A stretch of DNA of 44,312 nt, taken from positions 1 to 44,312 of IMG/VR virus record IMGVR_UViG_3300020171_000058; one strand, written 5' to 3'. The notes below the pieces were generated by a model. The model saw nothing but the letters and a program-made list of their open reading frames with translations. It had not been told where the DNA came from and ran no database searches. Position 1 is the stretch's first letter. Every line of letters starts with the position of its first letter. Source of the stretch: a virus. Positions 1-44,312 of the stretch are shown here, one piece after another. A program made the translations under genes and the position numbers.

Positions 1-156
1 GCCGACGCCGCCTGCGCCGCCGCCTACGCCGCCGACGCCGCCGCCTACGCCGCCTACGCCAAAAGAACAAAAATCTTGAAACAATGTGCTGACATCGTGA
101 GACAAAGCTATCCTCACGCACCGGAAATAAAACAACCTATGAAGAAAAAGAGGTAG
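1..156 (+). CDS. C-terminal fragment of an alanine-repeat, Imm5-like phage protein
   Basis: The reading frame is open from the first base, so the start lies outside the window. The first 20 residues are an Ala/Asp/Tyr low-complexity run. They are followed by a conserved tail containing LKQCADIVRQSYPHAP, which closely matches the tail of the complete gene at 43746-44237 (LKQCADIVRKYYPEAP). The two are therefore paralogues, probably in tandem once the missing sequence is counted. The family resembles the putative immunity protein Imm5-like group often seen in phages. Its function here is unknown. Confidence 0.75.
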   Translation, partial: ADAACAAAYAADAAAYAAYAKRTKILKQCADIVRQSYPHAPEIKQPMKKKR

Positions 157-163
157 TAGAAAA

Positions 164-352
164 ATGGAAAATAGACCTGAAAATTGGGATGAATGTGTGT
201 GCTCAGCCTATGAAGCAGGGGCCGGTGCTATGGCTTTAGCCATTGGTGACTGGCTTGAACAGCATATTATATCGGTGAAGACGGATAATACAGAACATCC
301 GACCAGCAAATCATTCATTAAAGAGTTAAAGCAAGGTAAGTTCCCAACGTAG
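164..352 (+). CDS. Hypothetical protein, 62 aa, MENRPENWDE family
   Basis: Short acidic protein beginning MENRPENWDE, a start motif echoed by the internal start of the gene at 771-1220 (MKNRPKDWDK). It begins 8 nt after the preceding stop, behind a purine-rich stretch. A short Ala/Gly-rich helix-like segment (AGAGAMALAIGDWLE) follows. No catalytic motif is visible and I do not recognise a function. Confidence 0.6.
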   Translation: MENRPENWDECVCSAYEAGAGAMALAIGDWLEQHIISVKTDNTEHPTSKSFIKELKQGKFPT

Positions 353-472
353 CTGAGTCTAGCTTAAAATCCTAGATATTGAGCTAAATAAATAAACTCA
401 GAGGGGAATGTCAAGAAGGTGTGTTTACCAGTCAATAAGAAGGTTCTAGGCTTTCTATTTAAGGGAGTTAAA

Positions 473-646
473 ATGGATGATAGAATTTATAATGCTATAG
501 TTAAAGCCAATAAATTGGGAGCTAAGGGAATACAAGTTATCGGATATATTGAACCAAGGTCAGCAGCCGATAATAATAACTTAATTCTTATTACTCAGAT
601 ACCAGTATCAGTAACCGCTTCTGCTACCCAATGGCATGAATTATGA
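473..646 (+). CDS. Hypothetical protein, 57 aa
   Basis: I start at ATG 473 because AAGGGAG lies 5 nt upstream; an in-frame GTG at 419 has no comparable site. The product (MDDRIYNAIVKANKLGAKGI...) has a helix then a beta-like stretch with ILITQIPVSVT. Its TGA overlaps the next ATG as ATGA, so translation is probably coupled. Function not recognised. Confidence 0.6.
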   Translation: MDDRIYNAIVKANKLGAKGIQVIGYIEPRSAADNNNLILITQIPVSVTASATQWHEL

Positions 647-774
647 TTCTTTATCTTGAAATGTATGTACCAAAACGGAAACCTACCCATGAATATCCAG
701 CATGGTATTTTTATGTGCCGTTAAGCTGGATTTGGGACTTTGACGGCACAACTTATTCAGGAAATATAGGATGA
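643..774 (+). CDS. Small aromatic-rich hypothetical protein, 43 aa
   Basis: Starts at an ATGA overlap with the preceding gene and ends at an ATGA overlap with the following gene, which is the main evidence that it is real. The product is rich in Tyr, Trp and Pro (YPAWYFYVPLSWIWDFDG) with no clear membrane segment. Function unknown. Confidence 0.5.
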   Translation: MILYLEMYVPKRKPTHEYPAWYFYVPLSWIWDFDGTTYSGNIG

Positions 775-1220
775 TTAAATCTCAAGCCAAACCTACAGTA
801 CCAGTTAATCTATGTATGGATTCACGTTGTCCTTGTCCCTACCATCAGTGGCATAAGGGAGGTTTGAAAATGAAAAATAGACCTAAAGATTGGGACAAAA
901 TTAAATTAAAACAGTGTATAAAAGAGAAAAGCCCGTATGACGGAATGGATTATATCACAGAGAAAAGGGCAGCGAACAAGGCTAACGAAACCCTCCCAAG
1001 GGCTAGAATTGGCGACTTACACGATAAGGCTATGCGCCAATCGCAGGCACAACTAACAAGGGTTGAGACGCTTCGAGAAGTGAGTGACTGGTTAATGAAA
1101 CGTTATAAACTCGGATGGATAGCGCATAATGAAGTACCTTGTCCACAACCAGAAGTTTTTGATTTAACGTTCTATAAATCGGACATTGACTTATTATCTA
1201 AAGGAGTATTACCAAAATGA
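771..1220 (+). CDS. Two-part small protein: Cys-rich SQAKPTVP module fused to a NRPxxWD module
   Basis: Residues 1-32 (MIKSQAKPTVPVNLCMDSR then CPCPYHQWHKG) are nearly identical to the start of the gene at 1294-1554. From the internal ATG at 870, behind AAGGGAGG, the protein reads MKNRPKDWDK, like the gene at 164. The frame may thus be an in-frame fusion of two gene types, or may yield two products from two starts. The C-terminal half is charged and helical. The Cys cluster could bind a metal. The stop overlaps the next ATG. Confidence 0.6.
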   Translation: MIKSQAKPTVPVNLCMDSRCPCPYHQWHKGGLKMKNRPKDWDKIKLKQCIKEKSPYDGMDYITEKRAANKANETLPRARIGDLHDKAMRQSQAQLTRVETLREVSDWLMKRYKLGWIAHNEVPCPQPEVFDLTFYKSDIDLLSKGVLPK

Positions 1221-1285
1221 AAATATTAGCTATCCTGGCATGTTGGGTAGTAGCCATCGGTATAGTCTATCTTATATTAAGGTAG
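1217..1285 (+). CDS. 22-aa single-pass membrane micropeptide
   Basis: An ATGA overlap and an AAAGGAG site upstream start a 22-residue peptide, MKILAILACWVVAIGIVYLI plus LR. It is almost wholly a hydrophobic helix with a positively charged residue near each end, so a single inner-membrane helix is likely. Such peptides can be lysis or host-membrane modulators, but nothing here shows which. Confidence 0.5.
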   Translation: MKILAILACWVVAIGIVYLILR

Positions 1286-1293
1286 ATAAAAAG

Positions 1294-1554
1294 ATGATAA
1301 CTAGTCAGGCTAAACCAACAGTACCTTGTAAATTATGTATGGACTCCAGATGCCCTTGTCCCTGGCATCAGTGGCATAAGGGAACTGTCTTGTGTACCAA
1401 AACTGAGCAGTGTACCAAACAACATCATAGAGCAATAAAGATTTCCAATCTCAGATGTCAGTCTTGTCACGGCTCTATAATGCAGGAGTGGGACGATATA
1501 ACCAGGCGCTATATTTTGAAATGCTTATCTTGCGGGCGGAACTTAACATTATGA
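1294..1554 (+). CDS. Zinc-ribbon-like protein, 86 aa, SQAKPTVP family
   Basis: The N-terminus duplicates that of the gene at 771 (MITSQAKPTVP, then LCMDSRCPCPWHQWHKG). The C-terminal half carries a CxxC pair (CQSCHG) and a second CxxC (CLSCGR) about 25 residues later, the usual layout of a zinc ribbon. It probably binds one or two zinc ions and may contact nucleic acid or protein. The specific role is unknown. Confidence 0.6.
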   Translation: MITSQAKPTVPCKLCMDSRCPCPWHQWHKGTVLCTKTEQCTKQHHRAIKISNLRCQSCHGSIMQEWDDITRRYILKCLSCGRNLTL

Positions 1555-1570
1555 ATAGGCTAGGACTGAT

Positions 1571-1753
1571 TTGATTTATAGCCAAGACCCGCAATATACT
1601 CAGAAGATAGAGGTAGTCAAACCTTATAAGAAGTCTAAAAATCCCTATGCCAAAGTGCCGATGGCGGTAACGAGGGCAGACGCTGAAAGAGGAATTGAAT
1701 TAGCGAAAGAATATCTTATTGAGAAGAGAGGTGATGATGAAATTCTACACTGA
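1571..1753 (+). CDS. Possible small protein with TTG start, 60 aa
   Basis: This frame opens with TTG in a tiny intergenic gap and overlaps the start of the methyltransferase gene by 17 nt. The product is polar, with a helical end (TRADAERGIELAKEYLIEKR). No good ribosome site precedes the TTG, so I keep it with low confidence. Confidence 0.35.
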   Translation: MIYSQDPQYTQKIEVVKPYKKSKNPYAKVPMAVTRADAERGIELAKEYLIEKRGDDEILH

Positions 1754-3569
1754 CCCACAGGTAGATATTTATTTGGGGGATATTCGTGAAGTTTTGAACG
1801 AGATACCTGAGCATAGTGTTGACTGCATTATCACCAGTCCTCCGTACTATGGTTTACGTTCATATTCAGCACCTAAGAGCATATGGGATGTTACCAACCC
1901 GAATTGTCAGCATGTGTGGGGTAGCGAAATAGAAACTGGGGACATCCGCTTTCGTGGCGTTGGTAGTATCGTTGGCAATAACCGCAACCCTAACATTTCG
2001 GCTAAAAAGGCATTATCTAGTTTCTGTCTCAAGTGTAATGCCTGGCAGGGTGTGCTGGGTTCAGAGCCTTCAATTCAACTTTATATCAAGCACCTAGTAG
2101 ACATCTTTGAGCTGACAAAAAGAGTGCTCAAGCCCACAGGCTCGCTCTGGGTTAATCTCTCAGACTCAATGTCCGGCGGTAAGGGGCAAAGTGGAAGCCG
2201 TGAGTCTGATTTTCAAGAAGGCAGATTTGAACGTGGCGAAAGCCTGAATAAAGGATACACAAGTATAGGTGGGGCTGGTATTACAAAGCCCACAGATGGC
2301 AAGATAGGTATCCCCGCTAAGTCGCTGTGTGGTGTGCCTGAGCGATTTGTAATTGGCATGATAGATAGCGGTTGGATTCTCAGAAGTAAAATAGTGTGGA
2401 AAAAAGACAGTACAATGCCGGAGTCAGCAGATGATAGATTCACTAGGGACTGGGAGCCGTTCTTTTTCTTTACGCTGACAAATAAAACTCACTGGTGGGT
2501 GAATCAAAAGACAAAGGTGATGGTAGGCAAGCAACCAAAAGGCAAAGTAGAGGGTGAAGATTGGCATTGGATAGCATGTCCAAGATGTTCTAAGCCACAG
2601 AGCGGGCCCAACACGGCTGAAAACAACGCTGAACCTTATCAACAGAATAACCCGCACATGCTTAGACTTGAAAGTAAAACCCCGACAGGATGTAAGCAAT
2701 GCGGTGGTGCTGGCAGAGTCCAGAAGAATTACTGGTCTGGAATGGATTACTTTTTTGAAAGACAATTTGAACCACTGACAGATGCTTACATGGAGAGAGC
2801 TAAATATCCTCGTAATCCAGTAGTTGCGTGGAATGAAGACCCAAAAAGATATTTAGCATCTTATCTCAATAAATATACTGAGTTAACTGTTAATCCTTTA
2901 GGGCGCAACATGCGGTGCGTATGGAATCCAGAAGAGACGATGATAAATCTTGCTTGCACTCGTAGCGCAAGTACAAGTGAAGCTAAAATTGATGGCGTCT
3001 CTTCTCAGCTAAGCATACCAGAATCGCTTTACTACAGCCTACTAGCCGAAGCCACGAATGAAAAAGGGTCTATCTGGGTAATCAATCCCGAACCGCAACC
3101 AGCCTCAAAGAAAAAGGGTGAGGTAAGGCATTATGCCGCCTTCCCGACTAAACTCTGCACCATACCTATTCTAGCGTGTGTTCCTGAGCAAATATGTACA
3201 AAGTGCGGCTTGCCTCGTGTCAAGATTTATGACAGAACTATCCTTGAGGAATTAGATGACCATGCTTATTGCGGGGAAGGTCAATTACGGTCAAACGGTA
3301 CAGAGGGTGGTCAGGGTATTCAACATAGCACACTAGGCGGACAACAGGATAAGGTTGAGGTCAAAGAGATTGGTCTAAGTGATTGTCAGTGTCATGCACC
3401 TTTTGTTAGCGGTATTGTGGCTGACATTTTCGGGGGAACTGGTACTACCGCCGTTGAAGCACGGAACTTAGGACGGCGGGCCGTGTTGATAGACGTTTCG
3501 GAGAGTTACTGTAAATTAGCGAAGGCACGGCTTGAGAAGATAGCTTTGCCTCTGGAGATGAATAAATGA
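1737..3569 (+). CDS. Beta-class DNA amino-methyltransferase with zinc-ribbon-like inserts
   Basis: Catalytic motif TSPPYYGLRSY lies at about residues 33-43, and the AdoMet-binding motif DIFGGTGTTAVEARNLGR lies near the C-terminus. This order is typical of beta-class N6-adenine/N4-cytosine methyltransferases. At 610 residues it is far longer than the usual 250-400. The extra middle part has CxxC pairs (CPRCSK, CKQCGG, CTKCGL) that suggest one or two zinc modules, perhaps for target recognition. I chose ATG 1737 (or 1734) behind AGAGAGG. No restriction partner is adjacent, so protection of phage DNA or epigenetic control is more likely than a full restriction system. Confidence 0.9.
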   Translation: MKFYTDPQVDIYLGDIREVLNEIPEHSVDCIITSPPYYGLRSYSAPKSIWDVTNPNCQHVWGSEIETGDIRFRGVGSIVGNNRNPNISAKKALSSFCLKCNAWQGVLGSEPSIQLYIKHLVDIFELTKRVLKPTGSLWVNLSDSMSGGKGQSGSRESDFQEGRFERGESLNKGYTSIGGAGITKPTDGKIGIPAKSLCGVPERFVIGMIDSGWILRSKIVWKKDSTMPESADDRFTRDWEPFFFFTLTNKTHWWVNQKTKVMVGKQPKGKVEGEDWHWIACPRCSKPQSGPNTAENNAEPYQQNNPHMLRLESKTPTGCKQCGGAGRVQKNYWSGMDYFFERQFEPLTDAYMERAKYPRNPVVAWNEDPKRYLASYLNKYTELTVNPLGRNMRCVWNPEETMINLACTRSASTSEAKIDGVSSQLSIPESLYYSLLAEATNEKGSIWVINPEPQPASKKKGEVRHYAAFPTKLCTIPILACVPEQICTKCGLPRVKIYDRTILEELDDHAYCGEGQLRSNGTEGGQGIQHSTLGGQQDKVEVKEIGLSDCQCHAPFVSGIVADIFGGTGTTAVEARNLGRRAVLIDVSESYCKLAKARLEKIALPLEMNK

Positions 3570-3892
3570 ATAGATGTCCAAAATGTCAACGTGCGCATAG
3601 CGGGATATGCGGTATCCCGCCGGGAGTTACCCTTGGCTTCGGTGCTAGAGTCGGCGGTTCTACCCGGAGTAATCCGCCGATAAAAGGCAAGCCGAGAGTG
3701 AATAAGTTAGGCGTGTTGGTGCTAAAGGAGATGTTAAGACAAGCTAGAACGCATGAGAAGAAAATTGCTGATATGTTGAAGATAATACCAGTAGAATTAC
3801 CTGAGTACGATTTGCTTTTAGACAGGCTAGCAAAAGTAGAGGCTTTGATACTGCAATTAAACAAACAGATAATTGAGAGGGAAAGCAGATGA
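3566..3892 (+). CDS. Hypothetical protein with N-terminal Cys motif, 108 aa
   Basis: Overlaps the methyltransferase stop by ATGA and ends with an ATGA overlap to the next gene. It begins MNRCPKCQRAHSGICG, a compact Cys/His cluster, continues through a Gly/Arg-rich linker, and ends in a long helix that could form a coiled coil (LPEYDLLLDRLAKVEALILQ). The arrangement suggests a small nucleic-acid-associated protein, but function is not known. Confidence 0.65.
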   Translation: MNRCPKCQRAHSGICGIPPGVTLGFGARVGGSTRSNPPIKGKPRVNKLGVLVLKEMLRQARTHEKKIADMLKIIPVELPEYDLLLDRLAKVEALILQLNKQIIERESR

Positions 3893-4101
3893 TTAAACTT
3901 TTAACAATTTATCTCATAGGCGTTATCGGTGCTTGGATTTTCAGTGATGGTCTTTACAGTATCCTGTTATATCTGGGCAAGCCCGGATTTAATGGGGTTC
4001 TGCAAACATGGAAACGTGACCATTGGATAAGAGTAGTACGTATGATATTAGGATTAATCTTGATAGCCATTGGAGCATATATAAATTGTGTTGGATTCTG
4101 A
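3889..4101 (+). CDS. Two-helix membrane protein, 70 aa
   Basis: Two hydrophobic stretches, LLTIYLIGVIGAWIF near the start and MILGLILIAIGAYI near the end, flank a basic loop (KRDHWIRVVR). It is therefore likely an inner-membrane protein with two helices. It is translationally coupled to the gene before it. Fragments of its 5' and 3' ends recur at 4360-4452. Confidence 0.65.
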   Translation: MIKLLTIYLIGVIGAWIFSDGLYSILLYLGKPGFNGVLQTWKRDHWIRVVRMILGLILIAIGAYINCVGF

Positions 4102-4145
4102 AGAAGTTGAAACTAATCTTAAAAATTGATGGAGGTAAGAATAAA

Positions 4146-4346
4146 ATGGAACATTATGAAAATGGTGACTATGTATGCCTTCATTGTCAAATTATTTATC
4201 AGGCATACAGCAATAGTTTAAGGTGCGACCTATGTAAACGCAAACTGCATTGGCGGAATACCGAACAAATAAAGGAATTGGAACGAAAATGGGATATTGA
4301 AAACCGCAAAAGGGGCAGAACAACAGATTGGGCATACAGGAAATAA
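4146..4346 (+). CDS. Zinc-ribbon small protein, 66 aa
   Basis: Start chosen at ATG 4146 because ATGGAGGTAAG lies just upstream; the in-frame upstream ATG at 4023 is inside the previous gene. The motif CLHCQIIYQAYSNSLRCDLC gives two CxxC knuckles about 14 residues apart, followed by a basic tail. A zinc-binding adaptor or nucleic-acid-binding role is plausible. This is the last substantial rightward gene before the convergence zone. Confidence 0.65.
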   Translation: MEHYENGDYVCLHCQIIYQAYSNSLRCDLCKRKLHWRNTEQIKELERKWDIENRKRGRTTDWAYRK

Positions 4347-4359
4347 GATTTATAAAACA

Positions 4360-4452
4360 ATGATTAAACTTTTAACATTATTAGAATATCTACCACTTCG
4401 GTTTGCCTTGCGCCAATGGTGCTTTATTCTAAAGAAGTTGAAACTGATATGA
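4360..4452 (+). pseudogene. Degenerate partial copy of the membrane gene at 3889
   Basis: The first 18 bases (ATGATTAAACTTTTAACA) are identical to the start of the gene at 3889. The end, TTCTAAAGAAGTTGAAACTG, matches the bases around its stop (TTCTGAAGAAGTTGAAACTA). The middle does not match, so this looks like a duplication with the core replaced or deleted. A 30-codon frame remains open but overlaps a better leftward gene at 4424-4579. Confidence 0.5.
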
Positions 4453-4579
4453 CAGATTTAACTAAGTCCTCAAGCTCCTTGATTGCTCGGTCAATCTCTA
4501 TAAGCCCCTCTGCAATCTCCTGCCGGGCTATCTTCAATGTCAAAAGTGTTTTCAGAACTTCATCAGGATTGATTGACAC
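4424..4579 (-). CDS. Small coiled-coil protein, 51 aa, end of late operon
   Basis: A GTG-started frame gives an amphipathic helical protein (IARQEIAEGLIEIDRAIKEL) with regular hydrophobic spacing, typical of a coiled coil. It lies 12 nt after the membrane protein at 4592-4771 in the lysis-like cluster. The start context is weak. It could be a spanin- or regulator-like accessory, but there is no signal peptide or lipobox, so function stays open. Confidence 0.5.
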   Translation of the reverse strand: MSINPDEVLKTLLTLKIARQEIAEGLIEIDRAIKELEDLVKSVISVSTSLE

Positions 4580-4591
4580 TTCATTTACTCA

Positions 4592-4771
4592 CTAAGTGGT
4601 CAAGTTTTTATCGGTGAACCATATCCTCAGAATAGCATTGAGAATACCCAATATTAAAACCTGATATTGCGCTGGAAACCAGGTAAAGCCCTGTAACAAC
4701 TGCATAATAGCTATCAACGTTGCCACCACATTTAACCACAAAAGTTTTGACGACCACCATTTCTTATTCAC
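4592..4771 (-). CDS. Holin-like two-helix membrane protein, 59 aa
   Basis: Starts at a GTGA overlap with the stop of the gene at 4768-4992, behind GAGGGGG. Layout: a basic Trp-rich N-terminus (NKKWWSSKLLWLN), a hydrophobic helix (VVATLIAIMQLLQGF), a short turn, a second helix (YQVLILGILNAILRIWF), and a short polar tail. This size and pattern match small class II-type holins and related phage membrane proteins. It lies next to a zinc-peptidase-like gene and another membrane protein, which supports a lysis-module reading by inference. Confidence 0.6.
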   Translation of the reverse strand: MNKKWWSSKLLWLNVVATLIAIMQLLQGFTWFPAQYQVLILGILNAILRIWFTDKNLTT

Positions 4772-4992
4772 TTCTTTAATTCCCCCTCTATCTGGCTGAC
4801 TCTATCTGATAAAGTGTTACATTTATTGTGCATAGCCGACATATCAGTCTTACAGTTAGTCTGATGCTTATCAAAGAACTTGCACAACGTAGACACCGTA
4901 TTATTGATTTTGCCATAACCATAAGCTACCACAGCGACATTGACAACTACAGCTACCACTAATCCTATATAAGTACCAATAAATCCGTCCAC
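4768..4992 (-). CDS. Membrane-anchored small protein, 74 aa
   Basis: The N-terminus holds one long hydrophobic helix (FIGTYIGLVVAVVVNVAVVA). A polar, helical C-terminal part follows (LSDRVSQIEGELKK) that may form a coiled coil. The topology fits a holin-associated or antiholin-like protein. It lies downstream of the HExxH gene and is coupled to the two-helix protein. Confidence 0.6.
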   Translation of the reverse strand: MDGFIGTYIGLVVAVVVNVAVVAYGYGKINNTVSTLCKFFDKHQTNCKTDMSAMHNKCNTLSDRVSQIEGELKK

Positions 4993-5012
4993 TTATTTAC
5001 GTCTCCTTTCTA

Positions 5013-5555
5013 TCAAAATAATTTAGGATAAAACAGCTTTAATTCAGTCATCATGGACTGTCCTAAATACCTGTAAATTTCAGCGTGCATTTCAACCATG
5101 CTGGTTAATGAATACGGCTTTTGCTCACGCAATAAAACCAGTAAAGGCGCACCAATAACACTATCATAGGCTAGAATGAAATCCTGTTTTTGTTGCTCAG
5201 TTAGTAAGGCATAGCTGATATGCGCCATTTCATGCGCCAACACCCCCTGATTCACCCACTGAGGGTTAATCCTCATGTGCTTCGTTTCTGCTATGGTATC
5301 GGCTACACTTACCTTTGTAGTAACTTCTATCTTTACTGTATTCCAAAATTTTATATACTTGTCAGGCACATCCCATTGGACAAACCACTCTAACTTAATA
5401 TCCTCAATAGTTCTGGCAGATGTACCTGATGCTTCCTCTGGATGCGGTAATGTTAGAGGCACAACGATGACAGGCGGTATAGGCGGTACTAATGGCTTAT
5501 CTTTACCGAGTATTATCTTAATAAATTCTATTATAGCCTGAATAAATGTTCTCAT
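5013..5555 (-). CDS. HExxH zinc metallopeptidase-like protein in the lysis-type cluster
   Basis: Residues 108-112 read HEMAH inside LAHEMAHISYALL, the zinc-binding helix of metallopeptidases. About 43 residues on, VEMHAEIYRYLG offers glutamates that could be the third ligand, as in gluzincins. The N-terminus has a short hydrophobic helix (FIQAIIEFIKIIL) and a Pro/Val-rich linker, suggesting membrane attachment. It stands where a phage endolysin often lies, followed by two membrane proteins. I see no other lysin in the window, but the substrate (peptidoglycan or protein) cannot be told. Confidence 0.65.
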   Translation of the reverse strand: MRTFIQAIIEFIKIILGKDKPLVPPIPPVIVVPLTLPHPEEASGTSARTIEDIKLEWFVQWDVPDKYIKFWNTVKIEVTTKVSVADTIAETKHMRINPQWVNQGVLAHEMAHISYALLTEQQKQDFILAYDSVIGAPLLVLLREQKPYSLTSMVEMHAEIYRYLGQSMMTELKLFYPKLF

Positions 5556-5561
5556 CTTCTT

Positions 5562-6146
5562 TTACACCGTCACCCCAATATCATAGGTTACAGCTAGAGT
5601 TTGTGTATTAAGAATAGTTCCTTGTTCAGCCGTACAAATATCACGTGCAATAAGAAACTTCCAGTCGTCCTGGTCTACAATCATACCTATCTCTCTAACA
5701 ATGATGGTATTACCACTATTATTAACAAAGCTACGTGTAGCCAAAGTATACCTTCGTGAACCAATAGTTGCTGGTACAGTAACAGCAAGAAGTTGATAAT
5801 TAAGTTGCCCAGCACCAACACCCTCTGCGATAGGAACAATCAACTTGGTTTGTGTAATAGCAACTGCTGTAGCATCAGTACCTACCTGTATCCCCAAAGT
5901 GGCGTTTCCCGCAGCAGCAGCTAACCGAAATTGCTTTACTGGGTTGTTTGGACTTCGGTTTACATCAGAAGTATCCTTGACGGCGTAAGCACCAGTAGCT
6001 CCAATAAAACCAAGATATAACAATTCAGTCATATTCATCACATAACTGCGCATCTTAAAACGGCGTATTTTTATTCGCTTGCCATCAGCGTCAAATACCT
6101 CAAGTTTTATGAAGCCGTCAAGTGTTGGGACATTTTTATTTTTCAC
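5562..6146 (-). CDS. Putative virion surface or tail-fibre-associated protein, 194 aa
   Basis: GTG start behind AAGGAGG. The protein is beta-rich with many Thr, Val and Ala residues, as in phage appendage proteins, and has segments such as RSFVNNSGNTIIVREIGMIV that resemble fibre or knob domains. It sits between a fibre-like protein and the lysis-type genes. Role inferred from composition and position only. Confidence 0.5.
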   Translation of the reverse strand: MKNKNVPTLDGFIKLEVFDADGKRIKIRRFKMRSYVMNMTELLYLGFIGATGAYAVKDTSDVNRSPNNPVKQFRLAAAAGNATLGIQVGTDATAVAITQTKLIVPIAEGVGAGQLNYQLLAVTVPATIGSRRYTLATRSFVNNSGNTIIVREIGMIVDQDDWKFLIARDICTAEQGTILNTQTLAVTYDIGVTV

Positions 6147-6155
6147 ATTTCCTCC

Positions 6156-6533
6156 TTATGTTACAACCAGAGTAGGTGCTGGTAAAGTTAAAGTGCCTTC
6201 CTTAGTTGGGAACATACCGCCTGCACTTAATGTTCCATCAACACCGAATATCTGTACTCCGCTCTTGATATTGACAGCAATAAGGTCAGCGTCTACGGCA
6301 CTCAGTCCACCAGCATTACCAGCATGATAGCCCGCTGGATAAGCATTACTACCAGAAGCTATTGCTACAGTAGGCATTGTCCCTGTCTTTTTAGGTAGAA
6401 CTACAGAATAAAATGTCTTGGGCGATAATACATTCCCTACGGCGGCATCAGCATCGCTGACAAGTGTATCTAATTTCACGTCTAAGTCATTCAGACGCCG
6501 TGTGATAACCCTTATCGCTTTTTCTTCATCCAT
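6156..6533 (-). CDS. Tail-fibre-like protein with NIKSGVxIFGVxGT motif, 125 aa
   Basis: A short N-terminal helix (MDEEKAIRVITRRLNDLD) is followed by a beta-rich part containing NIKSGVQIFGVDGT. That motif is widespread, often repeated, in phage tail-fibre and adhesin proteins. The protein is short and probably contributes a trimeric fibre segment. A shortened copy of its N-terminus is encoded just upstream at 6539-6622. Confidence 0.6.
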   Translation of the reverse strand: MDEEKAIRVITRRLNDLDVKLDTLVSDADAAVGNVLSPKTFYSVVLPKKTGTMPTVAIASGSNAYPAGYHAGNAGGLSAVDADLIAVNIKSGVQIFGVDGTLSAGGMFPTKEGTLTLPAPTLVVT

Positions 6534-6538
6534 CGTTT

Positions 6539-6622
6539 CTAACTTCCTTGTAGAATAGCGATTCTTTTGTCCAATTCGTTTAACCGCCGTGTAATAACCC
6601 TTATTGCCTTTTTTATGTCCAT
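6539..6622 (-). CDS. 27-aa micro-ORF duplicating the start of the next gene
   Basis: The peptide MDIKKAIRVITRRLNELDK plus 8 residues is very close to the first 27 residues of the protein at 6156-6533 (MDEEKAIRVITRRLNDLDV). The DNA is also similar, so this is a local duplication of a 5' gene end. It lies in the operon with 6 nt to the nozzle-gene stop. It may be expressed or be a remnant. Confidence 0.45.
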   Translation of the reverse strand: MDIKKAIRVITRRLNELDKRIAILQGS

Positions 6623-6627
6623 CTTTT

Positions 6628-8931
6628 CTAACTCGTTGTTACCTCTTGAAGCATAAGGTTATAAACACCTTCTACATTACCATCCTTCTCAGACTTAGTT
6701 GCAGTGTATAAATCCTTTGTCGGTAATAGTTTAACCGTCTTTGTATTTCCGAGTATATCGTAGAAGGTCACAGGATACGTGGCATTGGCTATCTCTTGTA
6801 TAATGGTCTCTATACTGGTAGCTGTTTGTTCCAGCTTAGTCCCTTCTTTATTTACGATGTTATCAGAGGCATAGACTACCATCCGATATATCTTACGGCG
6901 TGCAGGATAAAGAACAGCACGACAATCATAAGAACGCAGAATCGGAGTAACACCTGATGCGTTGGTTGTACCTGTAAAATAAAAACGAATATATGTGCTT
7001 GTAGGTTTGTTACTATCGGAATCAACTGGAATATATCTTGACTGAGACGGTGAAGTTGTAAAATCCCCTATGGAAGTCCATGTAGAATCATTCAAAATTT
7101 GATAAGATACAGACCATTTTATATTAGAGGTGCAATTTTCTGTATGTAAAGTTAATTTTATGAATGCCTTAAAATCAGCCTTGAACTCAGCATGTAACCA
7201 TTGAGTTATTAAAGCTGAACCAGTTAATAAATAATCGGAACTCATATTAAAATAACAATTTGAGGTAGTTCCGTCAGAACCTACCCATAGGCGAGAGGCA
7301 TAAATGCAGGAGTAAAACAAAGAAACAGCCGTAAAACTAGAAGCAGAAGCAATACCATGCCATACCCATTGAGAGACACCATCTATAATTTCATGCCTAC
7401 CAGCCAGCATTTGCATATTGCCAGTAGCTATATAAGTCTCAATGCAATATAAATAATCGTCATCATATGCCAATCCTAATATAGTAGAAATATGAGTACC
7501 ATTAGTTGTAAATACTTTGGGTGAAATCCAGTTAAAACTTCCATCATTAACATCGTATTCTAGGAGGCTGGTGTAGTAGTTTATGTAGATTTTACCCTGC
7601 CAAACAGCTATTTTAGGCGTTCCAGTCCGGGTTAAACCGCTAGTCATATCGGTTAGAATTTGAACAACGCCACTACTATCCAGATAATAAGGTCTATCCA
7701 CTTTGACTATGTAAAGAGACCCTTGATAACTTTTTATATCAGTTATATTATCAGCACTTGCCCCCACCGTACCAACATAAACCCATGCAGCACCAGCATT
7801 TAACCCACTGGTATTAGAATATAATACACTCGGTAGAAATGCAATCCAGAATGAGAGCGCAGATACCTCTGCAAAATACTCAGCGACCTTTACTGTAAGA
7901 GTGCTTTCTGTAAATACTTCTACTGGCGGAGTCGCTGCGGATGCAGTCATATACCAGTAAGCAGAACTCGCCCCTAGAGCTATAAACAAATATGATGTGC
8001 CGACAGTCCTCACGCATAAGTCTGTTATCGTGGCTGGAAAATTCTGTACCCAGTTGATGCTACCATCTGAGCCTTCTACACGGAGTAAGACATTCCCGCA
8101 GGCATAATACAGGTCGTCATTGAATTCAGCCCAATCCACCGTAGAGCCATATTCCATTATGTGGCAGTCATCCCAATAACTTATTTTATCACCAACAGCA
8201 TCCACCTGGTCTATGTAAATATGAAATTGGTCAGCACTGGCATCAAGTGTCTTGGAAACGTAAATCCTATGCCAAACATTATCTCCTGTTGAAAACGTGT
8301 CACCCCATGTAACAGCACCAGCAGCTACATCTTTAATTCCTATTCTTGCGGTACCTGATGCCACTGACGGTATACAAACGTGGACACTAGCCATGACCTT
8401 CTTGCCACGCCATGAATTAACCCAAGTAGCCGCAGCCTGATATATCTGTGTCGAACCAGTCACCTTACAGGAATATGTGCCTGCTTTGACGATCGTAGCC
8501 TCTTGTGCAGTTGTCCCCCCTACTTTAGTCCAAGTACCCAGTGTAGTGGCATTTACCCATGTCTCCATTCCCCCATTAGTTATCGTCATTAAGGTAGGAT
8601 TGGTAATTGTGGTCTTTGCCAATCCCAATGTCAATCTTTCTGCTTTCCTTGAATCCATAGATAGGCATTGCCAGAATTTTGCAGGGCGTTTCTTATCATA
8701 GAACTCAAAGCCTAACCCGCCGTTCCACGAGTCTTGAATTAAAGCTATTTCCTTCTGTGGATTCAAAGCACCGTAGTCCGGGGAAGCCGTTTGAAACTGG
8801 TCTACTATGAACTGGTCTTCGTCTACCGAATAAAGAGGCGCACCGTTTTTGTTCTTAGCCAGCATCAAACCAACTGAGCCAGCCGTAGTTAAGTTAAACC
8901 CTATATCATGTGAATTTTTGTTAAAAGCCAT
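6628..8931 (-). CDS. Putative tail nozzle protein with carbohydrate-binding-like insert, 767 aa
   Basis: A large beta-rich protein encoded directly after the adaptor-like gene (TAATG overlap), the place of tail tubular B/nozzle proteins in short-tailed phages. Residues about 110-265 (ITNGGMETWVNATTLGTW to KISYWDDCHIMEYG) look like a carbohydrate-binding jelly-roll of the CBM4/9-like type. The following repeats with DDLYYACGNVLLRVEG and similar strands suggest a beta-propeller. The nozzle assignment is by context and fold pattern, not a recognised signature. Confidence 0.55.
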   Translation of the reverse strand: MAFNKNSHDIGFNLTTAGSVGLMLAKNKNGAPLYSVDEDQFIVDQFQTASPDYGALNPQKEIALIQDSWNGGLGFEFYDKKRPAKFWQCLSMDSRKAERLTLGLAKTTITNPTLMTITNGGMETWVNATTLGTWTKVGGTTAQEATIVKAGTYSCKVTGSTQIYQAAATWVNSWRGKKVMASVHVCIPSVASGTARIGIKDVAAGAVTWGDTFSTGDNVWHRIYVSKTLDASADQFHIYIDQVDAVGDKISYWDDCHIMEYGSTVDWAEFNDDLYYACGNVLLRVEGSDGSINWVQNFPATITDLCVRTVGTSYLFIALGASSAYWYMTASAATPPVEVFTESTLTVKVAEYFAEVSALSFWIAFLPSVLYSNTSGLNAGAAWVYVGTVGASADNITDIKSYQGSLYIVKVDRPYYLDSSGVVQILTDMTSGLTRTGTPKIAVWQGKIYINYYTSLLEYDVNDGSFNWISPKVFTTNGTHISTILGLAYDDDYLYCIETYIATGNMQMLAGRHEIIDGVSQWVWHGIASASSFTAVSLFYSCIYASRLWVGSDGTTSNCYFNMSSDYLLTGSALITQWLHAEFKADFKAFIKLTLHTENCTSNIKWSVSYQILNDSTWTSIGDFTTSPSQSRYIPVDSDSNKPTSTYIRFYFTGTTNASGVTPILRSYDCRAVLYPARRKIYRMVVYASDNIVNKEGTKLEQTATSIETIIQEIANATYPVTFYDILGNTKTVKLLPTKDLYTATKSEKDGNVEGVYNLMLQEVTTS

Positions 8932-10253
8932 TAACCAAACCTCATCGGTATACTCGGGGTAGCCATAGCTAAATGAGCCAGCCTCATATATTCGGCATAT
9001 GCGTCAATACTAGCCTGTCTGAATTTAGCTACATCCTGACTTGAAACAGGTTGTGAGTACCGATTGTAATATAAATATTTAGCGTAGGCTATCAGCATCG
9101 GTACTCTGTGCTGGTCAATCACAATGGCATCGGTAGACGCACTCAAAGCCGTAAATGGCGCACTACCGAATAATCTGATTCTGTATTCATCACTCAGAGT
9201 ATCTTCTATCCTGAGCCACTTGTTTGCACCATCATTTATTACATACCCCTGAATATCTACCCATTCCTGTGGAGCTATAATATCACACGCCTCTTCATCC
9301 TCTTCATACTCTTCATTCTGGACTTGCACACTTTCTACTAATCCGTCATTCAAGACTTCTGGTAACATATATTCATGGACTGTTAAGCCAATTAAACGTG
9401 CATCGTCAAAGTAGACAGATTGAGAAAGAGACGTTATTCCAAACCTTATTTCACAATCTACAAGGTCGTCATTCAATACTTGGTCTTCAAGTGTAATTAA
9501 AGTCCACGTTGTTATTAAAGATACGGTTGTTGAGGTTAATGTCTGAGTAGTACCCGCCGAGTTTTTAGTATATATTTGAATAAAAGCATCATTGGCTTTC
9601 GTGCAATATACCCATACTTTTATAGTTACCGTTTGTCCTGATAAGTCAAGTAAACGTGGATAGTTGGCTGTGGTTAGTTTTATATATGCACCCGCACCGC
9701 CAGCACCAGTAGTAGCTTTCATAGACTTCGTGCCACCACGCTTGATTGTAGTTTCCTCTACACTTGTGATATTTGCACTTGACACAGCATATTTATCTGG
9801 TACGGTAGTCAAAGTCCAATCTTCAAAGTGAGCATTGGGTAGAACGTTACCTGTTATTAATATCTGATTGTCTATCCGTTTATGAAGTGCATATGCCGTC
9901 TCTCTGATAGCATCATTCAAAGCCTTAACCCGATCAGTCCTGCGATAGCGTGATACCTGAACGGTAGCTTGTGTACCATCACCAGCAGTTAAAGCCACAC
10001 CATAGATGGTAAGTGCACCTGTAGATGTTGTATACGCAGAGACACGTCTTTCAACGCCGGAATTGTTAGTAGAAGTTACAATATAAACCCACCAGTTTTT
10101 GAAGCAATCATCGCCAGCAAAGTCAAAACTTCTCAGTTCGGTTGATATAATAGAATTATTATTTGTGAGTAAAGTAGTAGTGGTAAACGGTAGATAATCC
10201 CCCTGAGATTCCTGTAAGCGAGTATCTAGTGTTGCCAGAGTAAGCGAATCCAT
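8931..10253 (-). CDS. Putative head-tail adaptor with carbohydrate-binding-like insert, 440 aa
   Basis: The N-terminal part (residues 1-135) and the C-terminal part, with a long helix (VPMLIAYAKYLYYNRYS), fit adaptor/gatekeeper proteins that include helical bundles. Between them, residues about 135-285 run from LPNAHFEDWTLTTVPDKY to YFDDARLIG, a pattern typical of CBM-like jelly-roll domains. An acidic stretch (EEYEEDEEACD) follows. It is the second protein in this pair with such an insert. Start ATG at 10253. Assignment by context. Confidence 0.55.
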   Translation of the reverse strand: MDSLTLATLDTRLQESQGDYLPFTTTTLLTNNNSIISTELRSFDFAGDDCFKNWWVYIVTSTNNSGVERRVSAYTTSTGALTIYGVALTAGDGTQATVQVSRYRRTDRVKALNDAIRETAYALHKRIDNQILITGNVLPNAHFEDWTLTTVPDKYAVSSANITSVEETTIKRGGTKSMKATTGAGGAGAYIKLTTANYPRLLDLSGQTVTIKVWVYCTKANDAFIQIYTKNSAGTTQTLTSTTVSLITTWTLITLEDQVLNDDLVDCEIRFGITSLSQSVYFDDARLIGLTVHEYMLPEVLNDGLVESVQVQNEEYEEDEEACDIIAPQEWVDIQGYVINDGANKWLRIEDTLSDEYRIRLFGSAPFTALSASTDAIVIDQHRVPMLIAYAKYLYYNRYSQPVSSQDVAKFRQASIDAYAEYMRLAHLAMATPSIPMRFG

Positions 10254-10269
10254 TAAATCACCTTACCTT

Positions 10270-10500
10270 TTATATCTCCTGTTCTGGGTCACATGGTTTA
10301 TTACTCAGTTCGTCATGATAACATTTATGATAACTAGCCTTTATGGTCATTTCCTCGTTAGGTTGCCCAGCATTGATTTTAACAGCCAGAGCTTTAAGTC
10401 CCCGAATAGCATCCCTGACAGCCTGTTTTTTGGCTAAAGGAATGGTATTGTAGACCTCTTCTGGAATTGCCAGTGATATTTCAAATCTTATTAATGCCAT
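10270..10500 (-). CDS. Hypothetical protein, 76 aa
   Basis: Good AAAGGAG site before ATG. The sequence (MALIRFEISLAIPEEVYNTI...) shows a strand followed by a helix (AKKQAVRDAIRGLKALAVKI). It lies between a LamG-type protein and the adaptor-like gene and is probably a small virion or assembly factor. No known family recognised. A 17-codon frame between this gene and the LamG gene is too short to call. Confidence 0.55.
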   Translation of the reverse strand: MALIRFEISLAIPEEVYNTIPLAKKQAVRDAIRGLKALAVKINAGQPNEEMTIKASYHKCYHDELSNKPCDPEQEI

Positions 10501-10560
10501 ATTTCACACTCCTTTAGTATGATACCTCATTGGCTTTTCTGTTTTCATGGTTATCATTTT

Positions 10561-11319
10561 TCACACTCCAAACATCCAGCGAGTCTGATTATAAAAGTTT
10601 AATAAGGTTGCAATGGATAAAGCCGATGAAGCAACGCCAAACAAGTCTGAAGAACCACTCTGATAAGCTAGATAACCAGAAACCCTCTGTCTCGCTCCCA
10701 TCAATGTCTTTGAGTTGTTAAAAGAAGCTCCGTTGATTATACCAGTAGCGTCATGGATACCTGCATCGGCAACCCCATTTATGACAAAGCTAATCACAGC
10801 ACCAGTTTGAATTACAGCCCAAAATATCCAGGTATTACTAACTAGATTTATAGAATTGCTGGTAACCCATTTATCTACCTGTACATTTGTATTATCCCGA
10901 ACTGTAATACCAAGACTTTTATTGGCCGGCCAGGCAATCCAAATAAATCCGATTGTATTATCCTCTACTGTTTGACCAAGACCTATTAAGCATTGCTCTG
11001 AGCCAATAGAGGTAATTTTAGACCAACCAAAGGCAGTAAAATTAGTTGTTCTCTGCCACATAGGCGAGGTAATGACAACTGGCAAAGTTACATAATCATC
11101 ACCATCAAAGCTCAGTCCCCATAGTCCACTAGGCAGTCTAACCTTCGTTGCGCCAACGATTGTGCCATGATTAGCATTGCCTGAGTAGTCTTTTATGCTC
11201 CCTGTATACCAGTTTCCATAGTCAAGTCCAGGAAGGTAAAGCACACTGCCGTTTGGGACTTGGCGTAACTTATTACGCAAAGCATTGTCAGGCAATAATG
11301 CCCTTTCAACTGCAAGCAT
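10561..11319 (-). CDS. LamG/concanavalin-like virion protein, 252 aa
   Basis: From about residue 25 it has the classic signature of LamG-like jelly rolls in phage structural proteins: LPGLDYGNWYTGSIKDYSGN, then GTIVGATKV and GLSFDGDDYVTLP. Later strands (FTAFGWSKI, WIFWAVIQTGAVISFVINGV) complete the sandwich. Such domains bind glycans or surface polymers and are often on tail or capsid decorations. Host-surface binding is inferred. Confidence 0.75.
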   Translation of the reverse strand: MLAVERALLPDNALRNKLRQVPNGSVLYLPGLDYGNWYTGSIKDYSGNANHGTIVGATKVRLPSGLWGLSFDGDDYVTLPVVITSPMWQRTTNFTAFGWSKITSIGSEQCLIGLGQTVEDNTIGFIWIAWPANKSLGITVRDNTNVQVDKWVTSNSINLVSNTWIFWAVIQTGAVISFVINGVADAGIHDATGIINGASFNNSKTLMGARQRVSGYLAYQSGSSDLFGVASSALSIATLLNFYNQTRWMFGV

Positions 11320-11321
11320 TT

Positions 11322-11825
11322 TTAACTCTCCTTAAAATCAGGGTCAAAGGATTGTATCTGTAGCTGGATTTTAGGAGCTACAGCTATCGTACATATAGAC
11401 ACACATTGCGCTTGAATCCACAGCTTACCAGCTGGTGCTGAGTATGCTTTACCAATATTGGTTAAGTCAGACGTAGCAACAACAGTATGATTATCAAATG
11501 GTACAAAAGCCAATTTGGTAATGAGGTAAGGGGCATCAGCAACAGAAAGTGTCCACGGCGCATTATCCGCTACTTGAGTAACTTGCCTATTAAATAGATA
11601 CAGGTTTACCTGTGTTTGTTCTAAGTCAAGGTCAAAATACATGGCACTTACTAGAACCCCTCGCTTAGGAACATTCAAAATAGTCATTAACCCCATAGCG
11701 TCAAGTGCGCCCTCTGCGCCTGCGCCAATCCCTGAAATCGCTATGGGAACACTTGGGCAGGCTACAATTTTAGTTGTCCCGATAGATTTTACGGCTTGCT
11801 CAATATCCTCAAGATTAGCTCCCAT
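11322..11825 (-). CDS. Putative virion protein, 167 aa
   Basis: ATG overlaps the stop of the previous gene as TAATG. The beta-rich sequence (VSAMYFDLDLEQTQVNLYLF, FVPFDNHTVVATSDLTNIGK) resembles small decoration or fibre-base proteins. It lies just before the LamG protein in transcription order. No specific family recognised. Confidence 0.5.
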   Translation of the reverse strand: MGANLEDIEQAVKSIGTTKIVACPSVPIAISGIGAGAEGALDAMGLMTILNVPKRGVLVSAMYFDLDLEQTQVNLYLFNRQVTQVADNAPWTLSVADAPYLITKLAFVPFDNHTVVATSDLTNIGKAYSAPAGKLWIQAQCVSICTIAVAPKIQLQIQSFDPDFKES

Positions 11826-12004
11826 TATCCTACCTCCTGCTCACTTAAGTCTGTGCCAGTAACGAAGCCTGTACCATCACGGGTTTGTTTGAGTACAATC
11901 AATAGTTCATCCATAGTCCCCTGCAATTCCTTCATGGTTGTTTCCAGAGAGGCTATGGCACTTTCAAGATTCGTATTTACAGGTATTGTAAAATTTTCAG
12001 CCAT
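11825..12004 (-). CDS. Small helical virion-operon protein, 59 aa
   Basis: A frame of 59 residues (MAENFTIPVNTNLESAIASL...) with a central helix (ETTMKELQGTMDELLIVLKQ). It begins behind GGGGGAT, and its TAA overlaps the ATG of the next gene. The heptad-like pattern suggests a small coiled-coil trimer or linker. The tight coupling supports it as a real gene. Confidence 0.6.
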   Translation of the reverse strand: MAENFTIPVNTNLESAIASLETTMKELQGTMDELLIVLKQTRDGTGFVTGTDLSEQEVG

Positions 12005-12017
12005 ATTATCCCCCTTG

Positions 12018-12278
12018 TTATCCTCTTAACAATCCTTTTGGTAGTTGAAACTTCTGTGACTCAATGGTTGCCTTTTGGTTCATTTCCGATAAAATCAGAA
12101 CCACCGCATTAAAAGAACAAAGACCAAATTTCTTTTGTAGACCCGCCATGTTTTGCATGAGTTCACTATACAAAGCACACTTTTCCCCCATACACAATCC
12201 GTTTAGAAAAGGACAATGTTTGACACTCTGAGTGTTTATTACCTGCTTATCTTCAGTCTGTCCGTTTCCATCTCCCAT
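12018..12278 (-). CDS. Cys-rich hypothetical protein, 86 aa
   Basis: A Cys cluster (CPFLNGLCMGEKCALY, then FGLC) could hold a metal, followed by a helix (NAVVLILSEMNQKATIE). It lies inside the virion gene block, which is unusual for a Cys-rich protein. Function not known. Confidence 0.55.
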   Translation of the reverse strand: MGDGNGQTEDKQVINTQSVKHCPFLNGLCMGEKCALYSELMQNMAGLQKKFGLCSFNAVVLILSEMNQKATIESQKFQLPKGLLRG

Positions 12279-12300
12279 CTACTTATCCTTTCTTTTGGGC

Positions 12301-12329
12301 GAGTGGGAGGGAATTAAGCCCTCCCACTC
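12301..12329 (-). other. Perfect 11-bp GC-rich intergenic hairpin
   Basis: GAGTGGGAGGG and CCCTCCCACTC flank a 7-nt loop between the genes at 12391-13026 and 12018-12278. No T-run follows on either strand, so it is not a standard terminator. It may instead protect mRNA ends or direct processing. It shares GGGAG arms and an AATTAA loop with the hairpin at 24531. Confidence 0.7.
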
Positions 12330-12390
12330 TATTCGTTGATTTCCACGCTCAACCATTAAAGGCGCATTTTATTCAATTATTGTTTAGTGC

Positions 12391-13026
12391 TTATGCATCA
12401 ACGGTTGCTGATACCCAGTCAAAGGTCATTCCCAGAGTGTCGTAGGCAGCAGCAGTATTTATAGCCGCAACTACCTGGAGACACAGGGAGCAACCAGGCG
12501 GGATGATGAGCTTACCATCAATAGGTACACTCCAACCAGAAAAAGGAGTAGCAGCAGCAAGGAAATTATTTGGAGAGCCGTAAGGCATCCAGCCGTTAGC
12601 AACAACTGTAGTGGCTACACCGGTAACCAGTTCACTGGTTGCAGTCGGGACTTCAAAGGCTTTCCCGCTCATGCTATAGAGGGTCAAGGCAGTCAGGGTA
12701 GGTACAGCCTTTGCTGTTGTAATCATAGCCCAGATGCTCTCCCCCTCTGCTACAGCAGTACCAAGCAACTTGAAGCAGTGAAGGTCACTAACCACTGCGA
12801 GTCTACTTCCGTTGTTGTAAAACTCAACTTGTGCCGCTGTGGTTGGAAAAGCTACCAACGCTGCAAATGCAGTAACAGACGCTACAGACCAACCATCACC
12901 CCGCCTACGAACTTCCATGTAGGGGGGATTACCTTGAGCTACAAGCTGATTAGTCTGTGCATCAGCCTTGCCACTAACTTCCACACTGGAAGGATTGAGT
13001 AGTTTCTGTAAAAATGCCATAGCCAT
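12391..13026 (-). CDS. Putative head decoration or fibre protein, 211 aa
   Basis: Start behind AAAGGAG. The protein is rich in Ala, Val and Thr with repeated strands (FEVPTATSELVTGVATTVVA, GKLIIPPGCSLCLQVVAAIN), which fits a jelly-roll virion component. It follows the capsid and cement genes, consistent with a head decoration or head-fibre role. No signature recognised. Confidence 0.5.
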   Translation of the reverse strand: MAMAFLQKLLNPSSVEVSGKADAQTNQLVAQGNPPYMEVRRRGDGWSVASVTAFAALVAFPTTAAQVEFYNNGSRLAVVSDLHCFKLLGTAVAEGESIWAMITTAKAVPTLTALTLYSMSGKAFEVPTATSELVTGVATTVVANGWMPYGSPNNFLAAATPFSGWSVPIDGKLIIPPGCSLCLQVVAAINTAAAYDTLGMTFDWVSATVDA

Positions 13027-13073
13027 TTTAATTTTTCTCCTTTTATTTATTTTTAATCTTTTGTTGAATGAAT

Positions 13074-13090
13074 ATCCGCCTGAGGCGGAT
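13074..13090. other. 7-bp palindromic hairpin in a 158-nt intergenic gap
   Basis: ATCCGCC-TGA-GGCGGAT forms a compact hairpin between the genes at 13185-13499 and 12391-13026. The rest of the gap is AT-rich and I find no gene in it. It could be a weak terminator or processing site. Confidence 0.5.
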
Positions 13091-13184
13091 GGAGCTATCC
13101 ATCCCTTTCATAGTCTGACTCTTTGAACTCCACAAAAAGTCAAAACTAACCATCCCCCATAGGCACTCCTCCTTGTTAGTATTT

Positions 13185-13499
13185 CTAACCCACCGTCAGG
13201 TCTGGCTCGCCATAATCACCGCCCATGTCCTCAATAGTTTTGACAATGGCTGCCAAATCGTAATCATTGTCCTCCATAAAGGACTCGTTCAGTATATCCC
13301 TATCTATCAAAGTCCTGATGAGAACAACAATTAAATTGGCAAGTGTTTTGATAGCCCCTACCTGAACGTAAGTTAGACTGGGAATATTGGCAGCCAGCAA
13401 TATTTCGGTCATAGAATATTGGGTACTCTGCCCATCTATTTCAACTACGATGTAGCCAGGTGTACCGTAAACACGAGTTCCTTCCTTTTTCTCCGCCAT
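13185..13499 (-). CDS. Hypothetical protein, 104 aa, virion block
   Basis: Begins MAEKKEGTRVYGTPGYIVVE, with a predicted beta-hairpin, then a helical region (IKTLANLIVVLIRTLIDRDI) and an acidic end. It lies in the head operon after the cement-like gene. A neck or head completion role is possible but not shown. Confidence 0.55.
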   Translation of the reverse strand: MAEKKEGTRVYGTPGYIVVEIDGQSTQYSMTEILLAANIPSLTYVQVGAIKTLANLIVVLIRTLIDRDILNESFMEDNDYDLAAIVKTIEDMGGDYGEPDLTVG

Positions 13500-13509
13500 G
13501 CTTGCCTCC

Positions 13510-13671
13510 CTATTTCCTCTTAGGCGACTTCTTCTTTGCAGGTCTACCTGGTCGTAAGGGTGTTCTGCACCATACTACCCACCCCTCAGCACCCCAGCAG
13601 ACCGCAAATGGCTCACCATCTGCAGGCTTGTAGTCGGCTTCAAGAACTTTCTTGATATGATAACGTTCCAT
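13510..13671 (-). CDS. Small basic-tailed protein, 53 aa
   Basis: A frame between two head genes gives MERYHIKKVLEADYKPADGE followed by a Trp-rich strand (FAVCWGAEGWVVWC) and a basic tail (PGRPAKKKSPKRK). It starts 9 nt after the previous stop, with little Shine-Dalgarno sequence, so coupling is likely. The basic tail suggests nucleic-acid contact. Function unknown. Confidence 0.55.
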   Translation of the reverse strand: MERYHIKKVLEADYKPADGEPFAVCWGAEGWVVWCRTPLRPGRPAKKKSPKRK

Positions 13672-13680
13672 GTTTATCCG

Positions 13681-14118
13681 TTAATAGGTAGCGTCATCGT
13701 CAATCTGCCCGACTCCTACAGCTATCTCATAAAACCGGCTTATGGTACTATCACCAGCCACCGCACGAGTGATGACAGACCGCAGGTACTTCTTCTGTGT
13801 TGCTACCCGTCTCACCATCCGAAGCGCAACCTGTTTAGCAGCGACTTGGGTAATTGTCGGGAAGGTGGCTACCGTTATATACCCGGATGCCAGAGTGTCC
13901 GATGCCTCAATGGTGACTACATGAGTTCCCCCACCTGCCGCCGTACCTGTATCGGCAGTAGCGATAACCTCAATCGGAATACCCCCCTCTGGGCACTTGT
14001 CAATCTGTACCACTACCTGACCTGTAGTGCCACTCCTAGTCAAAGTCGTCCAGCCTGCCTCAGTTGCCGTGACTGCCGTTATTGATGTCTTGAGTTTCAA
14101 TAAATCATCTTTTATCAT
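13681..14118 (-). CDS. Bbp16-like capsid cement protein, 145 aa
   Basis: Size, position directly after the major capsid gene, and a beta-rich pattern (GQVVVQIDKCPEGGIPIEVI, ITVATFPTI, VALRMVRR, KKYLRSVI) fit the Bbp16-like structural proteins of Bordetella phage BPP-1 and relatives, which stabilise the capsid. Start ATG 14118 behind AAGGAGAGC. The identification is from pattern memory rather than a diagnostic motif. Confidence 0.65.
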   Translation of the reverse strand: MIKDDLLKLKTSITAVTATEAGWTTLTRSGTTGQVVVQIDKCPEGGIPIEVIATADTGTAAGGGTHVVTIEASDTLASGYITVATFPTITQVAAKQVALRMVRRVATQKKYLRSVITRAVAGDSTISRFYEIAVGVGQIDDDATY

Positions 14119-14149
14119 TTATGCTCTCCTTATTTAGTTTCAGATGTTT

Positions 14150-15805
14150 CTAAGTATGTCTTATTCCATAGAGACGAGCTACCGACCTTTTGTTTATGTT
14201 GGCAAGACCAACTGGCCAGTTGACGTTAGTGCGATAAGTTACCTTATCTTCCAGCAGTCCAGCGTCTAGTACCTCAAGGGCATGTTTCTGTATGCCCCAG
14301 AAGTCAGTCCCTTCCCCAATTTTCACCGCATAGATGGAGAAGTAATCACTTCCAGCAACACCCGCAACGGTCTCATCCGCCATAACCTTAGTGGACTGGT
14401 CGGCTTTAACGCCGATGTCATAGATGGGAACATTGTTACCCCACATAGTAACGAGGTTGCCGAACTGGTCTTTGTTTTGGTTCAGGACGGCAGCGATGCG
14501 TAATGCCTGATTGATTTTACGCAACCCAATATCACAGGTGACTAAGAAGGTTGGGTTATGCCCATCAATAGCATAGGTGAGTTTGTCCATTTCAGCCAAG
14601 AAGTCCAGTGCATGAGCCTGAGTATCGGTAATTAAGCTTCCTGCGGTTGCCGACAAGAGTTTTTGGGCGGTCATATCAGTCCGGTTAATTCGTGCTTTCA
14701 GCCCATCAAAGTTGTCCTCATCGGCGATAATACAGCCATTGATAAAGTTGTCATTAAATTCATCGTTCTGTTGCTTTATGACCTTATTATTAATAAGGTG
14801 GGTAGTCATTTCTGCACTACCTCTATACGTTTTCCGTATAGTCCAGAGTATATCTTCATTGCCTGCGTAGCAATGTGGAACGTAGACTCGTTGAGGCTAT
14901 TAGCGTGTTTTAACGTTTTTAGAACTTCGATACAGCCTAATTCCAATTCATCCATACTGCTATCGTTTTTCTCTGTCCACTTTTTCGCATTTGGTAAATT
15001 GCAGGTTCTTCCACCCAACGGCTTATTCTGGCGACTATTAATGTAGACAAGCATTATTTGAGCTTGAAGTTGTTTTATGACTAGATAGGGGATTATTGCC
15101 AATAGAAATCTTGACACTTTCCCATAACCACTAATAACCACTGACCATCTAGGATTATGATTCAGATTAGTAGTATTCCTATCCTGCCAATATCCCGATA
15201 CATCTATCTCATCTAATATACTTGCTACCATGTGCCTCGATTGCTGATGAGTGTTACAGAGGGAAGTTAATACAAACCAATTATTAGCTTTTGGACGATT
15301 ATAAATCCCTAGTGTTCCCTCACCATCAAAAATACCTGCTAACCACGCTAATCTTGCCTGCTGATTGCCCAATCCTACTGCCTGTTGCCTAATAAGCTCA
15401 ATAGTCTCTAAGGGTTTTCCAGCATATAGTTCCATCTTACTAGCCCTAGTTCCTTAAGGCCATTGCCTTTGTCTTCATAAGCGTATGAAGCGACCTCACG
15501 TTCTCAATGGTCTGGTTGCCTTCCACCAGTTCCTTGTCCAGGTCAATATTACCACCAACGATAGACAGACCTTCCGTAATTGGTTCAGTCGTGCCGGTGC
15601 TTGACGACCAAGTTGCGTTGAGTTTCCTACGGGATACGCTAGGAAGGGTCTGAATGCGCACCATCTTTTTATATAATGAGTTAATGGTCTCCCAAGGGAT
15701 GAATTTCATTGGGTGGCTTTCCTGCCATAGAGTGTCAGCCACACCTTTTACAAGTGGGTCTTTGCATATTTTTGCAAATTCTACTAGAGTTAATGTTCCA
15801 GCCAT
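14150..15805 (-). CDS. Major capsid protein, split by a group I intron: join of 15805-15457 and 14763-14150
   Basis: Exon 1 begins MAGTLTLVEFAKICKDPLVK behind GGAGG and ends in AAGGCAATGGCCT. Exon 2 starts ATGAATTTAATGACAAC. Joining them gives ...KAMAYEFNDNFINGC..., the usual FxDxFING region of HK97-fold capsid proteins, in 320 residues. Unspliced, exon 1 would stop at TAG 15448-15446 after LRN and give 119 residues. The apparent gene at 14809-14150 with its own ATG is exon 2 plus the intron end. Several hundred copies of this protein would build the head, so splicing is essential to the virus if the gene is functional. Scaffold lies upstream and cement protein downstream. Confidence 0.8.
14764..15456 (-). 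ncRNA. Group I self-splicing intron in the capsid gene, 693 nt
   Basis: The 5' splice site follows U (GGCCU|UAAGG). P1 pairs UGGCCU with GGGCUA at 15446-15441, including the U-G pair at the splice site. P3 is GUGGAA (15014-15009) with UUCCAC (14880-14875). P4 is CAAUUU (15001-14996) with GAAUUG (14949-14944). P6 is AGGCU (14938-14934) with AGCCU (14898-14894). P7 is GAGU (14889-14886) with ACUC (14849-14846) in AAGAUAUACUC, close to the conserved S element. P8 is CAUUGC/GCAAUG (14875-14857). P9 is CUAUACG/CGUAUAG (14841-14823). The intron ends in G at 14764. The helices occur in the canonical order. Confidence 0.8.
14806..15435 (-). CDS. LAGLIDADG homing endonuclease encoded in the intron, 209 aa
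   Basis: One LAGLIDADG motif appears at about residues 28-40 as RLAWLAGIFDGEGTLGI, followed by a homing-endonuclease-like alpha/beta stretch (FVLTSLCNTHQQSRHMVASI, NHNPRWSVVISGYGKVSRFL). Single-motif members act as dimers, cutting intronless alleles to spread the intron. ATG 15435 lies 10 nt after the stop of unspliced exon 1, suiting reinitiation on pre-mRNA. The last third of the frame overlaps the ribozyme core (P3 to P9), and the TGA lies in the loop of a P9.1-like hairpin. It could also have maturase activity. Confidence 0.85.
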   Translation of the reverse strand: MELYAGKPLETIELIRQQAVGLGNQQARLAWLAGIFDGEGTLGIYNRPKANNWFVLTSLCNTHQQSRHMVASILDEIDVSGYWQDRNTTNLNHNPRWSVVISGYGKVSRFLLAIIPYLVIKQLQAQIMLVYINSRQNKPLGGRTCNLPNAKKWTEKNDSSMDELELGCIEVLKTLKHANSLNESTFHIATQAMKIYSGLYGKRIEVVQK

Positions 15806-15817
15806 TTATGGCCTCCT

Positions 15818-16567
15818 TTATTTCTTCTTTGAATACCCCATGTTTAACAGTTCTTTGGATGATAATTTATTCAAATCATCACCGCCACTGGCAGAAGGTT
15901 GACCATCTTCCGATTTAAGCCATCCCTTCTCTTTAGCATAGTCCAGAGCTATTTTTTCCTTGTCCTCTTTTGTGAGTTCAGGCTTTTTATCTTCGGGTTT
16001 CACTTCTTTGGTCTCCTTTAAAGTTTCCTTAGATTCCAATTTCTTTAATTTAAGGTCGGCTCTTGCGAACTTTCCTTCAACTACCAAATCGTGAATATCT
16101 AAGTAATCTTCGCTATCTTCCTTTAGACCTAAAGTATCTACCCTCGCCTTAAATTCTAAAGCCCTTGTTTGTAAGACTTCTAAATCACGCTTCTGCTTTA
16201 GATTGGCTTCAAGGTCAGTGAATTTCTTCAGATAATCAGACTTATTAGTCTGTGTCTCTGTGGTATATTCACTTTCACTTTGACCTTTCAATTCAGCAAG
16301 TACGGCTGTTTGTATTTTAACGTACTCTTTTAACGTGTCCACCTCTGAGCGCAGGTCACGTAGCTTCTGGATTTCCTCGTTTTTCTTGGAACTGTTCCGT
16401 TGCTCATTTTTCCAGTTATCCTCAACCGTCTTGAGTTTGGTGTTTAGTTCCACCAGTTGAGTCTTGGATTGAGCCAACTCCGCCTGTAACGTCTTTGCAT
16501 CAGGTAAGGTTTCAGCAACTTTTCCCTGTGTTTCAGTCATTACCTTTTGTTCCGTAGTCTCCACCAT
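15818..16567 (-). CDS. Capsid scaffolding protein, 249 aa
   Basis: Start at ATG 16567 because AAGGAGGACATTAAA precedes it; an earlier in-frame ATG at 16666 lies inside a hairpin. The protein is almost all charged helix (LAQSKTQLVELNTKLKTVED, IQKLRDLRSEVDTLKEYVKI) with a basic-acidic C-terminus ending LLNMGYSKKK. Coiled-coil, no fold motifs, directly upstream of the capsid gene: this is the standard profile of phage scaffold proteins, which guide procapsid assembly and are then lost. Confidence 0.8.
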   Translation of the reverse strand: MVETTEQKVMTETQGKVAETLPDAKTLQAELAQSKTQLVELNTKLKTVEDNWKNEQRNSSKKNEEIQKLRDLRSEVDTLKEYVKIQTAVLAELKGQSESEYTTETQTNKSDYLKKFTDLEANLKQKRDLEVLQTRALEFKARVDTLGLKEDSEDYLDIHDLVVEGKFARADLKLKKLESKETLKETKEVKPEDKKPELTKEDKEKIALDYAKEKGWLKSEDGQPSASGGDDLNKLSSKELLNMGYSKKK

Positions 16568-16638
16568 TTTAATGTCCTCCTTATAGTTATTCCGCCTTAG
16601 CGGATTTCCTACTTCTGGGAAGAAACTCTGTTTAAAAG

Positions 16639-16689
16639 AAAAGGGGGGGAGACCCCGAATCTTCATTCAGAGTTTCTCCCCCCCCTTTT
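16639..16689 (-). terminator. Strong GC-rich terminator-like hairpin before the scaffold gene
   Basis: AAAA-GGGGGGG-AGA at 16639-16652 pairs with TCT-CCCCCCCC-TTTT at 16675-16689 around a 22-nt loop. Read leftward, the stem is followed by TTTTCTTTT, giving a rho-independent terminator. It may set a lower level of upstream gene transcription into the head genes, or mark an mRNA end. The scaffold start was moved downstream of it. Confidence 0.75.
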
Positions 16690-16749
16690 GGTAACAAGAT
16701 TTTTATCTCCTGTTAAGCATATTATATAACTGTTCTACATATATAGCAA

Positions 16750-19700
16750 TTACTTCTTTTCCCAACCAGGAGTCAAACCAAGACCAGATGACTTAGGTTT
16801 AGTCGCACCTCCGCCCTTTTCCCAACCAGGAGTCAAACCAAGACCACCTGTAGCACCACCACTCTCAGGTATCACATTAACGGGAGACCATGCAGGCGAT
16901 TTCCTTTCTTGCAATTTGCCATAATAGGTTTTTATAGGTACATTCTTAGATAACCCAGGTATATTCGCCTGTATTTCCTCTAATACATTGGTAGGTTTTC
17001 TTATGTATTCATCCGTTGATTGCGCTATTGTACGCATTAATGCGCTATAAGGTACAACCGTACTTCCTACCATTCTATTAACCAACGTCATACCCTCTTT
17101 TTCAGGGTCTTCAATCGCATCCGATATATTGGTTAAGGAAGAATAATAAGTTTGCGATGTAATATTGTCTGCAATAGTTAAACCCAAATACAAAGCCTTT
17201 TTCTGCCATGACATATCTTCATCCGTCACAGCATCTACTACACCAGCTACTTGCGCTAAAGTCAGGTTCAGGGGTTCCCATCTCTGATAACTAACCCAGT
17301 TAGTACCTACTTTTATTGAGTATGGTTGTTTCCCAGAATCATAAAACTTCTTTCTCTTTCCCGCATCATTCGGTACAGCACCAGTAATAAAACCATCTTT
17401 AGCATAAATATAAAATGCACCTGCTATCATACTACCTTCAATTACCTTAGCTAACTGGTTGATAGCTTCGGGGTCGCCCTTCTTAAAGTTTTTCCACATT
17501 TTGATATTTGCTATACCTAACGGTGAACGTTCCAAACCAACTTTAGCCAAGTTTATAGGTGTAGAAATAAAAGGTAATACGAATTTCGCACCTGGCACTT
17601 TAGCCCTCAGATTCATAAGTGTTTGAGTCGCCTCACCTGGCGCACGTCTGAATATTCTATCTAAGGCAAACTTGTCAGCAGCATCCGTCATTATCTTATT
17701 TGGATTCCTTACAAGATTCTGAAATTCTTCTTTAAATGCTTTCCCTACAAGTCCATGCCTCTTTGCACTCACAAAAGCCAATCTACTTAATTCCATCTGT
17801 CTGGCAATATGATAATGAAACTGGTCTGCCATTTCCATACCAGTTGTAGGTATAGTTATAAGACGATTTACTATTTCACCGCCTCGTGGCTTACCTCTTG
17901 GGATATAATCATATTTTGCCAATGCGCCAGGTTTTATTCCAGTCTTAGCCGTGTGCATTGCAGCCCTTACACCATCCACAAACCCCTGTTTAGCTCCTGC
18001 TACTTGATATGCAGCCTCACCCATGTATCTACCAGACCTACCACCTATCAAACTGGCAATTAAGGTATCTACAGGAGCTATAGCCACATGAGCAGCCGTT
18101 GAACCTATGTTTACTATATGCGTTTTGGGGCCGGACAATAGAGAGTTTATAAATATCTTATGAACTAAGTCCGCCCACTTTTCATTCTCAGGTGCTAAGT
18201 TCATAAGTTGTATAGCTTCAGCTTCTATTGCTGATAGATTTAACTTACCCTGTAATGGAGAAACAGTTTGTGGTGAAGGTGCTAATTCAATCCGAAGTTG
18301 TTCATGTTCTAACGCTCTCTGTTCTGGAGTTCTTAAATCACGTGCAGGCTTATAATTAGATGGTTTCTCCCCAAGAACCTCCTGTATTTTGAATTGAAGT
18401 TCTCCCTGCTTTTCGCCCAATTCCAGTTGTTCGTATTGCTGTTTACCGATAGGTGGTTCATAATCAGGATATTTCTTTCTTACTGCTTCATAATCTTTAA
18501 CATACTGTTCATAGGTTGCCCCTTTTGATATATCATCTGTAGCTACTCGTGATGGAAAATCTTTAACTGCTTGAGCATATGCCTTATCAGTCATACGAGG
18601 TTGGTCATGGGGTGTTATCGGTGAAGTGTCCCCCCCCAACCTTGGCTGTCTTGGTTCCATAGGTCTATACATAGGTCTATCACTGGGGTGTGTCCAAGGT
18701 TTTAATGGAAATGCCGATTCATCAAACTTTAAGTCAACAAATAATTCCTTCAAAGCACCTTTTGGTGATTTGCCTGTCTTACGGATTTGTTTAACCGCTT
18801 CGGCTAAGTCTGGGCGTTTAGCTAACAAAGCATCCATTACTAACTTATAGGCTGACCCCCCTTTCATCCCAGGGTCATCTGGTAATCTTTTAGTTACATT
18901 CGTGAAGTTATCCCATGCTTTTTCTACGTTCCTTCTTAATGTCCTACCCGAAACATCCGTAACATCTTTTACAGGATAAAAAGCATCAAAAGCATCCTTA
19001 ACTTCTGTGTCCAAACTATTAGCCAATTCGTCTATATGCTGATTAACAGATGTTACATACTTGCCGCTTAATGCTTTCTTAGATATTCTATATGCCTCAT
19101 CACGAGCTTCTGGATGCTTTGCTATATAGTCCTGAAATATCGTAGATTCTTCTATAGTCCTACGAGCGTATTCATTTCCTTTCTGTAACCTCTCTGTTAC
19201 TCTAGCTTTTGCATATTTAGGACTCTGAAAATATTTAATCAATTCACCAATAGAGTCTTCAGCAGGTGAAACAGGTGGCGGTTCAGGCGGTTTAACAGGC
19301 GGTATAGATGGTGGCTTCTCAGGCGGTACGACTGGCGGTTCAACCACTCTAACTCTAGGCGGTACTACTGGCGGTTGCTCTGTAGCGACAACAGGTTTTT
19401 TAGCCACACCAGAAACAAGAGCATCTATTTCAGCTTCCGTCATTTGAGGTTTTGTCGGAACTGTTACCCCAAATTTAGTAGGAACTTCTTCTGGTACTTT
19501 GGGTATCTCAGCCTTTGGTGCAGGAACAGCAGGCTTGGCTACCCTAACTCTTGCAACATCTTCTCTTAATTGATGTATCTCACTAATTAAATTTTGGTGT
19601 TCTGTGATAGCCTTTTCATATGCTTCACGGTCAACACCTCTACCCTTAGCAAAGTCACGGAGATTAGGCGCATTTTCCTGTAATAACTTTTCAGTATCAG

Positions 19701-20658
19701 CTAATCCTTTTTCAAGTTCCCTACTGATTGGTCTATTATTTGTTAGAGCTTCACGTATTATCTCATTCGCTCTTTTTTGCCTTATTTCACTCTTAGCCCC
19801 AAGATACCCTTCGTTAATCTCTTTGTTTATTTGATCTATAGTTAATTCTGCCTTTGGTGCAACCTCAGCAGGCTTGGCTACTGGCTTCACTGGCTCAGCT
19901 GGTATCTTTTTTGGAACTTTACCTCCTACTCCAACCATACCCATAGCAGGTGCAGCCACTATCGCCTTAGCTACTGGTGCAACTTCACGCCCTATTGCCC
20001 TGCCCGCTTGTGGGACAGCCTTCTGTAGATACCTTGCTGTACCCCCAAACGTAGACGCTCCCCCAACCGCCGATAATGCCAACATGCCAGTATTTAGCAC
20101 TTTCTGCCATATCGGGACATCAGCGTTCTCCCAACTTTCTTTTACGATAGGTATTAGTCCCGCAGTATATAACACACTCGTTAAATAATGTAAACTCACC
20201 TTAGCACCCGCACTTATAGGCGCACCTACACCCATAAATGCCCAATTACCTAACTCAAATAAAATATCAGCTTCAGTTATCTCGCTGGCTCTACCCCTGG
20301 CAGCCTTGAAGGTTGCAGGGAAAGCCATCTCAGCACCTTGTTCGCCAAGTTTTCTGCCTTCTTCTGTCGGCTGATTAACAGCCATCCTAGCCTGCTTTTT
20401 CTGCTTCATCCAATCTTCGGGTGAAATAGGTGGCGGTTCAATAGGCGGTGCCCATTCATTAGGATTTGTATACTGATTTATATTTACGTTAGCTTTTGGA
20501 GTCCAATTAAAAGCATACATATCGTCAGGTACTTCATCAGGTGGTGGAATATCAGGCGGTTCATCCATAGGCGGATTCTGTACCTGCCATAACTTCTCAG
20601 TCTCTATGGCAAAGTCAGCCTTGAGACGATTTATCTTAGGTATCCATGCTACTGTCAT
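16750..20658 (-). CDS. Giant internal virion (ejection-type) protein, 1302 aa
   Basis: ATG overlaps the stop of the preceding gene (ATGA). Layout: Pro-rich N-terminus; hydrophobic part about 150-200; Pro-rich linkers (PPEKPPSIPPVKPPEPPPVS); charged helical middle; then a conserved segment with LLSGPKTHIVNIGSTAAHVA, like that in large polyvalent or internal virion proteins of phages. Amphipathic helices follow. The end carries two copies of GLGLTPGWEK. Large size, place after the portal and lack of a tape measure suggest a protein ejected into the host envelope during DNA entry. No transglycosylase motif is visible. Confidence 0.6.
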   Translation of the reverse strand: MTVAWIPKINRLKADFAIETEKLWQVQNPPMDEPPDIPPPDEVPDDMYAFNWTPKANVNINQYTNPNEWAPPIEPPPISPEDWMKQKKQARMAVNQPTEEGRKLGEQGAEMAFPATFKAARGRASEITEADILFELGNWAFMGVGAPISAGAKVSLHYLTSVLYTAGLIPIVKESWENADVPIWQKVLNTGMLALSAVGGASTFGGTARYLQKAVPQAGRAIGREVAPVAKAIVAAPAMGMVGVGGKVPKKIPAEPVKPVAKPAEVAPKAELTIDQINKEINEGYLGAKSEIRQKRANEIIREALTNNRPISRELEKGLADTEKLLQENAPNLRDFAKGRGVDREAYEKAITEHQNLISEIHQLREDVARVRVAKPAVPAPKAEIPKVPEEVPTKFGVTVPTKPQMTEAEIDALVSGVAKKPVVATEQPPVVPPRVRVVEPPVVPPEKPPSIPPVKPPEPPPVSPAEDSIGELIKYFQSPKYAKARVTERLQKGNEYARRTIEESTIFQDYIAKHPEARDEAYRISKKALSGKYVTSVNQHIDELANSLDTEVKDAFDAFYPVKDVTDVSGRTLRRNVEKAWDNFTNVTKRLPDDPGMKGGSAYKLVMDALLAKRPDLAEAVKQIRKTGKSPKGALKELFVDLKFDESAFPLKPWTHPSDRPMYRPMEPRQPRLGGDTSPITPHDQPRMTDKAYAQAVKDFPSRVATDDISKGATYEQYVKDYEAVRKKYPDYEPPIGKQQYEQLELGEKQGELQFKIQEVLGEKPSNYKPARDLRTPEQRALEHEQLRIELAPSPQTVSPLQGKLNLSAIEAEAIQLMNLAPENEKWADLVHKIFINSLLSGPKTHIVNIGSTAAHVAIAPVDTLIASLIGGRSGRYMGEAAYQVAGAKQGFVDGVRAAMHTAKTGIKPGALAKYDYIPRGKPRGGEIVNRLITIPTTGMEMADQFHYHIARQMELSRLAFVSAKRHGLVGKAFKEEFQNLVRNPNKIMTDAADKFALDRIFRRAPGEATQTLMNLRAKVPGAKFVLPFISTPINLAKVGLERSPLGIANIKMWKNFKKGDPEAINQLAKVIEGSMIAGAFYIYAKDGFITGAVPNDAGKRKKFYDSGKQPYSIKVGTNWVSYQRWEPLNLTLAQVAGVVDAVTDEDMSWQKKALYLGLTIADNITSQTYYSSLTNISDAIEDPEKEGMTLVNRMVGSTVVPYSALMRTIAQSTDEYIRKPTNVLEEIQANIPGLSKNVPIKTYYGKLQERKSPAWSPVNVIPESGGATGGLGLTPGWEKGGGATKPKSSGLGLTPGWEKK
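16756..16846 (-). repeat. 31-bp direct repeat at the 3' end of the giant virion gene
   Basis: The same 31 bases occur at 16756-16786 and 16816-16846, exactly 60 bp apart. They encode GLGLTPGWEK, the last residues of the protein and a copy 20 residues earlier. The exact match suggests a recent duplication of a short peptide tag. Confidence 0.85.
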
Positions 20659-22358
20659 ATTTGCCTACTAACACGCCACCTTTCACCAGATGGAGGATTC
20701 CTTAACCCAGCATATGTAAGCCTCCATTGATTCTGCATATCCTCTAATCTAGGTGGTTTCCGAAAATTCGGAATAGCCTTCCCATATTCATCCACTGATG
20801 GGACATTCTCAGCGTTCCAATCAAGATAATCCGCATATATTTCTTGTTGCGTTGGAGTTAAACTTGCAAAAGTCCGCATATTTGGCATTGGTAATTCTCT
20901 TTCGCCTGCTGTCGTTACCCTTCTGCCAAACCAGGGAATATCCTTACCAGGTATCAAGCCTCTTGCCCAATCAGGTACTTCTGGCTCAGGAGGTTCTCTT
21001 TCCATCCCAGCATAAGAAGGTGACATGCCACCACCAGCACCACCATGCGAACTTACCATTGCAGGCGCATAACCGCCTGCCCACTTCTGCCCCTGCCCGC
21101 TTTGTACAGAGGCTAACCGACTTTCAGCAAGTGCTATTTTCTCTAATGATTTAATAGCTGATACGCTAGGTCTTAACGCTTCACGTTCCTGCCCACCATA
21201 AGTCCATTGTCCTGTAGGAACTTCACCTATACCGGAAATCCAACTAGGTGATACATTCGGTTCCCAGCCCTCTGGACTTTCTGCTATATTCTGTGCTTGT
21301 TCTCTAGCCTGCTGGACATCCCAACCACGGTTATATATCGTACTCGCTCTTTGCGTATATGGATTTTGTTGATGCTGTAAACGCCACCTATCAATCCAAT
21401 TACTAGCACCTTTTAAGCCAGCCTGTCTTGCGTTTTCAAATAAGCCAGCACGCATTTCAGCTTCTTGTTCATAAGAAAGTTGAGGTTGAACTTTCCAACT
21501 ACTAATATCAAACTGTCTTTTCGTTTCAGCCAGTTCAGCTTGTTTCTGCCATAAAGTCCCGGCATATTCTCTTTCCTTCTGAAATCTTGCTTCACGTTCC
21601 TTTGATGCTTCTTTTGATTCTGATGCAAGTCTTAACCTAAGTTCCTTTGTTGTTTCTTCGCCTTTAGCAGTAGCCATTATGTTCGCAATGAGTGGTTCTG
21701 CTAACTCTTTAGGAATAGGAGTTAAATTGGGCAGGTCAAAATGTTGCCCTTGATATTCTACTATTTGGTTTCCATATTGTTTACCTTTAGTTAAAAATTC
21801 CCTTTTCCGCATACTTGCCCATTTTATATCAGCATTTTCCCAATCAGGTAAATCTTCAGGAGCAAGTAATCCTTGTTCCACCTCTTTAATTTTAGCTTTC
21901 AGCAATATTTTGGCTTTAACAGCATCATCTGGAGTCCTTGTTTTCCCTGAAACTTCGGCATCTAACTGTTTTGAAATAATATTAAAATACATTTCAAGCG
22001 TTAGTCCCTGTGTGTAATCTATAGATGTTCCAACTGGTGTTTTTACAGGTGTTTGTTGAGACGGTTGTGGGGGTGCTGATGTAGGAGTACCAGCATTTCT
22101 ATATACCTTAATTGGATTACTAGGGTCAGTTACATTCCACTCCTGTCCTTGTTCATCCACTATATTCACAGGGGTAGGTGGAAATGGTGTACCCTGAACT
22201 CTACCTGTAGATGTTGGATTAGTTCTTATCCAATATCTATAGGCATCTCCTATTTTTTGTTTCTCATCTTGTGTAGCCCATCCAAGAGTAAGAGGGAAAC
22301 CTCCATAGTTTTGTTCATACCAACGGATAAATTCTGGTGGATATTGTGGTTCTGGCAT
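20655..22358 (-). CDS. Putative internal virion protein, 567 aa
   Basis: Starts MPEPQYPPEFIRWYEQNYGG behind AGGGGGTG. A Pro/Thr-rich part is followed by a long helical Gln/Glu/Arg-rich region (ASKEREARFQKEREYAGTLW, QKQAELAETKRQFD) and a Gly-rich end. It lies between a small portal-proximal gene and the giant protein, and is coupled to the latter. Together they resemble the two- or three-gene ejection protein sets of short-tailed phages. Assignment by context. Confidence 0.5.
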   Translation of the reverse strand: MPEPQYPPEFIRWYEQNYGGFPLTLGWATQDEKQKIGDAYRYWIRTNPTSTGRVQGTPFPPTPVNIVDEQGQEWNVTDPSNPIKVYRNAGTPTSAPPQPSQQTPVKTPVGTSIDYTQGLTLEMYFNIISKQLDAEVSGKTRTPDDAVKAKILLKAKIKEVEQGLLAPEDLPDWENADIKWASMRKREFLTKGKQYGNQIVEYQGQHFDLPNLTPIPKELAEPLIANIMATAKGEETTKELRLRLASESKEASKEREARFQKEREYAGTLWQKQAELAETKRQFDISSWKVQPQLSYEQEAEMRAGLFENARQAGLKGASNWIDRWRLQHQQNPYTQRASTIYNRGWDVQQAREQAQNIAESPEGWEPNVSPSWISGIGEVPTGQWTYGGQEREALRPSVSAIKSLEKIALAESRLASVQSGQGQKWAGGYAPAMVSSHGGAGGGMSPSYAGMEREPPEPEVPDWARGLIPGKDIPWFGRRVTTAGERELPMPNMRTFASLTPTQQEIYADYLDWNAENVPSVDEYGKAIPNFRKPPRLEDMQNQWRLTYAGLRNPPSGERWRVSRQI

Positions 22359-22642
22359 TACTGCACCCCCTGTCTATATTTCTGACGGTAGGCTTCCATT
22401 TCACTTATAAACTTCTCTACCTCATCAGCACCATACTTGTCAATAAAAGACTGCATGACCATAGGAGCTTCTAGGTCGTATAGAGAAAAATTCTCATAAG
22501 CATCAAATATTTCAGAAGTCGGGACTTCCTTCTGGTCAAAGGGCTTAACTTTAGAAAACTTCTCAGCAATATTATCTGATACCAAACCAATAATATCCTG
22601 TATTTTGACAAGTGCTAAATCGTAAATACCCTCTTGTTTCAT
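22358..22642 (-). CDS. Small helical protein downstream of portal, 94 aa
   Basis: The stop of the portal gene touches its start. The sequence is helical and acidic (LVKIQDIIGLVSDNIAEKF, YGADEVEKFISEMEAYRQ). Position suggests a portal-associated or minor head protein. No family recognised. Confidence 0.55.
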   Translation of the reverse strand: MKQEGIYDLALVKIQDIIGLVSDNIAEKFSKVKPFDQKEVPTSEIFDAYENFSLYDLEAPMVMQSFIDKYGADEVEKFISEMEAYRQKYRQGVQ

Positions 22643-24336
22643 TATTGACCTCTATTATACGGCACTGGTGGCTTGCGTGCCCCGACCCTTGACGCTAGGG
22701 ACATATCTATCATCTCCCTACCTGTTCTTGTCTCCGCCTCACCCATAGTCCTTTGCATTGCAGAAGGTTGCATTTGTGGTTGCATAGGTTGTGTGGCTAG
22801 TTGTTTCTGCTGTTGCTCTAACTCTATCCGTCTCTGCTTCAAAGCTTCTATACCTTGAGCCATACCCGACTTCTCTATAGCTCGTAACCCGATTAACTCA
22901 CGAATGTCAGGACTGTTAAGTATGACTTCCCATGCCAACTTGTCCACCATCGTCTGTATGGCTTTCTCTTTGGTATACCCCTTAAACTCTACTAAGTTGG
23001 TAATCGGGTCAATCTCCCCCTGTGCCAGTAGACGGCTACCTGTTGCAGCATGACTTTCTTTTACTATGGTATCCTCAGCCTTTAAGTTCACCACGCATCT
23101 GAACTCAATATCCAAATCACCTTTATGTAAATCAGGCGGATACAGTCCTGGCATCTTATTGCATATTTCCAATGCTTTCTCAAAGGCGGTAGCCCATGCG
23201 TGTTCTGTATTTTCTATGATGGTGTCATAACGCCTTAAAGCAGTACGATTAGATAAATCCTGTTGTCTACCACTTTCACCCATAGGGAAGCCAGCCATTA
23301 AGAAAGGATTGCGTTGTCGGATTCGGCTACTAACATCAGCCATGAACCTAAACATTTCAGGCGTTGGTACGGGATTTTCTTCATTCTTATATTCACCACC
23401 TTGAGGCATAGTCAAGACGTTAATCCTATATGCACCAACTATTAATTCCTTCAATTCGTCTTTGTTTATTGTTGAGCCAGTTGGTAAAATAATCATCTTG
23501 CCGATATGGGCAAACAGGTGTATGATGCTGGCTATATCGCTACCTAGAATACATTCATTTTTGATTAAGTCCCTGTTTTTGCGTATATCGCTCATTATTA
23601 AATTGGCTAGTTCGCCATCCGGGGAGCGTTTACCGAAGCCTGAATACTTGCGTACAAAAGGCGTGAAGCCATATACATTAGGAGCTACTTTACCTGCAAC
23701 GCCTTCGCCATCAGCTTCCCAATAACGATTTTGGGCATCCCAATATTCTATCCATTCAGTAAATTGTTTATCTTCATTCTTTTTGGGGTGAGACCAATCA
23801 GGATACCGAATAATAACATCGTATGGTTGCCTGGCAAATTTAACTAAAACCTTATCAGGTATGCCGTTATCATCTTCTTGTGGTGAGCCGTATATCACCA
23901 TTGGGTCAAGAATGGGGAAGCTAACAGGTAAACCCCTTTTCTCTGTACTATCAACCCATGACTGGTTATGAGCCAGTTTTATATAGGCTTCGCCACGACT
24001 TAGAGTATTTTTAACAAACTCTTTGAATGGGTTAGGATTTTGCCTTTTGAGTATAGGTATCCACTTTTCGTTAAGTAACTCGCTGATTCTTAGTGCTTCC
24101 TCTGTCTTTTTAGAAACTACTAAGACTTGCGGATTGGATGTAATAATTTGTTCGGCAGGAGAGTCTACTATATCAGCACCAGTACCAAGACGCATCGGTG
24201 TGTGTGGCTCTTGGATTTCAAGCACCTTAAAGGTATCATCTATATATGTCTGGTCTATTTGTTGCTCTTTCCGAACAGTAGAATAGATTTGGATAAAACG
24301 GTCTCTTATTCCATTTATGTCCTCAACTGTAATCAA
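22642..24336 (-). CDS. Portal protein, 564 aa
   Basis: TTG start behind GGGAGG. Features typical of portals: an early helical stem-like region, a conserved core (AYIKLAHNQSW, PILDPMVIYGSPQEDDNG), an alpha-helical crown, and a Gln-rich C-terminus (ALKQRRIELEQQQKQLATQP). It lies between the terminase and virion genes. The dodecameric portal forms the DNA entry ring and binds the terminase. The family is recognised by order, size and general pattern. Confidence 0.75.
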   Translation of the reverse strand: MITVEDINGIRDRFIQIYSTVRKEQQIDQTYIDDTFKVLEIQEPHTPMRLGTGADIVDSPAEQIITSNPQVLVVSKKTEEALRISELLNEKWIPILKRQNPNPFKEFVKNTLSRGEAYIKLAHNQSWVDSTEKRGLPVSFPILDPMVIYGSPQEDDNGIPDKVLVKFARQPYDVIIRYPDWSHPKKNEDKQFTEWIEYWDAQNRYWEADGEGVAGKVAPNVYGFTPFVRKYSGFGKRSPDGELANLIMSDIRKNRDLIKNECILGSDIASIIHLFAHIGKMIILPTGSTINKDELKELIVGAYRINVLTMPQGGEYKNEENPVPTPEMFRFMADVSSRIRQRNPFLMAGFPMGESGRQQDLSNRTALRRYDTIIENTEHAWATAFEKALEICNKMPGLYPPDLHKGDLDIEFRCVVNLKAEDTIVKESHAATGSRLLAQGEIDPITNLVEFKGYTKEKAIQTMVDKLAWEVILNSPDIRELIGLRAIEKSGMAQGIEALKQRRIELEQQQKQLATQPMQPQMQPSAMQRTMGEAETRTGREMIDMSLASRVGARKPPVPYNRGQ

Positions 24337-24347
24337 TAGAGACCTCC

Positions 24348-24506
24348 CTATTTCTTTTTTCTGGCAGGTAGATTCTTTCGCTTTGTGGTAGCAAACTCTT
24401 TAAGTTGCTTCTCGGTCATATGAGTTTTGGTCTTTTGTCCCTTACGACGGCGCTCTAATTCGGCTCCCATAAACATCTGTTGCTTACGACTGACTGCAGG
24501 ACACAT
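24348..24506 (-). CDS. DUF3008-like small basic phage protein, 52 aa
   Basis: A gene between TerL and portal encodes CPAVSRKQQMFMGAELERRR and ends QLKEFATTKRKNLPARKKK. This matches the well-known phage pattern PAVSKAQQxFMG...DFAxTKHKGLP of the DUF3008 type. Starts behind GGGAGG. Function of the family is unknown; the basic nature suggests DNA contact near the packaging machinery. Confidence 0.75.
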   Translation of the reverse strand: MCPAVSRKQQMFMGAELERRRKGQKTKTHMTEKQLKEFATTKRKNLPARKKK

Positions 24507-24530
24507 ATTTAAGACCTCCCTTTTAAAATA

Positions 24531-24563
24531 GAGGGGGGAGAAATTAATTAACTCTCCCCCCTC
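24531..24563 (-). terminator. 10-bp GC-rich hairpin, probably a terminator
   Basis: GAGGGGGGAG and CTCCCCCCTC flank a 13-nt AT-rich loop. Read leftward the stem is followed by TATTTT; read rightward by TTTT. It lies between the small gene at 24607 and the DUF3008-like gene, so it may modulate read-through from TerL into the portal genes. Confidence 0.7.
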
Positions 24564-24606
24564 TTTTACGACTATTATACCACAATTAGATTATTTTACA
24601 ATTACC

Positions 24607-24789
24607 CTAATATAATAAAGGTATGATATATTCTCCGATTTGAACATCAGGCGGAAATCTAACCCGAACATTAACAATCCTGCCATGTTGTTCCTTTTCA
24701 GCCTGTGCAATAGCCTCCTGAATATTTACCTCAAAGACAGTATGCTCAGAATCCGACTCAATTATCTTAGCATCAATATAATTATCCAT
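24607..24789 (-). CDS. Hypothetical protein, 60 aa
   Basis: Immediately follows TerL. Acidic start (MDNYIDAKIIESDSEHTVFE), then helix and strands (VNVRVRFPPDVQIGEYIIPL). No motif recognised. It is a plausible small packaging-region protein. Confidence 0.5.
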   Translation of the reverse strand: MDNYIDAKIIESDSEHTVFEVNIQEAIAQAEKEQHGRIVNVRVRFPPDVQIGEYIIPLLY

Positions 24790-24791
24790 AT

Positions 24792-26327
24792 TTACCCCCT
24801 ATAAGTGTAACTTTCTATCTTCACTACTTGAGGTATGGCTTTGTTCCTATTATACCATGCAATCGCTACTGCCATCGGATAGTCGTCATGCCCACCACCT
24901 TTTGCCTCAATCCTGCCTTCTTTATTAGTATTACGGATAATATCATAGAAAGTCTTTAATCCTTCAAGATTGTAAATCGTAATCTGGCGACTGTTTATAG
25001 CCGGTATAAGTTCACCCCATAGCAGAACACGATTGCCACCCATGTTCCTACCGCCTGTGGTTTTCCAGCCTAACTTCTGTGTATCCGTACCATCAGCACG
25101 TTCTTGCATACCAAAATTGGTATAGCCTAGTTCCTCTGCCTTATGCACCACTGAATGACCCCAATCATTATATTCTGGAAACCACAAGGGACTGCGATAA
25201 TGTTCCAACAACTTAACCGTAGAGTAGGCAAAATCATCTACAGACATATTATTATTAAATATATCAGCTATAACCTCACCAGTCTTAACGTTCATTATCA
25301 CAGTACAGTTTGAATCCAATCCTGCGCCATGTCCTGTATCACTGGCAGCGATATAAACTGCGCCGACCATGTAATCTTTATATATATTGCCTTGAAATTG
25401 AGGCATTGAAAGCGGTGTACGACAATCATTTTTCATGGTATCCAGGACAGTATAAATAAACACACTCATCTGTTGTGTTGGCGATAAGGCTTCTTCTATA
25501 GAAAGCGGATAGCAGCGGTGCATATAGATTTCAGGGGAAAGTCCCTGTAATTCAATGTTAGGTGTAGATTTCATAGTATATTGATACCACTTTTCATCAC
25601 GTCCGGGTCTTGCAGTATATGGTATGAATAAGCTCTTAAATCCGTTTTCGCCCCTTAATCCGCCCTGAAACAAACTGACCGCCAAACTATTCAACTTATT
25701 CTCATTAGACGTGAATATGGAGATAAACTGACCGCCCGCATCTATGGTAGGTTTGGCTGATTTGTAGTTCTCAATGGCATAAGGATGTTCAATATGTTCA
25801 TCGCAGACAACTTTAGATGCAGTAAAGGAAATACCAGCCGATTCCGTACTAACCATTGCTCTTAAGGATGACATCATATCAGGGAACCCCATTTCCGTTG
25901 TAGAATCAGGGTCAGCTTTCAACTTCATAAAATCAGGTAGATATTTATAAATGCGTTTAGTTTTAGCTAGAAGTTCTATAGACTCCGATTCACCTTTAGA
26001 GAAAAGGAGTTCTGTAAATCCTGTCTTAAAGAGCATTCCCCATAAAGCATCGGCTGCAACCAGCCAAGAAACACCTACCTGTCTTGCCTTTAAGACACTA
26101 ATTAGTAAATCATTTTGAAGGAAATTAGTAAGTTGTTTAAGATGTTCCCAAAACTGGACAGGCACAACACCACCGGGAGTATCCCTTGTAGGTGCAATCA
26201 CTAACTTAACGTAATTAACATACCAGTAACTGAAGTCCATCGCACACTTGCGGTATTCATTTTTACGGATTTCTATTTCTTCTGGCGTACACTCGTTTTC
26301 AGGCTTATAGACACAATCAGGTATCAT
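24792..26327 (-). CDS. terL: Terminase large subunit (packaging ATPase-nuclease), 511 aa
   Basis: I start at ATG 26327 behind GAGAGG; ATG 26339 lies within the previous gene. The ATPase half has LKARQVGVSWL (Walker A variant, residues 79-89) and VVCDEHIEH (Walker B, around 175). The nuclease half has IAASDTGHGAGLDSN, WFPEYNDWG and GGGHDDYPMAVAIAW, giving the acidic residues of the RNase H-like fold. The enzyme pumps DNA through the portal and cuts concatemers. Size is normal for the family. First large gene of the late block. Confidence 0.92.
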   Translation of the reverse strand: MIPDCVYKPENECTPEEIEIRKNEYRKCAMDFSYWYVNYVKLVIAPTRDTPGGVVPVQFWEHLKQLTNFLQNDLLISVLKARQVGVSWLVAADALWGMLFKTGFTELLFSKGESESIELLAKTKRIYKYLPDFMKLKADPDSTTEMGFPDMMSSLRAMVSTESAGISFTASKVVCDEHIEHPYAIENYKSAKPTIDAGGQFISIFTSNENKLNSLAVSLFQGGLRGENGFKSLFIPYTARPGRDEKWYQYTMKSTPNIELQGLSPEIYMHRCYPLSIEEALSPTQQMSVFIYTVLDTMKNDCRTPLSMPQFQGNIYKDYMVGAVYIAASDTGHGAGLDSNCTVIMNVKTGEVIADIFNNNMSVDDFAYSTVKLLEHYRSPLWFPEYNDWGHSVVHKAEELGYTNFGMQERADGTDTQKLGWKTTGGRNMGGNRVLLWGELIPAINSRQITIYNLEGLKTFYDIIRNTNKEGRIEAKGGGHDDYPMAVAIAWYNRNKAIPQVVKIESYTYRG

Positions 26328-26328
26328 A

Positions 26329-26625
26329 TTACCTCTCATATTTAACTAGCCAGTGATTCGGATTGCCACAAGGACAGGGTATATCCTCGTTGGGAATATC
26401 AAAGATGGTATTATATTTGACTTTAGAACCGCAGGGCATAACGACTTCGGGGACTTTATCCTTAAAACCGCTTTGGGCTAGAGTAAATATTTTCAAAGCC
26501 TCATTACTAATGATTGAATTAGATTCTTTATCAATCACAAGCTTAAAAAGAAAGGCACAAGATTTCATCGGTGTGCCATTTTCGCCGTTAAGCAGATATA
26601 ATTTATCGTCTATTCTCATACACAT
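26329..26625 (-). CDS. Hypothetical protein with C-terminal Cys motif, 98 aa
   Basis: Behind GGAGG. Most of the protein is alpha/beta with no clear motif. The end carries IPCPCGNPNHWLVKYER, a CxC...H cluster, and an earlier MPCGSKVKY adds another Cys, so a small zinc site is possible. It directly precedes TerL and ends 2 nt past the chosen TerL start. Confidence 0.55.
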   Translation of the reverse strand: MCMRIDDKLYLLNGENGTPMKSCAFLFKLVIDKESNSIISNEALKIFTLAQSGFKDKVPEVVMPCGSKVKYNTIFDIPNEDIPCPCGNPNHWLVKYER

Positions 26626-26654
26626 TTATTTTTAACCTCCGCCAAGAACTTGCC

Positions 26655-26954
26655 TTAAAGTATTTCAACAGTAGTAGGCGATTCACATATTAATTCAATA
26701 TGGTCGGATGCTATCATTCTAGTAACCGAAAGCCTTTGCCATTCAGCACTATTGCTATCTGCTAGAGGCGGACTCCATGTAGTGCCGATTGCATCCTTTA
26801 TTCCTATTCTTACATCCTTACCATTTACGAATATACTGAATGAAATCTCTTTACCTATATAAGATGTATAACCGAGTAACCGTATAGTCAACCAATGGGA
26901 CTCATCCATCAACCAGAAAAAGGCGATAATCACGAACAAAATCATTATATACAT
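26655..26954 (-). CDS. Membrane-anchored protein, 99 aa
   Basis: One N-terminal hydrophobic helix (MYIMILFVIIAFFWLM) is followed by a beta-rich domain (KEISFSIFVNGKDVRIGIKD). The topology suggests an inner-membrane anchor with an outside domain, or a cleaved secretory signal. Overlaps the previous gene by 10 nt. Role unknown; superinfection exclusion is one possibility. Confidence 0.55.
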   Translation of the reverse strand: MYIMILFVIIAFFWLMDESHWLTIRLLGYTSYIGKEISFSIFVNGKDVRIGIKDAIGTTWSPPLADSNSAEWQRLSVTRMIASDHIELICESPTTVEIL

Positions 26955-27094
26955 TTATTTTTTCCTTCTTTCTCAGAAGGATAATTCATAATACAACCTT
27001 CAAAACGAAAATCAGAAGGAAGAAAATACCTTTGAACCACATGGTAATTGGATTTTCTGAGAAACCAGTTTAGAATAGAGACAATTACTTTCAT
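26945..27094 (-). CDS. First leftward gene, small basic protein, 49 aa
   Basis: Start at ATG 27094 behind AGGAAAGGAG; an earlier ATG at 27133 overlaps the proposed -10 box. The product MKVIVSILNWFLRKSNYHVV is basic and aromatic, with a short hydrophobic start. It is the first gene after the leftward promoter. Function not recognised. Confidence 0.55.
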   Translation of the reverse strand: MKVIVSILNWFLRKSNYHVVQRYFLPSDFRFEGCIMNYPSEKEGKNKCI

Positions 27095-27131
27095 AGACGC
27101 TCCTTTCCTATTAGTTTTCCTTTTCAAAGAC

Positions 27132-27140
27132 ATTATAGCA
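27132..27140 (-). promoter_or_regulatory. Leftward extended -10 promoter for the late block
   Basis: Read leftward the sequence is TGC-TATAAT at 27140-27132, an extended -10 element with a consensus hexamer. No good -35 box lies at the proper distance, which is tolerated with TGn. It would start transcripts near 27125, upstream of ATG 27094. Confidence 0.55.
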
Positions 27141-27161
27141 CATTGAAAATAAAAATACTAC

Positions 27162-27190
27162 TTGCTTTTTTTCCAACTATCACTTATAAT
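27162..27190 (+). promoter_or_regulatory. Rightward sigma70-type promoter for the early block
   Basis: TTGCTT at 27162-27167 and TATAAT at 27185-27190 are separated by 17 nt. The first rightward gene begins at 27215 behind GGAGGTGAG. Together with the leftward element this makes a compact divergent control region. Confidence 0.65.
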
Positions 27191-27214
27191 TCCTTTATTG
27201 GAGGTGAGAATAAA

Positions 27215-27379
27215 ATGGCAAGCGATGTTTTAAGAGACAAGTTACTTACTATCCCTGTTAGCGCAGAGGAACTTGAAATAGCAAAGTATGAAGCCGACAA
27301 ACTTGGTATGCCAGTAAGCGCATTTATACGTCTATTGGTTAAGAACTTCACTGACAGTGTAACTTTTGAAAAGAAATAG
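27215..27379 (+). CDS. Ribbon-helix-helix (CopG-like) protein, 54 aa
   Basis: The core LLTIPVSAEELEIAKYEADK then LGMPVSAFIRLLVKN has a strand followed by two helices, with GMPVSAFIR matching the second helix of ribbon-helix-helix repressors. Behind GGAGGTGAG, directly after the divergent promoter. It may bind that region and control both transcription units, as an Arc-like regulator. Autoregulation is inferred. Confidence 0.75.
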   Translation: MASDVLRDKLLTIPVSAEELEIAKYEADKLGMPVSAFIRLLVKNFTDSVTFEKK

Positions 27380-27389
27380 GAGCGTAAAC

Positions 27390-28343
27390 ATGGCAGAAGA
27401 ACAGACCGCTCTCGTGCAATTTGACAAGGCGAGGTTAGCCTTGGCGCAGGCAGTAAGTATTGATGAAGTGAAACTTATTAGAGACCAAGCATCAGCATTG
27501 AGAGCATATATCAGGCAACAAGGTGCTAGTCTGGAAATGCAAAACCAATGCGCCGAGATAAAGCTACGTGCTGAACGCCGGGCTGGTGAAATGCTGGCAG
27601 AACAAGTAAAAGTTGGCAATCCCCAATTATCCCACGATGTCATAATTGCACCCAAACTTAATGAATTGGGCATTAGTCTGAAAGAATCTTCTCGCTGGCA
27701 GTTAGAGGCGGAAGTGCCAGAAGATATATTTGAGAAACACATAGCGGAGATAAAGTCAAACAAAGAAGAACTAACAAGTTCTGGACTTAGACGCCTTGCC
27801 ATTAAATTAAAACCACAACCAAAGACACCCCCATTACCAGCAGGCATTTATAATGTTATTTATGCTGACCCTCCCTGGCAATACGATAATAGTGGTGTTA
27901 TCGCATCTGCTGAGACGCATTATAAAACATTGAGTATAGCGGAACTTTGCGCTATAAATATTCCTTCTGCTAATAATGCAGTCCTGTTCATGTGGGTAAC
28001 TAACCCTTTTTTACAAGATGCCTTTGAAGTTGTGGAGTCATGGGACTTTGAATATAAAACTAACATTGTCTGGATAAAAACTGAATTGCAAAAGCCAGGC
28101 ATTGGATTTTATGTTCGGGGCAGGCATGAATTATTATTTATTTGCACAAAGGGGAACTTCGTACCCGATATGGTTGGTAAAGAGCCTATAAGTTCAATAT
28201 TAGAGTCACCTGTGCGGGAGCATAGCCAGAAACCAGAATGTGTTTATGGTATTATTGAAACCATGTATCCCAACTGTAAATATCTGGAATTATTTGCAAG
28301 GGCAAAAAGAGATAATTGGATAAGTTGGGGTTTAGAAGTATGA
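27390..28343 (+). CDS. MT-A70 family DNA adenine methyltransferase, 317 aa
   Basis: The C-terminal half begins YNVIYADPPWQYDNSG, with DPPW at residues 160-163 as the catalytic motif of MT-A70 enzymes, and continues with typical strands (NAVLFMWVTNPFLQDAF, ELLFICTKGNF). The N-terminal 140 residues are helical and charged (QNQCAEIKLRAERRAGEM), as in several phage members and ParB-like neighbours. It probably makes N6-methyladenine in phage DNA. It overlaps the next gene (ATGA), a nuclease-like protein. Confidence 0.9.
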   Translation: MAEEQTALVQFDKARLALAQAVSIDEVKLIRDQASALRAYIRQQGASLEMQNQCAEIKLRAERRAGEMLAEQVKVGNPQLSHDVIIAPKLNELGISLKESSRWQLEAEVPEDIFEKHIAEIKSNKEELTSSGLRRLAIKLKPQPKTPPLPAGIYNVIYADPPWQYDNSGVIASAETHYKTLSIAELCAINIPSANNAVLFMWVTNPFLQDAFEVVESWDFEYKTNIVWIKTELQKPGIGFYVRGRHELLFICTKGNFVPDMVGKEPISSILESPVREHSQKPECVYGIIETMYPNCKYLELFARAKRDNWISWGLEV

Positions 28344-28744
28344 ATAAAGGTGAATATGGCAGGTTAATGGCTAAACAATGTTTTCCGTCAATAAAACTGG
28401 TAGAGAATGGTAACACTATAGACAAAATGGGTGTTGATGCTTATGAAGGCAATGAGTCAATACAAATAAAATTTGATGAACGAATGAGTAAAACAAATAA
28501 TATTTACCATGAAATATATGAAAAGAGTATAAATCATCCTGAACAACTATGGCGCAACTCTCCCCACAAATGTGATGCCTATATTTACTGCACCACCTAC
28601 TTCGTAATAAAGATAACAACAGATGCTTTAGCTCAAGAGGAAATAGGTCTTACACTTATAAAAATATCTGACACATCTATAGGATTTCTTATTCCGATTA
28701 AGAATATACCTGTTAAAAATTACATATATATACCATATAAATAG
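28340..28744 (+). CDS. PD-(D/E)XK-like endonuclease candidate, 134 aa
   Basis: Residues about 33-47 read MGVDAYEGNESIQIKFDER: an Asp, then an Ile-Gln-Ile-Lys strand, as in the D...(D/E/Q)xK core of restriction-like nucleases. The remainder is alpha/beta (CDAYIYCTTYFVIKITTD). It is translationally coupled to the MT-A70 methyltransferase, so the two may be a methylation-cleavage pair or share a target. The small size and Gln in the motif leave catalysis uncertain. Confidence 0.55.
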   Translation: MNKGEYGRLMAKQCFPSIKLVENGNTIDKMGVDAYEGNESIQIKFDERMSKTNNIYHEIYEKSINHPEQLWRNSPHKCDAYIYCTTYFVIKITTDALAQEEIGLTLIKISDTSIGFLIPIKNIPVKNYIYIPYK

Positions 28745-28755
28745 GAGCGTGCTTT

Positions 28756-29082
28756 ATGGCTGAGGATATAGAGTATCGTTTGGCGTGCCTTGCAGACGAT
28801 TTAGATAAATTGGATTCACGTCTGACCAAACTAAATAACACAGTCCACATGATTGTTAATTTATTTAAGGACTGTGATGAAGTCCAAAAGTTTATGACTT
28901 ACGAGCTAATCAAGATTCAATGTGATTCCACACGATTGGATAATAAGACCCCATATCGGCGTTTACAAGAACTAGAGGAATCATTTAAGGGATTTTTAGT
29001 CTATTATCACGATATAGGACAGAGGAAACATGCACCAGAACCAATAAAAAAAATAGAATCCAAAGGATTTGAAATTGTCTAA
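28756..29082 (+). CDS. Coiled-coil protein, 108 aa
   Basis: Preceded by TAGGAGCG. A heptad-like region (DDLDKLDSRLTKLNNTVHMI) is followed by more charged helix. It lies between a nuclease-like gene and the RepA-like ATPase, overlapping the latter. Possibly a replication accessory; nothing decisive. Confidence 0.55.
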   Translation: MAEDIEYRLACLADDLDKLDSRLTKLNNTVHMIVNLFKDCDEVQKFMTYELIKIQCDSTRLDNKTPYRRLQELEESFKGFLVYYHDIGQRKHAPEPIKKIESKGFEIV

Positions 29083-30319
29083 TCCTGTAAATCCCATGGT
29101 CTCTGAGCAAATTGGCGGGTATTTATTTAATTGGCAGCCTGAGAATATTCAAATAAAGGTTAGCCGTATTCAGGTGGGCAAGGCTGGCAAGGTCAGTGGT
29201 GAAATTCTTATCAGTTCTAACGGCATTGGGATGCACGGGCCGTCAGACTTTCTATCCTTTGCATCGGACACCAAGAAAAAAGACATCATAGGAATACTGA
29301 CCAAAAAGTATGAGAAGTACGATTGGCAAAATATAATTGATATTCTTTGTTATCAGGTACAGGAACGTGCTAGGCGTGGAGAGGACGCACAGGAAACGCT
29401 GATACACAGCGAAATGGATATAAAACCCCCAGAATATTTAATAGACCCCTTTATAATGGCTGGCATACCCAATGTAATTTTCGGCGATAAGGGAGTTACC
29501 AAGTCAACATTCTGTTTGGCACTGATGGCGTGCCTATCTATTCCGTGGGTTGATAACCCTTTAGGGTTATCAGTTCCTGAAAAACCAGTCGTTTGCGCTT
29601 GGGCAGACTGGGAACAGGAGCATGACCTGGTTTCTTGGACTGGGTGGCGGTTATCCAAAGGCATGAACATTGAGCCATTCATATTAAATTACCGCCGCTT
29701 CCGTCTACCGATTGCCGATGAAATAGAAACCCTTGAAAAGTGGTTATCCGATATTAAAGCAAAAGTCCTCTTTATTGATAGCCTTGCCGCCGCCGCCGGT
29801 AAACGTCTTGACGAAGAATCCGCCCTCGCCTTCTTCCCCGCCCTGCGTAAACTGAAAATCACTAGCGTCATTATAGCTCAGAACTCAAAAGACCCCGAAT
29901 CTAAAAAGAAAACTATCTACGGCTCTACCTTCTTTGAATATTATACCCGCTCTATATGGGAAATGCGCAAAGCTGCCCACGAACCCGATAGCAACGAAAT
30001 GTCTATCGCTCTATTCCAAAAATACGCCAACTACGATAAACTCCACTCACCCATAGGTTTCAAAATAGTCTGGAATGAGAATAAATCTACTACCATCTCC
30101 CGCCAGTCCGCTATGTCCATCTCTGAATTTATTGAACGTATGGGAACTAATACCCGTATCCTTAATATACTGAAATCAGGTAGCATGTCAACACAGCAAA
30201 TTCATGCCGAACTCCCAGACCTTACCGAATCAAATATCCGCCGGGCTTTATCTGCCCTAAAGAATAAGAATAAGGTCGTCCCTTTAGAAAGAGGACTCTA
30301 TGGCCTCCCATCACTCTAA
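29075..30319 (+). CDS. RepA-like hexameric helicase/AAA ATPase, 414 aa
   Basis: Walker A is FGDKGVTKST (about residues 136-145), Walker B is KVLFIDSLAAA (about 230), and SVIIAQNSK fits the sensor strand of RecA-fold replicative ATPases related to RSF1010 RepA. The C-terminus has a winged-helix-like part (MSTQQIHAELPDLTESNIRR). I use TTG 29075 because AAAGGA lies 7 nt upstream; ATG 29096 is the alternative. Followed by a repeat-rich candidate origin. Likely the phage replication helicase or loader. Confidence 0.75.
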   Translation: MSNPVNPMVSEQIGGYLFNWQPENIQIKVSRIQVGKAGKVSGEILISSNGIGMHGPSDFLSFASDTKKKDIIGILTKKYEKYDWQNIIDILCYQVQERARRGEDAQETLIHSEMDIKPPEYLIDPFIMAGIPNVIFGDKGVTKSTFCLALMACLSIPWVDNPLGLSVPEKPVVCAWADWEQEHDLVSWTGWRLSKGMNIEPFILNYRRFRLPIADEIETLEKWLSDIKAKVLFIDSLAAAAGKRLDEESALAFFPALRKLKITSVIIAQNSKDPESKKKTIYGSTFFEYYTRSIWEMRKAAHEPDSNEMSIALFQKYANYDKLHSPIGFKIVWNENKSTTISRQSAMSISEFIERMGTNTRILNILKSGSMSTQQIHAELPDLTESNIRRALSALKNKNKVVPLERGLYGLPSL

Positions 30320-30345
30320 CATATTTGTTACCAGTATTATTACAA

Positions 30346-30364
30346 CCCCTTATTATATAAGGGG
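30346..30364 (+). terminator. 8-bp hairpin after the RepA-like gene
   Basis: CCCCTTAT-TAT-ATAAGGGG lies 26 nt after the stop codon. The downstream sequence is GGTATTT rather than a clean T-run, so it is only a probable terminator. Its symmetry might also make it part of the origin-like cluster next to it. Confidence 0.5.
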
Positions 30365-30371
30365 GGTATTT

Positions 30372-30409
30372 GGTAATATTACCATTTATATTACCGTAAT
30401 ATTACCGTA
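30372..30409. repeat. Palindrome plus tandem 11-mers: candidate iterons or operator
   Basis: GGTAATATTACC (30372-30383) is a perfect 12-bp palindrome. Two exact tandem copies of ATATTACCGTA follow at 30388-30398 and 30399-30409, so ATATTACC occurs three times in 38 bp. A related GGTAATATTA lies at 31559, upstream of the leftward gene at 31080-31535. Placed next to the RepA-like gene, these could be initiator-binding sites. Confidence 0.65.
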
Positions 30410-30710
30410 ATGTTGACATAACTATATAACCCCCCCCTTTTCTATAAAATTTCTCGCCACGAGTCAAAGTAGTACCTATTACGCATGCAAAAGCTCAAAG
30501 CCGTCCTTCGTATCTGGACACTATCTGACAACCATGCGGTAACGTGGCATGGCATGAGCAAGGGGGGGCATTGGATAGCTGGATGATATAGGACTATGGT
30601 TAGGGGGTTATAGGCTATCTATTGTGGGCATTGACAGCCAAAAAAGAAGGGGGTAGGGGGTTGATTATATATATACGGGTATACCATATATATGTATATT
30701 GCCATAGATG
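30410..30710. other. Non-coding stretch with G-runs and an AT-rich palindrome
   Basis: No gene is seen. The plus strand carries several runs of five to seven G (for example near 30560, 30604 and 30650), after an eight-C run near 30430. At 30664-30697 the palindrome GGTATACC (30678-30685) sits between ATATATA tracts. Easily melted AT tracts plus repeats next to a RepA-like gene suggest a replication origin, but this is inference. Confidence 0.4.
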
Positions 30711-30715
30711 CTAAG

Positions 30716-30744
30716 TTGACTTATCTTTACATAAGATGTATGAT
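30716..30744 (+). promoter_or_regulatory. Sigma70-type promoter of the HNH gene
   Basis: TTGACT at 30716-30721 and TATGAT at 30739-30744 are separated by 17 nt. The gene begins at 30762 behind GAGGTGATG. This is one of the best promoter matches in the window. Confidence 0.7.
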
Positions 30745-30761
30745 AGATATGAGGTGATGAT

Positions 30762-31034
30762 ATGAGTATACATACTTACAGACAGAAGTTAAGAGTCAAG
30801 GAACGTATACGCAAGCGAGACAACTACACCTGTCAGCTATGCGTTGCTCCAGGCTGGCAGGTAGACCACATCATACCGTTTGCTATCAGCCACGATAGTT
30901 CTGAGGCTAATTTGCGTATCCTATGCAAGGCATGCAATTACAAGACCAGGCGTGAGCGCAAAGATGCTGCTATGTCTAACGATAAGTGGTGGGAGTACAT
31001 TCAAAAAGAGTACCTAGATTCACTTAGTACATAG
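30762..31034 (+). CDS. HNH endonuclease, 90 aa
   Basis: The motif runs CQLCVAPGWQVDHIIPFAIS then NLRILCKACNYKTRR. The DH pair, the Asn, the second Cys pair and the following Asn/Lys fit the HNH/McrA fold with a structural zinc held by four Cys. The enzyme is short, with a basic N-terminal helix. It may be a free-standing homing-type nuclease or take part in packaging or replication. It has its own promoter. Confidence 0.85.
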   Translation: MSIHTYRQKLRVKERIRKRDNYTCQLCVAPGWQVDHIIPFAISHDSSEANLRILCKACNYKTRRERKDAAMSNDKWWEYIQKEYLDSLST

Positions 31035-31079
31035 ACTCACTGGGACGTACTATATAAATTTATGTTAACCAAACCACGC

Positions 31080-31535
31080 TCAAATAGCGTAATCGTCGCA
31101 TTGTGCTATCTCAGTTGCCGCTTCTATTACCTCAGTTTTACGCTCAGTTTCACCACTTTGGCAAAGTAATTGCGTATCATCTATTATACTAGCACGGAAC
31201 TTTGCCAGTTCACCACTCAGCCTGGCATAGTCAGCAGGCGTCATACTCACACTAGCCTGTATCACATTGCTATCTATCTGTATCCGTGCCTTGCCTAGCC
31301 TACGGTCTATCAGATAATACGCTGCGTTTACGTCGCCGCCCCCAGGAATGTCAAACGCCTTCTCGCAGAACGGACACTTAACTGGTATTACCTCTATTGC
31401 CTTATTGATAACAGTCATAAATGCCTGTAAAAGCGACTGTTCAAGTCTAACATTGCACTTATCAATGACGTGGTTATAGTTCATTCTACGTCCAGAGCGT
31501 CCTTTGACGCCGTGGAAATTGGGTGGTATTGCCAT
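31080..31535 (-). CDS. Lone leftward gene: terminase-small-like DNA-binding protein, 151 aa
   Basis: Start at ATG 31535 behind AGGAGG; an upstream ATG at 31604 lacks a site. The N-terminus (NFHGVKGRSGRRMNYNHV) is the basic Gly/Arg-rich type common at the start of phage small terminase or DUF5681-like proteins. Later AAYYLIDRRLGKARIQID resembles their conserved YxLDRxLGK segment. A CPFCEKAF pair is inserted. It is the only leftward gene in the rightward block. A role in packaging-site recognition is plausible but unproved. Confidence 0.5.
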   Translation of the reverse strand: MAIPPNFHGVKGRSGRRMNYNHVIDKCNVRLEQSLLQAFMTVINKAIEVIPVKCPFCEKAFDIPGGGDVNAAYYLIDRRLGKARIQIDSNVIQASVSMTPADYARLSGELAKFRASIIDDTQLLCQSGETERKTEVIEAATEIAQCDDYAI

Positions 31536-31604
31536 ATAGGAAAACCTCCTAATAACTAAGGTAATATTATCACAAATGGACAAAAGGGGCAAGCGGATGA
31601 CCAA

Positions 31605-32042
31605 AAGTGATAGTTTTAATATATATTTAATAAGAAACGGACTTGGTGGGGTAGGGGTAGTGATATATAGCAGTGATGTGGTGTATTAAAAAAAGAGTGA
31701 CAAATGAGAGCAAGTTTAGCCTTTGTAGGTACGCTACACTACTCTTTAGGTTACGTTGCGCTAGGTAGTGACAGGCTTGTTGTAGTACGTAGGTTACCTA
31801 CCTTAGTATAAGGGGTAAATTTATAAAATACAATACAAAGAATTTTATGAGCTTATAAAAAAGCTTTACAGTTATCTTATACGATGGTACAAAGTAGCAA
31901 TAGTAATAATAGCAATAATAATAATTAAAGTTCCAAACTGGTAAGATTAAAGTACCCCCTACTAAAGTACTATGCCAATACAGGACTATTAGGTGATTCT
32001 AATTCAGATGAATAAGGCATAAACTGAGCATAGGTTAAGAAA
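31605..32042. other. 438-nt non-coding gap with short inverted repeats
   Basis: I find no convincing gene. The part near 31720-31805 repeats the motif GTAGGT several times and contains GTAGGTTACCTAC at 31789-31801, a 6-bp inverted repeat around one base, which looks like an operator. An AT-rich stretch with AATAATAATAATT follows near 31910. It probably holds the promoters for the divergent genes on either side. Confidence 0.4.
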
Positions 32043-32168
32043 ATGGTTAAGAGATTCATATTGAGATTGATACGCTCTTGGATAGAAGAGGCATTGATTG
32101 AGGCTACAGCTAGGGGGCTGGTGGCTGGTTACAATCATGCTAAAGAGGAATTGAATGAACATAAATGA
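32043..32168 (+). CDS. Small amphipathic protein, 41 aa
   Basis: The frame gives MVKRFILRLIRSWIEEALIE plus 21 residues: a basic amphipathic helix followed by an acidic end. The ATG is preceded by a GGTTAAGAAA sequence and the stop overlaps the next gene by 14 nt. Coding is plausible but not certain. Confidence 0.4.
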   Translation: MVKRFILRLIRSWIEEALIEATARGLVAGYNHAKEELNEHK

Positions 32169-32619
32169 ACGGTTAGCCTATTTATGGCTGACTACTAAAG
32201 GCGGATATAAAGAGTATGAGGTTAGCTTTTCCTATAGTAGAACGCCTGATTTCATAGCCTATAAAGATAATGTCTCAATCGGTTACGAAGTCAAAACTGC
32301 TATCAATGGCAAGGTCATACTTTCTACTTATCAATTAGTTGACCTATTAAATCTAAAATACGCCTTTATCATGGTATTTTTAGATGATACTTGTAAACCT
32401 GTCTTAATGCCAGTGAAAATGATAGAAGCTGGATTTTATAACTTTAACGGTATTCATATCAGACTCTTTGAGGATACGTACCGTTTTAATAATTATTCAG
32501 TAGTCAATAAAAATACTAAGGAAATCATATATAAGGATAAGAAAGGTAAAACCGCTAATAGATTATGTCATAAACTCGGTAAGGAATTTTACGAAGTGGT
32601 ATATAATACCCCTGACTAA
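32155..32619 (+). CDS. PD-(D/E)XK nuclease-like protein, 154 aa
   Basis: The motif TPDFIAYKDNVSIGYEVKT (about residues 30-48) has PD, then about 12 residues, then ExK, the catalytic core of restriction-like nucleases and Holliday resolvase relatives. Flanking strands and helices (YAFIMVFLDDTCKPVLMPVK) fit the fold. The C-terminus is basic (DKKGKTANRLCHKLGK). Could act in recombination, host DNA breakdown or phage defence. Confidence 0.65.
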   Translation: MNINERLAYLWLTTKGGYKEYEVSFSYSRTPDFIAYKDNVSIGYEVKTAINGKVILSTYQLVDLLNLKYAFIMVFLDDTCKPVLMPVKMIEAGFYNFNGIHIRLFEDTYRFNNYSVVNKNTKEIIYKDKKGKTANRLCHKLGKEFYEVVYNTPD

Positions 32620-32639
32620 AGTACCATGACTAATAGGTG

Positions 32640-32940
32640 ATAGACATATATTTTAGATAGGTTTAGAGTAAATCTGTACATTAAGAAAAGAATAGAGCAG
32701 GCGGGTACGGTAAACCTCAGGGGCATGGCAGACAGTACCGGGGTGTAAAGCTGAATAGCTGACTGGGACACTCTACGGGGTGTGTAGGGACTGGCTACAG
32801 TGAATCAAACACTAACGGACACTGCTGGACAACCACAATGATACTGAGCTAGCGACGTACATGACGGTAACAAATAACCAGATATATAATAAGCCTTGTG
32901 ACACTGCCCGGAATACAATAACGGGCACGGCGATGATAGG
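32640..32940 (+). ncRNA. Candidate structured RNA region, about 300 nt
   Basis: This gap has no gene and is richer in GC than its surroundings. Visible helices include GGTAC/GTACC around 32704-32738, ACACTC/GGGTGT around 32768-32783, CAGTG/CACTG around 32798-32824, AGCT-GAAT-AGCT near 32750, and GCCCG/CGGGC around 32907-32927. A leader with several stem-loops or a small RNA is possible. No known class recognised. Confidence 0.4.
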
Positions 32941-33002
32941 ATTTATTTATTGATACCGCTTATCATACCCGATGGTAGGCGGTAATGAGTAAATAAATAA
33001 AT
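32941..33002 (+). repeat. Large hairpin with AT-rich outer arms
   Basis: ATTTATTTATT at 32941 pairs with AAATAAATAAAT at 32991. Inside, TACCGC (32954-32959) pairs with GCGGTA (32979-32984), and TACC (32966-32969) with GGTA (32974-32977). The ribosome site AGGGAGGG of the gene at 33016 follows directly, so the structure may control its translation or act as a terminator or cruciform. Confidence 0.65.
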
Positions 33003-33015
33003 AGGGAGGGTAACA

Positions 33016-33108
33016 ATGGAAAAGAAAATTAAAACACATGAACTCCTAGCCACTGGCAGGCTGGCGGAGATTCTGAGACGGACGCTAAACGTTCCCGCCA
33101 AAACCTAG
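33016..33108 (+). CDS. 30-aa peptide
   Basis: Strong GGGAGGG site 5 nt before ATG. The product MEKKIKTHELLATGRLAEIL then RRTLNVPAKT is a basic helix-like peptide. Real expression is plausible because of the site and its place between two structured elements. Function unknown. Confidence 0.45.
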   Translation: MEKKIKTHELLATGRLAEILRRTLNVPAKT

Positions 33109-33111
33109 AAC

Positions 33112-33191
33112 CTTCACTTCTGACTATAGGCTAATCCGAGTCTGGCACAGAATGACAGCCACTAAATTAGCCCTATAGATGAGCAGTGAAG
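33112..33191 (+). ncRNA. Long three-part stem-loop, 80 nt
   Basis: CTTCACT (33112-33118) pairs with AGTGAAG (33185-33191). CTATAGG-CTAAT (33124-33135) pairs with ATTAG-C-CCTATAG (33066 offset: 33166-33178) with one bulged C. TGGC (33143-33146) pairs with GCCA (33158-33161). Twenty-three base pairs in order make a random origin unlikely. It is immediately upstream of the gene at 33219 and could be a small RNA or a regulatory leader. Confidence 0.6.
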
Positions 33192-33218
33192 CTCAAATTA
33201 AAATAAGGGGGGAAGGAA

Positions 33219-33383
33219 ATGAATAACGAAATTACATTATGCGAGTCATGCCTAGTAGAAGGCATAAAAACCCCTGCAACTACTCATAGTAACAATCCCG
33301 ATTTCTCTGGTTATGAACTGTGCGAGGAATGCGCCAAAGAGTATGATTCACGTTCGCCATTATGTCCATGTGTAACTAGCTAG
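33219..33383 (+). CDS. Cys-rich zinc-binding-like protein, 54 aa
   Basis: Behind AAGGGGGGAAGG. Three Cys pairs (LCESC, LCEEC, LCPC) with conserved spacing in a short protein starting MNNEITLCESCLVEG. This fits a double zinc knuckle. It is one of several such small proteins in this block. Confidence 0.6.
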   Translation: MNNEITLCESCLVEGIKTPATTHSNNPDFSGYELCEECAKEYDSRSPLCPCVTS

Positions 33384-33384
33384 G

Positions 33385-33413
33385 GCACGGCTCCCCCCTA
33401 ACCGGGGGAGTGC
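33385..33413 (+). other. GC-rich hairpin between two zinc-ribbon genes
   Basis: GCAC...TGC outer pairs enclose CTCCCCC (33391-33397) with GGGGGAG (33404-33410). No T-run follows; the next ribosome site starts 12 nt later. It may attenuate or shield the downstream start. Confidence 0.55.
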
Positions 33414-33437
33414 TCAACTTAGCAGGGGGAGATAAAA

Positions 33438-33620
33438 GTGAAATGGATAGTTAAATCGTTTGCAGGCAGGTGGGTTAGACGTTGCCCATACTGCCAAAAA
33501 ATGACCAAGCATGACATTGAGCCAACGGATAACTACGTATGTGTCAACTGCAAAGCAATAGTAAATCCTGAGACTTATAAATTACTTCAGAGATGTGCTA
33601 GGGCACTATTGAGAGGGTAA
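33438..33620 (+). CDS. Zinc-ribbon protein, 60 aa
   Basis: GTG start behind CAGGGGGAG. The pair RRCPYCQKMTKHDIEP and YVCVNCKAIVNP form two CxxC knuckles 17 residues apart, the classic zinc ribbon, with basic residues before and after. Probably binds nucleic acid or a host protein. Confidence 0.65.
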   Translation: MKWIVKSFAGRWVRRCPYCQKMTKHDIEPTDNYVCVNCKAIVNPETYKLLQRCARALLRG

Positions 33621-33621
33621 A

Positions 33622-33822
33622 ATGAAACCATCTGATAAGCTCACTAAAAAACAATTACGGATATTAGAACAGGCCCGGCAAATAGCCAATGCGCATATAC
33701 CAGCTGGCTATTGGGACAACCATCAGCTATGCCCACGTTGTAGCGGGGCCGCCTTGCAGATGGTAGCTGGTGAAACTCGGACTTGCCCTGTTTGTGGAAT
33801 GACCTGGACTAGGGAGTCATAA
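33622..33822 (+). CDS. Zinc-ribbon protein with helical N-terminus, 66 aa
   Basis: Residues 8-27 form a helix (TKKQLRILEQARQIANAHIP); the C-terminal half has CPRCSG and CPVCGM, separated by about 17 residues. Starts 1 nt after the previous stop, so co-translated. A transcription or DNA-binding adaptor role is plausible. Confidence 0.65.
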   Translation: MKPSDKLTKKQLRILEQARQIANAHIPAGYWDNHQLCPRCSGAALQMVAGETRTCPVCGMTWTRES

Positions 33823-33823
33823 A

Positions 33824-34039
33824 ATGGAATACTTAATTATTCTCTTAATCCCTTTGGTGTGGCTACTCTTTGAATCGGACTGCATGACAGTACGCCTACC
33901 GATAGGCAAGGCTACCCCCGCTGAAAAGCCGATAGCAGAGAATGAACCTACTAGAGATGAATTAGTTGAATGCGGCTTAGTACCAGACGAATATGACTGC
34001 CTACTAGAAGCTCAAGAATACGCTAAGAGATTTAACTAA
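33824..34039 (+). CDS. Membrane-anchored small acidic protein, 71 aa
   Basis: Begins MEYLIILLIPLVWLLFESD, a single membrane helix, then a soluble acidic part (PTRDELVECGLVPDEYDCLL). Co-translated with the zinc-ribbon gene before it. Role unknown. Confidence 0.6.
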   Translation: MEYLIILLIPLVWLLFESDCMTVRLPIGKATPAEKPIAENEPTRDELVECGLVPDEYDCLLEAQEYAKRFN

Positions 34040-34063
34040 AAATAAATAAAGGGGGGAAATACA

Positions 34064-34357
34064 ATGATGCTGTTAACAAAAGAACTGAGAGCACAATTTC
34101 CCAAACTGTATGCAACTGAGAACATACCGACTGAAGAAAAGAAGGTCATTGCCAAGTTCTTTACACCAGATAGTAACTGGACATGGTATGCTGTGGAATT
34201 TGACGGCGTTGACCTGTTCTTTGGGTTGGTAGATGGCTTTGAAAAGGAATGGGGTTACTTTTCGCTAAAAGAATTACAAACCATCAAGGGCAAGCTTGGA
34301 CTACCTATTGAACGAGACAGGCATTTTGGACAACCCCAGATTAAAGAGTTAAAATAA
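34064..34357 (+). CDS. DUF2958 family protein, 97 aa
   Basis: The sequence contains LLTKELRAQFPKLYATE, KFFTPDSNWTWYAVEFDG, FFGLVDGFEKEWGYFSLKEL and LGLPIERDRHF, the conserved blocks of DUF2958, a small single-domain family of phages and mobile elements. Good site AAAGGGGGGAAA. Function of the family is not known. Confidence 0.88.
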   Translation: MMLLTKELRAQFPKLYATENIPTEEKKVIAKFFTPDSNWTWYAVEFDGVDLFFGLVDGFEKEWGYFSLKELQTIKGKLGLPIERDRHFGQPQIKELK

Positions 34358-34840
34358 ATGGACTATTCAGAATCATTTACAGACCATGACTTCACACCCG
34401 GACTTGATAACCTCGTAGTCTACGAATATCAAGAAGCTCACGAAATTGAGCAATACGCCTTGAAATGCGAGCTTGAATGCTTAAAAGAATCGGTTGCTCA
34501 AAGTCCAGCTAGACCGTACATCGCCTTAATAGCCAAAAACGGTGCTGGCAAGGGTGAGATTGATAAGCTGACCGAAAAGCAATACCAAATACTCACCGGT
34601 GCAAAATGGGTGTCCTTTACAATGAAGCAAGGCGCAAAAAAGCTAGTCCGTAAGGTTTTAATGGGCGGCGACCATGCCGGCACCGGATGCCGCAACAACA
34701 AAGGACAAATCATGTGGGAATATGCGCTGGACAGGACAGCCCGGGACTTAGGCTATGAGGATGGCGAGCAATTAAGAGATGACATACACAAAGTTAAGTC
34801 CAATTTAGACAGAATAAAAGAACTTGAAAGGATGGTGTAA
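34358..34840 (+). CDS. Hypothetical protein, 160 aa
   Basis: Begins immediately after the DUF2958 stop. It contains a conserved-looking stretch (TGAKWVSFTMKQGAKKLVRK) and a Gly/Asn-rich bit (GGDHAGTGCRNNKGQIMW). Helical ends (VKSNLDRIKELERMV). No family recognised; probably soluble. Confidence 0.6.
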   Translation: MDYSESFTDHDFTPGLDNLVVYEYQEAHEIEQYALKCELECLKESVAQSPARPYIALIAKNGAGKGEIDKLTEKQYQILTGAKWVSFTMKQGAKKLVRKVLMGGDHAGTGCRNNKGQIMWEYALDRTARDLGYEDGEQLRDDIHKVKSNLDRIKELERMV

Positions 34841-34842
34841 CT

Positions 34843-35019
34843 ATGAAAACTATGACCAGAAAAGAACTATTTAGAGATGCAATCCTAGAGGCATTAACGG
34901 AGGAGAAACATGATGCCATAAGAACTGAGGCAAGTTTGCCTAGAGGTCAGACTGACCATGTAAACGGAGTTATCGCCGGACTTAAACGGGCAGTCAAAAT
35001 AGTTCAAGAGATAAAATAA
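34843..35019 (+). CDS. Small helical protein, 58 aa
   Basis: Behind AAAGGATGG. The product (MKTMTRKELFRDAILEALTE...) has two helices and a conserved-looking GVIAGLKRAVKIVQE. It fits small phage regulators in size. No family recognised. Confidence 0.55.
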   Translation: MKTMTRKELFRDAILEALTEEKHDAIRTEASLPRGQTDHVNGVIAGLKRAVKIVQEIK

Positions 35020-35080
35020 AGAACACGGCAGTTTTGAACGCCGCTATCCATATTATTTTAAAAGAAAGGAAGGTGTAACT

Positions 35081-35305
35081 ATGAGATTAACTTGTCTAAT
35101 TTGTAAACATGATTTTGAGGCAGGTGAGAGATTTATAGTATTGGAATCGTGCTGTAAATATAAAAACAGTACAAAAACAGGTGTACGTTTAGCTATTTGT
35201 GCTAAACATATGTCTCAAGAAATAACAGACGCCCTGCTTATAAACACACCCGGATTTAGTAGCCATGAAAATCAAGTATGGGCTGAAAAAAGAATATATG
35301 GATAG
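35081..35305 (+). CDS. Cys/His-rich small protein, 74 aa
   Basis: Behind AAAGGAAGG. The N-terminus RLTCLICKHDFEAGERFIVL has CxxC, followed by ESCCKYK and ICAKHM, which together could bind one or two zinc ions in a treble-clef manner. No enzyme motif seen. Confidence 0.6.
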   Translation: MRLTCLICKHDFEAGERFIVLESCCKYKNSTKTGVRLAICAKHMSQEITDALLINTPGFSSHENQVWAEKRIYG

Positions 35306-35483
35306 CTTTAATCGCCAATCACAATTTAGAGCAGACGGTACTCAGACAGACGTACCTACTCCAAAGACCGAGAAGCCGCCAGTAATGCAACTATCCTGGC
35401 TGATAGTGCTGGATAAGGAAAGCCGAGACCGCAAGGCGAGGGAAGACAGCGGAATATTATTTGAGAAGGAGATAAGACCATGA
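35298..35483 (+). CDS. Hypothetical protein, 61 aa
   Basis: The ATG at 35298 overlaps the previous stop (ATGGATAG), which suggests coupling; an earlier ATG at 35265 has no ribosome site. The product (MDSFNRQSQFRADGTQTDVP...) is polar with a helical, charged end. Function unknown. Confidence 0.5.
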   Translation: MDSFNRQSQFRADGTQTDVPTPKTEKPPVMQLSWLIVLDKESRDRKAREDSGILFEKEIRP

Positions 35484-35791
35484 AACGAACTACCAAATTA
35501 AATGAATTGAAGGCTGGGATTGGTGAGTTTACCTGGGGTGAGGTTATCAAAATACACGAAATCGGCGAATACGCAATAGTAGAATATCACCCCTGGAAAT
35601 CTGAGGGCTGTATAGTGTTATCCGGTCAGCCAGACATGACCGAGACACTCTTTTCCTATTATATAGATGGTGAGGATTGTAGCCAGTCAGCCGAGAGTCT
35701 GGATGAAGCACTAGCCGGGTGTATTGCCTACAAGCATGAGGGGGCAAACGCTCAAGCAGGTGTCTACTTTATGCGAATGATTAATAAATAA
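35480..35791 (+). CDS. Hypothetical protein, 103 aa
   Basis: ATGA overlap with the gene before it. Mostly beta-like (FTWGEVIKIHEIGEYAIVEY) with a helix at ESLDEALAGCIAYKHEG. No motif recognised. Soluble and acidic, part of the accessory operon. Confidence 0.6.
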   Translation: MKRTTKLNELKAGIGEFTWGEVIKIHEIGEYAIVEYHPWKSEGCIVLSGQPDMTETLFSYYIDGEDCSQSAESLDEALAGCIAYKHEGANAQAGVYFMRMINK

Positions 35792-35808
35792 GGCGGAAGG
35801 AGATTATA

Positions 35809-36075
35809 ATGAATTACACTAAAGGCGAAAGGTACGTTGGTAGTGGTGAGGAATATTGGTATGTTGCCTCCAAAACAGATGACAGAATTATTGCCAGATT
35901 TCGCAATAAAGATGATGCGGCATTAGATGCCGCCGCTCCTACCATGTATGAGGCATTGAAACTTGTTACTACGGGTAGCGACATCAGAGACGGCGAGGTG
36001 GGCTTATTGCATTGCCCATCCAGAGAGGCTGTACTAAAAGCATTTCAGGCACTAGCCCTGGCAGAAGGCAAATAA
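35809..36075 (+). CDS. Hypothetical protein, 88 aa
   Basis: Behind GGAAGGAGA. It contains a pattern seen in many phage accessory proteins: WYVASKTDDRIIARFRNKDD then AALDAAAPTMYEALK, a beta-hairpin and a helix. Function unknown. It is the last gene before the repressor promoter. Confidence 0.6.
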   Translation: MNYTKGERYVGSGEEYWYVASKTDDRIIARFRNKDDAALDAAAPTMYEALKLVTTGSDIRDGEVGLLHCPSREAVLKAFQALALAEGK

Positions 36076-36079
36076 CCAC

Positions 36080-36118
36080 TTGACATTTGTCTCATTACGT
36101 GGTAGTATAAATGTACTA
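36080..36118 (+). promoter_or_regulatory. Near-leaderless promoter with operator-like palindrome
   Basis: TTGACA (36080-36085), 17-nt spacer and TAGTAT (36103-36108) form a strong sigma70-type promoter. The start codon is at 36118, so the transcript would begin within about 5 nt of it. TAGTA-TAAATG-TACTA (36103-36118) is an inverted repeat over the -10 box and start point, a natural site for autoregulation. Confidence 0.7.
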
Positions 36119-36330
36119 TGATAACAAAGATAACAAAAGAGGAAATCAAACAGATACGGGACAATCTCATATTGTCTCAAACAGAATTTGCCAAACTGAT
36201 AGGTGTAAAATGCTACAGAACAATAGCCCGATGGGAAGCGGGCACAAATAAACCTGGTAGTTTGGCGACTGAGAAATTAGAACGCCTACAGCGCAAGGCT
36301 GAAAGGAAAACACAATGCAAGTTAAAATAG
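36118..36330 (+). CDS. XRE-family helix-turn-helix regulator, 70 aa
   Basis: The core IKQIRDNLILSQTEFAKLIG then CYRTIARWEAGTNKP is a standard five-helix XRE/lambda-repressor-type DNA-binding domain. The ATG has no Shine-Dalgarno site and sits about 10 nt after the -10 box, so a leaderless mRNA is likely. The palindrome on its own promoter suggests it controls itself and perhaps the genes after it. No dimerisation domain is present. Confidence 0.85.
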   Translation: MITKITKEEIKQIRDNLILSQTEFAKLIGVKCYRTIARWEAGTNKPGSLATEKLERLQRKAERKTQCKLK

Positions 36331-36467
36331 ATTACTGCGCTGTATGTAAGCACCGGGGGCATTGCCCACTATTGAATAAATCCGAATGTCCATTTAATCA
36401 AATTGAGGAGCAGGGACTAATCCAGACAGTAAAATATAGAATTAAATATAAAGAGGAAAGGAATTAA
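36315..36467 (+). CDS. Cys-cluster small protein, 50 aa
   Basis: Begins inside the end of the regulator gene, behind AAAGGAAAA. The N-terminal part MQVKIDYCAVCKHRGHCPLL then NKSECPF gives four Cys and a His in zinc-binding spacing. A basic end follows. Function unknown. Confidence 0.55.
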   Translation: MQVKIDYCAVCKHRGHCPLLNKSECPFNQIEEQGLIQTVKYRIKYKEERN

Positions 36468-36471
36468 AGAA

Positions 36472-36855
36472 ATGTCAGTCAAAACACAGGAAGCTAAAGA
36501 CGCCGCCGACAAAGCATGGCAGGAAGCTACAGACGCCGCCGACAAAGCACGGCGGGAAGCTACAGCCCCCGCCGACAAAGCATGGCGGGAAGCTACAGCC
36601 CCCGCCTACAAAGCATGGCGGGAAGCTACAGACGCCGCCTACAAAGCACGGCAGGAAGCTACAGACGCCGCCGACAAAGCATGGCGGGAAGCTACAGCCC
36701 CCGCCTACAAAGCACGGCGGGAAGCTACAGACGCCGCCGACAAAGCACGGCGGGAAGCTACAGCCCCCGCCTACAAAGCATGGCGGGAAGCTACAGACGC
36801 CGCCGACAAAGCATGGCAGAGAAAAAATGTCAGTCAAAACAATAATCATCTGTGA
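36472..36855 (+). CDS. Alanine-rich 11-residue (hendecad) repeat protein, 127 aa
   Basis: After MSVKT the protein is ten copies of an 11-residue unit such as REATDAADKAW, then QRKNVSQNNNHL. Eleven-residue repeats favour a straight or slightly right-handed coiled coil. Aromatic residues (Trp or Arg at unit end, Asp or Tyr at position 8) recur in register. Ribosome site AGGAAAGGAA. It may be structural or a host-binding protein. The ribosome site could also serve the short gene at 36827, of which this seems an expanded version. Confidence 0.55.
   Translation: MSVKTQEAKDAADKAWQEATDAADKARREATAPADKAWREATAPAYKAWREATDAAYKARQEATDAADKAWREATAPAYKARREATDAADKARREATAPAYKAWREATDAADKAWQRKNVSQNNNHL
36487..36816 (+). 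repeat. 33-bp tandem repeat array, ten units
   Basis: Ten units of exactly 33 bp, each of the form CGGGAAGCTACAGACGCCGC and so on. Units differ at only four spots: CAG/CGG, GACGCC/GCCCCC, GAC/TAC and ATGG/ACGG, mixed in mosaic order. Such patterns arise by unequal crossing-over or gene conversion. The array keeps all three plus frames and one minus frame open. Confidence 0.9.
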
Positions 36856-36886
36856 TTCATGCGGGAAGGAAAGGATAAAAAGATGA
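36827..36886 (+). CDS. Mini zinc-finger peptide, 19 aa, possible ancestor of the array gene
   Basis: ATG 36827 begins MSVKTIIICDSCGKERIKR. The first 17 bases around ATG are the same as those at the array gene start (AAATGTCAGTCAAAACA). Its TGA overlaps the ATG of the next gene, typical of this operon. This suggests the original gene start lies here and the array was inserted behind a copied start. Confidence 0.45.
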   Translation: MSVKTIIICDSCGKERIKR

Positions 36887-37686
36887 GTAGAAAGATGAAG
36901 CTGGAAAATAAACCATACTCACGATTGATTGAGGAGGGGTTTACCATCCTTGAGCCTGAGATAAACAAGGTGGATTATTGCTGGCAGACCCTAGAATCAA
37001 TAGGTTTTACCGTCATCATGCCCTCTCAGTTAGTGCATGGTACTGGACTGGTTATCGGAAATATAATTGAGCATATAACTGATTGGGTAGATAGCACGAC
37101 AGTTGGCAATATTAAAAGTGCCAACATTAAAAATATTACTCAGTCCCCGGATAGTGAAACCCGACCAGTAGAAAGTAAAACGCTAACAGTAGATGGTGAA
37201 ACCATATTGGCAGGAGCTAAATTAGCAGGTGACACAGCTAGCGGCAGAAAGTTAGACCGCAAGCACCGGATAGACCACAAGCCAGAAATAGGGAAGAGAC
37301 CTTTGCATCATTCGTTGGCAACAGTTCAAGCACGCCGAGAAGATGCTGGGAGACATAAAGGACTTACAGAGGATGAAATCCAGCCAAGTAAGCCCAAGGA
37401 CAATTCTGCAAGCGTGGACGAACTAAAAACACATAAATCCACGCCTAATCCCATGGACAAGCACCCCTTAGCTGACTTTAGTATTGATGCTTTGAATAAT
37501 AAGGTGAAATTTAATGGCAAGGAATATCAGGGTAAAACACTCAAAGAATCTGTTGAAAAAGCTTTGATACAAGAGTTTAAGTATGCGTGTCTAAAATCTC
37601 CGTACGATTACGTTTCAGATATGCCAGAGCATGAGAACCGTACTCTAATACTGGGCATATTGAAGCCAGAAAGAGAGGCAAAGTAA
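36883..37686 (+). CDS. Hypothetical protein, 267 aa
   Basis: I use ATG 36883 behind AAAGGAT, giving an ATGA overlap with the mini-peptide; an earlier ATG at 36859 is in-frame. The protein has a globular N-terminal part (YCWQTLESIGFTVIMPSQLV), a long polar middle with low complexity, and a C-terminal alpha/beta part (NNKVKFNGKEYQGKTLKESV). Function not recognised. Confidence 0.6.
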   Translation: MSRKMKLENKPYSRLIEEGFTILEPEINKVDYCWQTLESIGFTVIMPSQLVHGTGLVIGNIIEHITDWVDSTTVGNIKSANIKNITQSPDSETRPVESKTLTVDGETILAGAKLAGDTASGRKLDRKHRIDHKPEIGKRPLHHSLATVQARREDAGRHKGLTEDEIQPSKPKDNSASVDELKTHKSTPNPMDKHPLADFSIDALNNKVKFNGKEYQGKTLKESVEKALIQEFKYACLKSPYDYVSDMPEHENRTLILGILKPEREAK

Positions 37687-37688
37687 AA

Positions 37689-38129
37689 ATGAAATTCACA
37701 GAACTTGAGGAAACTTTGAATCAGTTAGTAGGCAATCCAGAAAGTGTTTCCATACCCAAACTCATTGAGGACATCCGGGGAATGGTTTGCCCAGCATATG
37801 ACGCTGTTGTGTTGGCGTTAGAGGTGGCGGACACAACAATTTGCCTTTTATGCCAGACTATCAATCCACAACATCAACCACATGGCACGGAGCCAGGTTG
37901 TAAAACTTGTACCGAAAGAGAAGAACGATTAAAGCTCCTAGCCCAGGCTGAGAAGAATCCCTTCCGTAATAGGGTAATTTGTCCTTTGTCTAAGGATGGT
38001 AAATGTACTAAAGCAATGGCGTGGTGCGGTCATGCACAAAAACACGAATATAACGCCTTGCTTACCCTGTGTAATTATAGCAGTGCAGATTGTCCGATAT
38101 GTGTAGAGGTGAAAGGAATCTTAAAATGA
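37689..38129 (+). CDS. Cys-rich protein, 146 aa
   Basis: At least nine Cys residues occur in pairs (ICLLCQ, CKTCTE, CPLSKDGKC, DCPICVE), so two or more zinc sites are likely. The N-terminus is a helical cap (FTELEETLNQLVGNPE). Lies directly before RecT, perhaps as a recombination accessory. No known family recognised. Confidence 0.6.
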   Translation: MKFTELEETLNQLVGNPESVSIPKLIEDIRGMVCPAYDAVVLALEVADTTICLLCQTINPQHQPHGTEPGCKTCTEREERLKLLAQAEKNPFRNRVICPLSKDGKCTKAMAWCGHAQKHEYNALLTLCNYSSADCPICVEVKGILK

Positions 38130-38162
38130 GACGCCCTAAAAATATTACGGAAGGAGTAGACC

Positions 38163-39254
38163 ATGCCAGTCTACTGCACTAGAGCAGAGGTCAAGAAGCT
38201 AGTCAGATTCAGCCGTTGTGCGGTATGCCAGGGCAAACTGATAGCGTTCCTTGATGCGGAAACGAAACAACCATTCGTGGCTTGTGCGGACTGGCTGAGA
38301 ACAGGACACTTGGGCATTACCAGTCATAATTTAGAGTATGAAAAATATATGAAAGAAAGAAAGGAGATGTATAAAATGGATACAAAGGCGTTAATGGTTA
38401 TGACCGAAACTCATATGATGGCAAGGATAAATATGGCAAAATTCCCGCAAGAACTAACTATACCAGAAAAGAAGTTATTGGCGCAAATCGCTATTACCTA
38501 CGGCTTTGACCCGCTCATGGGCGAAGTCACTATCTATCAGGGTAGACCGTTTGTTTCCATTGATGGCAGATACCGCAAGGCGCAAGAGACTAATCGGTTG
38601 GATGGTGTTGAAAGCCGACCCGCAACCAAACAGGAGCGTATTGACTGGCAAATACCTGATGGTGATTACTTCTTTTGTGCTGCGGTATCAGTCAAAGGAG
38701 CATCAAAGCCTTTTGTTGGATGGGGTAGAGTGCATAATGCCGAGACCGTTGGCGGAAAGGGTTTTAAGCCAGTTGAAAAGAATCCGCAACGTATGGCTGA
38801 AAAGAGAGCCGAGGCACAGGCATTGCGTAAGGCGTTTCATATTCCATTACCAAGTGCTGAGGACATCGGTTCTCCTGATAATGAGGTTATCGGAAATATT
38901 AACGTCAAGACAGGGGAGATTACCGTTGAAGGTGAGTGCAAAGAGATACCCACCGAAACAGCCCAGCCAGTAGCAGAACAGCCCAAAGCACCTGAAAGTA
39001 CCACAGCAACGAAGGCAGAGCCACAAACACTCGCCGAGAAAGCCTTTGACGGACTACAGAGTGCTGGCAGTAACAAGGCGCCGGCTGATTTAGGTAAACT
39101 CTATCTTTGGATTATGGCGAATGTCAAGGACAAAAAGGTCAATGCCAAACAGTACGCTTTGAGTTGCGGCGTCAGCGAGGAAGACCTGCTACATAACGTG
39201 GCGAAGGCTTACGAAGAGATAAAAAGGCAGAATCCAGATTGGAAGGCATTATGA
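38163..39254 (+). CDS. recT: RecT-family single-strand annealing protein with N-terminal zinc domain
   Basis: From residue 72 (MDTKALMVMTETHMMARINM) the protein has the RecT core: KKLLAQIAITYGFDPLMGEV, YQGRPFVSIDGRYRKAQE, VGWGRVHNAETVGG and PQRMAEKRAEAQALRKAF. The first 71 residues are a Cys domain (FSRCAVCQGK, then VACADWL and HLGI). Both the ATG at 38163 (AAGGAG) and ATG at 38376 (AAGGAGATG) have ribosome sites, so long and short forms may both be made. It anneals complementary single strands in phage recombination. No exonuclease partner is adjacent. Confidence 0.85.
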   Translation: MPVYCTRAEVKKLVRFSRCAVCQGKLIAFLDAETKQPFVACADWLRTGHLGITSHNLEYEKYMKERKEMYKMDTKALMVMTETHMMARINMAKFPQELTIPEKKLLAQIAITYGFDPLMGEVTIYQGRPFVSIDGRYRKAQETNRLDGVESRPATKQERIDWQIPDGDYFFCAAVSVKGASKPFVGWGRVHNAETVGGKGFKPVEKNPQRMAEKRAEAQALRKAFHIPLPSAEDIGSPDNEVIGNINVKTGEITVEGECKEIPTETAQPVAEQPKAPESTTATKAEPQTLAEKAFDGLQSAGSNKAPADLGKLYLWIMANVKDKKVNAKQYALSCGVSEEDLLHNVAKAYEEIKRQNPDWKAL

Positions 39255-39538
39255 AAAATATAACATCGGAATACACAATAGTAGATAAAAACGATATACC
39301 CGATGGTGGTCATAAGGGAGGCATAAAATATAGACCGATATTTGATAATCTTCCTGATGATAAAGCAATGGAATTTATATACGACACTAAACAAGAGGCT
39401 ACTGATAGACGAATAAATATTCTTGCTTGTATGGGTTATTATAAATTAGATTATCGGATTCGTACTCGTGTCATTCCCGATGGTGATAAGTTCATACTCT
39501 ATGCTTGGAAGGAAAAGAAAGTTGCAGAGGTAAAATAA
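39251..39538 (+). CDS. Hypothetical protein, 95 aa
   Basis: ATGA overlap with the RecT stop, so ATG 39251 is preferred over 39239. Alpha/beta sequence (MEFIYDTKQEATDRRINILA, KFILYAWKEKKVAEVK) without known motif. Confidence 0.6.
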   Translation: MKNITSEYTIVDKNDIPDGGHKGGIKYRPIFDNLPDDKAMEFIYDTKQEATDRRINILACMGYYKLDYRIRTRVIPDGDKFILYAWKEKKVAEVK

Positions 39539-39539
39539 A

Positions 39540-39722
39540 ATGAAAGCAGAACCATTTAAGTTTGGCGACCCAGTCCGAGACCCTGGGGGCAAGGAAGGCA
39601 AGGTTATAAAAGTGCTTGACCCTAAAGTTTTTCTGTATGAATATGATGTTAAATTTCCAGATGGGTGGTCAGCCTTTTATATGGGGCATGAACTTACTAA
39701 AATAGAACCAAAAGTACCTTAA
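39540..39722 (+). CDS. Small beta-barrel-like protein, 60 aa
   Basis: Starts 1 nt after the previous stop. The sequence FKFGDPVRDPGGKEGKVIKV then YEYDVKFPDGWSAFYMGHEL looks like an SH3-like or KOW-type barrel. Role unknown. It is the last gene before the structured RNA. Confidence 0.6.
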   Translation: MKAEPFKFGDPVRDPGGKEGKVIKVLDPKVFLYEYDVKFPDGWSAFYMGHELTKIEPKVP

Positions 39723-39732
39723 TAAAATAGAG

Positions 39733-40190
39733 TGCTTTGCTGGTATCTTGTATATCGGACAACCGCTTGTTAATGCCGAATCGCTGTCAGGGTGGATATT
39801 TGAAGCTCTGCCAGGAATAGCAAAGACGCAAACATGACAAGCATGTATAAAAGTTCTAGCCAGCAAAAAAGTTCTTGCCAGCCACCCGAAGATGCTCCTT
39901 AGTGAGTGGATGCACGAAAGTGTGCTAGGGATAGTGGAAGTTAGGCCTATCTTGTGGGTATAGAGTCCCATAGGGTTGGACTACTGGCTGGTCAAGGCTC
40001 TCGGGTGTCAGACGAGAATTATATCGGCTCATACGTCGGGAGACTACGCAGGGTAATCCTCTGCTATAGAGTCAGGGAGCCGAGCCTGAGAGCGGGCAAA
40101 GAGGGGACAGCAAGGCAAAAGAGTCAAAGCCCTAGCAGGGGCGACAAAACGCCACAGTCTCTTAGCCAGTTCCCTCTAGCCCAGAGTGAA
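39733..40190 (+). ncRNA. Large structured non-coding RNA candidate, about 460 nt
   Basis: No gene fits this GC-rich stretch. Nested helices: CTTTGCT (39735-39741) with AGCAAAG (39819-39825); ACATG with CATGT (39832-39846); CCTA..TGGG with CCCA..TAGG (39946-39974); ACTGGCT (39983-39989) with AGCCAGT (40164-40170), which encloses GCTCTC (39997-40002) with GAGAGC (40088-40093), which encloses CGGCTC (40025-40030) with GAGCCG (40077-40082), which encloses GCAGGG..CCTCTGC (40048-40064). GGCG/CGCC caps a loop at 40140-40153. Size and branching recall the large ornate RNAs of phages, such as ROOL and GOLLD, without a recognised match. Confidence 0.6.
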
Positions 40191-40200
40191 AGGAGAATCC

Positions 40201-40359
40201 ATGACAATTTGCAGACCAAAGAAACTAAACCGCAAACTTCGCCACTTGACCAGAATAATTAAGAACGCTCGTAATGAAGCTAAAGCATTTCGGGATGAGG
40301 CGACCTATCATCAAGCCGTTATAGACTCAATATTCCCCAATAAGGGCTACCCAGAATAA
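40201..40359 (+). CDS. Basic small protein, 52 aa
   Basis: Behind GAAAGGAGAA, immediately after the RNA element. The product is very basic (MTICRPKKLNRKLRHLTRII...) followed by helix (NARNEAKAFRDEATYHQAVI). Such basic peptides often bind RNA or DNA; binding to the adjacent RNA is a possible but untested idea. Confidence 0.6.
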   Translation: MTICRPKKLNRKLRHLTRIIKNARNEAKAFRDEATYHQAVIDSIFPNKGYPE

Positions 40360-40371
40360 AGGAGAAACATT

Positions 40372-40605
40372 ATGAATTTGACGCCAGAAAATAAAGCACA
40401 CATTGACAAGTTAAGTTACCAAGCACTCTTATCAAGTTGGCGATTCGCACCAGTAGGCGATAAATGGTTTCAAGGCGAAACTGGTGACTATTGGTCAAAG
40501 CGGATGCGTGAATTAAGGGAACAAGGAGCAGACCATGTTGGAGCATCAAAAGCAATCGGTTGGGAGAATCATGGAAGCGAAAGAACCAACAGGAGAACAG
40601 ATTAA
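40372..40605 (+). CDS. Conserved phage protein of unknown function, 77 aa
   Basis: Behind AAAGGAGAA. The pattern LTPENKAHIDKLSYQALLSS then WRFAPVGDKWFQGETGDYW occurs in many unrelated phage accessory regions as a conserved hypothetical family. Aromatic and Gly residues suggest a small compact fold. Function unknown. Confidence 0.75.
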   Translation: MNLTPENKAHIDKLSYQALLSSWRFAPVGDKWFQGETGDYWSKRMRELREQGADHVGASKAIGWENHGSERTNRRTD

Positions 40606-40897
40606 AGAACTTTGGGAGTGGTGCGGATTTACTCAAAATAGGATACAAATACCAGCGGCGGGTATTGATAGACCAGATGGAACTTGGAATACTCCTGATG
40701 GGATTGATATAGGCATGTTATGGTTACCGTCCATAAACCTCAACCATCTCTTCAAATATGCTGTGCCAAAACTCAAAAGGGAATATCCTAACTGGAAAGT
40801 ACCACTTATTGATTGGCTTGATAAGATGAAAGGTGATTATGAGCAGGATACTTTATTGTTATTCTGGGCAATTTGGGAGGTAATTCATGGTTGCTAA
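40571..40897 (+). CDS. Hypothetical protein, 108 aa
   Basis: I use ATG 40571 behind GGGAGA; ATG 40535 is in the gene before it. It starts MEAKEPTGEQIKELWEWCGF and continues with an alpha/beta-like part with Trp-rich segments (DIGMLWLPSINLNHLFKYAV). A common phage accessory pattern without known function. Confidence 0.6.
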   Translation: MEAKEPTGEQIKELWEWCGFTQNRIQIPAAGIDRPDGTWNTPDGIDIGMLWLPSINLNHLFKYAVPKLKREYPNWKVPLIDWLDKMKGDYEQDTLLLFWAIWEVIHGC

Positions 40898-41225
40898 AGC
40901 CAAAATAATCCAATTAGTGTTTGAGTACACTGGTAAATTCATCTCTGAAAAAGAGGCTAACCAATTAGCTGAAATCTCATTCAAGGAAGGGGATAAAGCA
41001 GGATATGATAGAGCTATCAAATGGTCGCTAAAGGTAGATGAAAAGACCCTTAATAAAATCTATGCAGAGCATGAAAAGAAATTGACCGAGGCAAGGCAGG
41101 CAGGGAAACAGGAAGTGTTGGATGAGATAAAACGAGCTAGCCGTCCAACTAACACAAATATGTATGGAATTTCCTTGAGCAAATCACAGTGGGAAGACAT
41201 AACTCAAAGAAAGGAAGGGAAGTGA
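40887..41225 (+). CDS. Helical hypothetical protein, 112 aa
   Basis: Behind GGGAGG, overlapping the previous gene by 11 nt. Charged helices (KTLNKIYAEHEKKLTEARQA then GKQEVLDEIKRA) suggest a coiled coil. Function unknown. Confidence 0.6.
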   Translation: MVAKAKIIQLVFEYTGKFISEKEANQLAEISFKEGDKAGYDRAIKWSLKVDEKTLNKIYAEHEKKLTEARQAGKQEVLDEIKRASRPTNTNMYGISLSKSQWEDITQRKEGK

Positions 41226-41229
41226 AGCC

Positions 41230-41505
41230 ATGACAATAGAGGAAAAGATAGCCAATTTGCATCTTGGGGTAGAATTCTACTATGCAAAATTCACTGGAAT
41301 TTATGAAGGCGGGAAGGTGAAATTAAGTCCTGAAGGCATTTTAGAACTTATCACCATGCTGAATGAGGAAGGCTATGGTCTACGGCTAAAGGGAGGCGAA
41401 CAGGAAACTGCAAAGGTCGTGGATTGGGTGAACGCCCATATTGGTCTTTGGAATCATGCTTGGGAATGGAAAGCCAAACTAAAAGACTGGGGAATAAAGG
41501 AGTAA
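41230..41505 (+). CDS. Hypothetical protein, 91 aa
   Basis: Behind AAGGAAGGGAAG. It has a mixed alpha/beta sequence (MTIEEKIANLHLGVEFYYAK, LELITMLNEEGYGLRLKGG). No family recognised. Confidence 0.6.
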   Translation: MTIEEKIANLHLGVEFYYAKFTGIYEGGKVKLSPEGILELITMLNEEGYGLRLKGGEQETAKVVDWVNAHIGLWNHAWEWKAKLKDWGIKE

Positions 41506-41509
41506 TCAG

Positions 41510-41842
41510 ATGGCAGAACAGTTAGAGGAAGGGATAGCCAGATTGCTTTACCAAAAAGAGAGTTACCGTACAAGGTCGTCTTTGCGTAGGTATTCTTATG
41601 GGCAATTACCCAAATTTTACAAAGATAAGTTGGTCTCAGAGGCAAAACAAATAATAGTCTTTCTGAATGAGCAAGGCTATGTGAAACTGGTAGATGACCA
41701 GTGTTGTATGACCTGTCAGAGGATGAAAATATGCCCTATTATCGTAGCATGGGTAAAAGAGAATGATAGTCCGTCAGTTGTTCATACGTTTCATTGTTCT
41801 GAATATAAGCAGGAGCGACCGCAGACACAGGAGGCTAAATGA
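41510..41842 (+). CDS. Cys-containing hypothetical protein, 110 aa
   Basis: The first half is a winged-helix-like helical part (YKDKLVSEAKQIIVFLNEQG then YVKLVDD); the second has CCMTCQRMKICP and a later FHCSEY, a likely zinc or disulphide site. Four-base gap from the gene before it, and overlap with the gene after it. Function unknown. Confidence 0.6.
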   Translation: MAEQLEEGIARLLYQKESYRTRSSLRRYSYGQLPKFYKDKLVSEAKQIIVFLNEQGYVKLVDDQCCMTCQRMKICPIIVAWVKENDSPSVVHTFHCSEYKQERPQTQEAK

Positions 41843-42048
41843 GTACATCCTCAACTATCGGTGAAGAATTATATAAACAGTCACAGGGAATGGACATCAC
41901 TAATTTTATATGTGATACCTGTGTAAACTACAAAGGCAGGTGTGCTTGCGAGAAGAATATTTTTATTGCCTTTGTAGGAGCGAATCTCAATCATTGCCAT
42001 GCCTATAAACAGGGTAGGAAGTGTCCTCATTGTGGCAGGATAAGTTGA
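41839..42048 (+). CDS. Zinc-knuckle protein, 69 aa
   Basis: ATGA overlap with the preceding gene. Cys pairs: ICDTCVNYKGRCACEK, then CHAY, and a terminal CPHCGR. Two small zinc sites are probable. It is similar in style to other small Cys proteins here. Confidence 0.6.
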   Translation: MSTSSTIGEELYKQSQGMDITNFICDTCVNYKGRCACEKNIFIAFVGANLNHCHAYKQGRKCPHCGRIS

Positions 42049-42057
42049 GGAAATAAA

Positions 42058-42666
42058 ATGCCAGAAGTAAAATCAAGACCAATCCTTTATTCTACCCCGA
42101 TGGTGCAAGCGTACCTTGCGAGTAAAAAATGTGAAACAAGAAGGACTCGGGGGCTTGAGCTAATCAATCTATTCCCCAATGATTGGGTATTAGACAGAGA
42201 ATATCCTATAGAGGGCACATTTTATCTCAGGAATGATAAACGTAGTATAGTTCGTCTTATCAAATGTCCTTGGGGTAAGATTGGAGACGAACTATATGGC
42301 AGAGAGACTTGGGCAACCGCTAATAAGTACGACCATCTGAAGCCAAGTGAAATAGACCGTGAAGCCATGCGCATTTATCGTAAAAATGACCCCTTATTAC
42401 GCTTTGGTTATGGTGGCAAGTGGCGACCTTCAATTCACATGCCCAAAGAATTCTCTCGGATTCATCAGCCCATCACCGGGCTAAAATGTCAAAGGCTTTG
42501 GGATATGAGAGAGCGGGATGCGGTCGCTGAGGGGTTCACAAGTCTAACCGAGTACGGAAAATATTGGAATGTCCTAAGTAGCCAGAAGTATCCTTGGAGC
42601 GGTAACTTCTGGGTGTTTTGCTTACAATATCCGAAGTATGAGGAGTATGAGGCGGTGAAAGTATGA
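42058..42666 (+). CDS. ASCH-domain-like phage protein, 202 aa
   Basis: The N-terminus RPILYSTPMVQAYLASKKCE then TRR is the phage form of the ASCH-like domain (RPILF...MVxAIL.GxKTQTRR), followed by KCPWGKIGDELYGRETWA, WRPSIHMPKEFSRI and AVAEGF. Such proteins may bind modified bases or RNA. Size normal. Ends with an ATGA overlap to the next gene. Confidence 0.8.
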   Translation: MPEVKSRPILYSTPMVQAYLASKKCETRRTRGLELINLFPNDWVLDREYPIEGTFYLRNDKRSIVRLIKCPWGKIGDELYGRETWATANKYDHLKPSEIDREAMRIYRKNDPLLRFGYGGKWRPSIHMPKEFSRIHQPITGLKCQRLWDMRERDAVAEGFTSLTEYGKYWNVLSSQKYPWSGNFWVFCLQYPKYEEYEAVKV

Positions 42667-42857
42667 GTGGTGAAGTAAATGATAAAGGCGTTCATTTTAA
42701 ACTAATAGAATTTGAAGGCAAACCTGCCATAGAGTTTGATGACGGCGATATTTGCTTTCAAACCGAACCCATAGGTGAGTTTCTGAGGTGCCTGTCTATT
42801 TTAATGCCTAACTGTGAATTACCGGACGACTTGGTAATAACTGGCGAGGTGAAGTAA
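42663..42857 (+). CDS. Small acidic protein, 64 aa
   Basis: Coupled by ATGA. Beta-rich acidic sequence (KLIEFEGKPAIEFDDGDICF) with a helical part (FLRCLSILMPN). No motif recognised. Confidence 0.6.
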   Translation: MSGEVNDKGVHFKLIEFEGKPAIEFDDGDICFQTEPIGEFLRCLSILMPNCELPDDLVITGEVK

Positions 42858-43088
42858 ATGAATAATGGAAAGAAGAAGTCCGCACATTATTATATCGTCA
42901 ATATGGCGTTATATATTCTTAATGATGCCCACTGCCCACATGATTTATTGCAACCGATAGCAAAATGGGCTTGGGAATATAACGGATTAACGAGTGATAT
43001 GCCAGAACTTTCAGAAGAAGAAATGGGAAAAATGAAACTTATAAAATGGCAAGAGTGGGCAAAGAGAGGACTGGAGCGAAGTAAATGA
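42858..43088 (+). CDS. Hypothetical protein, 76 aa
   Basis: Starts one base after the previous stop. Basic start (MNNGKKKSAHYYIVNMALYI), helix, and a Trp-containing end (MKLIKWQEWAKRGLERSK). Coupled to the nuclease gene by overlap. Unknown role. Confidence 0.55.
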   Translation: MNNGKKKSAHYYIVNMALYILNDAHCPHDLLQPIAKWAWEYNGLTSDMPELSEEEMGKMKLIKWQEWAKRGLERSK

Positions 43089-43609
43089 GTGAAGATTTGA
43101 GGGAAACATTCCCGAATATCTCGGAGGATTGCGCAAAGCTGAATGAATCTGTTATCATATCTAGGGCTTGCCCGCATGGATGCAAAGGTACTGTAGAAAA
43201 CGCACCAGATTCAACGCCAGTCATGGTTGGGACAAAAGGTCATATGATTCCTCTCTCTGACTTAATTAAGCAAAAGCCTAAGCAACCCCAAGCCCACCCT
43301 GAGCGAGACCTGCAAGATAGAATCATTGGACTAGCTTATTTCACTGGTTGGAAACCTCACGCTGAACGACACGCCTGGACAAAAAAAGGTTATAGAACCC
43401 CGATTCAGGGTGATGCTGGTTTCCCTGATATTGTTCTCATCAGAGGGGGAGAGATAATTTTTTGGGAGTGTAAGGTACATCCAAAGAAACCCACACCAGC
43501 ACAACAATTATGGATTGATTTGTTAGCCTTAGTACCGGGAGTAATCAGCCGTGTGGTCTATGATGAGGATTGGGAGTATATTGTGGAGACTTTGACAGAA
43601 TCAAAGTAG
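43085..43609 (+). CDS. VRR-NUC domain nuclease, 174 aa
   Basis: The C-terminal 115 residues contain ERDLQDRIIGLAYFTGW, GDAGFPDIVLIRGGEIIFWE then CK, and TPAQQLWIDLLALVPG. These are the E..Q, G..G.PD..., ExK and Q..W blocks of the VRR-NUC family of the PD-(D/E)XK superfamily. Such stand-alone domains act as structure-specific or Holliday junction nucleases. The N-terminal 75 residues carry a short Cys pair (RACPHGCKG). Coupled ATGA start. Confidence 0.88.
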   Translation: MSEDLRETFPNISEDCAKLNESVIISRACPHGCKGTVENAPDSTPVMVGTKGHMIPLSDLIKQKPKQPQAHPERDLQDRIIGLAYFTGWKPHAERHAWTKKGYRTPIQGDAGFPDIVLIRGGEIIFWECKVHPKKPTPAQQLWIDLLALVPGVISRVVYDEDWEYIVETLTESK

Positions 43610-43627
43610 AAGTGGATTGAGAAAATA

Positions 43628-43765
43628 ATGGCTACCATCGTAGAAATTAGGAAACAGATAGTCAGGGCATTACAATCTGGAGAGGACACTACTAAGTTGG
43701 AAAATAAGTTACGCCAGGCTGTGTGGAAAAAGAGGAGTAAGAAAGATGGAAAACAATTGGATTAG
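43628..43765 (+). CDS. Small basic helical protein, 45 aa
   Basis: The frame gives MATIVEIRKQIVRALQSGED then TTKLENKLRQAVWKKRSKKD, a charged helix. It overlaps the next gene by 20 nt. No strong ribosome site. It may be real but expression is uncertain. Confidence 0.4.
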   Translation: MATIVEIRKQIVRALQSGEDTTKLENKLRQAVWKKRSKKDGKQLD

Positions 43766-44237
43766 CCCAATCAGACGTATGGGTGCGTGTAGGGATGCCC
43801 TCGTCTGGCTGGAGGATTATGATTCTCTAGCTGTCACATGGGAAAAATGCGAGCGTGGCGACTGGATGCTCTGGTTGTTAGGCAAACTATCGGGGGAGCC
43901 AGAATCAGACAGCCGCAAGAAGTTGGTACTTGCGTCTTGCCAGTGCGCTAGACTGGCACTGCCGTATGTAAAACTGGGTGACGAGAGACCATTGAAAGCC
44001 ATTGAAACTACTGAGGCGTGGGCGAGAGGTGAGGGCAAAGTAACGCTCGCTGATGTGCGAAACGCCGCCGACGCCGCCTACGCCTACGCCGCCGCCGCCG
44101 CCTACGCCAACGCCGCCGCCGCCTACGCCAACGACGCCGCCTACGACGCCACCAAACGGTCTGATGTGCTGAAACAATGCGCCGATATAGTACGCAAGTA
44201 TTACCCTGAAGCGCCGAATTTGGATAAAGGAGAATAA
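43746..44237 (+). CDS. Imm5-like protein with alanine-repeat segment, 163 aa
   Basis: N-terminal part: CRDALVWLEDYDSLAVTWEK then CERGDWMLWLLGKL and LVLASCQCARLALPYV, a pattern shared with putative immunity protein Imm5-like phage genes. Then comes an Ala/Tyr/Asp/Asn low-complexity run of about 35 residues encoded by GCC-rich repeats, and the conserved end LKQCADIVRKYYPEAP. A paralogue's end opens the window. The family is common in phages; its target is not known. Confidence 0.75.
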   Translation: MENNWISPIRRMGACRDALVWLEDYDSLAVTWEKCERGDWMLWLLGKLSGEPESDSRKKLVLASCQCARLALPYVKLGDERPLKAIETTEAWARGEGKVTLADVRNAADAAYAYAAAAAYANAAAAYANDAAYDATKRSDVLKQCADIVRKYYPEAPNLDKGE

Positions 44238-44241
44238 AATC

Positions 44242-44312
44242 ATGGTTATGCAAAATCAACCAACAACAGTAGCCCTAACAACGGTTAATCCTAAAGCCGA
44301 CCTACTATTTGT
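44242..44312 (+). CDS. Start of a gene running off the window
   Basis: Behind AAAGGAGAA. The 23 visible residues (MVMQNQPTTVALTTVNPKAD...) are too few to name. The continuation is not present at position 1, where a different frame is the true gene. Confidence 0.55.
   Translation, partial: MVMQNQPTTVALTTVNPKADLLF

Follow-up and report, generated by a model that had tools for sequence, protein, structure and literature searches.

A modular family of structured phage RNAs in recombination operons, with a divergent member in a viral record

We describe a family of phage RNAs that is built from up to four stem-closed domains, A to D, strung end to end in a fixed order. The DNA analysed here is a viral record of 44,312 nt, called the window throughout, and it carries a stretch of about 450 nt that consists of four such contiguous domains, the first two of which are members of the family. 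The family is well supported by covarying helices in domains A, B and D. It is absent from Rfam 15, and no description of it was found in the open-access literature. On balance we favour the view that the stretch is a divergent member of this A-B-C-D family, an untranslated RNA operon that would be transcribed under host Nus antitermination and would act in trans.

Results

Genomic context

The features of the locus are collected in Table 1. The initial annotation of this DNA had described a large structured RNA in a GC-rich region without genes. That description holds: no gene is found between the TAA of the upstream gene and the ATG at 40201, the GC content is about 0.50 compared with 0.36-0.43 in the flanks, and the structure is borne out by covariation among homologues and by model matches in the window. 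Two open reading frames do cross the stretch (39954-40262 on the plus strand and 39669-39971 on the minus strand), and neither has a relative in about 390 fetched loci; the 52-aa downstream gene has none there either. A conserved protein-coding frame had been named as evidence against an RNA, and none runs across the region. We rejected a coding explanation of the stretch, since the overlapping frames are not conserved. Scans for sigma-70 promoters and terminators near the array gave matches at chance level only. Elsewhere in the window, an open reading frame at 36472-36855 contains imperfect repeats (REATAPADKAWREAT...) and has a weak YqjK-like match; long open frames are also present there in another forward frame and on the opposite (minus) strand.

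Table 1. Features of the window in and around the structured stretch
Feature	Position	Strand	Remarks
Bet/RecT-like ssDNA-annealing protein gene	38163-39254	+	Upstream, same operon; PHROG 252, E=4.9e-7; Pfam RecT, 4.3e-5
Small upstream gene, 60 aa	39540-39722	+	3′ end inside the boxA-like motif
CCTTAATAAAATAG	39717-39730	+	Degenerate, shortened copy of the boxA-like leader (C)YTTAACAAYTRAATAG; contains TAA 39720-39722 of the upstream gene
Non-coding stretch	39723-40200	+ (operon)	Between the 60-aa gene and the 52-aa gene
Domain A	39735-39868	+	Closing helix 39736-39744 / 39859-39867 (UUUGCUGGU/GCCAGCAAA)
Domain B	39873-39996	+	Closing helix UCUUGCCAGCC(A) 39873-39884 / (U)GGCUGGuCAAG 39985-39996
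Domain C position	39997-40093	+	GCUCUCGGG 39997-40005 / CCUGAGAGC 40085-40093
Domain D position	40094-40182	+	AGAGGGGAC 40100-40108 / GUUCCCUCU 40169-40177
Small downstream gene, 52 aa	40201-40359	+	Ribosome-binding site AAAGGAG

Domains of the RNA in the window

Domains A and B of the window are recognised by covariance models that were built without it. Model R2 matches domain A at 39736-39867 (21.2 bits, E=0.0018 in 611 kb) and model R1 matches domain B at 39875-39994 (28.6 bits, E=1.6e-5 in 627 kb; E=5.5e-6 in a smaller search of 215 kb). In the family the signatures of these domains are CUUGCUGGUGUCC...RCCGAGCCAGCAAG for A and GCCAGCYACCCGAAAGG...CUACURGCUGGC for B; the conserved CCACCCGAAG of domain B is present in the window at 39882-39891. 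Domains C and D directly adjoin, follow B without a gap and both fold as closed domains. Within C there is an inner helix, CGGCUC 40025-40030 / GAGCCG 40077-40082, and by position and shape alone this domain is the equivalent of family domain C (GCCUGAGCCGAGG...GGCUCAGGC). Domain D has an outer helix, GGGC/GCCC (40094-40097/40179-40182), and a GCCAG just inside its 3′ strand, like family D ((A/G)CCAGCCCC); its homology to family D is likewise drawn from position and shape.

Thermodynamic support for the structure is weak. The folding energy of the whole stretch has a z-score of -1.79, with 7 of 100 shuffles folding equally well, and for the single domains z is -1.9 (A), -2.1 (B), -1.3 (C) and -2.4 (D). 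The real support is comparative, and comes from the sequences of the relatives described below. Two short sequences occur twice, TATAGAGTC at 39959-39967 (domain B) and 40065-40073 (domain C), and GACTAC at 39979-39984 (domain B) and 40042-40047 (domain C), and alternative pairing is possible in both cases. A group I intron core was also considered for the P7-like AGACUA / AUAGAGUC near 40042-40073 and rejected: no complementary P3 was found by eye and there was no Rfam intron match.

The helices quoted in the initial annotation all exist in the places given for them, while their proposed deep nesting gives way to a linear chain of four independent domains. The helices GCTCTC/GAGAGC and CGGCTC/GAGCCG fit domain C; their enclosure by ACTGGCT/AGCCAGT does not survive. 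This supposed outermost helix is probably wrong, because ACTGGCT (39983-39989) pairs in homologues with the GCCAGC(C/T) of domain B and not with AGCCAGT (40164-40170), and its assignment to B breaks the outer helix. The supposed pseudoknot, AGAGGG with CCCTCT (40100/40172), is nothing other than the helix that closes domain D. The two near-identical 14-nt motifs are found at 39849-39866, which is the 3′ side of the A helix (AGCCAGCA), and at 39867-39884, which is the 5′ side of the B helix (TTGCCAGCC); the duplication is explained by the one following the other.

Search for relatives

The phage is isolated, its best terminase relatives being less than 50% identical. With the region as query, blastn against 50,697 phage records found nothing, and the arrays of two relatives used as queries did no better; RecT as a probe yielded no relatives and the pattern AAAAGTTCTWGCCAGC chance matches only. 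A blastn search of 50 terminase-relative records with the region yielded a single weak match (L051, E=0.02), at a non-coding stretch with AGCCAGCATCAAAGCCAGCCACCCGAA...CTACTGGCTGGC, and a motif scan of the fetched loci found the same plan in a second terminase relative, L053. Compared by eye, the A helix reads UUUGCUGG/CCAGCAAA in the window and CUUGCUGG/CCAGCAAG in L053, and the outer B helix reads CUUG/CAAG in the window and AA/UU in L051. Pattern scans derived from this comparison recovered several dozen members in uncultured viral contigs, plus two in contigs of Dehalococcoidia MAGs. Two of these scans, with 100 and 120 matches, returned mostly chance or coding matches, which were discarded, and a final scan for near relatives of the window's domain B found previously known members only.

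Domain B was present in one of 400 sampled Chloroflexota genomes. Among 198 relatives of that genome, two gave convincing matches to domain A, and these are the two MAGs already known; four weak R2 matches in other Chloroflexota genomes (23-28 bits over 19-44 nt) were treated as chance. Given this rarity of A and B among the sampled genomes, the array RNA is not a common cellular RNA. It does not belong to a known family either: across the window and 13 homologous loci no Rfam 15 family, group I and II introns and riboswitches included, reached its gathering threshold, and at E<=10 over 39500-40400 there was no GOLLD, ROOL or OLE and no relevant match. ARAGORN found no tRNA or tmRNA in the window. 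The initial annotation had thought of a class like GOLLD and ROOL or a new one; a class outside Rfam is what we find, and membership of GOLLD, ROOL or OLE, for which the window and the same 13 loci gave no match, is not.

Family anatomy and covariation

In the family, domain A takes the form CUUGCUGGUGUCC ... AUCGGY ... RCCGAGCCAGCAAG and domain B the form CUGCCAGCYACCCGAAAGGG (a GAAA-capped hairpin) ... CUACURGCUGGCAG, followed by domain C, GCCUGAGCCGAGG ... UAGGCUCAGGC, and domain D, GUGGGGUG ... CAGCCCCAC. The order is fixed and each domain is optional, with two unclear cases (L051 and L365). Neighbouring closing helices abut, with gaps of -1 to 2 nt between A and B in most arrays and mostly 0-5 nt between B and C and between C and D.

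Covariation among homologues was examined, as had been proposed at the outset, and compensatory changes were found. Both sides change in 7 of the 13 pairs of A (33 cells, compared with 11.5 +/- 3.1 when shuffled and at most 7 when slid), in 6 of the 13 pairs of B (38 cells, compared with 16.9 +/- 4.3 and at most 4) and in 5 of the 9 pairs of the D closing helix (21 cells, compared with 5.9 +/- 2.0); slid controls are near zero. Domain C is strongly conserved, and its outermost pair alone covaries. The alignments were fitted to the structure or selected by complementarity and most members were found via patterns that fix core letters, which partly builds in the invariance of those letters. We therefore place weight on the pairs that vary, e.g. 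pair 9 of domain B, which is UA in 22 cases, CG in 16 and UG in 4, with one exception.

Some loci hold a single A or B unit alone (L149, L355, L357, L193 and L161). In the first three of these the unit is followed by terminator-like hairpins before a structural-type gene, which suggests that such units are free RNAs. In two arrays (L165:985-1460 and L213, minus strand, 4441-4874) the position of domain B, between A and C, is taken by a short protein-coding gene that has a ribosome-binding site of its own.

The related arrays lie within recombination operons, between ssDNA-annealing and exonuclease genes. They are downstream of annealing-type genes (RecT/Bet in the window, Sak4-like in L196), and exonuclease genes (phrog_298, phrog_2139) often follow them; in many other arrays the large gene family that lies upstream had no family match. 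The downstream genes vary, from small unknown genes through several exonuclease types to structural-type genes. Comparison of the sequences establishes the domain order, the missing coding frame, the recombination-gene context and the presence of a leader motif in relatives and in host rRNA.

A boxA-like leader

The motif TTAACAAYTRAATAG is found within 35 nt upstream of domain A in 17 of 40 arrays, compared with 26 of 12220 control windows (0.2%); the other 23 sampled arrays have no recognisable leader motif within that distance. It also precedes tRNA-like units that head arrays (L347, L348 and L302). In the window the match is weak, with four differences from the TTAACAAYTRAATA core, and here, as in several relatives, the stop codon of the preceding gene overlaps the motif.

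The exact 17-nt form of TTAACAAYTRAATAG occurs in 4 of 41 Dehalococcoidia genomes, adjoining the 16S rRNA every time. In the two genomes for which both 16S ends were read, the motif forms the leader of the 16S rRNA, with its complement in the trailer, and the host 16S leader of L389 is CCTTAACAATTGAATAG, a single change from the 17-nt form. At two Dehalococcoidia 16S loci (L389 and L390) the boxA-like motif sits inside the leader-trailer processing helix. The published boxA consensus is GYTCTTTAANA (PMC5725501), and CUUUAACA fits it. BoxA occurs upstream of untranslated RNAs and raises the expression of long CRISPR arrays (PMC7862264). A boxA function of the leader motif is likely. The motif itself is our ground for proposing that Nus antitermination takes place there and may persist at the degenerate copy in the window. 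It could instead be a processing signal, a reading consistent with the part that the host copy takes in the 16S leader-trailer helix. From the related arrays and the leader motif we infer that the host of the window's phage may be a member of the Dehalococcoidia, for which few phages are known.

tRNA-like units

Units resembling tRNA-Leu, with acceptor, D-arm-like and T-arm-like parts, occur in or beside the arrays of L347, L348, L213 and L208. The first (L347:1037-1124, minus strand) is called tRNA-??? by ARAGORN and carries a GAGA tetraloop where the anticodon loop would be. The others (L348:6864-7060; L213, minus strand, near 5150-5275; L208, minus strand, near 765-895) have T-arm-like hairpins and a larger domain in place of the anticodon arm. 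Another locus (L158, minus strand, near 9548-9620) has a tRNA-shaped element between A and B, with acceptor CUAGGGGG and T-arm GGUUCGAGUCC, that ARAGORN does not call.

Discussion

In the explanation that we favour, a chain of up to four stem-closed domains, set end to end within 0-5 nt, is embedded in a recombination-gene operon. A boxA-like leader, copied from that of the host 16S rRNA, would be the loading site of the host Nus complex (NusB/S10 with NusA and NusG), so that RNA polymerase could pass through this folded, untranslated segment and escape termination by Rho. The RNA would then fold into stable domains that work in trans during phage takeover, singly or as one chain, and in some relatives the domains would be made together with tRNA or tRNA-Leu-like units. 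We suggest action in trans because the units are independent, the downstream genes variable and the single units terminator-ended; stability and processing of the RNA are similarly presumed. The degenerate leader in the window, the matching of its C and D domains by position and shape, and the modest folding energies all weigh against this explanation.

An unlikely competitor is a single large ornate RNA like GOLLD or ROOL, whose domains fold together and may form a multimer or cage, with the optional domains peripheral. The strict domain order and the 0-5 nt junctions suggest coaxially stacked helices, domain B has a GAAA tetraloop hairpin, and the phage setting near tRNA-like units is as for GOLLD and ROOL (PMC12286853). 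However, the lone A or B units and the open reading frames that replace B in L165 and L213 imply that a complete chain is not needed, and none of the domains is shared with the GOLLD, ROOL or OLE models. We think it somewhat less probable again that the stretch is a cis-acting leader or inter-gene element, controlling translation or stability of the downstream gene or insulating parts of the operon. In the window and most relatives it does immediately precede a ribosome-binding site with its start codon, and upstream stop codons often overlap the motif. Yet the downstream gene differs among arrays, and this argues against a leader tailored to a single gene; moreover, the ribosome-binding site is not overlapped by any shared structure and some arrays end in terminator-like hairpins (L149, L355 and L357).

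The tRNA-Leu-like units point towards mimicry of host stable RNA. A broader version, slightly more doubtful than control in cis, is that the arrays are phage mimic operons under a host rRNA leader signal, whose RNAs imitate or descend from host stable RNAs: the tRNA-Leu-like units without a normal anticodon arm and four derived domains would then be decoys or scaffolds against translation or a tRNA-targeting defence. That the stretch is a local GC-rich region whose helices arose by chance and which has no function as RNA, as its modest whole-stretch z-score might suggest, is very improbable and already disfavoured by the family-wide covariation and the independent model matches in the window.

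GOLLD and ROOL are large structured phage RNAs of unknown function, often beside tRNA genes and without a protein product (PMC12286853). The array RNA is also large, structured, phage-encoded and non-coding. It differs in having no Rfam match, in being a linear chain whose domains, each about 60-130 nt long, are optional but fixed in order, and in often being led by a 16S-leader-like motif, between recombination genes and in a different host group. With rRNA leaders and boxA-led CRISPR arrays it shares an untranslated RNA after a boxA-type motif, here the host 16S leader motif, but the RNAs downstream consist of structured domains specific to the phages instead of rRNA or CRISPR repeats, and the arrays showed no counterpart of the 16S trailer that is complementary to the motif. 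Phage tRNA arrays are likewise short stem-closed units tightly in tandem in a phage operon, and some of our arrays include tRNA or tRNA-like units, whereas domains A to D keep a fixed order and lack both T-arm and anticodon arm.

In summary, this work adds a phage RNA family outside Rfam whose modular grammar is clear and which is supported by covariation. It also connects large phage RNAs with an expression mechanism that can be tested, in which the leader of host rRNA (boxA) would be borrowed to transcribe untranslated RNA. As the units occur alone, paired and in full chains, each can be studied separately, which is less easy in GOLLD and ROOL.
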